A stretch of DNA of 46,298 nucleotides, from positions 1 through 46,298 of IMG/VR virus record IMGVR_UViG_3300020613_000006. One strand, 5' to 3'. Numbering within the stretch: position 1 is the first letter of the stretch; each line of letters starts with the position of its first letter. The translations under genes were made by a program, and so were the position numbers. The stretch comes from a virus. The notes under the pieces are model-generated. The model made no database searches and was not told the DNA's origin. It saw only the letters and a list, made by a program, of their open reading frames with translations. This document shows, in pieces, positions 1 through 46,298 of the stretch.

Positions 1-172
1 GTAAATTCTGTTGTACTTGTTTTCTGGTTGTTTCGGACTCGTCCTGTCGGCGCTCAGAAGGTTCAAGCCAGTAAGGTAAACGAGAGGGTTGTCCACTCTG
101 ATAAGCGTTCCACGCCGGTAAATTCTGTTGTACTTGTTTTCTGGTTGTTTCGGACTCGTCCTGTCGGCGCTC
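1..172. repeat. 117-bp-period direct repeat in the tape measure gene
   Basis: Positions 1-55 and 118-172 are the same sequence, so the period is 117 bp (39 codons) and the reading frame is kept. The first copy is cut by the window edge, so the true repeat may be longer or have more copies. It encodes a tandem ERRQDESETTRKQVQQNL-type unit. It could be real tape-measure length variation or an assembly stop at a repeat. Confidence 0.85.
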
Positions 173-1255
173 CACATACTTCTGAACTTCCGGCGTGGTT
201 TTACGCTGACCGATAAGAGCCTGTCCAAACTCGTCCCATGTCGGAGCGGTACGTAAGTTCTGGTAATACTCAGAACCACCAAATACAGAGTTTAAACCCT
301 TATCAACCCATGGTTCAGTAGCTATCGAGATACCAGCAGCAGTAGCTACCGGACCAGCACCACGTAAAATAGCCGCACCCGGAATGCCGAATTTGCTCAA
401 CATCGCACCGATTGATGATAATGTAAGCCCACCGGCGACAACCATACCACCTTCCAAAGCTGATTTGGTCTCCTCAGGATTCTTCTGCGTAAAATCGTTG
501 AATGTCGATGTGTATTCTTTCGCCTTGTTGACCAGACTGGTCATATCATCCAGCATGATAACACCCAGCGTATTACTGGCTTTGTCAAGCTCGAGATTCA
601 CCTCTTTCCACGCCTGTGAATACTCGTACTGTTTAGCGTTCAGTTCTTCGGTATAGCCGAGTTGTGTGGCGAGTTGTCGACTGTGCTCATCGACATATTT
701 ACCACCCTGTTGCCACAGTTTAAATTCAGCGTCGGTAAGTCCGAGCACTGACGCCATGTTGCGGCGTCGCTCTTCAACAGTAGCGAGTGAATCACCCTGT
801 ACCTTCGAGAACTGGTCCGCCGCCAGAGCAATAAATTCATAAGCGTTTTTTGCTCTGGACAATGCAGATGCGTCAAATCCGGCAGCACCGAGTGAACGTA
901 ACCAGTCGCCACCCTGACCCATTTTTATGGACGATAGCTTATTCTCAAGGTCAACAATGCGACCGGATGCGTCATCAGCATTTCCACCCAGCTCAGTAAG
1001 TGCAACACCGTAACCCTGCACCCATACAGGTGATGTGTTCGTGCGATAGAGCTGGTCCTGTAATTTACGACTCTTCTCAGCCATCTGGTCAACTTTGACA
1101 CCCGCACCCACAACAGCGGATGCCATCGCTGCACCGATACCCAGTGTGGAAGATTTGATGCGGTCCATCGACTGAGTGACCTTTTTCTCGCCAGATTCAA
1201 AATCACTAACGTCGAGGCCGATACCCACGAGAAAAGATGTTATAACGTTCGCCAT
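1..1255 (-). CDS. Tape measure protein, N-terminal part (runs off left edge)
   Basis: An open frame of about 418 codons starts at the ATG at 1255 and has no stop before the window edge. The start overlaps the stop of the preceding baseplate gene (TAATG). The N-terminus (MANVITSFLVGIGLDVSDFE) is typical of phage tape measure proteins. It is followed by charged helical sequence and, at about residues 250-300, a Gly/Ala-rich hydrophobic stretch that could be membrane-active. A tape measure protein sets tail length and is ejected during DNA entry. The position downstream of sheath, tube and frameshifted chaperone supports the call. The last visible part is a 39-residue unit beginning ERRQDESETTRKQ that starts to repeat. 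The C-terminus is missing. Confidence 0.8.
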   Translation of the reverse strand, partial: MANVITSFLVGIGLDVSDFESGEKKVTQSMDRIKSSTLGIGAAMASAVVGAGVKVDQMAEKSRKLQDQLYRTNTSPVWVQGYGVALTELGGNADDASGRIVDLENKLSSIKMGQGGDWLRSLGAAGFDASALSRAKNAYEFIALAADQFSKVQGDSLATVEERRRNMASVLGLTDAEFKLWQQGGKYVDEHSRQLATQLGYTEELNAKQYEYSQAWKEVNLELDKASNTLGVIMLDDMTSLVNKAKEYTSTFNDFTQKNPEETKSALEGGMVVAGGLTLSSIGAMLSKFGIPGAAILRGAGPVATAAGISIATEPWVDKGLNSVFGGSEYYQNLRTAPTWDEFGQALIGQRKTTPEVQKYVERRQDESETTRKQVQQNLPAWNAYQSGQPSRLPYWLEPSERRQDESETTRKQVQQNL

Positions 1256-1551
1256 TATTCAGTTACCCACACCAGATGATTATCGACGCCCAGATTATCA
1301 AGCGTCACCTCGTCACCTACAAACACAAAGCGACCCACTCCTGCGCGGTAATTAGCCGCGATATCCGCACCCGGTACAAGCATTGCACCTGTGACAAGAT
1401 ACGCACCATTGCGCAAAATGTTTACCGTCCATGCGGGCTTGTCCAGATACGACAGGTAATCAATTTCAAAATCCAGATAGTTATCACCGAGTGTTACGCC
1501 GAAACGCTGGTGTGCATTTGCTGAACCGCAGGAAAGAGGAATTTCAGTCAT
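1255..1551 (-). CDS. Baseplate plug-like protein (DUF6983-type)
   Basis: This 98-residue protein begins MTEIPLSCGSANAHQRFGVT and is rich in beta-strands. It resembles the phage baseplate plug family found in small myoviruses; this is family recall, not a search. The start overlaps the stop of the upstream gene at 1548, and its own stop overlaps the tape measure ATG, so translation is probably coupled across all three genes. It is expected to be a small central baseplate component. An alternative is an unspecified tail-tip protein. Confidence 0.55.
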   Translation of the reverse strand: MTEIPLSCGSANAHQRFGVTLGDNYLDFEIDYLSYLDKPAWTVNILRNGAYLVTGAMLVPGADIAANYRAGVGRFVFVGDEVTLDNLGVDNHLVWVTE

Positions 1552-2207
1552 GAGAAGATACCATCCAGAACGTTAGTTGCTGCTTCATTAACCTTCGCCG
1601 ACGCATCCTTGACAGCCTGGCGACCTTTGTTAATTGTCGCAGCGATACCGGATTTAGCAGGGTCACCATCACGTAGCATAGCCTGAGAGGGTTGCCCGGA
1701 CACAGGGATACGGTCAAGCGTGATAAGTTCCTGCAATTCAGCGACGAAAATTAAACCCTGCTCATTTTCCGGGTTTTTCGTTCGACCGATACGTGCTATG
1801 ACCATGTTTCTAAGCTGAACATCACCCGCATCGATATCAAACGGGTCTCCCGCAACCATCAGATTGATAAGAAATTCAAGCGTGGTGCTGGCGCGTGTTT
1901 CATTACTTCCCGCAAGAAAGCCCGCAGCCAGACCTGCTACAGTTGCAACGTAAGGATTGTTCGTGAGATTGGATAACCCACCAGCAAAGAAGTCGGTGAG
2001 TTGCACCTTTAGCGGATTGTTACTGATTGCTCCGGTCATTGTCCACTTAACAGGTTGAATGATGCGGTGGTCATTGACATTGACGCCCGTTTCCACGGGG
2101 TAGCTTGTCCATTCGACCGATGCGTCGAGACTGTCCTCCAGTATCGCGTCAAACGAGTAACCGGCGATTGTGGGAGCCTGTCTTGTAAAGATATTAATGA
2201 TGCTCAT
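1548..2207 (-). CDS. Dit-like baseplate/tail protein
   Basis: This 219-residue protein starts at the ATG at 2207 (MSIINIFTRQAP), inside the last codons of the frameshift extension of the chaperone gene. The N-terminal half, with the segment SFDAILEDSLDASVEWTSYP, resembles the N-terminal domain of Dit-like tail proteins that ring the tail tube end. The C-terminal 50 residues are Ala/Lys-rich and helical. The upstream in-frame codons at 2228 lack a good ribosome site, so the later start was chosen. Its place between chaperone and tape measure is unusual for a baseplate protein. Confidence 0.6.
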   Translation of the reverse strand: MSIINIFTRQAPTIAGYSFDAILEDSLDASVEWTSYPVETGVNVNDHRIIQPVKWTMTGAISNNPLKVQLTDFFAGGLSNLTNNPYVATVAGLAAGFLAGSNETRASTTLEFLINLMVAGDPFDIDAGDVQLRNMVIARIGRTKNPENEQGLIFVAELQELITLDRIPVSGQPSQAMLRDGDPAKSGIAATINKGRQAVKDASAKVNEAATNVLDGIFS

Positions 2208-2756
2208 TCCAGTTATCCACCATCTCATTCATTGCCTGATTAAACCGCTCAACGTCAGCCAGTGACACGCTGCCATCATTCAGTTGCGCCCATGTACACA
2301 GGGGTGGGCATATACCATTAACCCCCGTACATGGGCGCATGAAATACCAGTTTACTCCTGTTGTGGAGTTACCGGCGGTACGGTTACGTCTTTTAGGGCG
2401 TCGCTCAAGTAGGTAAAAAAATCCTCATAATTCCACAGGGTGAGTTGTGCAAGAAGTTTGTTGTACTGCACCATCTTACCCTGAAAATCTGCAACGTTAA
2501 CTTTCGTCTGAGTACCCGCAATGAACGCCTTACTCAGCAGTGTGTCAGACACGCGACGTTTATAGCTCGTCGGCATGGACATGAACATAGGTGTCAGGAT
2601 TTCTTCACCCATTTCAAGGCTGGTACGGGCGGCAACGGTTGCACGCTGAATCACTTCTGAACTGATGAGTGACAACACTTCATCCTGCTCCAGCGCTGAC
2701 GGCATTGAAGCGTTGATAGTCATTGACCCGATTGTAAAAGACTGAATAGTTGACAT
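2194..2756 (-). CDS. Tail assembly chaperone with probable -1 frameshift extension
   Basis: The frame-0 product is 134 residues (MSTIQSFTIGSMTI..., stop at 2352), with SD GGGGAG before the ATG. The -1 frame stays open across this stop and continues for about 53 residues, ending at 2194. The extension (VNWYFM, then WAQLNDGSVSLADVERFN) has the look of the T part of lambda G/GT-type chaperones, and the long product would be 187 residues. A strong stem-loop lies just after the frame-0 stop. A candidate slippery run, CTAAAAG, lies near 2390-2396, but the exact site is uncertain. These proteins coat the tape measure during tube assembly. The position between tube and tape measure fits. Confidence 0.75.
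2286..2338 (-). promoter_or_regulatory. Stem-loop downstream of the chaperone frame-0 stop
   Basis: A perfect 12-bp inverted repeat (GCGCCCATGTAC at 2286-2297 and its complement at 2327-2338) encloses a second GGGGT/ACCCC pairing. In the minus-strand mRNA the stem begins 13 nt after the frame-0 stop codon of the chaperone and lies within the -1 extension. It is a plausible frameshift-stimulating structure. Confidence 0.55.
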
Positions 2757-2816
2757 GTGTTACTCCCCGGATGTTAGTGGTTAAAGTGTACCGTGCGGGG
2801 TGATTATAATCAATTG

Positions 2817-2845
2817 TTGACGAGTGCGTCAAAGTGGGTTAAAGT
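2817..2845 (+). promoter_or_regulatory. Operator-promoter 1
   Basis: The 16-bp palindrome TTGACGAGTGCGTCAA lies at 2817-2832. Its left half is the -35 hexamer. A TAAAGT -10 follows after 17 bp at 2840-2845. It would drive the small plus-strand genes at 2865-3061 against the late tail transcript. Confidence 0.75.
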
Positions 2846-2902
2846 TAGGTCATCAATAACAGAGATGAGTGTGAGAGATGCGATCATTCAGACAGATTTT
2901 AC

Positions 2903-3061
2903 ATGGGTGTAAAAAAACACAAGTACAGATACGTGAGAAGAATAAGATGGTATGAAGATGGGTATCGTCAGGGAATGCGGTCAAGATTAATATGTATACA
3001 TTGTTTTGAAATCATCGATACAGACCGGAGAATTATGGACTACGGGTTCTTACCGGATTAA
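2903..3061 (+). CDS. Small basic protein of unknown function
   Basis: This 52-residue frame begins MGVKKHKYRYVRRIRWYEDG and is strongly basic in its first half, with a CIHC pair near residue 36. It lies between operator-promoter 1 and a terminator, opposite to all flanking tail genes. It has no clear SD of its own. A 15-codon frame starting at 2865 (MSVRDAIIQTDFTWV) ends across its ATG, so reinitiation from that leader peptide is possible. I do not recognise a family. A DNA- or RNA-binding role is only suggested by charge. It is too short for common ORF cut-offs. Confidence 0.5.
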   Translation: MGVKKHKYRYVRRIRWYEDGYRQGMRSRLICIHCFEIIDTDRRIMDYGFLPD

Positions 3062-3082
3062 AAAAGGCCCCGTAAGGGGCCT
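3059..3082 (-). terminator. Terminator after tail tube gene
   Basis: GGCCCC at 3066-3071 pairs with GGGGCC at 3076-3081 around a 4-nt loop. On the minus strand it is followed by a run of T residues, which is a good intrinsic terminator. On the plus strand it is followed by TCTGTTTT, so it may also stop the small plus-strand transcript. Confidence 0.8.
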
Positions 3083-3087
3083 CTGTT

Positions 3088-3501
3088 TTACTTACCACCG
3101 CGAGTGGCCGTCCAACTGTTGAATTCCATAATGAACTGGTCATCACTGATGGTTGTACCAGCGCGACCACGTGTACCATCGTTCACAATTGCACCCTCAG
3201 CACCAACAGCGGTATCCAGTGTGCCAATCTGCGTCCACGTCAATTCAATGTTCGCACGACTGTTATACAGACCCTGCATGTACGCACTGTCTGGTGAGCC
3301 GGGGTTGAGGTAAATGGTTACACGGCGACCCGGATTGATACGGTCCAGACGTGTAGCATTACCACCCTGACCACGACGAATCTGTGTAGTCTGGTCAATC
3401 GGTTCGTCAGTGTAAGGTGTGGCGGTATCACCCCAGTCACTGATAACACGCCCATTTACCGTGAGGACTGAACCAGCTGTGGAAAAATTATTGATACTCA
3501 A
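3088..3501 (-). CDS. Tail tube protein (DUF3277)
   Basis: This 137-residue protein has the length and sequence character of DUF3277 tail tube proteins of small myoviruses, including the segments VNGRVISDWGDTATPY and NPGRRVTIYLNPGSPDS. It polymerises inside the sheath. It immediately follows the sheath gene. The start is TTG at 3501, with SD GGAGG 8 nt upstream and no nearby in-frame ATG. A strong terminator follows. Confidence 0.85.
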   Translation of the reverse strand: MSINNFSTAGSVLTVNGRVISDWGDTATPYTDEPIDQTTQIRRGQGGNATRLDRINPGRRVTIYLNPGSPDSAYMQGLYNSRANIELTWTQIGTLDTAVGAEGAIVNDGTRGRAGTTISDDQFIMEFNSWTATRGGK

Positions 3502-3516
3502 CTTTTAGTCCTCCGA

Positions 3517-4653
3517 TTAATAAACGTCAACAGTGACGTCAGCAATATGAATCGCACCAGCTTTGAACACGCGGATGCGAATCGGTGCAGATTTACGTGC
3601 AGCACGGTCAGCGTCTGACAGGTCCAGAATATCTTCTGGCTGGGTCAGAATTTCATAACCTTCCGTGTACGCATCCAGACCGGTGTCCGGGTCAATATAG
3701 TTACGTGGTCCCAGATAGTTGTTACGCACGTACTGTTCACACACACGTTTAGCCGCACCAATAAGAACCGCCTGACCAACTGGAGTCTGTGCAAGTTTGG
3801 TCGTCTGGTTAGCAAGTGCATTATACAGGCCCACACGCAGGGAGTTAACAAACGCGTCAAGGTTAACCACATCATCAATGAACTCGCCATAAGTGGAATG
3901 TGTCCACGTGTTTAGCCAGCGTCCTACATCTTTTGAACCCTGCAAATCCAGCACACTGTAAAATGCGACTTTCTTCGCAATCATAGCTGCATACGCGGTG
4001 TCAGTCAGGTCTTCCGCAGCCACGCCAGGAGATTTTTTAAACTCGCCCGTAATGGTTGAGTTATCCGCACTGTAGTTCACCACAGCAAAGTGTTTAATCA
4101 GCGCGTAAGCCGCGTACGGGTCTGTTGCGTGGGCAACCGTAAACGCGTGACGATAACCCAGCGTGTTAAGCTGTGAGGCAATATCGTTTGTGGTGGCCGG
4201 GTTACGAATGGCTGTCGCCGCCGTACCGGTCTGACTGTTCGGGAACATGATATTGTTGGTGTCGCAGAAAGATGCGATATCCAACACCTTTTGTGCAACA
4301 GCAAGGACATCAGCAGTAAACAGCGTCCAGTACCACCAGTTAGCATCGAATGCTTTCACCAGTGTTGCAGTGACGTTCGCATCAGTGCCATCGGTTGCCC
4401 ACACGGTGACGGAAGATACTGCCGGAGTGGAGCCGAGCCATTTTGCAGCCGCCTTGTAAGTTTCACTGGTGGTTGCAAAATCCGTTGCCATACTTTTGAG
4501 GTTGAAATAAGTACGCGTGGTATTTTTAGCAAACCCGACAGGTAAATCCGTCGGTTTGGCAAAAAGCATCGCAGATGCAAAGTTTGCCGTATTCAGTCCC
4601 GCCGGAGAAATCCGGGTTGTAATTGGGATGATATTTTCAACAGGATAACTCAT
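3517..4653 (-). CDS. Tail sheath protein (DUF3383)
   Basis: This 378-residue protein begins MSYPVENIIPITTRISPAGL and matches the DUF3383 contractile sheath family in length and sequence character. Near the C-terminus the segments NNYLGPRNYIDPDTGLDAY and APIRIRVFKAGAIH fit the conserved sheath core. Its contraction drives the tube through the envelope. A TATAAT hexamer on the minus strand at 4694-4689, overlapping the end of the preceding gene, could be a late -10 element, but it has no clear -35. A perfect ACGAGGCCTCGT palindrome (4656-4667) sits in the leader. Confidence 0.88.
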   Translation of the reverse strand: MSYPVENIIPITTRISPAGLNTANFASAMLFAKPTDLPVGFAKNTTRTYFNLKSMATDFATTSETYKAAAKWLGSTPAVSSVTVWATDGTDANVTATLVKAFDANWWYWTLFTADVLAVAQKVLDIASFCDTNNIMFPNSQTGTAATAIRNPATTNDIASQLNTLGYRHAFTVAHATDPYAAYALIKHFAVVNYSADNSTITGEFKKSPGVAAEDLTDTAYAAMIAKKVAFYSVLDLQGSKDVGRWLNTWTHSTYGEFIDDVVNLDAFVNSLRVGLYNALANQTTKLAQTPVGQAVLIGAAKRVCEQYVRNNYLGPRNYIDPDTGLDAYTEGYEILTQPEDILDLSDADRAARKSAPIRIRVFKAGAIHIADVTVDVY

Positions 4654-4689
4654 TTACGAGGCCTCGTTAGCGTGTGTACACGTTGACCA

Positions 4690-5274
4690 TTATATCGAAA
4701 TTTCACCGGATTGATAGTTCACACCAGGTTCGGTGTCAACATATCTTAACTGAAGCGTGCCGTTTTCGAAATATATCTGGTCCATACCCTCACCAATGGT
4801 GAAAGGAACGTGCAAAATATTATTCACATCGTCGATATTTACCGTTTCATACATCAGTCGAATGGTAATTTCTGCACGTTGTTCAAATTTACTCGCCTGT
4901 AAAGCGGTCAGATTATTCACAGGTTGAGTACCACCCCAGCCGATACCGTGTTTGAATAAATCCCACGTAACGGAGGGGAGCTTGTGGCATTCTTTCAGGA
5001 GTTCCGCACGTCTCAGTGCTTCACCGCGATAGAAGTTAATCTGACAACTCGCCACAATCTGTGAGCGCACTTCTGTGCGTATCTGGTCGTTAGGGAGGTC
5101 AGAGGTATAGATGTTCGCCTGACCCCTCTCAGAAACGCTCTGACGCGGTCTGACGGTGCAATACTCAATGTTCGCCGGAGCAGGTGCGTTAGGGTCAGCA
5201 ATGACACACTCTGGTACACCTGTCACACGCATAATGTGTGGTCGCAGAATTTGAAAGATTTCGATATCGGTCAT
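4690..5274 (-). CDS. Neck/tail terminator protein (LIC_12616-like)
   Basis: This 194-residue protein (MTDIEIFQILRPHIMRVTGV) resembles the LIC_12616-type neck or tail-terminator proteins that cap the tail next to the head. The conserved-looking core includes SQIVASCQINFYRGEALRRA. The start overlaps the stop of the upstream gene (ATGA). It lies between the head-closure gene and the sheath, where such a protein is expected. Assignment is from family recall and gene order. Confidence 0.65.
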   Translation of the reverse strand: MTDIEIFQILRPHIMRVTGVPECVIADPNAPAPANIEYCTVRPRQSVSERGQANIYTSDLPNDQIRTEVRSQIVASCQINFYRGEALRRAELLKECHKLPSVTWDLFKHGIGWGGTQPVNNLTALQASKFEQRAEITIRLMYETVNIDDVNNILHVPFTIGEGMDQIYFENGTLQLRYVDTEPGVNYQSGEISI

Positions 5275-5627
5275 GATTGCACATCCAGTCTGTCAACGGT
5301 CACACGGCAGTAATTGCGCCACGGTCTGTTATCGGTGCGGATAATCTTCCATCGCTGTCCCAGAAACACCCATTCGCCCGCAAGCTGAATAGCGTTCAGG
5401 TCACCTGAGTTCACATAAATTTTACGCGGGTCAATCACACGTTCGCCACCCTGACGCAGGAAGTCAATTTCCTTGTCGTTCAGTGGCTGGATATTTACCT
5501 GAAATGCAACAGGGGGTGAAACTGTTTCAACCGGCAGACCATCGACATATGCGAAAGATTTACCAATGTGTGTAGCCGGTACAGACTTAAACACATTGTC
5601 GATGTGTCCCTTCATGTCCAAACTCAT
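5271..5627 (-). CDS. Head closure/neck protein
   Basis: This 118-residue protein contains LAGEWVFLGQRWKIIRTDNRPWRNY near its C-terminus, a pattern typical of small head-closure or collar proteins. SD GAGGG lies 7 nt before the ATG, which directly follows the upstream TAA. It is part of the connector block between the gp10-like protein and the tail terminator. The specific family is not certain. Confidence 0.55.
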   Translation of the reverse strand: MSLDMKGHIDNVFKSVPATHIGKSFAYVDGLPVETVSPPVAFQVNIQPLNDKEIDFLRQGGERVIDPRKIYVNSGDLNAIQLAGEWVFLGQRWKIIRTDNRPWRNYCRVTVDRLDVQS

Positions 5628-6095
5628 TTAAATACCCTCGTCTGGTTTCTGGTCGGTTACTTTGTATGTTACTGCCGCACGCATTGAACCTGTATCGATA
5701 AGAGGATTGTCTGAACCCTTTTTCTCGATGGTGTACGGTGCGTTAGGTGGGTCTCTCAGGTCAGTGATGTACTGCTGAGTTGCGCCTGCTGCAAACGCAC
5801 CAACCTGTTCCATAATCTGGTCATTAGGTAAACCGTGCTCGATACCGGAAGCAATGGTATCCACAATGTCCTGAGTGGCAGACTGTACGCCGGGAAGGAG
5901 CCACGGGCGAGCGGGTATTTTATCGTTGCCGTAATTCTGTAACGCACCGTTCTGTGCCTGCGTCATCGAGCCGTCCTCCACGTTACCCGCATCTTCGTGG
6001 ATACCTACAGTGACGTATTTGTTCCCGCGCAACTTATCCAGTTCACGTTTGATTTCGGCTTGTGCCAGTTGGAAGTCAATAATTTTTACGCTCAT
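5628..6095 (-). CDS. HK97 gp10-like tail completion protein
   Basis: This 155-residue protein has the segments VTVGIHEDAG and IPARPWLLPG, and ends with NPLIDTGSMRAAVTYKV, which is characteristic of HK97 gp10-like and related tail-completion proteins. The ATG at 6095 was preferred to a GTG at 6110; neither has a strong SD. It is the first late gene downstream of the large intergenic repeat R1, so its transcript may start or be regulated within that repeat. Confidence 0.65.
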   Translation of the reverse strand: MSVKIIDFQLAQAEIKRELDKLRGNKYVTVGIHEDAGNVEDGSMTQAQNGALQNYGNDKIPARPWLLPGVQSATQDIVDTIASGIEHGLPNDQIMEQVGAFAAGATQQYITDLRDPPNAPYTIEKKGSDNPLIDTGSMRAAVTYKVTDQKPDEGI

Positions 6096-6134
6096 GTCAA
6101 GGATTATCACACAAGCTGTCGCCGGACGCTACTG

Positions 6135-6331
6135 TACCCCGATGAATGATTTTGTCCTGATTCGGGGTATTTTGTAAGTTATTAATTTATATAGTAATAC
6201 TACTACTTTACCCAAATACCCCGTTAAAATTAACTGTAGGGAGAAAAGAATATAGGTATATGTATATTGTATACATACAAGTAGAATATTTATTAGTACG
6301 GAGTGAAGCACCATCGGGGTTTTGGGTAAAC
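6135..6331. repeat. Intergenic repeat R1
   Basis: This is the first copy of the AT-rich repeat whose second copy lies at 21516-21738. Conserved blocks are separated by diverged AT-rich spacers. An inverted pair (TTTACCCAAATACCCCG at 6208-6223 versus CGGGGTTTTGGGTAAA at 6315-6330) could close a large hairpin or form spaced binding sites. Confidence 0.7.
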
Positions 6332-6381
6332 TAATCTAAGTCATTGATTTGTGGATACACATTTTACCCCAGTGCAGGGCA

Positions 6382-6410
6382 TTGACGAGTCCGTCAGGAG
6401 GTGTTAGACT
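6382..6410 (+). promoter_or_regulatory. Operator-promoter 2
   Basis: The palindrome TTGACGAGTCCGTCAG is at 6382-6397, with its left half as the -35. The spacer is 17 bp and the -10 is TAGACT at 6405-6410. It drives the AP2-like gene and dUTPase. Confidence 0.8.
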
Positions 6411-6441
6411 CGTTCTATAATTTTCAGAGAGGATTTTAAAA

Positions 6442-6807
6442 ATGAGTTTCGCTCAGTTTATTCTCGATAAACATTTTGGTGACACATCTGCACCCGTGAA
6501 AACTGAAAACAAACCGTCAAAAGTTGTTCACGAGAAGAAGAAAAAAGTTAAGCGTGAACGTTTTGTATCATTGCGTCACAAGCACTCGGCACTATGTCCC
6601 GGCGTGCAGCAGACAGAATTTGGATGGATGGTATCAAAAACCATTAATCGAAAAACGTACAGACTAGGAAGTCATTACGATTCATTTGCCAGAGCGCGGA
6701 TTGCTCAAAAGCTATATGAATACTGGTTTTCCGTGGGATTCACCGTAGACGAGATTCCACGGATTCTGTCAGATAAGTATCGTCAGTACGGTAAGAGAAG
6801 GTCTTAA
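6442..6807 (+). CDS. AP2-like DNA-binding protein
   Basis: This 121-residue basic protein has a Lys-rich linker (EKKKKVKRER, residues 31-40) followed by an AP2/ERF-like stretch. GVQQTEFGWMVSKT begins near residue 54, and LGSHYDSFARARIAQKLYEYW resembles the end of AP2 domains. AP2 domains in phages usually accompany HNH homing endonucleases; here no nuclease motif is seen. SD GAGAGGA precedes the ATG. It is the first gene after operator-promoter 2, so it is probably expressed early and may be a regulator or a decayed homing gene. Confidence 0.6.
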   Translation: MSFAQFILDKHFGDTSAPVKTENKPSKVVHEKKKKVKRERFVSLRHKHSALCPGVQQTEFGWMVSKTINRKTYRLGSHYDSFARARIAQKLYEYWFSVGFTVDEIPRILSDKYRQYGKRRS

Positions 6808-6833
6808 TTTAACATGAACGGAGAATTACAGAG

Positions 6834-7301
6834 ATGAATGAGTTGAAAGTACATTTGTGTCGCACTACTGCAAAGATGCCAACATACGCAACGCAGGGAA
6901 GCGCCTGCTTCGATTTATACGCTGCTATTGATAAACCCTATTACTGTTGCGTTGGTGAGCCTGTAACGATTCCTACGGGGCTTAAATTTGACATACCGGA
7001 AGGTTGCGTACTGATGATTTATTCCCGGAGCGGTCACGGGTTTAAAAGTGATGTCCGGTTATCAAATTGTGTCGGCGTCATCGACAGCGATTATGTGGAT
7101 GAAGTGATGGTGAAACTGAGTCAGGATGTTGACCAGTATGAACCGCACGAGGGATTACACGAGATGTTTTGTGTGCAGCCCGGTGACAGAATTGCGCAGG
7201 GTATGCTCATTCCGGTTCAGCGCACACAATTTGTGGAACTGAGTGAACCACCCCGGCGCAAAGGGGAACGCAAGGGTGGTTTCGGGAGTACGGGAAGTTA
7301 A
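6834..7301 (+). CDS. dut: dUTPase
   Basis: This 155-residue protein has all five motifs of trimeric dUTPases: GSACFDLYA (22-30), SRSG (64-67), GVIDSDYVDEV with the catalytic Asp (81-91), GDRIAQ (117-122) and the Gly-rich C-terminal RKGGFGSTG (146-154). It hydrolyses dUTP to dUMP and pyrophosphate, limiting uracil in phage DNA and feeding thymidylate synthesis. SD GGAG lies before the ATG. It forms an early plus-strand pair with the upstream AP2-like gene. Confidence 0.95.
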   Translation: MNELKVHLCRTTAKMPTYATQGSACFDLYAAIDKPYYCCVGEPVTIPTGLKFDIPEGCVLMIYSRSGHGFKSDVRLSNCVGVIDSDYVDEVMVKLSQDVDQYEPHEGLHEMFCVQPGDRIAQGMLIPVQRTQFVELSEPPRRKGERKGGFGSTGS

Positions 7302-7304
7302 TAG

Positions 7305-7333
7305 TTGACGAGTGCGTCAAGAGAGTATAGAGT
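7305..7333 (+). promoter_or_regulatory. Operator-promoter 3
   Basis: The palindrome TTGACGAGTGCGTCAA is at 7305-7320, followed after a 17-bp spacer by TAGAGT at 7328-7333. It lies just after the dUTPase stop and drives the MGCDIH-type gene. Confidence 0.8.
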
Positions 7334-7364
7334 TAGTGTCACTTACAACATAGAGGATAAGAAG

Positions 7365-7958
7365 ATGGGTTGCGATATTCATATGATGGTTGAAATTAAA
7401 CGTTCAATAAATAACGAAACGAAATGGGTCAATTATGACCATTTTCGTAAAAATCCTTATTTTGGGGTTTATGAAGATGAAGAAGAATTACAAAGAATCG
7501 ATTTGAATCGTGACAGAAGTTATGTCGCTTTTTCCCAACTTTGCGGTGTCCGTTCTTACACTGATAGTTCACCACGCATTTCCGAACCACGTGGAATACC
7601 GGAAGATTGCTGTCAATATATTAAGGATGAAGTTGAAAGTTGGGGTTGTGATGGTCATTCGCATTCTTTTGCTACATTGTCAGAAATTAGAAAATTCCGT
7701 GAGTCTCTCAAGCCGACTCAACTAAAAGGGATGGTTAGCCCAGAACAAGCTAAAAAACTGGATGAAGAAGGGGAGAAACCTCAGTCATGGTGTGGATGGA
7801 CAAGTAATGATTCATGGGTTCATCGTGAGTGGGAAGATTTAATTGATGCATTGAAACCCATTGAAGAAGCGCTCGAAAATAGAGCGCTGGAACACTGGTG
7901 GCATAAAGACCACGTAGAACCGGATAATATTCGTATCGTGTTCTTCTTCGACAACTGA
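7365..7958 (+). CDS. Conserved phage protein, MGCDIH N-terminus
   Basis: This 197-residue protein starts MGCDIHMMVEIK, with SD AGAGGA before the ATG at 7365; the upstream in-frame codons overlap the promoter and were rejected. It contains conserved-looking segments FSQLCGVRSYT, PRGIPEDCCQYI and WGCDGHSHSF. The His/Cys/Asp pattern near the N-terminus and at WGCDGHSHS suggests metal binding, but no function is known to me. It has its own operator-promoter and terminator, like a moron cassette. Confidence 0.75.
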   Translation: MGCDIHMMVEIKRSINNETKWVNYDHFRKNPYFGVYEDEEELQRIDLNRDRSYVAFSQLCGVRSYTDSSPRISEPRGIPEDCCQYIKDEVESWGCDGHSHSFATLSEIRKFRESLKPTQLKGMVSPEQAKKLDEEGEKPQSWCGWTSNDSWVHREWEDLIDALKPIEEALENRALEHWWHKDHVEPDNIRIVFFFDN

Positions 7959-7963
7959 CAAAC

Positions 7964-7984
7964 AAAAGCCCCTTGCGGGGCTTA
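7964..7984. terminator. Bidirectional terminator between convergent genes
   Basis: GCCCC (7968-7972) and GGGGC (7977-7981) pair around TTGC. The minus-strand reading has the better T tract (TTTTG). It separates the plus-strand island from the converging DUF4054 head-tail gene. Confidence 0.65.
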
Positions 7985-8401
7985 AACAGCTAATGCACCC
8001 ATTCCCACGCGCTTACGAAGACGATAATATTGTTGTCCGTAAACTGACCAGGTTAACCAGTCATTGCTGACCTCTAACATCGCGGGAACACGATACGCAA
8101 TTGACTCATCACCGACAGTCTTGCTCGCCACGTTCAGACGCGCTTCCTGATTGACATCACTGTCCACACCATTAGGGTAGTAAACACTGAGCCAGTGTGC
8201 AGCATAATAGAATAAACCACGCTGCTTTAAATTGTGACATTCAGCCTGATAAATACCCCAGCGTGAGGAACCCGTCTCAGAATCAGCTTCACACAGTGCG
8301 TACTGGATGAGGCTGTCAGGGAACTTTGTCGTGTCGGCAAAAGCCTGCATCCCGAGCGGCCAGATACGAAAATCTGTAATCACATCGATGTCAATAATCA
8401 T
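7982..8401 (-). CDS. Head-tail adaptor protein (DUF4054)
   Basis: This 139-residue protein matches the DUF4054 pattern: an N-terminal [16 protein letters not shown], a central [11 protein letters not shown] and a C-terminal [11 protein letters not shown]. Such proteins attach to the portal as an adaptor. SD GGAGG lies 6 nt before the ATG at 8401. It is separated from the other connector genes (6.1-4.7 kb) by the plus-strand island at 6.4-8.0 kb. Confidence 0.75.
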
Positions 8402-8416
8402 ATCCGGCCTCCGGTA

Positions 8417-8725
8417 TTATTTTTCGTTTTTGGCGCGTGCTGCGTCAATTTCCTGTTGCAGACGGTCAGCCTTCCAGCGTTTGTCCACCTTCACACCGAG
8501 TTCTTCGGCTTCGGCACGCAGGTCTTCTTCATCGGACTCATCTTCACCAACGTCAGTCAGAACAATGTGACCATCCTTCGCCAGCGCCTGAGCGAACGCA
8601 GAATGAGCAAGACGATTAGGAATTTCAATCTCTTCGGCGGTCGGCACGATGTCATACGCTTTACCATCCGTGTCGTTCAGGGTAATCAGTCGCGCCGTCT
8701 GTGGTCCTGCTTTAACTTTAGCCAT
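8417..8725 (-). CDS. Hypothetical head-region protein with HeH/LEM-like C-terminus
   Basis: This 102-residue protein starts at the ATG at 8725 (MAKVKAGPQTARL), with SD GAGG 8 nt upstream. An acidic linker (GEDESDEEDL) leads to a helix-extended-helix-like C-terminus, EELGVKVDKRWKADRLQQEIDAA, as in HeH/LEM domains of phage head accessory proteins. It precedes the DUF4054 gene. A head-completion role is an inference from position. Confidence 0.5.
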   Translation of the reverse strand: MAKVKAGPQTARLITLNDTDGKAYDIVPTAEEIEIPNRLAHSAFAQALAKDGHIVLTDVGEDESDEEDLRAEAEELGVKVDKRWKADRLQQEIDAARAKNEK

Positions 8726-8755
8726 TTTCACAACCTCGATTTATCCCGAAAAAGG

Positions 8756-8811
8756 TCTGTGCGGCAACACGCCGGGTTACGTGCTTTCGGTTGCGACCCT
8801 AGCCGCACAGA
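8756..8811 (-). promoter_or_regulatory. Long stem-loop between endonuclease and head gene
   Basis: TCTGTGCGGC (8756-8765) pairs perfectly with GCCGCACAGA (8802-8811), and an inner GGGT/ACCC pairing is possible (8774-8777/8796-8799). On the minus strand it is followed by CCTTTTT. It could be a terminator for the homing endonuclease cassette or an RNA processing site. Confidence 0.55.
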
Positions 8812-8824
8812 TTGAGACAGTATA

Positions 8825-10444
8825 TCAGCCAAATATGAGTTTGTCCTGCCCGGCGTCGTATATCCTGCACACGCCTTCGCGCTCGTACCACTCGTTTTGT
8901 GTCAGACCGTCCGGTGCGTTGTTCCACTTCTGTCGTGATTCAGTTGTTTCACCTGTTACGATTCTGAATCCCACCGTTGCGGAGTCATATTTAAAGCCAG
9001 CGTGACCATAGCTTTTACCAGTGAACAAATCGCGGTCAACGTATGAGTAAGCGCGGGTAATGTTATTCACTTTGACAATGTGTTTCCACAGTTTACTAAG
9101 ACCGCCAACGACGTTACAGGATGTTGCGTATCGGACCAGCTCCCACTCATCCTTTTTACGCCAGTGCGTCGCGCTCATTACCGCCACAGTTTCGCCATTA
9201 TGGACGAGTGACCAGTATTGTGACGCTGCTCTGTTACCCTGAACGTGGTTAGCGTCGAAGAAGGTTGCAGCGGTGTCTTTGTCGGCGGCAACAATAGTGC
9301 ACTTACGAGCGTAGACGCGACGTGTGTTCACACCGAGAGCATTGTTAATAATTGCTTCAATCTGCGGGCGACGCTCGTTCCACAGGTCTTCACGAATGCT
9401 GATAAGTCTGTAACCAGCCTGTTCCGTCATTTCACGCTTGTTAATGTGATACGTTTCGTCGCGGTATTTCTCACTGTGCCAGTATATACCGTTGAACTCT
9501 ACTGCCAGTTTCAGCGACGGGACAACTACATCAAGCTCGAAAGGCGCTATCACATTGCGGTCGGACTGGATGGCGTCGGGGTGAACACTTTTGATGTAAT
9601 CGAAAATAGCTTGTTCGCCTTTTGATGACCCCCACCCGCTGCATTTAGCACAACCGAAACCAGCCAGGTGACTGTAAGGGCGTTGTTCGAAATCACCATG
9701 TTCCTGACATGTAACGGTTAAAGGTGTCTGACTATCAATGTATATCGATTTAGAATAATCATATTTGCCCGAATGTTTCAGGTTCGCCAGTTCAATGAAT
9801 TTTTCAAGTGAATATCTCAGTGATTCTGGTCGTGTTCTGTTTGCGCATTTTGGGCAACCCTGCATTAAATTGACGTGATTCGCAGCAACCTGTTCGAAGT
9901 CACCGTGTTCAGGACATGTAATGACCAGTTTATGTCGCGCATTAACGTAATCAGTTTTCGAATAGTCATATTTACCACCGTGTACACTGTTTGCTTCCGT
10001 GATGAATTTCGACAACCCTTTGTTTTGCGTTTGAGAACGTCTGATAATTCCACAAGTGGGGCACCCTTGTTTCAGGTTGTAGTGCATATCAGGACTTTGT
10101 TCGAAATCACCATGCTCCCGACATGTGATGATGAGTCTGGTACGGGAATTGACGTAAACAGACTTTGAATAATCGTATTTATCACCGTGTACAGTTCGGG
10201 CATTTTTTATGAAATCGCACACTGTGAAACGACGTTTATCGGCTTTTGTTATTTTGCCGCACGCCGGGCAACCGCGACCGATAAGGTGACTACCCGCAGT
10301 TTGTTCGAAACACCCATGAATGGGGCAGACCACACTAAGCTTACTGTGACGTCCTGTATACACAGTGTGAGAATAATCATATTTATCACCATGTACCTGC
10401 CTGGCACATTTGATGAAGTCAGTTGTTGTTAATCTGGTACTCAT
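8825..10444 (-). CDS. Homing endonuclease: DUF723 repeats plus Vsr-like nuclease
   Basis: This 539-residue protein has four N-terminal zinc-ribbon repeats of about 55 residues (HGDKYDYS, then CxxHGxFEQ, then GCPxC), typical of DUF723. They are followed by a PD-(D/E)XK/Vsr-like nuclease core with FELDVVVPSLKLAVEFNGIY and WHSEKY. The last 150 residues look like the GNAT-like tail of Hef-type phage endonucleases. It likely cuts DNA at a homing site. The start at 10444 (MSTRLTTTDF) has SD GAGGAG; upstream in-frame ATGs overlap the gene's own promoter. It is inserted between the major capsid gene and its terminator on one side and a head gene on the other. Confidence 0.85.
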   Translation of the reverse strand: MSTRLTTTDFIKCARQVHGDKYDYSHTVYTGRHSKLSVVCPIHGCFEQTAGSHLIGRGCPACGKITKADKRRFTVCDFIKNARTVHGDKYDYSKSVYVNSRTRLIITCREHGDFEQSPDMHYNLKQGCPTCGIIRRSQTQNKGLSKFITEANSVHGGKYDYSKTDYVNARHKLVITCPEHGDFEQVAANHVNLMQGCPKCANRTRPESLRYSLEKFIELANLKHSGKYDYSKSIYIDSQTPLTVTCQEHGDFEQRPYSHLAGFGCAKCSGWGSSKGEQAIFDYIKSVHPDAIQSDRNVIAPFELDVVVPSLKLAVEFNGIYWHSEKYRDETYHINKREMTEQAGYRLISIREDLWNERRPQIEAIINNALGVNTRRVYARKCTIVAADKDTAATFFDANHVQGNRAASQYWSLVHNGETVAVMSATHWRKKDEWELVRYATSCNVVGGLSKLWKHIVKVNNITRAYSYVDRDLFTGKSYGHAGFKYDSATVGFRIVTGETTESRQKWNNAPDGLTQNEWYEREGVCRIYDAGQDKLIFG

Positions 10445-10481
10445 TCTTGTCATCTCCTCGACCCGTTGAAACACTGAAAAC

Positions 10482-10510
10482 AGTTTAACGGACGTGTCTG
10501 TACCAGTCAA
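10482..10510 (-). promoter_or_regulatory. Promoter of the homing endonuclease gene
   Basis: On the minus strand TTGACT (10510-10505) and TAAACT (10487-10482) are separated by 17 bp. It lies directly after the capsid terminator and upstream of the endonuclease start. It lacks the 16-bp palindrome seen at other promoters, so its control is probably different. Confidence 0.65.
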
Positions 10511-10516
10511 GATGAT

Positions 10517-10540
10517 AAAAAACCCCTCCGAAGAGGGGTT
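10517..10540 (-). terminator. Terminator after the major capsid gene
   Basis: CCCCTC (10523-10528) and GAGGGG (10533-10538) pair around a CGAA loop (TTCG on the RNA strand), followed on the minus strand by six T residues. It is a strong intrinsic terminator just after the capsid stop codon. Confidence 0.9.
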
Positions 10541-10546
10541 GTAAAC

Positions 10547-11536
10547 TTACGGTGCGATTACATCACGGTAAGCGGCAGACAGAGGGTAACGGAACTCAAC
10601 GCCTGAAATCTTAAATTCACAAGGAATATCAAGACGTAAAGCGGTTGGTTGCGGCGGGAGTGAGCGCCACGGAATAGGCATGCGCATCGTGAGATTATCT
10701 TCGTTACGCTCATACGCCATCATGCGAGGCGCACCACCCACACCAGCATCGTTCAACCACAGAACAGCACGGATGGTCAGCGGTTGACCGGTTACACCTG
10801 TTGAGTTGTTATTCTGACGGAAGAACTCAAGCACTGTAGTATCAGTACCAGTGTCCATTCTCTTACTGGAAATGATGCTCCAGATAGTAGTCGGCAGCAG
10901 CAGTGTGTTAGCAACGTGACGAGTGTTCGACTGATTCCACACTTTGATTAACAGGCTGTTCAGCGCAGCAACCATTTCAGCGCCGGTCGCGGTGTTCCAG
11001 TTGATGGTGGAGTTGTCCAGCGGCACGTTACTGTTATTAAACAATCCCTGCATATTACGGTCAGCATCGCCGAAGAACGCAATCTGTTGCTGGAACTGGC
11101 GAGCGCCACGGTATGCGATACGCGCTTTGGTTGCGTCCAGCGGGATGCGCATTGCAGCAGCTTTACGCAGCTCTTCAATGGAATAGCCGTAGCTGTTACC
11201 CGCATAACCTACAGGGATATAGGAAATGTTCGCGTCAATGTCAGACTGTGGCAGGTCACGACCGTTTGCAGCGATAAATTTCGCCATTGTGACCGCGTTG
11301 AAAGACATATACGCAACGTTATCCACCCACTCAGGGTCGGATGTGTTCACCGGGACCAGCTCATCAAAGATGATATCCGGGTACAGGGTTTCATACACTT
11401 TCGCTTCGAGGTTGGTCAGCTGGCTGATATAAAATGCAATACCCGCAGCATCGAATGATTTTGCGTATTGTAAATCCGCATCATAGCTGTACTTAAACCC
11501 GGTCTGGCTGTCAGTAGCCGTAACTAATTTCATCAT
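10547..11536 (-). CDS. Major capsid protein (DUF2184)
   Basis: This 329-residue protein fits the DUF2184 family of HK97-fold capsid proteins. Visible segments include LTNLEAKVYETLYPDIIFDE near the N-terminus, the RIAYRGARQFQQQIAFFGD region and the C-terminal PCEFKISGVEFRYPLSAAYRD. It forms the icosahedral shell. The ATG overlaps the stop of the decoration protein gene (TAATG), with a GGGGG SD. It is followed by a strong terminator, as expected for the most abundant late product. Confidence 0.9.
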   Translation of the reverse strand: MMKLVTATDSQTGFKYSYDADLQYAKSFDAAGIAFYISQLTNLEAKVYETLYPDIIFDELVPVNTSDPEWVDNVAYMSFNAVTMAKFIAANGRDLPQSDIDANISYIPVGYAGNSYGYSIEELRKAAAMRIPLDATKARIAYRGARQFQQQIAFFGDADRNMQGLFNNSNVPLDNSTINWNTATGAEMVAALNSLLIKVWNQSNTRHVANTLLLPTTIWSIISSKRMDTGTDTTVLEFFRQNNNSTGVTGQPLTIRAVLWLNDAGVGGAPRMMAYERNEDNLTMRMPIPWRSLPPQPTALRLDIPCEFKISGVEFRYPLSAAYRDVIAP

Positions 11537-12012
11537 TAACCCCCGATAACCAGTGAAACTTTCGCACGCGCGCCAGCCGCAGCAGTGGACACGAACTTAG
11601 CGTTTGGAATAAGAATGTTGCCGGTGCCCGCAACGTTGGTGAAACGACCATCAGCTTTCAACACGTATACCGGGTCATCTTTGGCGACTGCAACAGCCGG
11701 GGACACCCAGATAACACCCATCGTCATCACGGTGTTATCATACTTAGGAATTGCACCGATACCGCCAGCGATTTCAGTGGTGGTGTATGCGCGGGTCAGT
11801 TCACGGAAGGTCACACCGATAAACTGTGCAGCGGTTGAACCGGCAGCTGGTAGTTTCATCCCGTCGTCACCATCTGTGAACACAGCGCGACCAAACGGAA
11901 TGACCGCAGTACCTTTGTTCAGTTTCGACACGGTATTGTAGGCTTCCATGTCGGCTTTCATGCCGTCAAGAGCCGAATCCATGTACTTCGCGTAAGTAGT
12001 TTGTACAGGCAT
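11536..12012 (-). CDS. Structural cement (head decoration) protein, gp24-like
   Basis: This 158-residue protein (MPVQTTYAKYMDSALDGMKADM) resembles gp24-type structural cement proteins that stabilise capsids. The conserved-looking part is FIGVTFRELTRAYTT, then a beta-rich region VIWVSPAVAVAKDDPVYV. SD GGAG lies 9 nt upstream. It sits between protease/scaffold and capsid genes, the usual place for such a protein. Confidence 0.8.
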   Translation of the reverse strand: MPVQTTYAKYMDSALDGMKADMEAYNTVSKLNKGTAVIPFGRAVFTDGDDGMKLPAAGSTAAQFIGVTFRELTRAYTTTEIAGGIGAIPKYDNTVMTMGVIWVSPAVAVAKDDPVYVLKADGRFTNVAGTGNILIPNAKFVSTAAAGARAKVSLVIGG

Positions 12013-12013
12013 C

Positions 12014-12580
12014 TTATTTCGCTCCTTTCCAGCGTGCTGAGATGTTGTTTTTGTGCGTGGTCATGGCGTCCCCTACAACCTGAGTAACCTGCGAGGCGTC
12101 TTCTGACAATTGTGCATACTGGTCACCCATTTTACGCTTCTTACCGTTACCGCCAGCATCTTCGGACTCTTCTTCCTCGTCTTCTTTCTCAGAAGCCTGG
12201 TCGAATGCTGCTTCAACGTATGCCGCAGATTTGGAAGCCCAGTCAATGGTCGGACGTTTAGCAGTCAGCGCGGAACGCATGATTTCAACGTGGTCCATGC
12301 TGTCACAGGTGAATGCGTCACCGGCAACTTTACGGGCGAGGGTGGTCACACGGGCGAGTTGTTCAACACGTGCTTTAATTGCTTCATCGCTGCATTTCTG
12401 TTGCAGCTCCTTAACCTGCTCCTGCGCCGAGTCGTACAGAGCCTGTGCAGTGTCACGGGCCGCTTCCGCATCTTTGACACGCTTTTCAGAACGGTCAAAA
12501 GCATCAGCTACCAGTTGAGCATTAGCAGCGTCAGCGACATCAATGACGCGTCCACTGTCGAGCGTGATATTAACGGGCAT
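12014..12580 (-). CDS. Probable nested scaffold protein from internal start
   Basis: Within the protease-scaffold gene, an in-frame ATG at 12580 (MPVNITLDSGRVIDVAD) is preceded by GGAGG with a 4-nt gap. This would give a 188-residue scaffold made only of the coiled-coil part, without the protease. Nested protease/scaffold genes are well known (lambda C/Nu3). The SD is much better than that of the full-length start, so the short form may be the more abundant product. Confidence 0.55.
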   Translation of the reverse strand: MPVNITLDSGRVIDVADAANAQLVADAFDRSEKRVKDAEAARDTAQALYDSAQEQVKELQQKCSDEAIKARVEQLARVTTLARKVAGDAFTCDSMDHVEIMRSALTAKRPTIDWASKSAAYVEAAFDQASEKEDEEEESEDAGGNGKKRKMGDQYAQLSEDASQVTQVVGDAMTTHKNNISARWKGAK

Positions 12581-13144
12581 ATTGCCTCCGGTTTTTTCAT
12601 CAAAGATACGCGCCATCATTCCCGCACGAGCACGGTCAACAATTGCAACGTGGTTAATTTTGATACTGGTCTGACGGAAATCGTATGATTCACCATCCGG
12701 AGTTGTACCCGGTGTGTCGTCATAAATTGCCGTATAACCCGCTGAGAGTTCACACTTGCCGGACTCAACAGCTTTGATGGCGTCTTTATGTTTGATGACC
12801 ATATCGACAACCACAAAATCATTTTCCTGACGACCCACACTTGTGACCACGCCAACACTGGTATTACGGTAAGTGTCGGCATTAACAAGTGAGGAAGGGT
12901 GGTCATTGGTTACATCTGCGCCGAGATAGGTAGCAAGTGATTCATCTTTGAACACTTCATCAGCGGGACGATAAACTTTTACGATGCTGTTCGGGTCACG
13001 GTCTTTAAGACCCAATTCACACGCCAGATAGTCCTGAATACCGGTACGCGCTGCTTTACCCGGTACACGCAGGAAACCCTCATCCGTGTATACACGTTGA
13101 GAGTCAAGCTGGTAACTGCGGCGGTCATTAATCGTAATTTGCAT
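12014..13144 (-). CDS. Capsid maturation protease fused to scaffold (DUF2213)
   Basis: This 376-residue protein has an N-terminal DUF2213 serine protease domain. TNDHPSSLV (near residue 80) and CELSAGYTA (near 130) probably hold the catalytic His and Ser, and INHVAIVDRARAG follows. Residues after about 190 form a charged coiled-coil scaffold ending in a basic tail. It processes the prohead. The ATG at 13144 lies just after a plus-strand operator; in-frame starts at 13171 and 13192 have no better SD and would place the operator in coding sequence. An internal in-frame start at 12580 has a strong SD. Confidence 0.8.
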   Translation of the reverse strand: MQITINDRRSYQLDSQRVYTDEGFLRVPGKAARTGIQDYLACELGLKDRDPNSIVKVYRPADEVFKDESLATYLGADVTNDHPSSLVNADTYRNTSVGVVTSVGRQENDFVVVDMVIKHKDAIKAVESGKCELSAGYTAIYDDTPGTTPDGESYDFRQTSIKINHVAIVDRARAGMMARIFDEKTGGNMPVNITLDSGRVIDVADAANAQLVADAFDRSEKRVKDAEAARDTAQALYDSAQEQVKELQQKCSDEAIKARVEQLARVTTLARKVAGDAFTCDSMDHVEIMRSALTAKRPTIDWASKSAAYVEAAFDQASEKEDEEEESEDAGGNGKKRKMGDQYAQLSEDASQVTQVVGDAMTTHKNNISARWKGAK

Positions 13145-13145
13145 C

Positions 13146-13174
13146 TTGACGAACCCGTCAGAGTGTGCCATATT
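13146..13174 (+). promoter_or_regulatory. Operator-promoter 4
   Basis: The variant palindrome TTGACGAACCCGTCAG is at 13146-13161, with a 17-bp spacer and CATATT at 13169-13174. It starts the plus-strand island beginning with the DUF3310 gene and abuts the minus-strand protease start. Confidence 0.65.
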
Positions 13175-13221
13175 GGTAATCGTTAATAGCATAATACATA
13201 TCTTTTAAAGGAGATACAACA

Positions 13222-13707
13222 ATGGCTGCGTGGAAGTACATTAAAGGTAGTGAGAAGGACTTTTTGGGTGCACCGGAGTGGGCGACATGCAAATGTTACT
13301 GTTCTCACAGTAAGGCGGAAGTTAATGATGATTTAGCTTGGTGTGAAGGACTCTTTAAAGGCGCTAAATGGTGCGATGTGACAGGTAGGGAATTGAATGG
13401 AAATATGTCATACCCGGACCAATGGCACCCTATCGCCCAACGTGAGCGCGTCACCAGTATCAATGATGACCGTCTGGCGCAATGCATTGACAACGTGAAC
13501 CATCCGAAACACTACACACAGGGCGGTATCGAGTGTATCGACGCTATCAAAGCGGCCACGGTGGGTAAGTCCGGTATCGAAGCTGTATGCGTGGCAAATG
13601 TTGTCAAATACCTGTGGCGTTATGAAGAGAAGAACGGCGTTGAGGATGTGAAAAAGGCACGCTGGTATCTGGAGCGTCTGATTAGTGAACTGGAGCGTGG
13701 TGAATGA
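13222..13707 (+). CDS. DUF3310 protein (SaV-like)
   Basis: This 161-residue protein has a Cys-rich N-terminus (CKCYCSHSK near residue 23) and a C-terminal DUF3310 domain: VNHPKHYTQGGIECIDAI, then VKYLWRYEEKNGVEDVKKAR. DUF3310 proteins are called nucleotide kinase-like in some phages, but the biochemical role is unsettled. SD AAGGAG lies before the ATG. It is the first gene of the 13.2-16.0 kb early island, in which most genes overlap by 1-4 nt. Confidence 0.85.
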   Translation: MAAWKYIKGSEKDFLGAPEWATCKCYCSHSKAEVNDDLAWCEGLFKGAKWCDVTGRELNGNMSYPDQWHPIAQRERVTSINDDRLAQCIDNVNHPKHYTQGGIECIDAIKAATVGKSGIEAVCVANVVKYLWRYEEKNGVEDVKKARWYLERLISELERGE

Positions 13708-13886
13708 CGCTCCACAACACGTTAGTCACGCTCAACATGCTGCGCTCCAAAGGCGTGGCGGTTGTTAAAACACCCGGCGGCATTGTTGCGTATGGTCTGT
13801 CACGTTTAAGTGAAGCAGAGTGCAACATGTTTAACCGACTGACACAAAATGAACTGTCTGAAGCACTGAGGATACAAAAAGCATGA
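13704..13886 (+). CDS. Hypothetical protein, 60 aa
   Basis: This short protein (MTLHNTLVTLNMLRSKGVAV) contains TPGGIVAYGLSRLSEAE. The ATG overlaps the DUF3310 stop (ATGA), and its own stop overlaps the next start. No family is recognised. The coupled overlaps on both sides support it being a real gene. Confidence 0.6.
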   Translation: MTLHNTLVTLNMLRSKGVAVVKTPGGIVAYGLSRLSEAECNMFNRLTQNELSEALRIQKA

Positions 13887-14080
13887 CCACTCTCATACCA
13901 CGCTATCCAACCGGGACACTGGTACGCCTGTTCCCCGATGGTGTCGTTACCGGAACAGTTGAGAATGTGGTGGCGAATGAGCCGCCGCAGTACTGGGTCA
14001 AATGGGACGATGGTAATTACAGCTGTCACGCGCAGCGCGATTTGAAACGAGTGGGGCAATTGTATGCAAAACTGGATTAA
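13883..14080 (+). CDS. Hypothetical protein, SH3-like, 65 aa
   Basis: The sequence PTGTLVRLFPDGVVTGTVENVV followed by YWVKWDDGNYS has the alternating pattern of small SH3/Tudor-like barrels that bind nucleic acid or protein. It starts in an ATGA overlap with the gene before it. The function is unknown, and the fold suggestion rests on pattern only. Confidence 0.55.
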   Translation: MTTLIPRYPTGTLVRLFPDGVVTGTVENVVANEPPQYWVKWDDGNYSCHAQRDLKRVGQLYAKLD

Positions 14081-14264
14081 ATGTAGTGAGCGGATGCCGG
14101 AAGAGATAGGACGCTACTGGTGTTACGTTGAGGAACAGAATGATTTAGGGAAATCCCACTATCAGTGGAACTGTTCATGGAATGGTGGCAGGTGGTGGGT
14201 TGAAAGTGAAAATGGTGGGCGAGTCACCCACTGGCAACCACTACCGGAGCCACCCAATGAATAA
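14064..14264 (+). CDS. DUF551 protein
   Basis: This 66-residue protein begins NWIKCSERMPEEIGRYWCYV and ends GRVTHWQPLPEPP, the signature of DUF551, a small family common in enterobacterial phages and prophages with no known function. It overlaps the previous gene by 17 nt. The end motif places this firmly in the family and supports an enterobacterial host. Confidence 0.9.
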   Translation: MQNWIKCSERMPEEIGRYWCYVEEQNDLGKSHYQWNCSWNGGRWWVESENGGRVTHWQPLPEPPNE

Positions 14265-14367
14265 GAAACGTTGGACTGACTACTTCATCGTGCGACTACT
14301 CATCGCATGGTCCGCAGGTGTTGCGATTTACACAATTTACACGGTGATTAGCCTATGGACACATTAA
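14257..14367 (+). CDS. Small membrane protein, 36 aa
   Basis: MNKKRWTDYFIVRLLIAWSA is followed by a hydrophobic stretch (GVAIYTIYTVISLW), predicting one transmembrane helix with a basic N-terminus. The ATG overlaps the DUF551 gene. A further 18-codon hydrophobic frame (14355-14411) overlaps its end and finishes inside operator 5. Function is unknown. Confidence 0.45.
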   Translation: MNKKRWTDYFIVRLLIAWSAGVAIYTIYTVISLWTH

Positions 14368-14407
14368 TGTTAATTATCGATTGTGTGATTTGGGTCATAT
14401 ATTTATG

Positions 14408-14437
14408 TTGACGAGTCCGTCAAAGGTGGGGTAGACT
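14408..14437 (+). promoter_or_regulatory. Operator-promoter 5
   Basis: The perfect palindrome TTGACGAGTCCGTCAA is at 14408-14423, with TAGACT at 14432-14437 after an 18-bp spacer. It is a second promoter within the 13.2-16.0 kb island. Confidence 0.78.
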
Positions 14438-14472
14438 TACCCCATCGAGACAACATGGTGAGGGTTAGAGAG

Positions 14473-14688
14473 ATGAAACGTGGTCAATTAGTAAAGTGCA
14501 TTGAATGTCCAGGCGGTGAATTTACTGTTGGAAAAAGTTATGAAGTTTTAGCGGGTGAAGGCGATGACAACTTGAGTATACATGGTACCCGTGTCGGTAG
14601 TGCGGGTATGTGTCTGAGAAATGACAGAGGAGGTGTTTCATATTGCCTGCACCCATCTTGCGTATATGGTAAATGGGAAACTGTATGA
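14473..14688 (+). CDS. Hypothetical protein, 71 aa
   Basis: MKRGQLVKCIECPGGEFTVG starts at 14473, just after a GAGGG/GAGAG ribosome site. The upstream in-frame codons overlap the leader. The pattern GKSYEVLAGEGDD resembles small phage proteins with an SH3-like fold. Cys residues near both ends may bind metal. Function is unknown. Confidence 0.6.
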   Translation: MKRGQLVKCIECPGGEFTVGKSYEVLAGEGDDNLSIHGTRVGSAGMCLRNDRGGVSYCLHPSCVYGKWETV

Positions 14689-15038
14689 ACACACTACTTC
14701 CCGGCTACAACCGTCCCGCATCACACGTGCAGGTCGTTGACAGAGAACTGTTACAGGTGGCACAGCAATCCGCGCGTCGTCGCCGTAACTGGGACTGCGC
14801 GAACGGGCTTTTACGTATGGCTTATGGGTGTGAACAGAGAATGAAAACACAACGAATCAAAGCAGCACTGCTGCGCAACAATGACCAGATTATGGACGTT
14901 GATGGCCTGCTCACTGTGACAAATTTTAAAATGAACATGCTGGAGAGTGTGGTCACTTTCACAGCAACCAAGCCAGATGGTTCAGTGTCACAACGCTGGA
15001 TGGGCGTGGATACTTACGTTGAGAAGGTGGTGCTGTGA
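14685..15038 (+). CDS. Hypothetical protein, 117 aa
   Basis: MNTLLPGYNRPASHVQVVDR starts in an ATGA overlap with the preceding gene. The first half is Arg/Gln-rich (QQSARRRRNWDCANGLLRMA). The second half alternates hydrophobic and polar residues in a beta-like pattern, ending in TYVEKVVL. No family is recognised. Translational overlaps support expression. Confidence 0.55.
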   Translation: MNTLLPGYNRPASHVQVVDRELLQVAQQSARRRRNWDCANGLLRMAYGCEQRMKTQRIKAALLRNNDQIMDVDGLLTVTNFKMNMLESVVTFTATKPDGSVSQRWMGVDTYVEKVVL

Positions 15039-15229
15039 TGCCTAAATACATCTGGGGTATCGTACTGGTCGCTACGTGCGTGTGGATTATCATGACCACT
15101 ATCGCCACATGGCCGCTGCAACTGGAATACAAATGGACAGCGTGGACAATGGTTGCGTTTGGACCAGTCATTGTCGTCGTGGGTCTGCTGGAAGTGATTG
15201 AACGTATTTTCTTTAAGGGGAGAGGGTAA
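15038..15229 (+). CDS. Two-helix membrane protein, 63 aa
   Basis: MPKYIWGIVLVATCVWIIMT and WTMVAFGPVIVVVGLLEVIE give two predicted transmembrane helices with a short loop, ending in a basic tail FFKGRG. The ATG overlaps the preceding stop (TGATG). Function is unknown. It could act at the host membrane early in infection. Confidence 0.55.
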   Translation: MPKYIWGIVLVATCVWIIMTTIATWPLQLEYKWTAWTMVAFGPVIVVVGLLEVIERIFFKGRG

Positions 15230-15423
15230 TGACAGTCTTAGCGTGGTTTCTGTGGCGTCGGTGGCAGTTCATGATTTACATGAATGAGTTATTGTCACGG
15301 GGATATCAACCGGGGAGAGAAATAAACACTCTTCACGCCATGCACAATAATAACCTTGCCGGTTGCCGCAAACACCCGGTCATCTATAACGATATGTGTC
15401 GCATTGTGCGGGGGATGAAATGA
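15229..15423 (+). CDS. Hypothetical protein, 64 aa
   Basis: MTVLAWFLWRRWQFMIYMNE has an aromatic and basic N-terminus, then a polar region with CRKHPVIYNDMCRIV. It overlaps genes on both sides (TAATG and ATGA). No family is recognised. Confidence 0.5.
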   Translation: MTVLAWFLWRRWQFMIYMNELLSRGYQPGREINTLHAMHNNNLAGCRKHPVIYNDMCRIVRGMK

Positions 15424-15983
15424 AAGATAGTGAGCTTTACGACCTTGTAAAATTGACGCTAACGTATAATCCAGAAACAGGTTTGTTTATTCACAACATC
15501 CGCCCACGTAGTATGTTCACAACGGACCGGAACTGGAAGAAATGGAACACTCGTTGGGCGGGTAAGTTAGCCGGAAGTACCAAGCTAAATCATTGGAACA
15601 AAAAGTACTATAAATACATCAGGCTGTTAGACAAGGATTTCATGTATCACCGCATTGTGTGGTTATATGTTCACGGTGTATTACCTGATGTTATTGACCA
15701 CATTAACGGCGACCCAACGGATAACCGTCTTTGCAACTTACGAAATACAACACCTTTGGAAAACAGTCGTAACATGCGACGACATAGACACAACAAAACA
15801 GGAATTTCAGGTGTTGTGATTCACTGTCAAAACGGTCGTTATGTTGCTCAAATTGGTTTAAATGGTAAAACTAAACATTTGGGTATAACGCCCGATTTCT
15901 TCGAAGCATGTTGTTTACGTAAATCAGCCGAGAATTGTTACGGATTTAGCGAAAATCACGGAAGTGACCGTTTTATTTCTTAG
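15420..15983 (+). CDS. HNH homing endonuclease with AP2 domain
   Basis: This 187-residue protein has an HNH_3-type core with the HRIVW segment (77-81) and DHINGDPTDNRLCNLR (93-108), giving the conserved His and Asn residues. An AP2-like DNA-binding domain follows (TGISGVVIHCQNGRYVAQI, from residue 127). It is a free-standing homing endonuclease at the end of the early island. Its last 11 nt overlap the converging Mu F-like head gene. The lower local GC content fits horizontal gain. Confidence 0.9.
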   Translation: MKDSELYDLVKLTLTYNPETGLFIHNIRPRSMFTTDRNWKKWNTRWAGKLAGSTKLNHWNKKYYKYIRLLDKDFMYHRIVWLYVHGVLPDVIDHINGDPTDNRLCNLRNTTPLENSRNMRRHRHNKTGISGVVIHCQNGRYVAQIGLNGKTKHLGITPDFFEACCLRKSAENCYGFSENHGSDRFIS

Positions 15984-16746
15984 TTTTAAGATATCGCTCC
16001 ACTTTAGCCCGTGGGGTTGCGCGGGCTATACATCGGCACCGAATTGGTTGTCCTGGAAAAGTTGGTACACCGTCTACAACAGGTAGGTTATCCCAACGAA
16101 AGACACCCGGACCATAACCTACATCTCGTTTTGATACCTCATTGTGACTATGCCGTACACGCTCATCATGCGCGGTTACCCACGTAAAGAACTCTATTCC
16201 CGAATTTACTTGGCGAATCTTGTTCATTTCTCCTTGTATTTTCGCGTGTTGGTCGACGGCAATTAATTTTGCACGGCGTGACGTTATACCAAACTGTTTG
16301 ACTAACTCATCCTCAATATAACTGGGGCGCATACCCTGACGCATGTTACCAACGACAATATTCTGCACCTGCTCCAGATATTGCGCCGGGATGGACTTAA
16401 TCAGATTGGCATTCTGGAATGCAGCGGCTTCGAGATAGTCCTGCAACTGCTGATTACCGCCGTACAGGTCGATACCGAATGACTTCTGACGACGCACGTT
16501 ATCTTCCGCAGCAGAGCGTACAAAGCTGGACGCAATATCATTAGCCTGCTTCTGTGCGAACGGGCTTGTCCAGCGTGCCAGAATGCGACGCAGTACCGCA
16601 GCAATCACATCAGGCCATCCGTCAGCAACATATTCCGTCACTTGCTGCTTAATCACCGGCACAAGTTCAGCATCCACATCAGCGCGTACCAGCTTGACAA
16701 TCTGTTGCAGTTTGCGGTTATAGGCAATTTGCGTTTGTGTCGCCAT
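15973..16746 (-). CDS. Head morphogenesis protein (Mu F/SPP1 gp7-like)
   Basis: This 257-residue protein ends with the hallmark of this family: FFTWVTAHDERVRHSHNEV, then PGVFRWDNLPV and GQPIRCRCIARATP. Such minor head proteins bind portal and capsid, and some are injected. The ATG at 16746 (MATQTQIAYNRKL) lies 6 nt after the operator 6 palindrome and has only a distant GAGG. An in-frame ATG at 16767 would put the operator in the gene. It is isolated from the portal gene by the 16.8-18.1 kb island. Confidence 0.88.
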   Translation of the reverse strand: MATQTQIAYNRKLQQIVKLVRADVDAELVPVIKQQVTEYVADGWPDVIAAVLRRILARWTSPFAQKQANDIASSFVRSAAEDNVRRQKSFGIDLYGGNQQLQDYLEAAAFQNANLIKSIPAQYLEQVQNIVVGNMRQGMRPSYIEDELVKQFGITSRRAKLIAVDQHAKIQGEMNKIRQVNSGIEFFTWVTAHDERVRHSHNEVSKRDVGYGPGVFRWDNLPVVDGVPTFPGQPIRCRCIARATPRAKVERYLKTKK

Positions 16747-16751
16747 AATTG

Positions 16752-16780
16752 TTGACGGCCTCGTCATAGTGGTGTAGAGT
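16752..16780 (+). promoter_or_regulatory. Operator-promoter 6
   Basis: The palindrome TTGACGGCCTCGTCAT is at 16752-16767, with a 17-bp spacer and TAGAGT at 16775-16780. It drives the plus-strand island 16.8-18.1 kb. Confidence 0.75.
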
Positions 16781-16826
16781 TACTGTGTTAGACAGATATT
16801 ATCACAATTTGACGGAGAACAGAGAG

Positions 16827-17102
16827 ATGAAAGAAAAGCAATATGACGAACGTGACGCATTTAAACTTGACATCGCCGGTGGTTACTATGGTCGGCACGT
16901 TCAGGCAATGACACGAGAAAAGTTACATTCTAAAAGTGATATTGCAGCTGAACTTGGTCATCGGGACATGACTATCGACGAATTGCTGAAAGAGTTAATC
17001 GAGACCCACTCAGCGCTCTGCTTTACGCCTGATTACATCGGCTCTCTTCGTTATGAAAAAAACAAAGCAGCCATCAACAAAGCACTGGGAGAGACAAAAT
17101 GA
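16827..17102 (+). CDS. Hypothetical protein, 91 aa
   Basis: MKEKQYDERDAFKLDIAGGY starts at 16827 after SD GGAG and GAGAG. The sequence is charged and helical (DIAAELGHRDMTIDELLKELIETH). It lies first in the island after operator-promoter 6. No family is recognised. Confidence 0.6.
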   Translation: MKEKQYDERDAFKLDIAGGYYGRHVQAMTREKLHSKSDIAAELGHRDMTIDELLKELIETHSALCFTPDYIGSLRYEKNKAAINKALGETK

Positions 17103-17344
17103 CCAGTCGTTACGACGAGTCACAGTATCTGGACACACTTGTCACACTGGAACTGGCGGCAAAATTTGCACAACGTGAGCGCAGACCCATTAATGGTTCA
17201 ATTCGCTCATGCTGGAGCGCTATAAGGCCACGTGTAACAAATGAACTGAACCGCCGCATCTTTGACGGTATGGCGACACAATTTATGCCACATGGCGCAC
17301 TGTGTATGTTGCGTCGGCAACTTGATGAATCATTAGGAGAGTAG
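17099..17344 (+). CDS. Hypothetical protein, 81 aa
   Basis: MTSRYDESQYLDTLVTLELA continues into an Arg-rich helical region (QRERRPINGSIRSCWSAIRP). The ATG overlaps the preceding stop (ATGA). Function is unknown; the operon context suggests an early accessory protein. Confidence 0.55.
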   Translation: MTSRYDESQYLDTLVTLELAAKFAQRERRPINGSIRSCWSAIRPRVTNELNRRIFDGMATQFMPHGALCMLRRQLDESLGE

Positions 17345-17348
17345 AGAG

Positions 17349-17908
17349 ATGAAACTGATTGATATTCTGGTGCAGGAATTACCAAAGCGTGGTGGTTGGC
17401 CGGAGGGTGCGGAAATAATTTCAATGCACGCAGATGGTGTGGTTTACATTAACAAAAAAAAACATTCGATTTGCCCTTACCACAATGTACTGATGGGTGG
17501 GATAGGAATAAACACACTCCAAATTATACAAACGAAGTCACTCGCGAACAATATGAAGCAGCACTGAAACAACCGGTGTGGGATGGTACTGGTTTGCCGC
17601 CGGTTGGTATTGAGTGTGAGTGGTGTGAATCCAATGGTCAATGGACTGCTGTGAAGATTGTCTATTTGTCTGAATGGGTGATTGTTATGAGAGGTGTCAA
17701 AGAAGGGTTAGGTAAAGGCGTGGAAATAGCAAAAGACCTTGTGATGGATAAAGTACCAGAATTCCGTCCAATCCGTTCAGAGCGTGATGAAGCGATTGAT
17801 AAATTAGCGGAACTCATCTATAAAAATGAACCAGATAATGGTTTGTCGAACGCTACCATGCATGCAACACGTATTTACGACGCCGGATACCGTAAACTCT
17901 CAGACTAA
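17349..17908 (+). CDS. Phage hypothetical protein interrupted by a frameshift at an A9 run
   Basis: The frame from 17349 begins MKLIDILVQELPKRGGWPEG and stops at 17567. The -1 frame is open from 17453 to 17908 and carries VTREQYEAALKQPVWDGTGL, which in related enterophage proteins, from memory, belongs to the same chain. The switch point is a run of nine A residues at 17454-17462. One extra A would restore a single frame. This could be a sequencing error, a real mutation or slippage on a classic A-AAA-AAA site. Function is unknown. SD GGAG lies before the ATG. Confidence 0.65.
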
Positions 17909-17948
17909 TCCTGTCGCACATGTGACAATGGTCAACTAATGTACAGGA

Positions 17949-18107
17949 ATGCAAAATCTTAATCAGATTTACCGGTTTGGCAGGGATGCCGCATTGACAG
18001 GGTGTGTCACAATTGATGACTGTCCATATACCGAAATGAGGGAAAAGCGTGCATGGGTACTCGGATTTATCGAGGGCTTGCGCACGCTATGGTCACAATT
18101 AGCTTAA
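17949..18107 (+). CDS. RMF/CrpP-like small protein
   Basis: This 52-residue frame begins MQNLNQIYRFGRDAALTGC and continues with DDCPYTEMREKRAWVLGFIEGL. The pattern GxxAxxxG, CPY, then RxxWxxGFxxG is that of ribosome modulation factor (RMF) and the related CrpP proteins. RMF dimerises and silences 70S ribosomes in stationary phase. The phage version could affect host translation, but this is inference. The SD is weak. It overlaps the converging portal gene by 9 nt. It is easily missed because of its length. Confidence 0.6.
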   Translation: MQNLNQIYRFGRDAALTGCVTIDDCPYTEMREKRAWVLGFIEGLRTLWSQLA

Positions 18108-19511
18108 TTTAGCCATCACTTCATCGTGTGACAATCCATCAGCCGTTAACTTACTGTACCGAGTCCAGAACGCGTCAGTCTGCTCAACCTGCTCAGTCGT
18201 ATCACCCGGACGCACCACCGCATCAACCTCAGCAGCAGATTGTGCTTCAATGTCTTCATCCTCAAACTGATACTGTTCGGACGACTGCAGGTTACGCATA
18301 ATCTGTGACGGTCTCACGATACCCTCAGCAAGATACAACATATCAGTGTCCGCACGGGTTTTAGCGGCGTTGGCAATCTCCAGCTCATTCGGCTGCGCCA
18401 GTGGTGCCCACACATAGTTGTAATCGTCCGGCCAGTATCCCAGTGCGCTACGTACCAGCACCTCGTCCAGTGTGCGCAGACCGGGGTCAAGACGTGTAAG
18501 CTGTTTGGACCGGATGCTATTGTTGTAGTTGTTCATGTCACCTTTGCCGGAGTCGCCCAGACCTTTGGACTGCACGCCAAACAAACGTGTCATTGGGATA
18601 CCGGATGCGCCGGTAATCCATGTGAGAAATACTTCAAGCACCGGTGCAACACCGCCCAAATCGAGCGTCTTGCGCTCATACGATTCATCACCGTCCAGCA
18701 GGGCCATCTGCACCACAGATTTCATCTGGCTGAACAGGGTGTAGCGGTCGATGATAGCTTTGTCCTGGTCAGACGCAAGCTCATCACTCAGGCCTTCACG
18801 CTTGACCACATCAACGTTGGCCTCCTGCATCAGCTCAGCAATACCGTCCTTCGATGCAACCATGTCCATGATGTCATCGAGGCACTTGCGTAACTCTGAG
18901 TCACCCCACCCCTGAGTCTGTAACATCTGGCGACGTGGTAGGCGGGTTCCGTTAAAGCGTGCAAAGTGTGACCAGTGAATCTGTTGTCCACCACCTGTGA
19001 TGGTGTAGAACTCTGGTGCAAGATAGTTAGGCTGTAACACATCCCATGTATTGAGCGTCATCGCAGACATGTCGTAACGGTCAAACACGACCAGGCGCTG
19101 CAAATCACCTTTACGGATGCGGTTAATGTTGAGCGGCTTTGTGAGGTCCTGTCCGGTGAGCATCAGAATGCCGCCACCACCGTACAGGTTGCCCCACGTT
19201 GCAGCCTCCTGTACAGCCATAGGCAGCATGAGACGGTCTTCTTCGATACGGATGATGTCAGCGTCTTTGGACTTGATGATGCGCCACTCACGGCACATAT
19301 CCTCAGCGGGGATGTCCACAATGGCGCGTGCTAACCAGTTTGTCTGATACGCTGCGTCAAGCTGTTGCCAGTCCTGCAGCGTGGCGTATGAGAAGAAGTT
19401 GTGTGTGCGTTTAGCCTTTGCCGTACCCAGACCAGATGCAACGTTGACCAGTCCATCAGCCGTGACATGCTTTGGTACGGTAACGGCGTGTAAGTTTGGT
19501 TTCTTAGCCAA
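18099..19511 (-). CDS. Portal protein (DUF1073)
   Basis: This 470-residue protein has the features of DUF1073 portals: YQTNWLARAIVDIPAEDMCR near the N-terminus, WGNLYGGGGILMLTG, and SGIPMTRLFGVQSKGLGDSG. It forms the dodecameric DNA channel at the head vertex. The start is TTG at 19511, directly after the terminase stop, with SD GGAG 9 nt upstream and no suitable ATG. It is the third gene of the terminase block. Confidence 0.9.
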   Translation of the reverse strand: MAKKPNLHAVTVPKHVTADGLVNVASGLGTAKAKRTHNFFSYATLQDWQQLDAAYQTNWLARAIVDIPAEDMCREWRIIKSKDADIIRIEEDRLMLPMAVQEAATWGNLYGGGGILMLTGQDLTKPLNINRIRKGDLQRLVVFDRYDMSAMTLNTWDVLQPNYLAPEFYTITGGGQQIHWSHFARFNGTRLPRRQMLQTQGWGDSELRKCLDDIMDMVASKDGIAELMQEANVDVVKREGLSDELASDQDKAIIDRYTLFSQMKSVVQMALLDGDESYERKTLDLGGVAPVLEVFLTWITGASGIPMTRLFGVQSKGLGDSGKGDMNNYNNSIRSKQLTRLDPGLRTLDEVLVRSALGYWPDDYNYVWAPLAQPNELEIANAAKTRADTDMLYLAEGIVRPSQIMRNLQSSEQYQFEDEDIEAQSAAEVDAVVRPGDTTEQVEQTDAFWTRYSKLTADGLSHDEVMAKLS

Positions 19512-20966
19512 TTATAATATCTCCGAAATACTTGCTTTACCGTTGTGAAGCATCTGACTGATGGCGTCACACATTGGGTCAATCTGGTCATCGTGAGCGT
19601 GAGTGTCATCAGCGGTAAACGACTCACACTCTTTCACAAAATCATGCACCCACGGTGCTTCTGCCGGTATCTTAACATAACCCGACTCAATGTAACCCTG
19701 TACGTCCATAACACGCGTCAGTTTATTCGCAGCCGGTCCACGTGGTATTTCCCGTACCGGAATGACCGGTTTAATCTTGCGCCGGATTTTCTGGATAAGT
19801 TCTGTGCCGGATGATTTATCTTCCACAGCCATGTAACGCAGACGACCATTCTTGTTAGCGCGTTTCGCATTCCAGAAGTCAGGAATGCGTGACTCAAGCT
19901 CATAGGCTTCAAACTTGTCGCGCAGCACGTCCAGCAGGTACAGATAACCGTCCTCGCCCAGACCCCATTCCTCAGCAACCTGATAATCGTTATGCTCTTT
20001 GGCTTTCTGAGCGGTATCGATGAAGATTGCACGATACTTGAGGGGTGGGACAACGCTGTAACGACCGAACCACGAACCTTTCAGAATTCCGCCGCCGAGC
20101 GGGGCAGGACGCTGTTGCATCTGACTGGCAAACATGTACGTGTTTTTCTTCTGCATCGCCTTGAGCACGTCGAGAGAGTGCTTCTGAGGCCACAGTGCAC
20201 GTTCAGTCGGTAAACCTTCGTCAACGATGGCAGGAAGTACCAGTTGCTTAAAATCGTACTCACCGTCCTTGAGCAACATGCCGCAGAAGTCTTCTTCGTG
20301 GATACGCTGCATAATCACGATACACGGTGTCTTCGTGGAGTTGAAACGTGATTTAATCGTCTCATCCCAGCGACGGTTAACAGCTTTACGTTTCGGGTCA
20401 GAGTATGCGTCATCAGGTTTTAACGGGTCATCGATGATGATTGCACCGCCGAAGCCGTTACCGTCCTTGAAGTCATCAATCTTACCCGCACCAAAACCGG
20501 TAATTGGACCACCCGCAGCCGTGGCATAAAATACACCACCTTCCGTTGTGGCCCACGCTTTCTTACTGTCCTTGTTCTGCTTAATGGCAAATTCGGGCCA
20601 GAGCTGTAAAAACTCTGACGACTTGAGAATTTGTTTCACCGTATCGGAGTTATCCAGTGCGAGAATATCCGCATACGACAGATGTATAAATTCACACTTC
20701 GGATTTTTAACAAAGCACCACGCCGGGAACATCTTTACCGCCAGTTCCGTTTTGGAATAGCGGGGCGGGATGTTAATCATCAGATGAGTGGTACGACCAT
20801 GAAACACACCCATCAGTGCGTCACAGATTTGATGGTGGTGTTCACTGAATACAAATTTGGTCCCCTTGAGCGCTTTGAAGAAGTAACGCGTGAAGAATTC
20901 AAAATCCTCTTCACAACGCTCTCTGATGCGTTCAACGAGGTGAGCAGGGGTAAGCCTAGTACTCAT
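19512..20966 (-). CDS. Terminase large subunit
   Basis: This 484-residue protein has an ATPase domain with Walker A INIPPRYSKTE (64-74) and Walker B AIIIDDP (about 175-181). A C-terminal nuclease domain follows, with acidic motifs FIDTAQKAKEHNDYQV, MAVEDKSSGTEL and DDQIDPMCDAI. It packages DNA into the prohead and cuts it. The ATG overlaps the small subunit gene by 11 nt, and the portal gene follows directly. Confidence 0.95.
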   Translation of the reverse strand: MSTRLTPAHLVERIRERCEEDFEFFTRYFFKALKGTKFVFSEHHHQICDALMGVFHGRTTHLMINIPPRYSKTELAVKMFPAWCFVKNPKCEFIHLSYADILALDNSDTVKQILKSSEFLQLWPEFAIKQNKDSKKAWATTEGGVFYATAAGGPITGFGAGKIDDFKDGNGFGGAIIIDDPLKPDDAYSDPKRKAVNRRWDETIKSRFNSTKTPCIVIMQRIHEEDFCGMLLKDGEYDFKQLVLPAIVDEGLPTERALWPQKHSLDVLKAMQKKNTYMFASQMQQRPAPLGGGILKGSWFGRYSVVPPLKYRAIFIDTAQKAKEHNDYQVAEEWGLGEDGYLYLLDVLRDKFEAYELESRIPDFWNAKRANKNGRLRYMAVEDKSSGTELIQKIRRKIKPVIPVREIPRGPAANKLTRVMDVQGYIESGYVKIPAEAPWVHDFVKECESFTADDTHAHDDQIDPMCDAISQMLHNGKASISEIL

Positions 20967-21399
20967 CGTCTAAAGCCTTGTCAAGGGCCGCACGTTGCGA
21001 ATTTGACAGGGTTACGGACAGACTCCCCGACATTTCGATAAGTTGTTTGCCCAGACCGGCCAATTTCGCCTTACCCATCACCGCAGCCACAGCAGCTGAC
21101 GACTGAGGCGTTTCGGCACTCAGTGCAATGCGCTTAATTTCTTCCAGTTCGGCAACCAGTGAATCAACTGTAACGTTGTGTCGTTTGCGATGCACAGACC
21201 GTAACTGTTCGAGTCTTACCTGTATGTTACCTTTATCCAACAATTCAGATGCACGCACCGCAATGGTGTTTGGTGCCATCTTCACAATCTTGTAAGCACG
21301 GCGATATGACTCAGAAGCGTTCCCGGTCTCCACGAATGCCTGACAGAACTTTTCCTGCTGTTCAGTCACACCATGCTCGTTGAGTTTCGCTCTTGCCAT
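20956..21399 (-). CDS. Terminase small subunit
   Basis: This 147-residue protein has the Terminase_2-like HTH N-terminus: LNEHGVTEQQEKFCQAFVETGNASESYRRAY, then NTIAVRASELLDKGNIQVRL. It recognises the packaging site and recruits the large subunit. SD GAGG lies upstream. It is the first gene of the minus-strand late block downstream of repeat R2. Confidence 0.88.
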   Translation of the reverse strand: MARAKLNEHGVTEQQEKFCQAFVETGNASESYRRAYKIVKMAPNTIAVRASELLDKGNIQVRLEQLRSVHRKRHNVTVDSLVAELEEIKRIALSAETPQSSAAVAAVMGKAKLAGLGKQLIEMSGSLSVTLSNSQRAALDKALDDEY

Positions 21400-21858
21400 T
21401 GTGTTTAACCCTCACCAAATCCAGTCATGTTACGTCTCCCGTTTACGCGCCAATACCACAGACAATACCACAGTTGCAACACCAATTCCACACAATGAGC
21501 CAATACCCCACCACACCCCGATAAAAAACCATTTTCAGGTATACCGGGGTATTTTGTAAGTTACTGTATTACTTATATATTACTACTACTTTACCCTAAT
21601 ACCCCGTTAAAAGTCTTATATTAGTAGTAAGTAAATACTATAATTATACGCATATAGATATACTATAAGTATATCTATATAATATAAAATAGAATAAATA
21701 TTAGTACGGAGTGAAGCGGCACCGGGGTTTTGGGTAAAACTTTTAAACGTCATCTGATTCAATAACTTACAAAATACCCCACTGGGGTAAACGGGAAACC
21801 GTTGGTATACTTTGCGGCTATATGATATCTTTAAATATATTCTAACCGGAGGATTATC
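21400..21858. other. Divergent intergenic region with repeat R2 (candidate origin)
   Basis: This 459-bp region lies between the terminase genes (minus) and a zinc-finger gene (plus). It holds repeat R2 (21516-21738) and an inverted copy of the GGGGTATTTTGTAAGTTA motif at 21761-21780, plus ACTGGGGTAAAC at 21781-21792. Near 21430-21515 a minus-strand frame with a GTG start could encode a 28-residue transmembrane peptide (WWGIGSLCGIGVATVVLSVV), with weak support. Upstream of the plus gene, TTGGTA (21802) and ATATCT are a poor promoter match. No operator palindrome is seen. Confidence 0.55.
21516..21738. repeat. Intergenic repeat R2
   Basis: This is the second copy of the AT-rich repeat at 6135-6331. 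Shared blocks are at 21544-21563, 21580-21611 and 21700-21738. Between them the sequence is diverged and very AT-rich (for example 21640-21690). Both copies lie upstream of minus-strand late blocks and plus-strand genes. Confidence 0.7.
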
Positions 21859-22398
21859 ATGAATCAGTGTCCAAAATGCGAAAGTACAGTTTTTAATAAA
21901 ATTAGCGGAGAATGTTCCGCGTGCTCTCTTCATCGTCATAACGACCTTGTGAGAGCTTTGAAAGATGGTACAACAACCGGTTATGAACACATCGACGAAG
22001 TTTTGTCGCTCTTACGCAGCGGTAAAAAGTGGCGAGTGCTTAAGAGTCGTAACAAACTGTGCTGGCATCCCGGCGTGCAAATGACCAACGGCAAGTGTGT
22101 ATTTTGCGCGCTCTCTGACAAACCCACCATCAGTGTCACCAGCACTAACATCAACGAGCAGCGCCTTGCAAACCTCGATGAAGAGTTAGCGCTTTTAATG
22201 CAATATAGAGCGCTTCTGGAGACCGCTGTCGCACTCGGTGTGGATGTACCACAAGAGATACCAAAACGCGGCAAAACACGACAGGAAGCGTTGCGGGATG
22301 GTGACAAATGGTACACACCAGATACACGTTGCAAGCACTGCGGGGGTATCGGTGAACGCTACGTGGCAAACGGTAAATGTAAACAGTGCGGAGAGTAG
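21859..22398 (+). CDS. Zinc-finger protein with multiple CxxC pairs
   Basis: This 179-residue protein has Cys pairs in CPKCES (4-7), CSAC, CVFC and a C-terminal CKHCGG...CKQCGE ribbon, so it probably binds two or three zinc ions. A predicted coiled coil lies in the middle (LANLDEELALLMQYRALLET). SD GGAGG lies 6 nt before the ATG. Function is unknown; it could bind DNA or RNA. It is the first plus gene after repeat R2, so an origin-related role is conceivable but unproven. Confidence 0.6.
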   Translation: MNQCPKCESTVFNKISGECSACSLHRHNDLVRALKDGTTTGYEHIDEVLSLLRSGKKWRVLKSRNKLCWHPGVQMTNGKCVFCALSDKPTISVTSTNINEQRLANLDEELALLMQYRALLETAVALGVDVPQEIPKRGKTRQEALRDGDKWYTPDTRCKHCGGIGERYVANGKCKQCGE

Positions 22399-22402
22399 TG
22401 AG

Positions 22403-22621
22403 ATGGGTAAAGAAAGGTTTTTAAAGTTAATCATCATGTTCATCGGTGTTCACCACATGAAACTTGAAGATTTGAATGTCAGAATGGATGGTCGCGACAT
22501 GTTGAGTTTGTACAAGGGTGATGAAGGTCTTTTTATTCTGGTGGAAAGTGACGAAAGAAAAGCGAGTGTTAAGTATCTGGAATACACCTTACTGTTACAC
22601 GAATTGAAACACATGATTTAA
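22403..22621 (+). CDS. Hypothetical protein, 72 aa
   Basis: MGKERFLKLIIMFIGVHHMK starts at 22403 with SD GGAG. Upstream in-frame codons overlap the zinc-finger gene and were rejected. The sequence mixes a hydrophobic N-terminal helix with LLLHELKHMI at the end. No family is recognised. A terminator follows. Confidence 0.55.
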   Translation: MGKERFLKLIIMFIGVHHMKLEDLNVRMDGRDMLSLYKGDEGLFILVESDERKASVKYLEYTLLLHELKHMI

Positions 22622-22646
22622 TAAAAAAAGCCCCTCACGGGGCTTT
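22622..22646. terminator. Bidirectional terminator
   Basis: GCCCC (22630-22634) and GGGGC (22639-22643) pair around TCAC. On the minus strand a run of seven T residues follows. It serves converging genes on both sides and contains the stop codon of the minus gene. Confidence 0.8.
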
Positions 22647-22901
22647 ACTCATCCATCTTTTGCTTTGTTGTTCGGCCCATTCTTTAACATTGGGCTCACA
22701 TTCTGGACAATACATCGCGGTCTCTGGAGGTTCAGATGCCAGTATGTTGTAAGGGTGTTTCATTAGCCTTACACCTGTGTGTTTTGAACAATAATCGCTA
22801 TTTCCGATAATTATTATTTTTTGTTGCCCTTTCAATTCCGCAACCTCCGCCTCAAGCGCAATGCACCGCTCCATCAACTGACAATAACTTAACGCTTCCA
22901 T
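22635..22901 (-). CDS. Hypothetical protein, 88 aa, with CPEC motif
   Basis: MEALSYCQLMERCIALEAEV begins with a predicted coiled coil. A region with CSKHTG and MYCPECEP could bind metal. The start overlaps the upstream 57-residue gene. No family is recognised. It ends inside the terminator hairpin. Confidence 0.55.
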   Translation of the reverse strand: MEALSYCQLMERCIALEAEVAELKGQQKIIIIGNSDYCSKHTGVRLMKHPYNILASEPPETAMYCPECEPNVKEWAEQQSKRWMSKAP

Positions 22902-23062
22902 ACAACCTGCTCCTGTACTTTACCGTCCACAATGACACGGGTGACACAAAGTCCGTCCCGGTCAGCCTGAGTACGCATACGTGACAGCGTGGTCAAAGCC
23001 TGTACTTCTGTCATGGTTGCTGTCATCTCTGACAGGGTGTGACGACTGATAATAGTTTTCAT
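22889..23062 (-). CDS. Hypothetical protein, 57 aa
   Basis: MKTIISRHTLSEMTATMTEV starts at 23062, one base after the upstream stop. The sequence ends RVIVDGKVQEQVVWKR. The longer frame starting at 23263 runs antiparallel through the upstream gene and was rejected. Function is unknown. Confidence 0.5.
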   Translation of the reverse strand: MKTIISRHTLSEMTATMTEVQALTTLSRMRTQADRDGLCVTRVIVDGKVQEQVVWKR

Positions 23063-23063
23063 G

Positions 23064-23450
23064 TTAAAGCCCCGACTTTGGTTGACTGATGATAAAACTT
23101 GTAAAATCATCGTGATTTTGAATATGAAAGGGTGAGTGTGGTGTATGAGTGTAGCCTTTCGATTTGGCATATTTGGTGAGCATTTCGCCGATGAATGACA
23201 TGAATTTGGAATTACGCACAATTCCTTTTTCCTCACAGCCAGTAAGAACAGTGAAAGCAACAAAACGTGGGTTCAATTTTTCAATCTCAGCGGTATCGAC
23301 AATCAGGTCTGCATACGCAATTTGACGCATTTTGGTGTTTGCACAATTCATTTGTTGTGCAAAGAAATGAGTACCACCACCGTTTCTTTTTGACTCCATA
23401 CAGAAAAAATATTCAACACCTTCGAAAGTAAATTTATCACCAGCTTTCAT
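23064..23450 (-). CDS. Hypothetical protein, 128 aa
   Basis: MKAGDKFTFEGVEYFFCMES starts at 23450 with a GAGGG ribosome site. It contains THFFAQQMNCANTKMRQIAY. It is the first gene after minus-strand operator-promoter 7 and is followed by two small coupled genes. No family is recognised. Confidence 0.6.
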   Translation of the reverse strand: MKAGDKFTFEGVEYFFCMESKRNGGGTHFFAQQMNCANTKMRQIAYADLIVDTAEIEKLNPRFVAFTVLTGCEEKGIVRNSKFMSFIGEMLTKYAKSKGYTHTPHSPFHIQNHDDFTSFIISQPKSGL

Positions 23451-23482
23451 TTTATTAACCCTCAGTTCGTTTCGATGAGTTA

Positions 23483-23511
23483 AATCTATCTCACCTTGAC
23501 GAGTCCGTCAA
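23483..23511 (-). promoter_or_regulatory. Operator-promoter 7 (minus strand)
   Basis: The perfect palindrome TTGACGAGTCCGTCAA is at 23496-23511. On the minus strand the -10 TAGATT lies at 23488-23483 after 17 bp. It drives the three small genes at 23450-22635. Confidence 0.8.
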
Positions 23512-23521
23512 TACTAATTAC

Positions 23522-23546
23522 AAAAAAAAGCCCCTGTCACGGGGCT
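23522..23546 (-). terminator. Terminator after the primase-helicase gene
   Basis: GCCCC (23530-23534) and GGGGC (23541-23545) pair around a 6-nt loop, followed on the minus strand by eight T residues. The primase stop codon lies within the hairpin. Confidence 0.88.
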
Positions 23547-25792
23547 GTCATTGCAAGTGCGGTTGTATCACCCTGCGCCGCTGCATAATAGCGCTCCACA
23601 TCCGCCGCACGTTCAAGGTTGGCGTGGATGTGACCCACTTTGATGTAAAGGCGTGGCTTACCGCCATCAATCATTATCACATTGTTCACACGTCCATCCT
23701 TGAGCGCCGGGTGCCAGTCGTATCCCAGACTCATCATGAGGTCACGGCGTTTACCCGGTGGTATCTGACGTTCCGCACGCATTGAGCGCAACAGGTTGTC
23801 CAGTGCCTTACTGCTCACCCATCCACCTGCAAAGCCCTGACGACCTTCATCAATCGCTTCCATAATCTCCTGCTCCACACCACCCAGTGACGCAGTAACT
23901 GCCTCGTGAGTGCTGCTTGTCTCCGGTGCACGTTGGCAATGTGTTGCCGGGTTGAGCGCGTCAGGGATGGCGTAATTCTCCAGATAGTGAGTTACTGCGG
24001 CAAAACCGCCGCCACGCTTGAGCCATTCGTACAGGTTGGGGAAATAATCGCCGTCCATCCCACTGCGCACAATATCAGCATGCTCCTGCTGTGCAGTGTA
24101 GAAAATGGCAAAACGTCGGTCATTAGCGGTCTTGCGCACGGCGTTCTTGTGATTACTGTTGAACATGAAGTTAGCGCACAGCCGGTGCATCACCTGGTCC
24201 TGCTGCATTGCACGTTTAGCCAGGTATTCACCGGTAATCATCGGTTTGAGTATTTCAATCACTTCAAGTTTTTGCTCAGGAACGTAGATATCTTCCACGC
24301 CGATAAATATTTTATCGAACAACCATGCGTTGAATTTTTCGCCAATTTCCTGCGCTGGTGGCATGTGGCTGTAGCGCGACCCGACCGCTTCCATAACACA
24401 CAGTGTGAATAATGTTTTACCATTACCCTCAACACCCTGCAAAAGAGGTGCCCATTTAAATTTAGTGCCTTTGTGTTGTACACATGCTGCCATGTACGCC
24501 AGTAAAATAGCACGGTCATGCTCCACCGGTAACAGTTTAGCCAGATGGGTGAGGAAAGGTGTCACATCACCTGGCGTGCTCGCTACAGTTACCGGTACAT
24601 ATGCGTTAACGTGGCGTAATCCGTCCTCTTCAATAATCGCACCTTGCGGTAAATCCGGACGGAATGTCGAGCGGTCAACCTTCGGGAACATGATGCACTG
24701 ACTCCGTGTGAAGGCTTCAAAGGCAGACTTTGTTGTTTTTTCGTTACTGTCGTCTAACGCGAAGGCGTAACCACCGTACATAACATCGAATTGTTCCGAT
24801 TTCAGCATTTGACCATTTGGGGTTAGTACGCGATGACTGTCTGCCACATACACGCAGCCTTTGAAATGGTCTAATAATTGAGATCCACCAATAAACTGAT
24901 AACCACTGCGGATAATTGGTGTATTAGATTCCACAACCTGAGCAGGGGTCACGAGTTCAATCGGTGCACCGACACTGTAATAGGTTGTAAGAAGTCCGGC
25001 GGCGTTGAGGATGGTGCGCTCCAGATACGACTTATTGGTGAACCACTTATCTCTTTTAAGACCACTCTGTAGCATCAGCGATTTAGTTCTTTCGCAGTTC
25101 CCACCTGTCCACCATAAAAGCCGGGTGGCGAGAGATGAGTCAAGCGATGAACGGTCGTCGTCTTCCGATACCACGCCATTCCATAGGTCTTTGAAAGTGG
25201 CCTTACCGCCAAAAACAACCGAAACCCCCTCCTTAGCCGCACACGCTTTTTCAATGAGTTTCGTATCATCCTCAATCGGGTTACTACCCACCTGTGGTGA
25301 GTTTGTCCATTTCACTGACACCGTGGATTCTTCTTTCGGAAAATAGCGCGCAATTACTGTATTTAGCGCCCCGGTAGCATCGTGTTCCCATGACCCTTGC
25401 GCACTTGAGCCAGTCAAAGCAACAAATCTTTCAGTGTGATAGAGTTCAAGACCAAGCGCTATATTTTTGCAGGAGTGTTCCGGTATGGAAGAGTAGCTAC
25501 CGATGATGTGAAGACCTGTTCCACTTTGTGAAATCTCGACATAGCACCCGGCGAATGCCCGACACAGTTCCATCGCTAGCGGTGACCATTGCCCATCAAC
25601 AAGACAGTGGTCAATATCAATAAAGAAGTATGGGTCATCATTCGTGAACACAAAGCCTACACCATCCCCACCCTTCGCAGCTGCTTCCTCACGTGTCATC
25701 CAGTCATTCGGATTGGTAGTGGAACCGTGAGGACGTTTCACCGTCTTATCTCCGACTTTTACCAAAGAATAAGGAATATATTGTTTTAACAT
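23537..25792 (-). CDS. Primase-helicase: PrimPol (AEP) plus SF3 helicase
   Basis: This 751-residue protein has an N-terminal archaeo-eukaryotic primase-polymerase domain with FIDIDH (57-62), SGTGLHI (90-96) and ELYHTERFVALTG. The C-terminal D5/SF3-like helicase has Walker A GVEGNGKT (453-460) and a FDKIFIGVEDIY segment as probable Walker B. It would prime and unwind phage DNA. The ATG at 25792 (MLKQYIPYSL) has SD AAGG; upstream codons run into the homing endonuclease gene. It is the last gene of the unit that starts at the TetR-like gene. Confidence 0.9.
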   Translation of the reverse strand: MLKQYIPYSLVKVGDKTVKRPHGSTTNPNDWMTREEAAAKGGDGVGFVFTNDDPYFFIDIDHCLVDGQWSPLAMELCRAFAGCYVEISQSGTGLHIIGSYSSIPEHSCKNIALGLELYHTERFVALTGSSAQGSWEHDATGALNTVIARYFPKEESTVSVKWTNSPQVGSNPIEDDTKLIEKACAAKEGVSVVFGGKATFKDLWNGVVSEDDDRSSLDSSLATRLLWWTGGNCERTKSLMLQSGLKRDKWFTNKSYLERTILNAAGLLTTYYSVGAPIELVTPAQVVESNTPIIRSGYQFIGGSQLLDHFKGCVYVADSHRVLTPNGQMLKSEQFDVMYGGYAFALDDSNEKTTKSAFEAFTRSQCIMFPKVDRSTFRPDLPQGAIIEEDGLRHVNAYVPVTVASTPGDVTPFLTHLAKLLPVEHDRAILLAYMAACVQHKGTKFKWAPLLQGVEGNGKTLFTLCVMEAVGSRYSHMPPAQEIGEKFNAWLFDKIFIGVEDIYVPEQKLEVIEILKPMITGEYLAKRAMQQDQVMHRLCANFMFNSNHKNAVRKTANDRRFAIFYTAQQEHADIVRSGMDGDYFPNLYEWLKRGGGFAAVTHYLENYAIPDALNPATHCQRAPETSSTHEAVTASLGGVEQEIMEAIDEGRQGFAGGWVSSKALDNLLRSMRAERQIPPGKRRDLMMSLGYDWHPALKDGRVNNVIMIDGGKPRLYIKVGHIHANLERAADVERYYAAAQGDTTALAMTAP

Positions 25793-26469
25793 TTTAATAA
25801 CCTTAACCAGTGTTGTATCTCTGCTGACCATCGCAACCACTCGGTTGCACCATCAAATCCCATAAAACCAGCCGATTCAAACTCTCTGTGAAACATCTTC
25901 TCTAACTGTGAGGCGGTTTGTCCGTCACATTCTATACGCTCAATGACGGATACGTCAAATGGTGTTACGCGCTTTAAAGCGTGAAAACGTTGCTCGAAAT
26001 TATTTGTTATGCCTATCTTGACATACTGACCGCAGGTAGAACGAAGTGCGTAAAGCGTTCCATTTTTTGAGGGGTTGAAACCATGTTTTGCACACCTCGG
26101 GCAACCTACACCTCTGAGATGATGATTTGGAGTCTGTGTAAAATCTCCATGTTTGGCACAAGTAATTGTGACTTTTATTTTATTGCGAACATATTTTACT
26201 TTTTCATAAGAATACTTATCGTCATAAATTTCACGTGCCTTTTTGATGAATAGATTCGTATTGCTTTTTAATTTTCCTCCGCAATGCTGACAACCCCACC
26301 CCCGTAAGTGACTACTGGGGATTTGTTTAAAATCCCCGTGTTCAGGACAAGTGATAATCAATTGAATCGTACCAACTGTATACACCGATTTGTCATATCG
26401 GTATTTTCCATCATGTACTTTTGTAGCCCTGCTGACAAATTCCTCCGTTGTTAAAGCTTTTCCAGCCAT
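25786..26469 (-). CDS. Homing endonuclease: DUF723 repeats plus GIY-YIG-like domain
   Basis: This 227-residue protein has two DUF723-type zinc-ribbon repeats (CPEHGDFKQ with GCQHCGG; CAKHGDFTQ with GCPRC). A GIY-YIG-like nuclease follows: TLYALRS (138-144), KIGIT (151-155), Arg161 and a C-terminal QLEKMFHREFES with the likely catalytic Glu. It is inserted between the TetR-like gene and the primase-helicase, whose start it overlaps. The ATG at 26469 was chosen; a TTG 6 nt upstream has better SD spacing (AAAGGA, 5 nt). Confidence 0.85.
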   Translation of the reverse strand: MAGKALTTEEFVSRATKVHDGKYRYDKSVYTVGTIQLIITCPEHGDFKQIPSSHLRGWGCQHCGGKLKSNTNLFIKKAREIYDDKYSYEKVKYVRNKIKVTITCAKHGDFTQTPNHHLRGVGCPRCAKHGFNPSKNGTLYALRSTCGQYVKIGITNNFEQRFHALKRVTPFDVSVIERIECDGQTASQLEKMFHREFESAGFMGFDGATEWLRWSAEIQHWLRLLKC

Positions 26470-26484
26470 CGTCAAGACGATCCT

Positions 26485-26766
26485 TTACAAAAGATACTCA
26501 TTCACGGCCTTGACTCGAATCGCACGTGGTGCCGCATTTGCGATTTTGTCACCCAATGCAATCCCTTGTGCGATTATTTCAAGATTTTCTTCTTCTACAG
26601 CCCGTTGCATTACGGCATCACGCAATGCAGACATGACCACCCAGTGATGATTTATACTACCCATGGCTACACCAGCTTCCGCCGCAACACCGTCGCGTGT
26701 AAGAGTACCGAAACCGTCACGTTGTGCCATTGTGTAAGCTACTTCTAAAATAGTATCTTTGCTCAT
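26485..26766 (-). CDS. TetR-type HTH regulator (short)
   Basis: This 93-residue protein starts at 26766 (MSKDTILEVAYTMAQRDGFG). Residues 4-52 match a TetR N-terminal HTH: GTLTRDGVAAEAGVAMGSINHHW, then a short helical tail. The usual ligand-binding domain is missing. Its own promoter overlaps a TTGACGGGATGGTCAA palindrome, a variant of the operator repeated across the window. This makes it the best candidate for the phage-wide regulator, but that link is inference. The longer annotated frame to 26826 would start within the -35 and was rejected. Confidence 0.7.
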   Translation of the reverse strand: MSKDTILEVAYTMAQRDGFGTLTRDGVAAEAGVAMGSINHHWVVMSALRDAVMQRAVEEENLEIIAQGIALGDKIANAAPRAIRVKAVNEYLL

Positions 26767-26797
26767 GATTAAGTCCGTATCTGTTAGTATTGCAGCC

Positions 26798-26826
26798 AGT
26801 ATGACACGCGTTGACGGGATGGTCAA
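26798..26826 (-). promoter_or_regulatory. Operator-promoter 8 (minus strand), at the TetR-like gene
   Basis: The palindrome TTGACGGGATGGTCAA is at 26811-26826. On the minus strand the -35 is TTGACC and CATACT (26803-26798) follows after 17 bp. It overlaps the end of the methyltransferase gene and drives the TetR-like gene, endonuclease and primase. Confidence 0.7.
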
Positions 26827-27479
26827 CTACTCAGTATGCGACCACAAGCAATACCATAGTATGTGGGGTCCATTTCAATACCTATAAATTTGCGGTTTGT
26901 ATTGCGACACGCAACACCGGTAGTACCGCTGCCCATCGTATTATCCAGTACAGTGTCGCCTTCGTTACTCGATGCAATAATCAACCGCTCAATTAGTTTG
27001 ACAGGTTTCTCTGTGGGATGTATTTTCGCTCTTCCGGATGGTGCTTGCCATAACGCCTTTTGACAATGTTCGTTGAAAGTGGATTTTGGTTTTCGAGCAA
27101 ACACACAAAATTCAAGTCCACTTACCCAAAGTTTTGTACCATTCATTGGACTGGGGTTAGTCTTTTCCCATACCCCGACGCGGGTAGTTAAACCAATGTT
27201 TTTAAAATTTTCTACCAGCGTGCTGATTTGCATAGTTCCACAGAAAATATAAAAAGAACCACTGCAAACTCTGTTCAGTTCGTTTGTCATTTCAATCAGG
27301 TCAATGTTACATGTGTCGGCATTCCCTCTGTCAAGCAGTCTCAAACCCGAACTTTTTTGAGAAACTTCACCATAAGGAATGTCACACAAAACCATATCAA
27401 TACCACCGTCTGGAATCTCCCTCATACGTTCCAGACAATCGCCAAACATTAGCCACGTATTCTCTGTTTTAATATCCAT
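26823..27479 (-). CDS. DNA methyltransferase (N6/N4 type), copy 1
   Basis: This 218-residue protein has the beta-class order: motif IV DIPYG (near residue 33) first, and the SAM-binding motif I DNTMGSGTTGVAC near the C-terminus, with HPTEKPVKLIERL between. It transfers a methyl group to adenine N6 or cytosine N4 in DNA, probably to evade host restriction. Both ends are nearly identical to copy 2 (27952-28662), while the middle, including the target region, is unrelated. The ATG overlaps the VRR-NUC stop (TGATG). Confidence 0.9.
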   Translation of the reverse strand: MDIKTENTWLMFGDCLERMREIPDGGIDMVLCDIPYGEVSQKSSGLRLLDRGNADTCNIDLIEMTNELNRVCSGSFYIFCGTMQISTLVENFKNIGLTTRVGVWEKTNPSPMNGTKLWVSGLEFCVFARKPKSTFNEHCQKALWQAPSGRAKIHPTEKPVKLIERLIIASSNEGDTVLDNTMGSGTTGVACRNTNRKFIGIEMDPTYYGIACGRILSS

Positions 27480-27955
27480 CACAAATCTCCCTCACCATTC
27501 CAGAATTTAAAATCACCACCCAGCCCGATAACCAGTGTACCAAATGCAAGCTGCGCCTCTTCGTGTTCCGTCCCTTTGTACTTCCACCCTGCTTTTTTAA
27601 TCTCACGCGCCACAAACTGACCAATGGTTGACCCAACCATATCGGGCGTGATAACCACGGGGCGGATGCCGATGAGGTCGCTCGACTTGATACGTTTGTT
27701 CATCGCCGGGGAGTCGTTGCAGATACCGTAACGTACCGGTACACCGCGCTCATCTTTCAGGACACCCACATTATTGCGAAAAAGTCGCCAGCCCATCTTA
27801 CTTGCCAGCAGTCGCGCCTCATCCTGTACACGCGCCTCGGGTGTATCTTTGGTTGAGCGTGGGACATCCAGCCCCACAATGTCCACAAGGTCAGCCAGCG
27901 CCTCAGCCGTGATACCGTGCTTACGTTGCCATTCGAGAAGTGTTGGGGTTGTCAT
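27479..27955 (-). CDS. VRR-NUC domain nuclease
   Basis: This 158-residue protein carries a PD-(D/E)XK VRR-NUC pattern: SSDLIGIRPVV with the likely Asp93, then FVAREIKKAG with Glu118 and Lys120, and Gln135 in EEAQLAFG. Stand-alone phage VRR-NUC proteins are thought to act on branched DNA during replication or recombination. The start at 27955 has SD GGGAG and overlaps the end of methyltransferase copy 2. It is sandwiched between the two methyltransferases. Confidence 0.8.
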   Translation of the reverse strand: MTTPTLLEWQRKHGITAEALADLVDIVGLDVPRSTKDTPEARVQDEARLLASKMGWRLFRNNVGVLKDERGVPVRYGICNDSPAMNKRIKSSDLIGIRPVVITPDMVGSTIGQFVAREIKKAGWKYKGTEHEEAQLAFGTLVIGLGGDFKFWNGEGDL

Positions 27956-28662
27956 AAAATTCTCCCACATGCGATACCGTAATAAGTTGGGTCCATTTCA
28001 ATGCCGATGAATTTGCGATTTGTGTTCTTACACGCTACACCGGTGGTGCCGCTACCCATAGTATTGTCGAGCACCGTGTCACCTTCATTAGTGTAAGTTT
28101 TAACTAAGTATTCCATAAGTTCTACGGGTTTTTGCGTGGGGTGAACGGTTTTGCCTTCGCTTGGTATCGCAATGATTGAGCGCGGGTAGTTCTCAAATTC
28201 CTGAATCGCATCCTTGTCTGATTTGCCGTAGTTCGTACCGTTGCTTCTACCCTTTCTGATGGTTGGAACTGCTTTCCTTACCAGTCCCTGTGGGTTGTAC
28301 ACTGGTAGTGACTTGTAAAAAACGAGGATATTTTCATGATTTTTCATCGGCTGAACCTTTGCGTTCAAGTGGCCTGTTGCTTTCGTCTTTTGCCAGATCC
28401 ACTCATATCGAAGCATGTCGATATTTGATGCGCCAAGAACCTTGTCGAATGGTGACTGCGCAGTGAGCACGATAGCGCCACGGGAAATGCGCTTGTACTC
28501 GGCCCATATCGATGGCAGTTCTATGACACTATCCCACTTATTCCGTGTAGTACCATACGGTAAATCACACAAAATCAAATCTACACTACCATCCGGTATT
28601 TCTTTCATGCGCTCCAGACAATCACCAAACATTAACCATGTGTTCTCTGTTTTAATATCCAT
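27952..28662 (-). CDS. DNA methyltransferase (N6/N4 type), copy 2
   Basis: This 236-residue paralog of the downstream methyltransferase shares the first 19 residues almost exactly (MDIKTENTWLMFGDCLERM). The C-terminal block also matches (EGDTVLDNTMGSGTTGVAC, then IGIEMDPTYYGIACGRIL). Motif IV is DLPYG. The central region (about residues 40-175) differs, with WIWQKTKATGHLNAKVQP, so it probably recognises another site. The start overlaps the helicase stop (TAATG). An intragenic operator-promoter inside the helicase gene may give it its own transcript. Confidence 0.9.
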   Translation of the reverse strand: MDIKTENTWLMFGDCLERMKEIPDGSVDLILCDLPYGTTRNKWDSVIELPSIWAEYKRISRGAIVLTAQSPFDKVLGASNIDMLRYEWIWQKTKATGHLNAKVQPMKNHENILVFYKSLPVYNPQGLVRKAVPTIRKGRSNGTNYGKSDKDAIQEFENYPRSIIAIPSEGKTVHPTQKPVELMEYLVKTYTNEGDTVLDNTMGSGTTGVACKNTNRKFIGIEMDPTYYGIACGRIL

Positions 28663-30398
28663 TATAACCCAATCCTCTCTCTTAATTTATCCGCATCAGC
28701 CGCTTTGAGCGCCTGTGCCTCGATCCAACTAATTCCAAACGAAAGATAAAATTTGCGAAATATTTCACTGTCGCTCAGACCTTCCGCACGGCGATACCCG
28801 GCCCATGTGGCTAATGATAGGTCAAGTTTGACGAGCGCGTCAAGGCGGTTTTCATGTAATTTAACGTTTCTCTTCACAGCGTGAGGTGGTAAACCGTGAC
28901 CAATCATTTTATCTCGGTACTGATTGACGTCCTCACGTGCGCCAATAACTTCACCCTGTAGCTGCGCCAGTACAGCGGGGTCAAGCTCGTTTAAATCCCC
29001 GTCCACCCATTCTACATTGCTGCGCTGTCCTGCTGCTGGTTGCGGTATTGGTTCACCACAGTAAGGGCACGCTTTGAGGTAACGTTCATACGTGCTGGTA
29101 CAGGCAACACAGGAACGTACTGCTGACTTCTCACTTTTACCACCTGACTTCTCACGCCGGTCAAGTGTCCACTCCCGGTGACACAGTTCAATTTTTGTTC
29201 CTTCCGGGTGGTCAACAATCACAGCGTGACGTTCAATATTGCCCACGTGGTCAACATAACGCCCAAAATCCTTACCGCCTTTCAGACGCAACATGCGTCC
29301 TGCACGCTGCACAAACCGTCCGAAAGATTCCGTGGCTGATACATCCTGTACCGCCTCAATCGCGGGGCAGTCAAAGCCTTCATCGAAAATGGCCACTGAT
29401 GTCAGTACGAGGTATTCACGGTTTTTAAATTTACGCACGGCATTGATACGTTCAGCATCCGGCATTGCACCGTGTACACACTTTGCTGGGATGTCCGCAT
29501 CGTTGTACTGCTTTTCCAGCTCTGTGGCGGTCGCCACATCGGGTGCAAATACGACCGTCAGCATACCGTTAAGCAGTTTCTGGTATGTGCGCACCACGTC
29601 ACCCACAATTTGTTTTTCATCATGTGCGACAAGACTGGACTCATTGACCGCTTTACTTACCTCTGATGCAACGAAATCACCAGTCGTCTGACTGACCTTT
29701 TTAATAGCGTCACGACGGAAAGAACTGGGCGGCGCATAAAGCTTATAATCGGTCAGGTAGCCCATATTAATCAGGTCACGCATGGATGGGCCGACAAACA
29801 TTTTGTCAAACACGCCGTCAGCGTGTGAACCCAGCCCGCAACCGTCCGCACGTGATGGCGTGGCAGTCACACCCAGCCCACGCGCATTACGGAACATATT
29901 GACTGCTTTGCCCCATTTATTATCTTGCAGCACATGGTGCGCTTCGTCCATGACCCATAATTTTACAGTAGGTAGCCAGTTAGCAAGCTGGTCGCCGCGA
30001 CGCACAAGGGTGTCAACACCGGCGACAGCATGACGACTGTTCGGGTCATAATAACTGTGACCCACTTCTTCCATGTGCAGCCGGACAATCATCTTCACAA
30101 CATTTGTCGGACCAATGATACGGTGACGCACTTTATTACGCGCCAGTGCAAGACTAATCTGACTGACCAGTTCCTGACGGTGTGCAACAGCACAGGTTGC
30201 CCCGGCGACGTCCGCAATCACCGACGAGAAGAAAACTGTCTTACCTGCACCAGTCGGCAACACCGCCAGCGCATTACTGTGCGGGTGGTCATTCCAGTGG
30301 TTGTAAATATTATTTTTAAGTTCCTGCTGATACGGTCGTAACTTTGGACGTGTTGCATCACTGACCGCATCAGCAACGGGTGATAGTACAGGTGTCAT
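28662..30398 (-). CDS. SF2 DEAH helicase with C-terminal zinc ribbon
   Basis: This 578-residue protein has Walker A LPTGAGKT (47-54), DEAH (151-154), GVTATP (176-181) and a helicase C domain with the arginine-finger motif QRAGRMLR. A CVACTSTYERYLKACPYC zinc ribbon follows. It resembles phage Rad25/UvsW-like DNA helicases acting in replication or recombination. The start at 30398 (MTPVLSPVADAV) has SD GGGAG 5-6 nt upstream and overlaps the preceding small gene. A perfect operator palindrome lies inside it at 28828-28843. Confidence 0.9.
   Translation of the reverse strand: MTPVLSPVADAVSDATRPKLRPYQQELKNNIYNHWNDHPHSNALAVLPTGAGKTVFFSSVIADVAGATCAVAHRQELVSQISLALARNKVRHRIIGPTNVVKMIVRLHMEEVGHSYYDPNSRHAVAGVDTLVRRGDQLANWLPTVKLWVMDEAHHVLQDNKWGKAVNMFRNARGLGVTATPSRADGCGLGSHADGVFDKMFVGPSMRDLINMGYLTDYKLYAPPSSFRRDAIKKVSQTTGDFVASEVSKAVNESSLVAHDEKQIVGDVVRTYQKLLNGMLTVVFAPDVATATELEKQYNDADIPAKCVHGAMPDAERINAVRKFKNREYLVLTSVAIFDEGFDCPAIEAVQDVSATESFGRFVQRAGRMLRLKGGKDFGRYVDHVGNIERHAVIVDHPEGTKIELCHREWTLDRREKSGGKSEKSAVRSCVACTSTYERYLKACPYCGEPIPQPAAGQRSNVEWVDGDLNELDPAVLAQLQGEVIGAREDVNQYRDKMIGHGLPPHAVKRNVKLHENRLDALVKLDLSLATWAGYRRAEGLSDSEIFRKFYLSFGISWIEAQALKAADADKLRERIGL
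28814..28843 (-). promoter_or_regulatory. Intragenic operator-promoter 9 (minus strand)
   Basis: TTGACGAGCGCGTCAA at 28828-28843 is identical to the operator at 45801. On the minus strand TATCAT (28819-28814) follows the -35 after 18 bp. It lies about 165 bp before the end of the helicase gene and could drive the methyltransferases and VRR-NUC gene. Confidence 0.55.
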
Positions 30399-30568
30399 CA
30401 CAACTCCCACACTTTGCGCACGTTGTTCGACTCGACCATGCGTGCTTTTCTGATTAATTTACGTGCCACATACATTGGTATCTGCACATCGTCGAGGAAC
30501 CATTTGTCCTTCTTACTGACCGAGTTGTACCAGCCGTAAGAGGGCCGGAGCAGTTGTTTAATTTTCAT
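30398..30568 (-). CDS. Hypothetical protein, 56 aa
   Basis: MKIKQLLRPSYGWYNSVSKK is basic and ends with VARKLIRKARMVESNNVRK. It starts in an ATGA overlap with the zinc-ribbon gene and ends in a 1-nt overlap with the helicase ATG. Both junctions are typical of coupled phage genes and support its reality despite its length. Function is unknown. Confidence 0.6.
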   Translation of the reverse strand: MKIKQLLRPSYGWYNSVSKKDKWFLDDVQIPMYVARKLIRKARMVESNNVRKVWEL

Positions 30569-30738
30569 AAGGGTTTCTCCAGCCAGCTCTTGACGTAATC
30601 GTTATCTATACAAAGTGAACAATGTGGGCAAATGGTAATATTGTATTCTCGACCGTCCTCTTTGAATTTACGACTCATGGGGATGGGGCGCTCACAGAGC
30701 GGGCACTCAATCATACGGATTTTACGTTTCTTATTCAT
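30565..30738 (-). CDS. Small zinc-ribbon protein, 57 aa
   Basis: MNKKRKIRMIECPLCERPIP and ICPHCSLCIDND supply two CxxC pairs for a zinc ribbon. The start at 30738 is preceded by GGAG and GAGAG; the longer frame to 30774 would begin inside operator 10. It may bind DNA or a protein partner of the helicase, whose unit it heads. Confidence 0.65.
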   Translation of the reverse strand: MNKKRKIRMIECPLCERPIPMSRKFKEDGREYNITICPHCSLCIDNDYVKSWLEKPL

Positions 30739-30758
30739 CTCTCTACTCTCCATTGTTG

Positions 30759-30774
30759 TTGACGCTCCCGTCAT
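30759..30774 (-). promoter_or_regulatory. Operator 10 (helicase unit)
   Basis: The palindrome TTGACGCTCCCGTCAT lies just upstream of the zinc-ribbon gene. No good -10 follows it on the minus strand. A TTGACA-16-CACAAT promoter (minus strand, about 30800-30773) ends at it, so it may block from the start-site side. Confidence 0.5.
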
Positions 30775-30815
30775 TGTGCATCACCACCCACCCCGTGTCA
30801 AATTTAAAATTAGTG

Positions 30816-30844
30816 TTGACGAGTGCGTCAGATTGGTATAGAGT
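30816..30844 (+). promoter_or_regulatory. Operator-promoter 11
   Basis: TTGACGAGTGCGTCAG is at 30816-30831, with a 17-bp spacer and TAGAGT at 30839-30844. It drives the plus gene at 30876 and is divergent from operator 10, 42 bp away. Confidence 0.8.
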
Positions 30845-30875
30845 TCACCACATCGACAACAACGGAGAGTATGTA

Positions 30876-31799
30876 ATGACCAACCTTATCACCTTAACCA
30901 TCCCGAACGACGACCACATTGCGCTGCGTGCGTTTGGTAAAGCACTGGAAGAAATGGCACTGGCGCACGGTGTACCGCTCCAGCTTAAAATCAACGAAGA
31001 GGCATTGAGTAAAGCGCTGGATGAATTGCAACAAGCCGCGCCGCGTATGATGGAAGAATTGCGCTGCGAGGGTGAAGAGTTGCAGGGTAAGCGCAAAGAG
31101 CCGGAAGTTGACACGACCACGCTACAGGTTGAATCGCTTGGCGCAACGCACATCATTACCGAACGGAAATTAGTCGGCGACCCTATCCCACTGGGTGACG
31201 GTAATTTCTCACAAGGATACATTGCCACGGTCGAGGAAATTGCTGACCCTGTTGACTCAACCGGCACACCGTGGGACGAGCGTATCCACTCTGCCAGTAA
31301 AGCACTCAACTCCGACGGTACGTGGCGTCTGCGTCGTAAGCCGAAGGACATGGATGAGGCAGAGTGGTTGGCATTGGTTGAGTCGGTTAAGGCTGAGTTG
31401 ACTTACCGTGAGCAGATGAAAGAGGAGACTGAACAGTCTTTTGACATCGAGCAGCAACCGGTGAACCTCGACCATGTGTCTATGAATGACATCCCTGAAC
31501 CACCTGTAACACCGCCGGGCGATGATTTCCACACTGACGCTGGCGTGGTGACTGAGCAGACTGTTGCGGGTATTCCACCCATCCCTGTACCACCGCCGGT
31601 AGTTGTTGCACCACCTGTACCGGTGTACGACTTCCCCGGTCTGATGAAATTCCTCACGGAAAGACATGGGCGTATTACTGTGGAACAGGTTAACGCACTG
31701 CTCGCCGTTGATGGTCTGGCTGCACTGACTGACCTGAACGCCCACCCGGATAAAATCGGTCCGTTCGTGGCACGTGTTAAAGCGCATTTGGGGGAGTGA
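30876..31799 (+). CDS. Phage protein with PWDERIH motif and Pro-rich linker
   Basis: This 307-residue protein starts at 30876 (MTNLITLTIPNDDHIALRAF). It has an N-terminal helical region, the motif TGTPWDERIHSASK followed by DGTWRLRRKP (about 130-155), a Pro-rich linker (PPIPVPPPVVVAPPVPV) and a small C-terminal domain. The same PWDERIH motif is at the C-terminus of the DNA polymerase in this window. It may be a replisome interaction module, but this is inference. SD GGAG precedes the start. A terminator follows the gene. Confidence 0.65.
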   Translation: MTNLITLTIPNDDHIALRAFGKALEEMALAHGVPLQLKINEEALSKALDELQQAAPRMMEELRCEGEELQGKRKEPEVDTTTLQVESLGATHIITERKLVGDPIPLGDGNFSQGYIATVEEIADPVDSTGTPWDERIHSASKALNSDGTWRLRRKPKDMDEAEWLALVESVKAELTYREQMKEETEQSFDIEQQPVNLDHVSMNDIPEPPVTPPGDDFHTDAGVVTEQTVAGIPPIPVPPPVVVAPPVPVYDFPGLMKFLTERHGRITVEQVNALLAVDGLAALTDLNAHPDKIGPFVARVKAHLGE

Positions 31800-31805
31800 T
31801 TACAT

Positions 31806-31831
31806 GTCCCGGCGCAAGTCGGGATTTTTTT
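31806..31831 (+). terminator. Terminator after the PWDERIH gene
   Basis: TCCCG (31807-31811) pairs with CGGGA (31820-31824) around an 8-nt loop, followed by seven T residues. Confidence 0.8.
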
Positions 31832-31840
31832 AATTTAATG

Positions 31841-31869
31841 TTGACGAGTCCGTCAATGGGGAGTATAGT
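31841..31869 (+). promoter_or_regulatory. Operator-promoter 12
   Basis: The perfect palindrome TTGACGAGTCCGTCAA is at 31841-31856, with a 17-bp spacer and TATAGT at 31864-31869. It drives the unit with the DUF2800 gene. Confidence 0.82.
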
Positions 31870-31903
31870 TAGTTCATAGATAACGAACTGAGGAAATACG
31901 AAA

Positions 31904-32056
31904 ATGTACACTCTGATGACTCTGGAAACTGAAACAAGCACCGCAGAATACCGCGAAATGACTATGGAACAAGCCTACAAACTGGCATCCCGCGGTGGAT
32001 TCTATAAGGCTCAAATCATCAGTGAAGAAGGAGTAATTGAATATGAGTTTCACTAA
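31904..32056 (+). CDS. Hypothetical protein, 50 aa
   Basis: MYTLMTLETETSTAEYREMT is an acidic small protein ending IISEEGVIEYEFH. AGGA lies 9 nt before the ATG, just after operator-promoter 12. It overlaps the start of the next gene by 14 nt. No family is recognised. Confidence 0.55.
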   Translation: MYTLMTLETETSTAEYREMTMEQAYKLASRGGFYKAQIISEEGVIEYEFH

Positions 32057-32324
32057 ATACACAACAACGGTGGATTGGGAGGGGGAGAAAATCGAAATCC
32101 CTCCTGGTTACAAATATATCTCGCGCGACAAATATGGATTCATATACGCGTGGATTAAGAGACCTGTACACAATGAGTTTGGTGCGGGAGATGGTTCGGA
32201 GATGCCCCTACGATTGGGACACCAGAAGTCCCTGTGCGAACTGGAACCAATTTTACGACAGTATAGAATGAAAGCCAGCGGTGCAGTCTGTTATCTGACA
32301 GGCGCTGTGAGGGAATTTAAATGA
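32043..32324 (+). CDS. Hypothetical protein, 93 aa
   Basis: MSFTKYTTTVDWEGEKIEIP starts at the ATG at 32043 with SD AAGGAG 9 nt upstream; a TTG at 32037 is too close to the SD. The sequence GYKYISRDKYGFIYAWIKRP looks beta-rich. The stop overlaps the DUF2800 gene start (ATGA). Function is unknown. Confidence 0.6.
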   Translation: MSFTKYTTTVDWEGEKIEIPPGYKYISRDKYGFIYAWIKRPVHNEFGAGDGSEMPLRLGHQKSLCELEPILRQYRMKASGAVCYLTGAVREFK

Positions 32325-33448
32325 CCACACAACTACCCAAAGTATCCGACGCGAATCAATGGATGGCCTGTAACGGGTCTTTCCGTGCGCAGCAACTCCA
32401 TCCACCACTGGACGTCGAACCGTCACAATCCCGGCTGGAGGGCCGGGCGTGCCACGAGATTGCTCAGCGCCTGTTCCGCAATGAGCCGTTCGGTGACATG
32501 GTGGGCAGTCTGTCAAAGGATGGAATTGTCATCACGGATGAACTGTTTGACGCCGCCCGTGAGTATTTTAACGAGGTGTGGGGATTCTGTAATACACATG
32601 GGCGACTGTATGACCTGCACGTTGAGGAGCCGTGTCCGGTGCCGGGTTACGCTGACTGGTACGGGGTGCCGGATGCGTGGGTAACTGCGGAGCAGGGGAA
32701 GGTGTTGCGAATCTGGGACGCGAAGTTTGGTCACAGAATTGTTGACCCGTTTGAACACTGGCCGATGATTATTTACGCGTTCAGTATCTGCGAGTTACAC
32801 CAGACCAAACCGGACATTATCGAACTGGTGGTGGTCCAGCCCCGTGGCTTTACCAGCGAAGGTACAGTGCGTAAATGGGCCATCACATACGATGAGCTGC
32901 GTGTATACCGTCAGCAGGTGAATGACACGATGTTACGTGTGCTGGACACCACGCCCCTCTGCACACCTGGTCCACACTGTCTGGACTGTAGCGCCCGTGC
33001 GCACTGCGACACACTGAAGCAACAAAGTTACGCAGGTGTGGACTACGTAATGTCGCTGCAGACGCACAACTTGTCTGGTCATGCCCTGGGTGTTGAACTG
33101 CGACTCCTGCAGCGTGCACAGGAGATGATTAAAATGCGTCTCAGTGGTCTGGAGGAACAGGCACTACATGAGATTAAGCAGGGACAACACGTGACATTCT
33201 ACGGCGCTAAAACCACATATGGGCGTAAGCGCTGGAAGAAAGATGTCCCGGTTGAACAGGTGCTTATGATGGGCGACCTGATGGGGCAGAACTTGCGCAA
33301 ACCGCAGGAACTGGACACGCCCGCACAGTGTATCAAAAAAGGTATCGACCCGTCCGTTATTGAGCAGTACGCCGAAACACCTGTCACCGGTGTCAAGCTG
33401 GAACAGGTTAATGAACGCGCTATTCGTAGCGTATTTGAACGCAAATAG
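32321..33448 (+). CDS. DUF2800 protein (PD-(D/E)XK/RecB-like)
   Basis: This 375-residue protein has the DUF2800 layout: an N-terminal Ser/Trp/Cys region, the nuclease-like RIWDAKFGH near residue 130 and VVVQPRG. A four-Cys cluster follows in CTPGPHCLDCSARAHC (about 208-223), suggesting an iron-sulfur or zinc site as in Cas4-like nucleases. DUF2800 genes usually sit beside DUF2815 ssDNA-binding and DNA polymerase genes in phages, exactly as here. A role in DNA end processing or recombination is inferred. Confidence 0.85.
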   Translation: MTTQLPKVSDANQWMACNGSFRAQQLHPPLDVEPSQSRLEGRACHEIAQRLFRNEPFGDMVGSLSKDGIVITDELFDAAREYFNEVWGFCNTHGRLYDLHVEEPCPVPGYADWYGVPDAWVTAEQGKVLRIWDAKFGHRIVDPFEHWPMIIYAFSICELHQTKPDIIELVVVQPRGFTSEGTVRKWAITYDELRVYRQQVNDTMLRVLDTTPLCTPGPHCLDCSARAHCDTLKQQSYAGVDYVMSLQTHNLSGHALGVELRLLQRAQEMIKMRLSGLEEQALHEIKQGQHVTFYGAKTTYGRKRWKKDVPVEQVLMMGDLMGQNLRKPQELDTPAQCIKKGIDPSVIEQYAETPVTGVKLEQVNERAIRSVFERK

Positions 33449-33451
33449 TTG

Positions 33452-33480
33452 TTGACGCATTCGTCAGAGTGATGTAGATT
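33452..33480 (+). promoter_or_regulatory. Operator-promoter 13
   Basis: The variant TTGACGCATTCGTCAG is at 33452-33467, with a 17-bp spacer and TAGATT at 33475-33480. It drives the ssDNA-binding protein gene. Confidence 0.75.
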
Positions 33481-33490
33481 TATCAACACC

Positions 33491-33509
33491 GGGACACAGA
33501 GGGTGTCCC
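33491..33509 (+). promoter_or_regulatory. 5-prime leader hairpin of the ssDNA-binding protein mRNA
   Basis: GGGACAC and GTGTCCC pair over a 5-nt loop. The predicted transcription start is about 33487, so the hairpin sits at the very 5-prime end of the mRNA. Such hairpins can protect phage mRNAs from decay. Confidence 0.6.
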
Positions 33510-33534
33510 ACATTTAGCAGAGAGGATTTATAGA

Positions 33535-34341
33535 ATGGCTCAATTTACTTTTGTTACCCCTGTTGCACGCCTGATTCACGGTCATCCGCTGAAACAAAAC
33601 ACCCGTACTGATGAAGTCACCAAACAACCGCTGATTGGTAAAGATGGTCAGCCGGTCAAAGAAGTGTATATCGGCATCGCAATTCCCAAAACTGGTGAAT
33701 CTGACTGGAAAGATGCCGAGTGGGGTAAACAAATCGTTATGGCGGCAATGGACGCTGAGAACGGTTATGACGCTGCAACCACACGTCGGCCAGACTTCTC
33801 ATGGAAGGTGGTAGACGGTGACAGCGACATTCCAAATAAAGCCGGTCACGCACCGAACAGCGACCCGCACAAACGCGGCCACTGGATTGTCAACCTGACC
33901 ACACGCATTCCGTACAACTGTTATCACGTCGGCAAATACTCACCGCTTGATGCGATTCAGGACGCTAATGCTATCAAGCTGGGTGACTATGTACGTGTGA
34001 ACATCGTGGCGAAGGGTAACAAACCATCCAAAACACCGGGTGTGTATCTCAACCCTAACCTGCTGGAACTGAACCGTCCGGGTGAACTGATTGTACGTGA
34101 GGGTAGCGGTCCGGATGCTGCTTCGGTATTCGGCGGTGGCGCATCACCTGCTCTCGTATCCACGCCAGCCGCTCCAGCACCTGCAACACCACCTCCGGCA
34201 ACTGACCTGCTGGTAACACCTCCGCCTGTTGCTCCGGTTGAGGAGAAGTATAACGTGAACGGTGCGGTATATACCCGCTCACAACTCTTAGACATGCCGG
34301 GCTGGTCAGTTGAACATCTGGCTAACCTGCCACGCGTATAA
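33535..34341 (+). CDS. ssDNA-binding protein (DUF2815)
   Basis: This 268-residue protein has an N-terminal OB-fold-like DUF2815 domain (VYIGIAIPKTGESDW, GHWIVNLTTRIPYNCY, LGDYVRVNIVAKGN). A Pro/Ala/Thr-rich linker follows (about 195-235), then a short C-terminal segment with YTRSQLLDMPGWSVEHLANL. DUF2815 proteins act as phage SSBs. The long linker plus conserved tail is like the protein-interaction tail of bacterial SSB. SD GAGAGGA lies upstream. It has its own operator-promoter and terminator. Confidence 0.82.
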   Translation: MAQFTFVTPVARLIHGHPLKQNTRTDEVTKQPLIGKDGQPVKEVYIGIAIPKTGESDWKDAEWGKQIVMAAMDAENGYDAATTRRPDFSWKVVDGDSDIPNKAGHAPNSDPHKRGHWIVNLTTRIPYNCYHVGKYSPLDAIQDANAIKLGDYVRVNIVAKGNKPSKTPGVYLNPNLLELNRPGELIVREGSGPDAASVFGGGASPALVSTPAAPAPATPPPATDLLVTPPPVAPVEEKYNVNGAVYTRSQLLDMPGWSVEHLANLPRV

Positions 34342-34348
34342 CCACAAT

Positions 34349-34372
34349 GCCCCGGTGTGAGCCGGGGTTTAA
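34349..34372 (+). terminator. Terminator after the ssDNA-binding protein gene
   Basis: CCCCGG (34350-34355) and CCGGGG (34362-34367) pair around a 6-nt loop, followed by TTTAATTT. Confidence 0.78.
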
Positions 34373-34390
34373 TTTACGGAGAGTAAAGAG

Positions 34391-34771
34391 ATGAAAAAAG
34401 CATTACTGGTTGTGCTCAGTTTGTTTTCATTAGCAGGTTGCGATGTAAACGATGCTGATGTGGCTAGTCGGAATGTCAGCAAAGCGGCTGATAATTTTGA
34501 AGCAAATCGCCGTTTTGTATTTTACAACGGTATCACCGGTGAATTCATGCTGGAAATCACGGGGCTTTGCTCTAAAGATAACAGCAGCACAGACCGCACA
34601 TTAGGTGTAATTTGCAAAACTGGTCCGGGTATTTATAAAAAACACATGTTGGGTCTTTCTGATAATGTCACATGGTTTATGGAAGATTTGAGTGGTACCA
34701 ACGCCAGCGTCAATCATTACCGCGTGACATTCAAACCTTCTGTCATCATTCCGGATTTGGAGATTCGCTGA
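34391..34771 (+). CDS. Beta-sandwich lipoprotein
   Basis: This 126-residue protein begins with a lipoprotein signal peptide (MKKALLVVLSLFSLAGC, lipobox LAGC, Cys17). The mature part, with SKAADNFEANRRFVFYNGIT and GLSDNVTWFMEDL, resembles the beta-sandwich lipoproteins of enterophages. It should be anchored in the outer or inner membrane. Some phage lipoproteins block receptors against superinfection; here that is only a possibility. The stop overlaps the next ATG. Confidence 0.75.
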   Translation: MKKALLVVLSLFSLAGCDVNDADVASRNVSKAADNFEANRRFVFYNGITGEFMLEITGLCSKDNSSTDRTLGVICKTGPGIYKKHMLGLSDNVTWFMEDLSGTNASVNHYRVTFKPSVIIPDLEIR

Positions 34772-34926
34772 TGGTCGAATTTAACCAACATACGAAACGC
34801 CTGTCTGAGTTTGACCAGAAGTTAGCCGAACTCGACAAGGCCACAAAAGAGGTTCAGGAACAACGCCGGGAATATGTCAACCGCAACAACCTGAACAAAA
34901 CATACGACGGTTATACAAAGGGGTGA
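34771..34926 (+). CDS. Small coiled-coil protein, 51 aa
   Basis: MVEFNQHTKRLSEFDQKLAE continues into a charged heptad-like helix (LDKATKEVQEQRREYVNRNN). It starts in a TGATG overlap with the lipoprotein gene; the longer upstream frame lies in the lipoprotein gene and was rejected. Function is unknown. Confidence 0.55.
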   Translation: MVEFNQHTKRLSEFDQKLAELDKATKEVQEQRREYVNRNNLNKTYDGYTKG

Positions 34927-34930
34927 GAGG

Positions 34931-35146
34931 ATGTCAGATGTTAAAATCATGCCGAAAAATGGAGCATTTTTAGCTCGATACCGTAACGAAAACGACACGT
35001 TAATCGCCGACACGTATGGCTGGCAGGACGGTAAACTTAAAAAATTTGTATTCAACGCCGGTAAAGTCACATGGGAAGACGTACCCGATGGTGTGGTACA
35101 TGAACTGAAAAGTAATCCTGATGTGATTTATACGGTCCACTCGTAA
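34931..35146 (+). CDS. Hypothetical protein, 71 aa
   Basis: MSDVKIMPKNGAFLARYRNE contains DTYGWQDGKLKKFVFNAGKV, a beta-rich pattern. SD GAGAGG lies before the ATG. It is followed by a terminator. No family is recognised. Confidence 0.55.
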   Translation: MSDVKIMPKNGAFLARYRNENDTLIADTYGWQDGKLKKFVFNAGKVTWEDVPDGVVHELKSNPDVIYTVHS

Positions 35147-35154
35147 CACCTTTA

Positions 35155-35177
35155 AGCCCCTCACGGGGCTTTTCTTT
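35155..35177 (+). terminator. Terminator upstream of the DNA polymerase gene
   Basis: AGCCCC (35155-35160) and GGGGCT (35165-35170) pair around TCAC, followed by TTTCTTT. No operator palindrome follows it, so polymerase expression may depend on read-through or an unrecognised promoter. Confidence 0.78.
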
Positions 35178-35191
35178 CAGAGAGATAAAAT

Positions 35192-37330
35192 ATGACACAT
35201 TATTTATCGCGCTGCGACGAGATGGCGGGGTGTGGCAAGACTTACCCTGCTGACTTACACAAATGCCCGCACTGTGGCGCTGATGCCGCATTTAGCAGTC
35301 CTGCACCGCTTGACCCGCGTGACTGGGGCTATGACATTGAAACGTACAGGAATTGCTTTACAGCGTGCTTTATCCACGCCGCCACAGGTATGGAACTGAT
35401 GTACGAAATCAGTGACAGGGTGAACCAGCAGCAACAGCTTATCGAATTCATGTTCAATCTAGGGCGCAGCAAAGCCCGTGGCGTGGGCTTCAACAACCTG
35501 TCGTTTGACTACCCGGTGTTACACTTTGTCGCGCACAATCCGGGATGTACGCTGGAACAGATTTACGCAAAGGCGCAGTCACAAATCAAGCCGGTTGGAC
35601 AATGGGCTGAAACTATCTGGGACCGCGACCAGATTTTTAAACAAATTGACCTTTATAAAATTTGGCACTTTGATAACAAGTCGAAACGTACCAGTCTGAA
35701 AGCGCTGGAAGTTGCCATGCGTTCCCCTAATGTTAAAGATTTGCCGTTTGCTGTCGGCATGATGCTGAATGACGAGCAGAAAGACGCCCTTATTGCGTAT
35801 AACAAACACGACGTGCGCGAGACGCTGAAGTTTTATGTCCGTTCATTGACCGCCATTCATCTTCGTGAGCAATTGTCTGAGACGTTCAAAAAGAACTTTG
35901 TCAACATGAACGATGTGAAGATGGGAGAAACAATTCTCGTCACGGAAATGCAAAAGCGTGGTGTAAGTTGTTACGACGAATCAGGAGCAAAAAAGCAAAC
36001 CAACAGAAACGGGATTAAACTTTCCGAAGTGATTTTACCTTACGTCAGGTATGAAAATCCGGAATTTTCACGTGTGCTGGAATTCCTGAAAACTCAGACC
36101 ATCTATGAAACGAAAGGTGAGTTTAAAGGGCTGACTTTACCGGTGGTAGGTGGTCTTGAATTTGCTTTTGGTAAGGGTGGGATGCATGCGTCACTTGAAC
36201 GTTCCATCGTTGTAACTGATGATGAGGGGGTGATAATTGATGCGGACGTGGCAAGTTTTTATCCAAACTACGCCGTCGCTAACAGAATCTACCCGGCTCA
36301 TTTGGGTGAAGCTTATTGTGATGCTTATCTCAGTATTTACGAAACGCGAAAGACATACAGTAAAGACAAGCCGGAAAACGGTGCGTTTAAACTGGCACTG
36401 AATGGTGCGTATGGTGGTTCTAATAACGAACACTCACCGTTTCTTGACCCACAATACACTATGTCCACAACTATAAACGGGCAATTGTTACTGTGTATGC
36501 TTGCTGAGCAACTGGTGAAAATTCCGGGTTTACTGTTAATTCAGGCCAACACCGACGGCATCACGTTTAAATGCCCGCATCAGCATGTTGAATATGCAAA
36601 ATCTCTTTTCCGGTGGTGGGAAGGTGTGACGAAGCTGGAGCTTGAAGACGTAGAGTATGCAAAAATGTGCATCCGTGACGTTAACTCTTATCTGGCTGTT
36701 AAGAAAGACGGGAAGGTGAAACGTATTGGTGCATACGCATACGTGACAGCCGATGACAACCCGGCAACGCGAGAGGTCCCTTATCACAAAGACCCATCCA
36801 CACTCGTCATACCCAAAGCAGCAGAAGCCGCACTGGTACGCGGTGAGGACATCCGCACCTTCATCACCAGCCACCGTGACAAGTTTGATTTCATGCTGCG
36901 CGCCAAAGTTCCCAGGAATGCACGTCTGGTCATGCGCTGGCCGGAGTGGGGCGCAGAGCAGGAGTTGCAGAACACCACCCGTGTGTTTATCAGCCGCAAC
37001 GGTGGGTCACTGGTTAAACTCATGCCGCCAACGGGCACACCGGGAGCGTGGAAGCGGAAGAACGGTCTGACAGATGAAGTCTACCATGCGGTAGTGCGTG
37101 AGATTACCGGTCAACCGGGAGAACTGGACAGCACTGGTATACCGTGGGACGAGCGTATTCACACAAAGAGCCGCAGCAAGCACGATGCAGTGCGTGAGAG
37201 TGGGTTATGTGCTGGATGGCGTGTAACGGAGTGTGCTGACGCTAACGACTTTGACTGGGGGAGTCTGGACTACGAGTATTATGTGAAGGAAGCTGAAAAA
37301 CTTGTGTTACCATTGTTGACGAGTAAGTAA
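35192..37330 (+). CDS. Family B DNA polymerase with 3-prime exonuclease
   Basis: This 712-residue protein starts with a Cys4 zinc-ribbon-like segment (C8, C14, C25, C28). The exonuclease motifs follow: DIE (48-50), NNLSFDYP and YNKHD. The polymerase motifs are DADVASFYPN (A, 350-359), KLALNGAYG (B, 400-408) and NTDG (C, 453-456). Motif C has Gly in place of the usual Ser. A C-terminal extension carries PWDERIH (651-657), shared with the 30.9 kb protein. It replicates phage DNA with proofreading. It converges on the lysis cassette. Confidence 0.92.
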   Translation: MTHYLSRCDEMAGCGKTYPADLHKCPHCGADAAFSSPAPLDPRDWGYDIETYRNCFTACFIHAATGMELMYEISDRVNQQQQLIEFMFNLGRSKARGVGFNNLSFDYPVLHFVAHNPGCTLEQIYAKAQSQIKPVGQWAETIWDRDQIFKQIDLYKIWHFDNKSKRTSLKALEVAMRSPNVKDLPFAVGMMLNDEQKDALIAYNKHDVRETLKFYVRSLTAIHLREQLSETFKKNFVNMNDVKMGETILVTEMQKRGVSCYDESGAKKQTNRNGIKLSEVILPYVRYENPEFSRVLEFLKTQTIYETKGEFKGLTLPVVGGLEFAFGKGGMHASLERSIVVTDDEGVIIDADVASFYPNYAVANRIYPAHLGEAYCDAYLSIYETRKTYSKDKPENGAFKLALNGAYGGSNNEHSPFLDPQYTMSTTINGQLLLCMLAEQLVKIPGLLLIQANTDGITFKCPHQHVEYAKSLFRWWEGVTKLELEDVEYAKMCIRDVNSYLAVKKDGKVKRIGAYAYVTADDNPATREVPYHKDPSTLVIPKAAEAALVRGEDIRTFITSHRDKFDFMLRAKVPRNARLVMRWPEWGAEQELQNTTRVFISRNGGSLVKLMPPTGTPGAWKRKNGLTDEVYHAVVREITGQPGELDSTGIPWDERIHTKSRSKHDAVRESGLCAGWRVTECADANDFDWGSLDYEYYVKEAEKLVLPLLTSK

Positions 37331-37335
37331 GCCCA

Positions 37336-37626
37336 TCAAGCCGGGTCATTCTTTGACTCGGCTAACTTCCTGTCCATTTCCATCTTCCACTTCAATTGCT
37401 GAATCTCTAAACGGTTTTTCTCATTACGGTAACGTGCTTCACGACCATCGGAAATCATCTTCTTAACATGCACCGTGATAATGACGAGAGAAAGTACGAT
37501 ACCAACAAGTGTGGCAATCATACCCAGTAACTCAGGGGTCACGCCTATCCGCGTCAGGAATCCCATCAGCCCCGTTCCGCCCGCCACGCCCGCGCCCACT
37601 CGTGGGTCCGCTACGAAGTTGTTCAT
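37336..37626 (-). CDS. Single-span membrane protein, probable holin or antiholin
   Basis: This 96-residue protein (MNNFVADPRVGAGVAGGTGL) has one strong transmembrane helix (LLGMIATLVGIVLSLVIITV). A charged coiled coil follows (SDGREARYRNEKNRLEIQQL), as in some small holins. SD AGAGG lies 4 nt before the ATG. It is the last gene of the lysis cassette. The larger two-helix protein at 38.5 kb is the alternative holin. Confidence 0.5.
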   Translation of the reverse strand: MNNFVADPRVGAGVAGGTGLMGFLTRIGVTPELLGMIATLVGIVLSLVIITVHVKKMISDGREARYRNEKNRLEIQQLKWKMEMDRKLAESKNDPA

Positions 37627-37720
37627 AAGCCCTCTTAACCCAGTCGACCGCTTGTATTAACATCAGGATGATGAACAGCGTAGTCGATATGAAGTCCAAT
37701 ACCTCCCGCATTCTTATCAT
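37532..37720 (-). CDS. Possible overlapping membrane peptide, 62 aa
   Basis: This frame overlaps both neighbours in another reading frame. It has a convincing helix (FISTTLFIILMLIQAVDWV) and AAAGG 9 nt before the second ATG (MREVLDF). Its second half is Gly/Arg-rich and lies in the next gene, so it could be a byproduct. Low certainty. Confidence 0.3.
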   Translation of the reverse strand: MIRMREVLDFISTTLFIILMLIQAVDWVKRAYEQLRSGPTSGRGRGGRNGADGIPDADRRDP

Positions 37721-38057
37721 CCTTTCTCAGTATCAGCGCTATCGCCACGATGTAGAAGATACCGAAAAGATTTACGTAGAGGTCCGGTGACTGGTATGTG
37801 AACCACATTAGCCAACCCAGCAGGTTAAGTGTAATCGAAACCGCACACAAGACCATCATTTCAAATACTTTTCGGTCCATTCTGAAATTGAAAAGCAAGC
37901 CAGTGACGGCAAAGTCACACAGGGCTGCGAGAGGAAAGTAAAGGGAACCGTCGAGATTACCGCAGAGGAGATTGAAGAGAGTCGGAACCATGACAAACAT
38001 GAAGCTTGCCCGGTGCGGTCTCAGCAATAATGCGAAGATAAGCGCGGTATAAATCAT
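37635..38057 (-). CDS. Multi-span membrane protein of the lysis region
   Basis: This 140-residue protein has about four predicted transmembrane helices (for example MIYTALIFALLL, VLCAVSITLNLLGWLMWF and VNLFGIFYIVAIALIL). A polar His/Asp-containing tail follows. It lies between the spanin and the small holin-like gene. It may be a holin-associated or antiholin protein; no family is recognised. Confidence 0.55.
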   Translation of the reverse strand: MIYTALIFALLLRPHRASFMFVMVPTLFNLLCGNLDGSLYFPLAALCDFAVTGLLFNFRMDRKVFEMMVLCAVSITLNLLGWLMWFTYQSPDLYVNLFGIFYIVAIALILRKDDKNAGGIGLHIDYAVHHPDVNTSGRLG

Positions 38058-38085
38058 CTGTTACCCGGTACGTATAAGATTGCTC

Positions 38086-38313
38086 TTAGTTTACCGTGGA
38101 TTTAACAGAACCGCAATTAGCGTCCCATTTCTCATTGTGTGCAAGAATGGCGCGCTTGGTTTGCGTGTCCATCACTTCCACGTCGTGTGGTGTTACCAAT
38201 ATGGGTTGCACCCAGTTACACGCTGTATCAACGACTACCGGGACGGGTCCATTTGTCGAGCAACTGCTTATCAACATCAGCGTCAGTAGAATTATTAACT
38301 TTCTGGTCAACAT
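38086..38313 (-). CDS. Rz1-like outer-membrane spanin lipoprotein
   Basis: This 75-residue protein starts at 38313 (MLTRKLIILLTLMLISSC), with lipobox ISSC at Cys18. The mature part, with CNWVQPILVTPHDVEVMDTQ and AILAHNEKWDANC, resembles Rz1-like proteins of tailed phages. The gene starts inside the Rz gene in another frame, the classic Rz/Rz1 arrangement. It joins Rz to span the periplasm and fuse the membranes at lysis. Confidence 0.8.
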   Translation of the reverse strand: MLTRKLIILLTLMLISSCSTNGPVPVVVDTACNWVQPILVTPHDVEVMDTQTKRAILAHNEKWDANCGSVKSTVN

Positions 38314-38482
38314 TTGCGGCCTCCCGCGATGCCGTAACCTGACGTTCTGCTGCAACTTTGGTCGCTTCCACAGTCTGTTCAGCCTGCTTTTGCTTGCCCG
38401 TACTACGACCACTCAGCCACGCCATCACCAGTGCGACAATGACACCCAATGCACCCGCTACCCATCCGTAAATTTCACCCAT
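38228..38482 (-). CDS. Rz-like inner-membrane spanin
   Basis: This 84-residue protein starts at 38482 (MGEIYGWVAGALGVIVALVM) with SD GGAG about 10 nt upstream. One N-terminal transmembrane helix is followed by a periplasmic Gln/Ala/Glu-rich coiled coil. It overlaps the holin gene at its start and contains the Rz1 start. Length is at the short end for i-spanins. Confidence 0.75.
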   Translation of the reverse strand: MGEIYGWVAGALGVIVALVMAWLSGRSTGKQKQAEQTVEATKVAAERQVTASREAANVDQKVNNSTDADVDKQLLDKWTRPGSR

Positions 38483-38810
38483 TGTTACGTTGCTCCGTAA
38501 GTTTACGTTGCTTAACAAACTGTGACAGCAAGCCCATGAACATCATGAACGGTCCGATGAAGCTCACAACGGTGGGTGGAAGACTGGATTTGATGTCATC
38601 CGGCAGGTATGACCACGCTGAGATAGCCGCGTCAGGAAAAGCGTAGAAAATAGCGGTCAGAGTAGTACCCAGAGAACCGAGCCAGATTGACCACGTTTTC
38701 CACAGGAGCTTGGCATGTGATACAAACTCAAGCGTAGTGAAGCGCTGCAACAGAAGCAGCACTATAACCGCGCTCAAAGCAATAACAGCAAAGACAAGGA
38801 TGTATGTCAT
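38475..38810 (-). CDS. Putative holin, 111 aa
   Basis: MTYILVFAVIALSAVIVLLL begins with a transmembrane helix. Further hydrophobic spans are WSIWLGSLGTTLTAIFYAF and VVSFIGPFMMFMGLLSQFV, followed by a charged C-terminus (KQRKLTEQRNNG). It lies directly between endolysin and spanins, in coupled overlap with both, the usual holin position. The family is not identified with certainty. Confidence 0.65.
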   Translation of the reverse strand: MTYILVFAVIALSAVIVLLLLQRFTTLEFVSHAKLLWKTWSIWLGSLGTTLTAIFYAFPDAAISAWSYLPDDIKSSLPPTVVSFIGPFMMFMGLLSQFVKQRKLTEQRNNG

Positions 38811-39322
38811 ATTTCCACCCTCTGACCAATCCAGCCGTTGATAAAGCGACGCTGCGTGGCGTTACCCTCAACAATCTCAATGTATCTCACACATTGCAAA
38901 CCATTGAGTGCTTTTACAAGAATACTCACCGCATTACTGCGTGATGCCAGATACGTGTTGACAGCATTGCGTGTCGCCGGACCCATTTTACCATCAACAG
39001 CAATACCACTTCCCGCCAGCGCATTGACTGCACGTTGCAGGAATTTTGTTGCAGTAGATGTGCCCATATTGACACCCGTATCAAAGAGTTCAGCAGCAAT
39101 CTCTGACGGGAATGCGATAAATCCGGGTTTCTCAGCATACTCGCGCTTGTAAATATCACGGGCAGTCTGTAGTGGTAAGTCACGCATTGAACCGGTGTAG
39201 CCGTTTGCACGGGCTACACGCTCGGTAATGCCGTATTTAGTTGCGCCACCACTGTCAGCGGGGTCATTTACATAACCCCCTTCCGCTTTGATTGTGGCGT
39301 CAATAATCTGGTCGAGTGTCAT
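38807..39322 (-). CDS. Endolysin, GH108 muramidase with PG-binding domain
   Basis: This 171-residue protein has the GH108 N-terminus IKAEGGYVNDPADSGGATKY, with catalytic Glu14. A C-terminal peptidoglycan-binding_3-type domain follows (VDGKMGPATRNAVNTYL and RYIEIVEGNATQRRFINGW). It cleaves the glycan backbone of murein after holin action. The start at 39322 has AAAGG 7 nt upstream; upstream in-frame codons overlap the tail fibre assembly gene. Confidence 0.9.
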   Translation of the reverse strand: MTLDQIIDATIKAEGGYVNDPADSGGATKYGITERVARANGYTGSMRDLPLQTARDIYKREYAEKPGFIAFPSEIAAELFDTGVNMGTSTATKFLQRAVNALAGSGIAVDGKMGPATRNAVNTYLASRSNAVSILVKALNGLQCVRYIEIVEGNATQRRFINGWIGQRVEI

Positions 39323-39729
39323 GATGGAACCTTTGGCCATTTTGGAGAGTTGACATCCACGCGCATCAGCAATACACGATATTTCTTCCATGCTATCAGT
39401 GCTGTTACTTCATCCTCAGTTGCCATTTCAGCATCAACAGCATCCTGACGCCATGCAATCTCTGAATCTGCAGTACGTTTTAACTCTAACCGTTTTGACT
39501 CGGTTTGTAAGGTTAATTCTTCCTTGGTTGGTGCGGGTAAATTAACCCATGCCGGCATTCCTTCGTCATCCTTACCTCTCGTTTTACCATCTGGACTGAT
39601 ACCACTAAAGGTATTGAAAACCTCTTCACTAACCTCAATACCTTCCTCCGGCCAACTACCCGCAGCAACATAAATATCTTTCATTGAAACGGGATAGAAT
39701 GCGTTGTTACTGAAAATATAATTTCCCAT
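39319..39729 (-). CDS. Tail fibre assembly protein
   Basis: This 136-residue protein starts at 39729 (MGNYIFSNNAFYPVSM) and has the layout of Caudo_TAP chaperones. A central GISPDGKTRGKDDEGMPAWV is followed by a helical TESKRLELKRTADSEIAWRQ and an ALIAWKKYRVLLMRVD tail. It follows the tail fibre gene and helps fibre folding or trimer assembly. Confidence 0.85.
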   Translation of the reverse strand: MGNYIFSNNAFYPVSMKDIYVAAGSWPEEGIEVSEEVFNTFSGISPDGKTRGKDDEGMPAWVNLPAPTKEELTLQTESKRLELKRTADSEIAWRQDAVDAEMATEDEVTALIAWKKYRVLLMRVDVNSPKWPKVPS

Positions 39730-39731
39730 AA

Positions 39732-40367
39732 TCAATACCCTATGGCAAACCATGCCACAGGTACAATTTGACCTTGTGTAATGGTTTTGTTAGTGATGTC
39801 GATGGCCACAGCTTGTACTCTGATTTCATTCTGGTTTATAGCGTCGGCACACGCAAAGCTAGGAAAATTCACCTGTGATTGCCGAACTGTCGCAAAACAC
39901 TGCATTGCAGCACCCGGAAAAGGTATTTTGAACTGGTCAACAATCACATCTGCAGACGTGTTCGCTGTGACCACATTTACCCTACCCCACTGCATAATCA
40001 TACCACCGGGAATTTTTTGATAACCTTTCCCTTCCCTGATACCTGTAAAGTAACTCATATCCGGGATTCGGTCATTTCTATCACCAACATCACGTTGCGC
40101 AGCGGTGCCAAGTGTGGATTTAATTGCTGCAACAAGGGCATCGTAATACTGACTGGATGTGCCAGTATCCACGTTGCCGTTTGCTGTTACACCAGCAACT
40201 GTCAGAAGTCGTGCAAAGAAACCATCCCAGTCATTAGCCCAGTCAGATTCAAGATACGAACCGTCCTGAGATGTTGGGGAAGTCCGGTTTTTAAACGCCC
40301 CCTGTGGGTGTGCTGCATTGGGGTTGCCAAATCTCCCCGGGTAACGCTCGTTACGTTTTAAAGCCAT
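39732..40367 (-). CDS. Short tail fibre protein (gp53-like C-terminus)
   Basis: This 211-residue protein begins MALKRNERYPGRFGNPNAAH and ends with a receptor-binding-like region, KIPGGMIMQWGRVNVVTANT and QIVPVAWFAIGY, typical of gp53-like C-terminal domains of tail fibres. It probably contacts the host surface. SD GGGAG lies upstream. The assembly chaperone follows. Confidence 0.78.
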   Translation of the reverse strand: MALKRNERYPGRFGNPNAAHPQGAFKNRTSPTSQDGSYLESDWANDWDGFFARLLTVAGVTANGNVDTGTSSQYYDALVAAIKSTLGTAAQRDVGDRNDRIPDMSYFTGIREGKGYQKIPGGMIMQWGRVNVVTANTSADVIVDQFKIPFPGAAMQCFATVRQSQVNFPSFACADAINQNEIRVQAVAIDITNKTITQGQIVPVAWFAIGY

Positions 40368-40370
40368 TTA

Positions 40371-41078
40371 TCAGACTCCCGTAAATCCGACGAACTCGGC
40401 GTATGTATCGCCGAACTGAGTTTCACTGTCCCCGAATTGTACATAATCGTAACCTTCGAGGAAACCATTAAACTTAACTCCCTGTGGTTTTGGCACAAGA
40501 GAACCATTCAGTAATGCCCAACGTTCAAGGTCGGTGATGTTACCGTAAAATTCCACACTGAATGACATATCCTCCCCGTCAACCACACGGAGAATATTTG
40601 CGTTTGGCAACAGGAAGTTAATACCGTACAGAATAGACTCAAGCGTGGCATCTGAGTTGTTTTTGATGATTTTGGACTTGATGACCAGACGATACAGGTC
40701 GTCCGACATCTGTGCATCCTGGTCAATACTGAGTGCACTGAACATTGCGCTTTCATCACCAAACTCAGCACCGTCAGGGTCCGCAAACATTCCCGGATTT
40801 AACGCCACATATCCCAGAAAATCACGGGGTACGACAACGATACGACCGAGGATATCAAGCTGTGCGCCCTGTGCGGTGTCAATGTTGTACATCACCCGCA
40901 CAGCTTGCATCACACTGTTCAGTTTAGTCGCAAGGCTGCGCGTGATGTTATACCACGCTACAGCTTTAGGCTTGTTACGGTACTGAGCATAAATGCGTGA
41001 CGGCGCGTCTGACCGGTCCAGCACGTACCCCTCAACCACAGTAAGAGGTACAAAATATGATTGAGGGAAAAATATCAT
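40371..41078 (-). CDS. DUF2612 baseplate protein
   Basis: This 235-residue protein contains IDTAQGAQLDILGRIVVVPR and DDLYRLVIKSKIIKNNSDAT, then SILYGINFLL, all features of DUF2612 tail proteins that take the place of gpI of P2-like phages. It links baseplate J to the fibres. The region around DGAEFGDESAMFS and VQFGDSETQFGDTYAEF repeats an FGD motif. SD AGAGG lies upstream. Confidence 0.8.
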   Translation of the reverse strand: MIFFPQSYFVPLTVVEGYVLDRSDAPSRIYAQYRNKPKAVAWYNITRSLATKLNSVMQAVRVMYNIDTAQGAQLDILGRIVVVPRDFLGYVALNPGMFADPDGAEFGDESAMFSALSIDQDAQMSDDLYRLVIKSKIIKNNSDATLESILYGINFLLPNANILRVVDGEDMSFSVEFYGNITDLERWALLNGSLVPKPQGVKFNGFLEGYDYVQFGDSETQFGDTYAEFVGFTGV

Positions 41079-41119
41079 GATTTACCTCTTAATAGTCAAA
41101 ATAATGTAAAAATGACGAT

Positions 41120-42949
41120 TTATGCAAAAATAAACCCAGGCGCGCCGAATGTATTAAATTCCACATTGGAATCTGATGCATTTGGTGTTCCAGCTACTGA
41201 AGAGTTAGTGGTTGTTGAACCCCCAGCCCTTAATATGCCACCAGAATAAACCGCCAAATCCTTTCCGGTATTGTTCTTCACTGTCGCAGATTGAGCATTG
41301 ACTTCACCACCGGCGGCCCGTACTCCATTGGTCGATGCACCACTAATAGTGGAATTATTTACACACACTCTTCCACCAACGTCTGCATGCGCCCCGATCC
41401 TCCCTCCGGTAATTGTCGAAAAGTTGGCATTAATAATGCCTCCGCGACGAGCATAAACAATATCGGCATTAACTGAAGACTTTGAAAGCACGGAATTATC
41501 AGCGTAAACATCGCCACCAGTTGCCTGTATTGTATTTGCTGCCTGCCCAGACACATTCACACCCCTAGCGTGGATTGTTCCACCAGATTCAGCGAGCAAG
41601 CCAGTAGTTCCACCTGTCACTACGGCCCCATCAAGGTTAATTCTCCCTCCCTGGTAAGCCTTGACTACATTAACCGAGGCAGAAGAAGAGGAAATCACGT
41701 TACCAGATCCCGCTATATTTATCTCCCCCTCGTTATAAGCATTCAGCGCCGTGCCGTTAGCTAAAACAGACGTCCCTACCGCACTGACCTTCCCGCCGTC
41801 GCGGGCAGTAATTCCAAACCCAGAGGCTGGAGAGATTGTCATTCCCTCAGCAATAATAACACCGCCATTAGAGGCGTGAATTGCATTTATTCTCGAGCCT
41901 GAAATGTCTGTTATCGTCCCACCGCGAGGCCTGGTATAAATTACACCTGCAAATTCAGCAGAAAGTGCAGTATCAGCATTAATCGCCTCCCCTTCCAGGA
42001 AGGTAATACGACTGTTGTTTGCATATACGGCGTTATGTGCGGCGTTATTTACCGTCGCCAAAGATAGGTGGCACAACGAGTTTCGCACAATGTGGGTTGC
42101 AAAATCCCCGGTTGCATTATCGAAATTTCCTCCCGCAGCATTACACACAGATGAGTTTGACACCCAAAGGTTTCGGTAGTTTCCTGAAAAATTTGAGGAG
42201 GGGATATGCCCTCTTGACGATTCGACAATTACTATCCCGCAAGGATACGATGTGACTGCTCTATTTTTAGCGTTGATAACCCCTTTGCCTGGTCTTACCT
42301 CTATATCAGAATTTCTACGTACATAAAGGCCATTCCCTACCGTAGAACCTGCCACATCTACGAGAATGTCCCATATTGGGCCAAACGAATTCACCACATG
42401 CAGTAAGTTGACGCCGGTGAATGTCGGAGAAGCAGTAACCACCGAATCAACAGATTGAATTGTGATCCATGAACAGTCACGTTTCTCAACAAGTGTCTCA
42501 CCAGTGAACTTAAAGCCTGATTCAAGCATGACCGTCAGTTGTACGCTGGGTTTTAATCTGGAGCACGTATTTATTACAGCCTGTAAGCTAGGTGCATCAG
42601 TTGGGATGCGAATTGTGTTGGATGCTGTCAACACCAGAGCGGCACCAGTGATGGTCGCTCGGCTAAATGCCTCTGCTATGGTGGAATAGTCCTTGTCATA
42701 TACGACACTCCTTTCCAATTCCTGCCTCAGTACATCAACAGCACCTTCTGCACTCGCCGCAGCAGTCTCAGCCCGTTGCTGAGACTGTAAAGCCTGCTGG
42801 GCGCTCTGTGACGCACTCTGCGCCTGTGTTTGTGCTGCAGTGGCAGAAGAGGCGGCAGCAGCAGCATAACTGTCAACCTGCTCGAAATTGCTGTCTAACT
42901 CATCCCATGTTAAGGGACGCCCGAGGTCGGCACGTTTTATAAATGTCAT
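41120..42949 (-). CDS. Tailspike with right-handed beta-helix
   Basis: This 609-residue protein has an N-terminal attachment helix and Ala/Gln/Ser-rich coiled coil (AAAAASSATAAQTQAQSASQ). A long array of short repeats with Gly-Gly-x-Ile-x-Ala turns follows from about residue 290 (for example GGTIHARGVNVSG), as in pectate-lyase-like beta-helices. It probably binds or degrades surface polysaccharide. It overlaps baseplate J by 4 nt. Low-complexity Ser/Asn sequence near the C-terminus suggests variation. Confidence 0.8.
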   Translation of the reverse strand: MTFIKRADLGRPLTWDELDSNFEQVDSYAAAAASSATAAQTQAQSASQSAQQALQSQQRAETAAASAEGAVDVLRQELERSVVYDKDYSTIAEAFSRATITGAALVLTASNTIRIPTDAPSLQAVINTCSRLKPSVQLTVMLESGFKFTGETLVEKRDCSWITIQSVDSVVTASPTFTGVNLLHVVNSFGPIWDILVDVAGSTVGNGLYVRRNSDIEVRPGKGVINAKNRAVTSYPCGIVIVESSRGHIPSSNFSGNYRNLWVSNSSVCNAAGGNFDNATGDFATHIVRNSLCHLSLATVNNAAHNAVYANNSRITFLEGEAINADTALSAEFAGVIYTRPRGGTITDISGSRINAIHASNGGVIIAEGMTISPASGFGITARDGGKVSAVGTSVLANGTALNAYNEGEINIAGSGNVISSSSASVNVVKAYQGGRINLDGAVVTGGTTGLLAESGGTIHARGVNVSGQAANTIQATGGDVYADNSVLSKSSVNADIVYARRGGIINANFSTITGGRIGAHADVGGRVCVNNSTISGASTNGVRAAGGEVNAQSATVKNNTGKDLAVYSGGILRAGGSTTTNSSVAGTPNASDSNVEFNTFGAPGFIFA

Positions 42950-44157
42950 ACAATGTTCACCGTTATGTTAGATGTGGTCCAGCGGGACAATTCGTTGAAA
43001 TCTATTGTGACATTTGTTGTGCCACTATTCAATGTCATGCTGTCAACATAGCTGTTACCGTATGAACCGATAACCTTGTTAATCGGGGTGTACATGGAAC
43101 TGTAAGGCACAGTTTCACCTATATCAAACCCGTCAGGCTTGAATCCGTACTCTGTGGGAATGAGGTCACCTGCTGCGTATTCGAGAATCGCTTCCTGAAT
43201 GAGTGGTTGCAACGTCGCCTGTGATGGTAATGTACCGTCGTCCTTAATATTCACAACAACGACCATATCCACATAAACAGGTCGGCTGAATTTAATCTCT
43301 TTCGTGTTCGTCGGATAGGTGGGGGAAGTAACCACTACTGACACAGGTGTCCCGGCCTGATACAACATTGCACCGGGATTTTTCTTCACATAGATAGCCA
43401 TTGCCACATCGGCGTCAGTACCACCATCAATAATGGGAGCAATGCTGTGCGCTGGTAAACCATTAATATCCGTGGCGTTGGTGTCATTCTCGTAAATTTT
43501 CACACGGCGCGTGCCGCTAACCGCAAACAGTTCGCCCAGCATTGAATCAATCTGGTTGTTACCCGGACGACCCACAGCCGTAGCACGTTTGACACGTAGT
43601 GAACTGTCAGACTCAACGTTTGTACCGGGAGTGGCGGGTGTAGGGTTTGTGACACTGGTCAAACCCGGTACAGTGGTGATAATGCGCGTGATTGTGTTCG
43701 CGTCAGCTTCAACCGGTCCGGTTGTGGTGGATGTGATGTCCACTGTGGCGATACCGGACGAGTCAAGCGTCCATGTCTGGTCAAGCGTCCAGCGTGAGCC
43801 TGTTACAGTCGACTCAAACATCGTACCAGCGGGGACGACCGTTGAGTTAGGAACACCACTCAGGACAAAGCCCGTCACTGTGGACGCAGTACCTTCACTT
43901 CTGGTAGTGCCGGTCAGGGACGCAATGACATCGAGGTCAACGCCGGTTGCCTTGTTCGGGTCTTTGGAGTTGTACGCCTGCTGTAGCGTCTCATCCAGTG
44001 CACCAAATACCTCAGCATCATGTGCAATTTTGAGACCGTCTGGAGTGGATGGGTCGAGATTCCACAGGGGGTCGATGTCAAGATACAGTTGCTTCTCTTC
44101 ATCGAACCATTCGTTTTGCGTTTTAAGTTTGTAACCGGTGGTTGTAACTTCAGCCAT
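42946..44157 (-). CDS. Baseplate J-like protein
   Basis: This 403-residue protein begins MAEVTTTGYKLKTQNEWFDE and has the Baseplate_J core: ATGVDLDVIASLTGTTRSEG, then SDSSLRVKRATAVGRPG and NQIDSMLGELFAV, with VKIYENDTNATDINGLPAHS. It forms the wedge that links hub and fibres. The start overlaps the gp25-like gene. Confidence 0.92.
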   Translation of the reverse strand: MAEVTTTGYKLKTQNEWFDEEKQLYLDIDPLWNLDPSTPDGLKIAHDAEVFGALDETLQQAYNSKDPNKATGVDLDVIASLTGTTRSEGTASTVTGFVLSGVPNSTVVPAGTMFESTVTGSRWTLDQTWTLDSSGIATVDITSTTTGPVEADANTITRIITTVPGLTSVTNPTPATPGTNVESDSSLRVKRATAVGRPGNNQIDSMLGELFAVSGTRRVKIYENDTNATDINGLPAHSIAPIIDGGTDADVAMAIYVKKNPGAMLYQAGTPVSVVVTSPTYPTNTKEIKFSRPVYVDMVVVVNIKDDGTLPSQATLQPLIQEAILEYAAGDLIPTEYGFKPDGFDIGETVPYSSMYTPINKVIGSYGNSYVDSMTLNSGTTNVTIDFNELSRWTTSNITVNIV

Positions 44158-44497
44158 TTTCAGTCACCGTAATTAGCCCGTAAGTAGTCAGTGCGCCAGC
44201 AGTGACCGAATATGTGCGAGTGTTCAAATCAAAATTTGTACTAAAGCTGGTAAGGCGTACAACGCCGGGTGTCCTCACGATGCGGTTGCGCAATGCTGCT
44301 TCACGTGCGGAGAGTGTTGTGCCTTTACCTAAAATTTGCTCAAACCACGGTGTACCATCCGTAATGTCACGGAAGTATTCGCCGAGGAAGAGACGCAAAC
44401 GTGTTTTAATCGTCTGCTCAATCTCTTCACGTCCGGTCAGAAACATCGACCCTTGTGTGACAATATCACCATTTTCATCAATTTTACGTACTGTCAA
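44150..44497 (-). CDS. gp25-like baseplate wedge protein
   Basis: This 115-residue protein has the gp25/gpW-type pattern: IEQTIKTRLRLFLGEYFRDI, then TPWFEQILGKG and RNRIVRTPGVVRLTSF. It seeds the baseplate-sheath junction. The start is TTG at 44497, in a 4-nt overlap with the spike gene stop (TTGA). No in-frame ATG is available before the conserved part. Confidence 0.8.
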   Translation of the reverse strand: MTVRKIDENGDIVTQGSMFLTGREEIEQTIKTRLRLFLGEYFRDITDGTPWFEQILGKGTTLSAREAALRNRIVRTPGVVRLTSFSTNFDLNTRTYSVTAGALTTYGLITVTENG

Positions 44498-45219
44498 TTT
44501 ACAGGTCCCCCGGAATTTCCACCACCGGTCTGTACACCAGTGTGACGGTGTGTTTCGGCAGCAACGCCGTTAGCGAGTGTTAAGCCACCACCACCCGGTA
44601 ACGTAATCTGCCCGGTCGGTGTAATTATAACCCCGTTAATGTCCACATTGCCATTAGCGAGCAGGTTATTGTGACCACTGGTATTATTGGTCATCACTGA
44701 CCCATCTGCACCGTATGTTGTGGTGGCGTTTGTATTTTTGACAACCAGTGCACCATCGTTCTTAATCCACACGTGACGGTTGCCGGATTTGTCGCGGATT
44801 CTCACACCATTGTTACTGAATGCAGGGATAACATTACCCAGAGAGCGAATACCCGGTACGAAATGTGCGTCCTGTGGATGGTGAAAACGTGCAACAGGGT
44901 TGTCAGCAATACCACCCGTCTGTTTCCATCCGTCAATGCAGCGCTGGCTGAAATAGATTGAACCTTCACAACCGGGGTCAATCTGAAACTCCAGTACGTA
45001 ATCATCACCGGGAAAGCTCACGGGTACATCCACAATGGGCGGCGGGTCGAACGTTGTCCCGTCAAGCTGCACACGCTGAATACCAATCTGCACCTGTGCG
45101 CGTTGTGTGGCGGGATTAAACGCAATGACGTAACCGGGGACACACGTGTAGATGTCTTTTACAGCACCCAGCATTGCTGCGTCAATGACGAGTTGCAGGG
45201 GCGCTTTTCGTTTATCCAT
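44494..45219 (-). CDS. Membrane-piercing spike (gp138/gpV-like)
   Basis: This 241-residue protein has an N-terminal OB-like domain as in phi92 gp138 (DIYTCVPGYVIAFNPATQRA). The C-terminus is a beta-prism ending in AAETHRHTGVQTGGGNSGGP. The HRH motif is the usual iron-binding tip of spike proteins. It punctures the outer membrane. SD AGGAGG precedes the ATG. Its transcript probably starts at the operator region near 45253. Confidence 0.88.
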   Translation of the reverse strand: MDKRKAPLQLVIDAAMLGAVKDIYTCVPGYVIAFNPATQRAQVQIGIQRVQLDGTTFDPPPIVDVPVSFPGDDYVLEFQIDPGCEGSIYFSQRCIDGWKQTGGIADNPVARFHHPQDAHFVPGIRSLGNVIPAFSNNGVRIRDKSGNRHVWIKNDGALVVKNTNATTTYGADGSVMTNNTSGHNNLLANGNVDINGVIITPTGQITLPGGGGLTLANGVAAETHRHTGVQTGGGNSGGPVN

Positions 45220-45252
45220 GTGACCTCCTGTAAAATAATGCTAAGTATACTA

Positions 45253-45281
45253 TTGACAGTCACGTCAAACAATGCAATATT
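45253..45281. promoter_or_regulatory. Operator-promoter 14, divergent (ncRNA and baseplate genes)
   Basis: On the plus strand TTGACA (45253-45258) and AATATT (45276-45281) are spaced by 17 bp, a near-consensus promoter for the non-coding region. The -35 is half of the palindrome TTGACAGTCACGTCAA (45253-45268). On the minus strand TTGTTT and TATACT, also 17 bp apart, overlap the same palindrome and point to the spike gene. Confidence 0.72.
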
Positions 45282-45493
45282 TAAATCGCAGGTATATAGC
45301 ACATGTGCCTTTAGCGGTCCGGGGTGGTCCTTTTTCTTACCAACAGCGGGTAGCCGGAATGTGTAGCCGGGTATGAACAACAGCGACTGGTCATCGTGGC
45401 GGTCCGACCACACAACAGGTAAGAGCATTTGCAGAGTTCGATTCTCTGCCGGGCGTTTCGACGTGCGATATGAGTTTTAAGTGCTCTTTCCGT

Positions 45494-45620
45494 TGTGGTG
45501 AAGCTCAATGGCGAGCTAGGGAATAGGTTCACGGTGAAAAGCTAGCTAAGTATCCGTGAGTCGCGCGTAACCCAATCGGCAGCGCACCGATGGAAGCATG
45601 TTCGATTCATGCCATCACAA
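45494..45620 (+). ncRNA. tRNA-like cloverleaf with 57-nt insertion
   Basis: The 7-bp acceptor-like stem is 45494-45500/45613-45619 (one G-T pair). A D-arm-like GCTC-AATGGC-GAGC lies at 45503-45516, an anticodon-like arm ATCGG/CCGAT with a 7-nt loop CAGCGCA at 45575-45591, a 4-nt variable loop, and a T-arm GCATG-TTCGATT-CATGC at 45596-45612. All junction lengths fit a tRNA except for 57 extra nt (45518-45574) before the anticodon stem. U33 is missing, position 8 is A, and no CCA is encoded, so an ordinary tRNA is unlikely. Confidence 0.55.
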
Positions 45621-45765
45621 CCCCATACCAACCGGGCAGGGGGTGATTCTCCGTCTCCCAGCGGCAGGGTAAGCCGAAGTCGTTAACGTAACGTTGTGAA
45701 ACGTGACAATAGCGGCGAAATGAATTAATCCACCATCGCCTTGTATCTCTCGCTCTGCACTTTTA

Positions 45766-45791
45766 CCCGCCCTCCGTGGCGGGATTTTTTT
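45766..45791 (+). terminator. Terminator of the ncRNA
   Basis: CCCGCC (45766-45771) pairs with GGCGGG (45778-45783) around a 6-nt loop, followed by A and seven T residues. It is a strong intrinsic terminator in the plus direction. Confidence 0.9.
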
Positions 45792-45800
45792 GCCTTATCG

Positions 45801-45829
45801 TTGACGAGCGCGTCAAGTAATGATAGGGT
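45801..45829 (+). promoter_or_regulatory. Operator-promoter 15
   Basis: The palindrome TTGACGAGCGCGTCAA is at 45801-45816, with a 17-bp spacer and TAGGGT at 45824-45829. It drives the zinc-ribbon repeat gene, separately from the ncRNA. Confidence 0.78.
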
Positions 45830-45859
45830 TTAATAGTTGGTTATGAGTGGACGAGCGAG

Positions 45860-46298
45860 ATGGGCGGAAGAAAATTAACACCGAAAATCATACAACAACG
45901 TCTTAATGATGATGGGCGTGATATTACGTTAGTTGAGTATGGTGGTGGGGTTAGGGAAAAATCAACCTTCCGATGTAGTGAAGGTCATGAGTGGGATGCG
46001 GCAGCCCATAGTGTACTACAAGGCTGCGGGTGTCCTCATTGTGCCGGAAACATCCCTTTAACACCAGAAGTCATACGACAACGTCTGAACGATGATGAGC
46101 GCGGTATTACATTAGTGGAGTATGGTGGTAGAACTCATAAGAAGTCAACATTCCAATGTAGTGAAGGTCATGAGTGGAGTGCGGAGACCAGCAGTGTATT
46201 ACAAGGCTGCGGGTGTCCTCATTGTGCGGGACAAGTACCGTTAACACCAGAAATCATACAACAACGTCTCGATGATGATAAGCGCGGTATTACATTAG
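45860..46298 (+). CDS. Zinc-ribbon repeat protein (runs off right edge)
   Basis: At least 146 residues are visible (MGGRKLTPKIIQQRLNDDGR). They form two complete and one partial 61-residue repeats: LTPxIIxQRLxDD, ITLVEYGG, then CSEGHEW and CGCPHCAG, a treble-clef or zinc-ribbon pattern as in DUF4379-like proteins. Such arrays often precede a Vsr-like nuclease, so it may be a third homing-type endonuclease, but the C-terminus is outside the window. The repeats are very similar at DNA level, suggesting recent duplication. Confidence 0.7.
   Translation, partial: MGGRKLTPKIIQQRLNDDGRDITLVEYGGGVREKSTFRCSEGHEWDAAAHSVLQGCGCPHCAGNIPLTPEVIRQRLNDDERGITLVEYGGRTHKKSTFQCSEGHEWSAETSSVLQGCGCPHCAGQVPLTPEIIQQRLDDDKRGITL

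Follow-up and report, generated by a model that had tools for sequence, protein, structure and literature searches.

The described systems closest to the RNA of this study are the prophage sRNA STnc100 (RF02076) and the large phage RNAs GOLLD and ROOL. The Rfam consensus of STnc100 is a cloverleaf with the closing stem UGGUG/CACCA, a D-arm-like hairpin, an insert and a T-arm-like hairpin that abuts the stem. In EHEC EDL933, one STnc100 copy has been verified by Northern blot (PMC5331693); at the STnc100_4 coordinates given in that paper, no STnc100 was present in the genome record that we examined. Of 5426 E. coli genomes, 1498 contain STnc100-like DNA. A relative of STnc100, PasD, has other seeds and targets, and PasA is cleaved out of a longer transcript (PMC13192938). 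For GOLLD (loop L21a), as for the OLE RNA (loop L9.3), PMC12286853 argues from the covariation of palindromic loops that the RNAs form homo-oligomers.

We analysed positions 1 to 46,298 of the IMG/VR record IMGVR_UViG_3300020613_000006 (the window, 46,298 nucleotides), which comes from a Jedunavirus-like myophage and holds a stand-alone noncoding RNA gene. The original prediction had described this gene as a structured RNA of about 500 nt in the baseplate region, possibly of a new family. The following features were assigned.

42946 to 44157, minus strand: Baseplate_J gene; the baseplate genes of the window are on this strand
44494 to 45219, minus strand: gpV-like spike gene (PF18352, Apex motif), immediately left of the RNA
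45253 to 45281, plus strand: promoter TTGACA-17-AATATT with extended -10 TG, 10 of 12 matches, conserved in relatives
45290 to 45411, plus strand: module A, a conserved RNA domain (alignment A3), made of a hairpin (45290 to 45310), a variable-loop helix and a hairpin with the loop TGGUC (45388 to 45392)
45388 to 45392 with 45406 to 45410, plus strand: pseudoknot of module A, TGGUC with GACCA (A3)
45411 to 45497, plus strand: module B, a long hairpin with the arms 45411 to 45429 and 45479 to 45497 around a variable slot (alignment A1)
45430 to 45478, plus strand: slot of B, a variable cartridge; identity among relatives is at the shuffled level
45431 to 45449, plus strand: T-arm-like hairpin GCAGA-GTTCGATTC-TCTGC in the B slot, from the sequence
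45492 to 45621, plus strand: module C, a tRNA-like cartridge (alignment A4)
45492 to 45500 with 45613 to 45621, plus strand: acceptor-like stem of C, 9 bp (A4)
45503 to 45516, plus strand: D-arm of C (A4)
45528 to 45560, plus strand: insert hairpin of C with the palindromic apical loop GCUAGC (45541 to 45546), a predicted symmetric kissing loop (from the alignment)
45575 to 45591, plus strand: anticodon-like arm of C with a 7-nt loop (A4)
45596 to 45612, plus strand: T-arm of C (A4)
45626 to 45717, plus strand: module D, GGUGAUUCUCC to GUAACGUUGUGAAACGUGACAAUAGCGGCG, conserved in Jedunavirus-like loci
45766 to 45791, plus strand: intrinsic terminator CCCGCC..GGCGGG-A-T7, from the sequence; relatives alike

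The promoter and the strong terminator that had been proposed to bracket the RNA were both found. The promoter keeps its position in the relatives from Jedunavirus and also in the loci L004 and L293, which are more divergent and retain the TTGACA; the region upstream of the RNA was 96-100% identical among Jedunaviruses. Promoter sites of this kind were not enriched (10 found, 8.4 expected from shuffles). At the equivalent 3' place, the Jedunavirus relatives have a GC hairpin followed by a T run. Elsewhere in the window, positions 31820-31856 match the terminator region of the RNA at 81%.

A coding reading of the roughly 500 nt was rejected, since the longest stop-free stretch on the plus strand is 49 codons; this agrees with the predicted absence of a coding frame, and a conserved frame was looked for across the homologs and not found. 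ORFs annotated over the RNA in some relatives were not conserved among the homologs. In public records, an RNase III site (epsilon15) or short hypothetical proteins are annotated in place of the RNA (L375 2403-2502, L385, L010, L379 and L378), the proteins probably being spurious. The RNA gene is placed between the gpV-like spike gene and an ORF starting at 45860. This ORF (45860-46297) contains repeated DUF4379 treble-clef motifs and is possibly a homing-type endonuclease; in the relatives from Jedunavirus, its place is taken by a tail-fibre or another gene. The free energy of the full 504 nt was unremarkable against shuffles (z = -0.79), and the case for the RNA therefore rests on comparison.

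The RNA was searched against Rfam 15, as the original prediction had proposed. At the gathering score no family matched, and at E<=10 only chance-level matches were obtained. The models of GOLLD, ROOL, tmRNA and tRNA were all unmatched, the first two at any listed threshold, in keeping with the earlier inability to place the RNA in either. ARAGORN called neither a tRNA nor a tmRNA in the window. A tRNA was rejected on ARAGORN and the Rfam tRNA model (RF00005), and a tmRNA on the negative ARAGORN and Rfam results and on a short frame in the C insert that is not conserved. The identity of the window C with STnc100 was also rejected, its model being unmatched even at E<=10. P22E was considered as an expressed relative and discarded because the published P22E sequence is unlike B. 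The frame of A and B has no Rfam entry; an earlier description, for example in a subscription journal, is possible.

Homologs, whose collection had been suggested, were found by BLASTN in hundreds of phage records. They numbered 196 with a cut-off of E<=0.01 and 394 with E<=10. Related DNA was also present in 68-72 plasmids, many of them P1-like by size and gene content, and, for the whole query, in 253 E. coli genomes. Module A alone was found in 46 phage records; in complete E. coli genomes, BLAST placed it in 1265 out of 5426, often as a partial match. The family is carried by many phages of gut bacteria, with members in Jedunavirus, in lambdoid phages including lambda, in epsilon15-like phages, in P1-like plasmids and in many prophages, and module A is also present in SopranoGao. 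Matches in Oceanobacillus, Neobacillus, Shewanella, Streptomyces (a 48508-nt contig), Chromatium and others (L137-L156) look like contamination of the assemblies by lambda DNA.

The genomic contexts were unrelated. In Jedunavirus, the locus is flanked by the baseplate spike on one side and by a tail-fibre or another gene on the other, and it is transcribed opposite to both. In E. coli prophages, the RNA sits between the antiterminator Q and the holin. The lambda record (L003) shows B together with a C cartridge at about 44.8 kb, a stretch which we take from the lambda map to lie between tR' and S, the record itself being unannotated. Module A was located between portal and terminase in the epsilon15-like phages, with an RNase III site and a terminator annotated there in the record, and directly after cI in mEp390 and cdtI. 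A DnaB/tRNA context was also seen, and in the P1-like locus L007 a stretch of about 2.5 kb holds four B hairpins together with a single A and four tRNA genes. Because the contexts differ across phages, the RNA is not tied to one neighbour gene.

Alignment A3 of module A (37 sequences, headed by that of the window) lends support to three elements: a hairpin of 9 bp, a compound helix that closes a variable loop, and a pseudoknot between a hairpin loop and a downstream strand. Paired bases were found in 97% of the cells and double compensatory changes in 15 of the 29 pairs; the compensatory cells counted here and in the alignments of B and C are not independent events. The covariation was 0.361, compared with at most 0.090 in slid controls and a mean of 0.144 in shuffles, none of 500 reaching 0.361. 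The pseudoknot is UGGUC/GACCA in the Jedunavirus-like group and CACC/GGUG in the others, probably through one event, and its covariation rests mainly on one clade. The model R2 matched the window at E 1.8e-22, a value from a short calibration and with the window in the training alignment, as the window matches of R1 and R2 include training sequences. In genome-wide searches, R2 gave 3 and 1 matches in 198 and 369 genomes, with just 9-17 candidates per genome scored. According to model R1, B adjoins most of the loci that were fetched through module A alone, and the window has the pseudoknotted module A and the B hairpin in series.

Module B is one long helix in alignment A1 (37 sequences, first collected through a sequence pattern), with 10 of 19 pairs double-compensatory and 0 of 500 shuffles reaching this level. 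The long-range helix of 15 bp that had been noticed before (45411-45427 with 45482-45497) is real and slightly larger (45411-45429 with 45479-45497), and it covaries strongly. In the window it has 19 column pairs with one bulged A and one U.U mismatch. The whole helix is replaced in L062 (GUAGUGAAGAGAGCA/UGCUCUCUUCACUAC) and in L280 (CAACGGGUAGCUCACU/AGUGAGCUACUCGUUG). Both T-arm-like hairpins that had been read with the loop TTCGATT are present, one in the B slot (45431-45449) and one in module C (45596-45612). In the lambdoid prophages L075 (7921-7967, minus strand) and L101, a hammerhead-like ribozyme core lies inside the B slot; the element of L075 scored 24.7 bits, below the Rfam gathering score of 34.

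The predicted tRNA-like cloverleaf corresponds to module C, where an insert of about 50 nt separates the D-arm from the anticodon-like arm. In alignment A4 (31 sequences), 16 of 35 pairs were double-compensatory (110 cells) and the covariation was 0.323, compared with at most 0.100 in slid controls and with 0 of 500 shuffles. The centroid fold of the window C contains the acceptor, D-, anticodon- and T-arms. The helices of the original prediction thus show compensatory changes, and those in A, B and C exceed all controls.

In the apical loop of the C insert, 30 of the 31 sequences have a true 6-nt palindrome, in five versions, and all 31 are self-complementary there: ACUAGU (11), UCUAGA (8), UCGCGA (6), GCUAGC (3, the version of the window), ACCGGU (2) and UCUGGA (1), the last pairing with itself through G-U. 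Since adjacent bases cannot pair within one chain, the covariation in this loop points to pairing between two copies. A general enrichment of 6-nt palindromes was not found in the B and C slots, where they are slightly rarer than by chance. The loop palindrome is therefore not background, and dimerization is claimed for this type of C only; other members of the family need not dimerize in the same way. We conclude that the window RNA probably forms homodimers by kissing of the GCUAGC loops.

The strand GUUGUG (45492-45497) is common to the B helix and the acceptor-like stem of C. Its partners are CACAAC upstream and CACCACAAC downstream, each supported in different members. As GUUGUG pairs in either, B and C cannot be fully formed together, and this mutual exclusion might act as a switch or set the order of processing.

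The slots and cartridges behaved differently from the frame. Among five Jedunaviruses, the median identity was 99% in the promoter region and 97% in module A, but the B slots were 53% identical, which is the value of shuffled slots (0.53 vs 0.53). Module D was present in L004, L010, L293, L382, L383, L385 and L366. The loci make up a natural series of A only (L387), A-B-D without C (L384 and L366) and A-B-D with differing C cartridges in the stem GGTTTAGAGTT..AACTGTAAACC (L383, L385, L386, L389 and L010). The C cartridges of L383, L386 and L389 have counterparts in loci of other phages, with local-match scores at 0.88-0.93 of the perfect value. The B slot of Geezett is 95% identical to one in L089, a P1-like element beside a DnaB-like helicase gene, and the C sequence of lambda was found inside the B slot of the Salmonella phage ST1UNAM. 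Over all loci, 96 B-slot clusters and 87 C clusters occur in 117 combinations; two or more C partners are found for 21 of the B clusters, and two or more B partners for 17 of the C clusters. The C site is taken by a genuine tRNA-Arg(UCU) in L013 and, in the P1-like plasmid locus L007, by an RNA that scores 47.3 bits with the STnc100 model, above the gathering score of 47. At this site, phage VLCpiM12a (L388) carries an unrelated insert, about 75 nt long and closed by AAAAGCA/TGCTTTT.

Judged from the aligned relatives, this is almost certainly a structured modular RNA, and it is built as a constant frame (A and the arms of B) with exchangeable cartridges (the apical slot of B and the whole of C). 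The finding is real and larger than first reported: the exchangeable modules, the wide spread in temperate phages and the conserved palindromic loop that predicts dimers had been missed.

Taken as a whole, we favour with some reserve the reading that the locus is a stand-alone gene for a trans-acting phage RNA that has a fixed frame with exchangeable cartridges and forms dimers. Transcription would start from the promoter at 45253-45281. Cartridges would be swapped by recombination at the conserved closing stems, which presumably provide the homology, so that a cartridge is replaced without breaking the fold. The insert hairpins of C would pair copies through GCUAGC to a dimer or a larger assembly, a step that the loop covariation supports well. 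More speculatively, the RNA might be abundant during infection, the frame might give stability and assembly, and the cartridges might act on factors of the host or of rival phages, as regulatory RNAs of the STnc100 type or as tRNA-like decoys; a fast exchange would suit an arms race. As to function, a trans-acting, self-associating RNA scaffold with regulatory or decoy cartridges is our tentative proposal. It also seems plausible, short of likely, that phages have a general RNA cartridge system, in which domains (tRNA-like domains, sRNAs, real tRNAs and possibly ribozymes) are plugged into the conserved helical sockets of a self-assembling scaffold and traded between virulent and temperate phages. 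This trade would resemble that of integron gene cassettes at the level of RNA domains.

Another reading takes the RNA as the precursor of small base-pairing RNAs, where RNase III cuts B, tRNA-processing enzymes cut C and the sRNA seeds lie in the variable slots. The STnc100-like C cartridge, with the same cloverleaf in the Rfam consensus, is in line with this, as are the RNase III site of the epsilon15 record, the different targets of the STnc100-related PasD and the cleavage of PasA from a longer transcript (PMC13192938). The slots, however, are mostly structured rather than single-stranded, and module A and the dimer loop would be superfluous in a precursor, which makes this reading unlikely. 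Rated somewhat lower is a counter-defence decoy, in which tRNA-like cartridges serve as bait for tRNA-attacking or RNA-binding factors of the host (nucleases or antitoxin-like sensors), and the swaps match the defences of the host. T-arms recur in the B slots and in C, tRNA genes are close by, the cartridges are hypervariable, and phage RNA mimicry against ToxIN has reportedly been found. Yet many cartridges are not tRNA-like, and the reading comes without a named defence system or target. A leader acting in cis, such as an antitermination or processing element of the downstream operon, would fit the lambdoid position between Q and holin, where the late operon begins, as well as the place directly after cI in cdtI and mEp390. 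It is improbable, as the RNA is ended by its own terminator in the window, in Jedunavirus and in epsilon15, and the neighbouring phage genes are on the opposite strand in Jedunavirus and epsilon15. That the locus is a functionless remnant of recombination sites and of tRNA genes that have decayed, as its tRNA-like pieces and mosaicism might suggest, is contradicted by the compensatory changes of modules A, B and C, which greatly exceed the slid and shuffled controls, and by the promoter and terminator kept in relatives, and we regard it as highly improbable.

The trans-acting, cartridge-bearing RNA that we favour matters beyond the window. Its B-C part is present in phage lambda and module A in about a quarter of the complete E. 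coli genomes, with a frame that is absent from Rfam. Loci with the same frame and different cartridges are natural experiments on the roles of phage RNAs during infection, and the long-open question of the purpose of large phage RNAs becomes testable in lambda and in Klebsiella phages.

Compared with a tRNA, the window C has an acceptor-like stem, a D-arm, a 7-nt anticodon-like loop, a 4-nt variable loop and a T-arm with a TTCRAYY-type loop, but it differs in the 9-bp acceptor, the insert of about 50 nt after the D-arm and an A where U33 is expected. The isrK/C4 and P22 sncRNAs are likewise noncoding RNAs of lambdoid phages, but their sequence differs, and isrK/C4 lies apart from the family locus in L040 and L377. 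The window C follows the cloverleaf plan of STnc100, with a closing stem, a 5' hairpin and a 3' hairpin that abuts the stem. STnc100 proper, however, stands alone in the two prophage loci of E. coli that were checked, with no match to B, whereas the window C is part of A-D; the known biology of STnc100 may therefore not carry over to the window RNA. Prophage sRNAs such as STnc100 are in this way placed within a wider, exchangeable architecture. Like GOLLD and ROOL, the window RNA is large, phage-encoded and of a kind often near tRNAs, but it is shorter than both and matches neither Rfam model, and cartridge exchange is not described for them in the accessible part of PMC12286853. In that part, the covariation of a palindromic loop supports homo-oligomers of GOLLD, and the window RNA, predicted to form at least a dimer, adds a further case of a phage RNA with a covarying palindrome.
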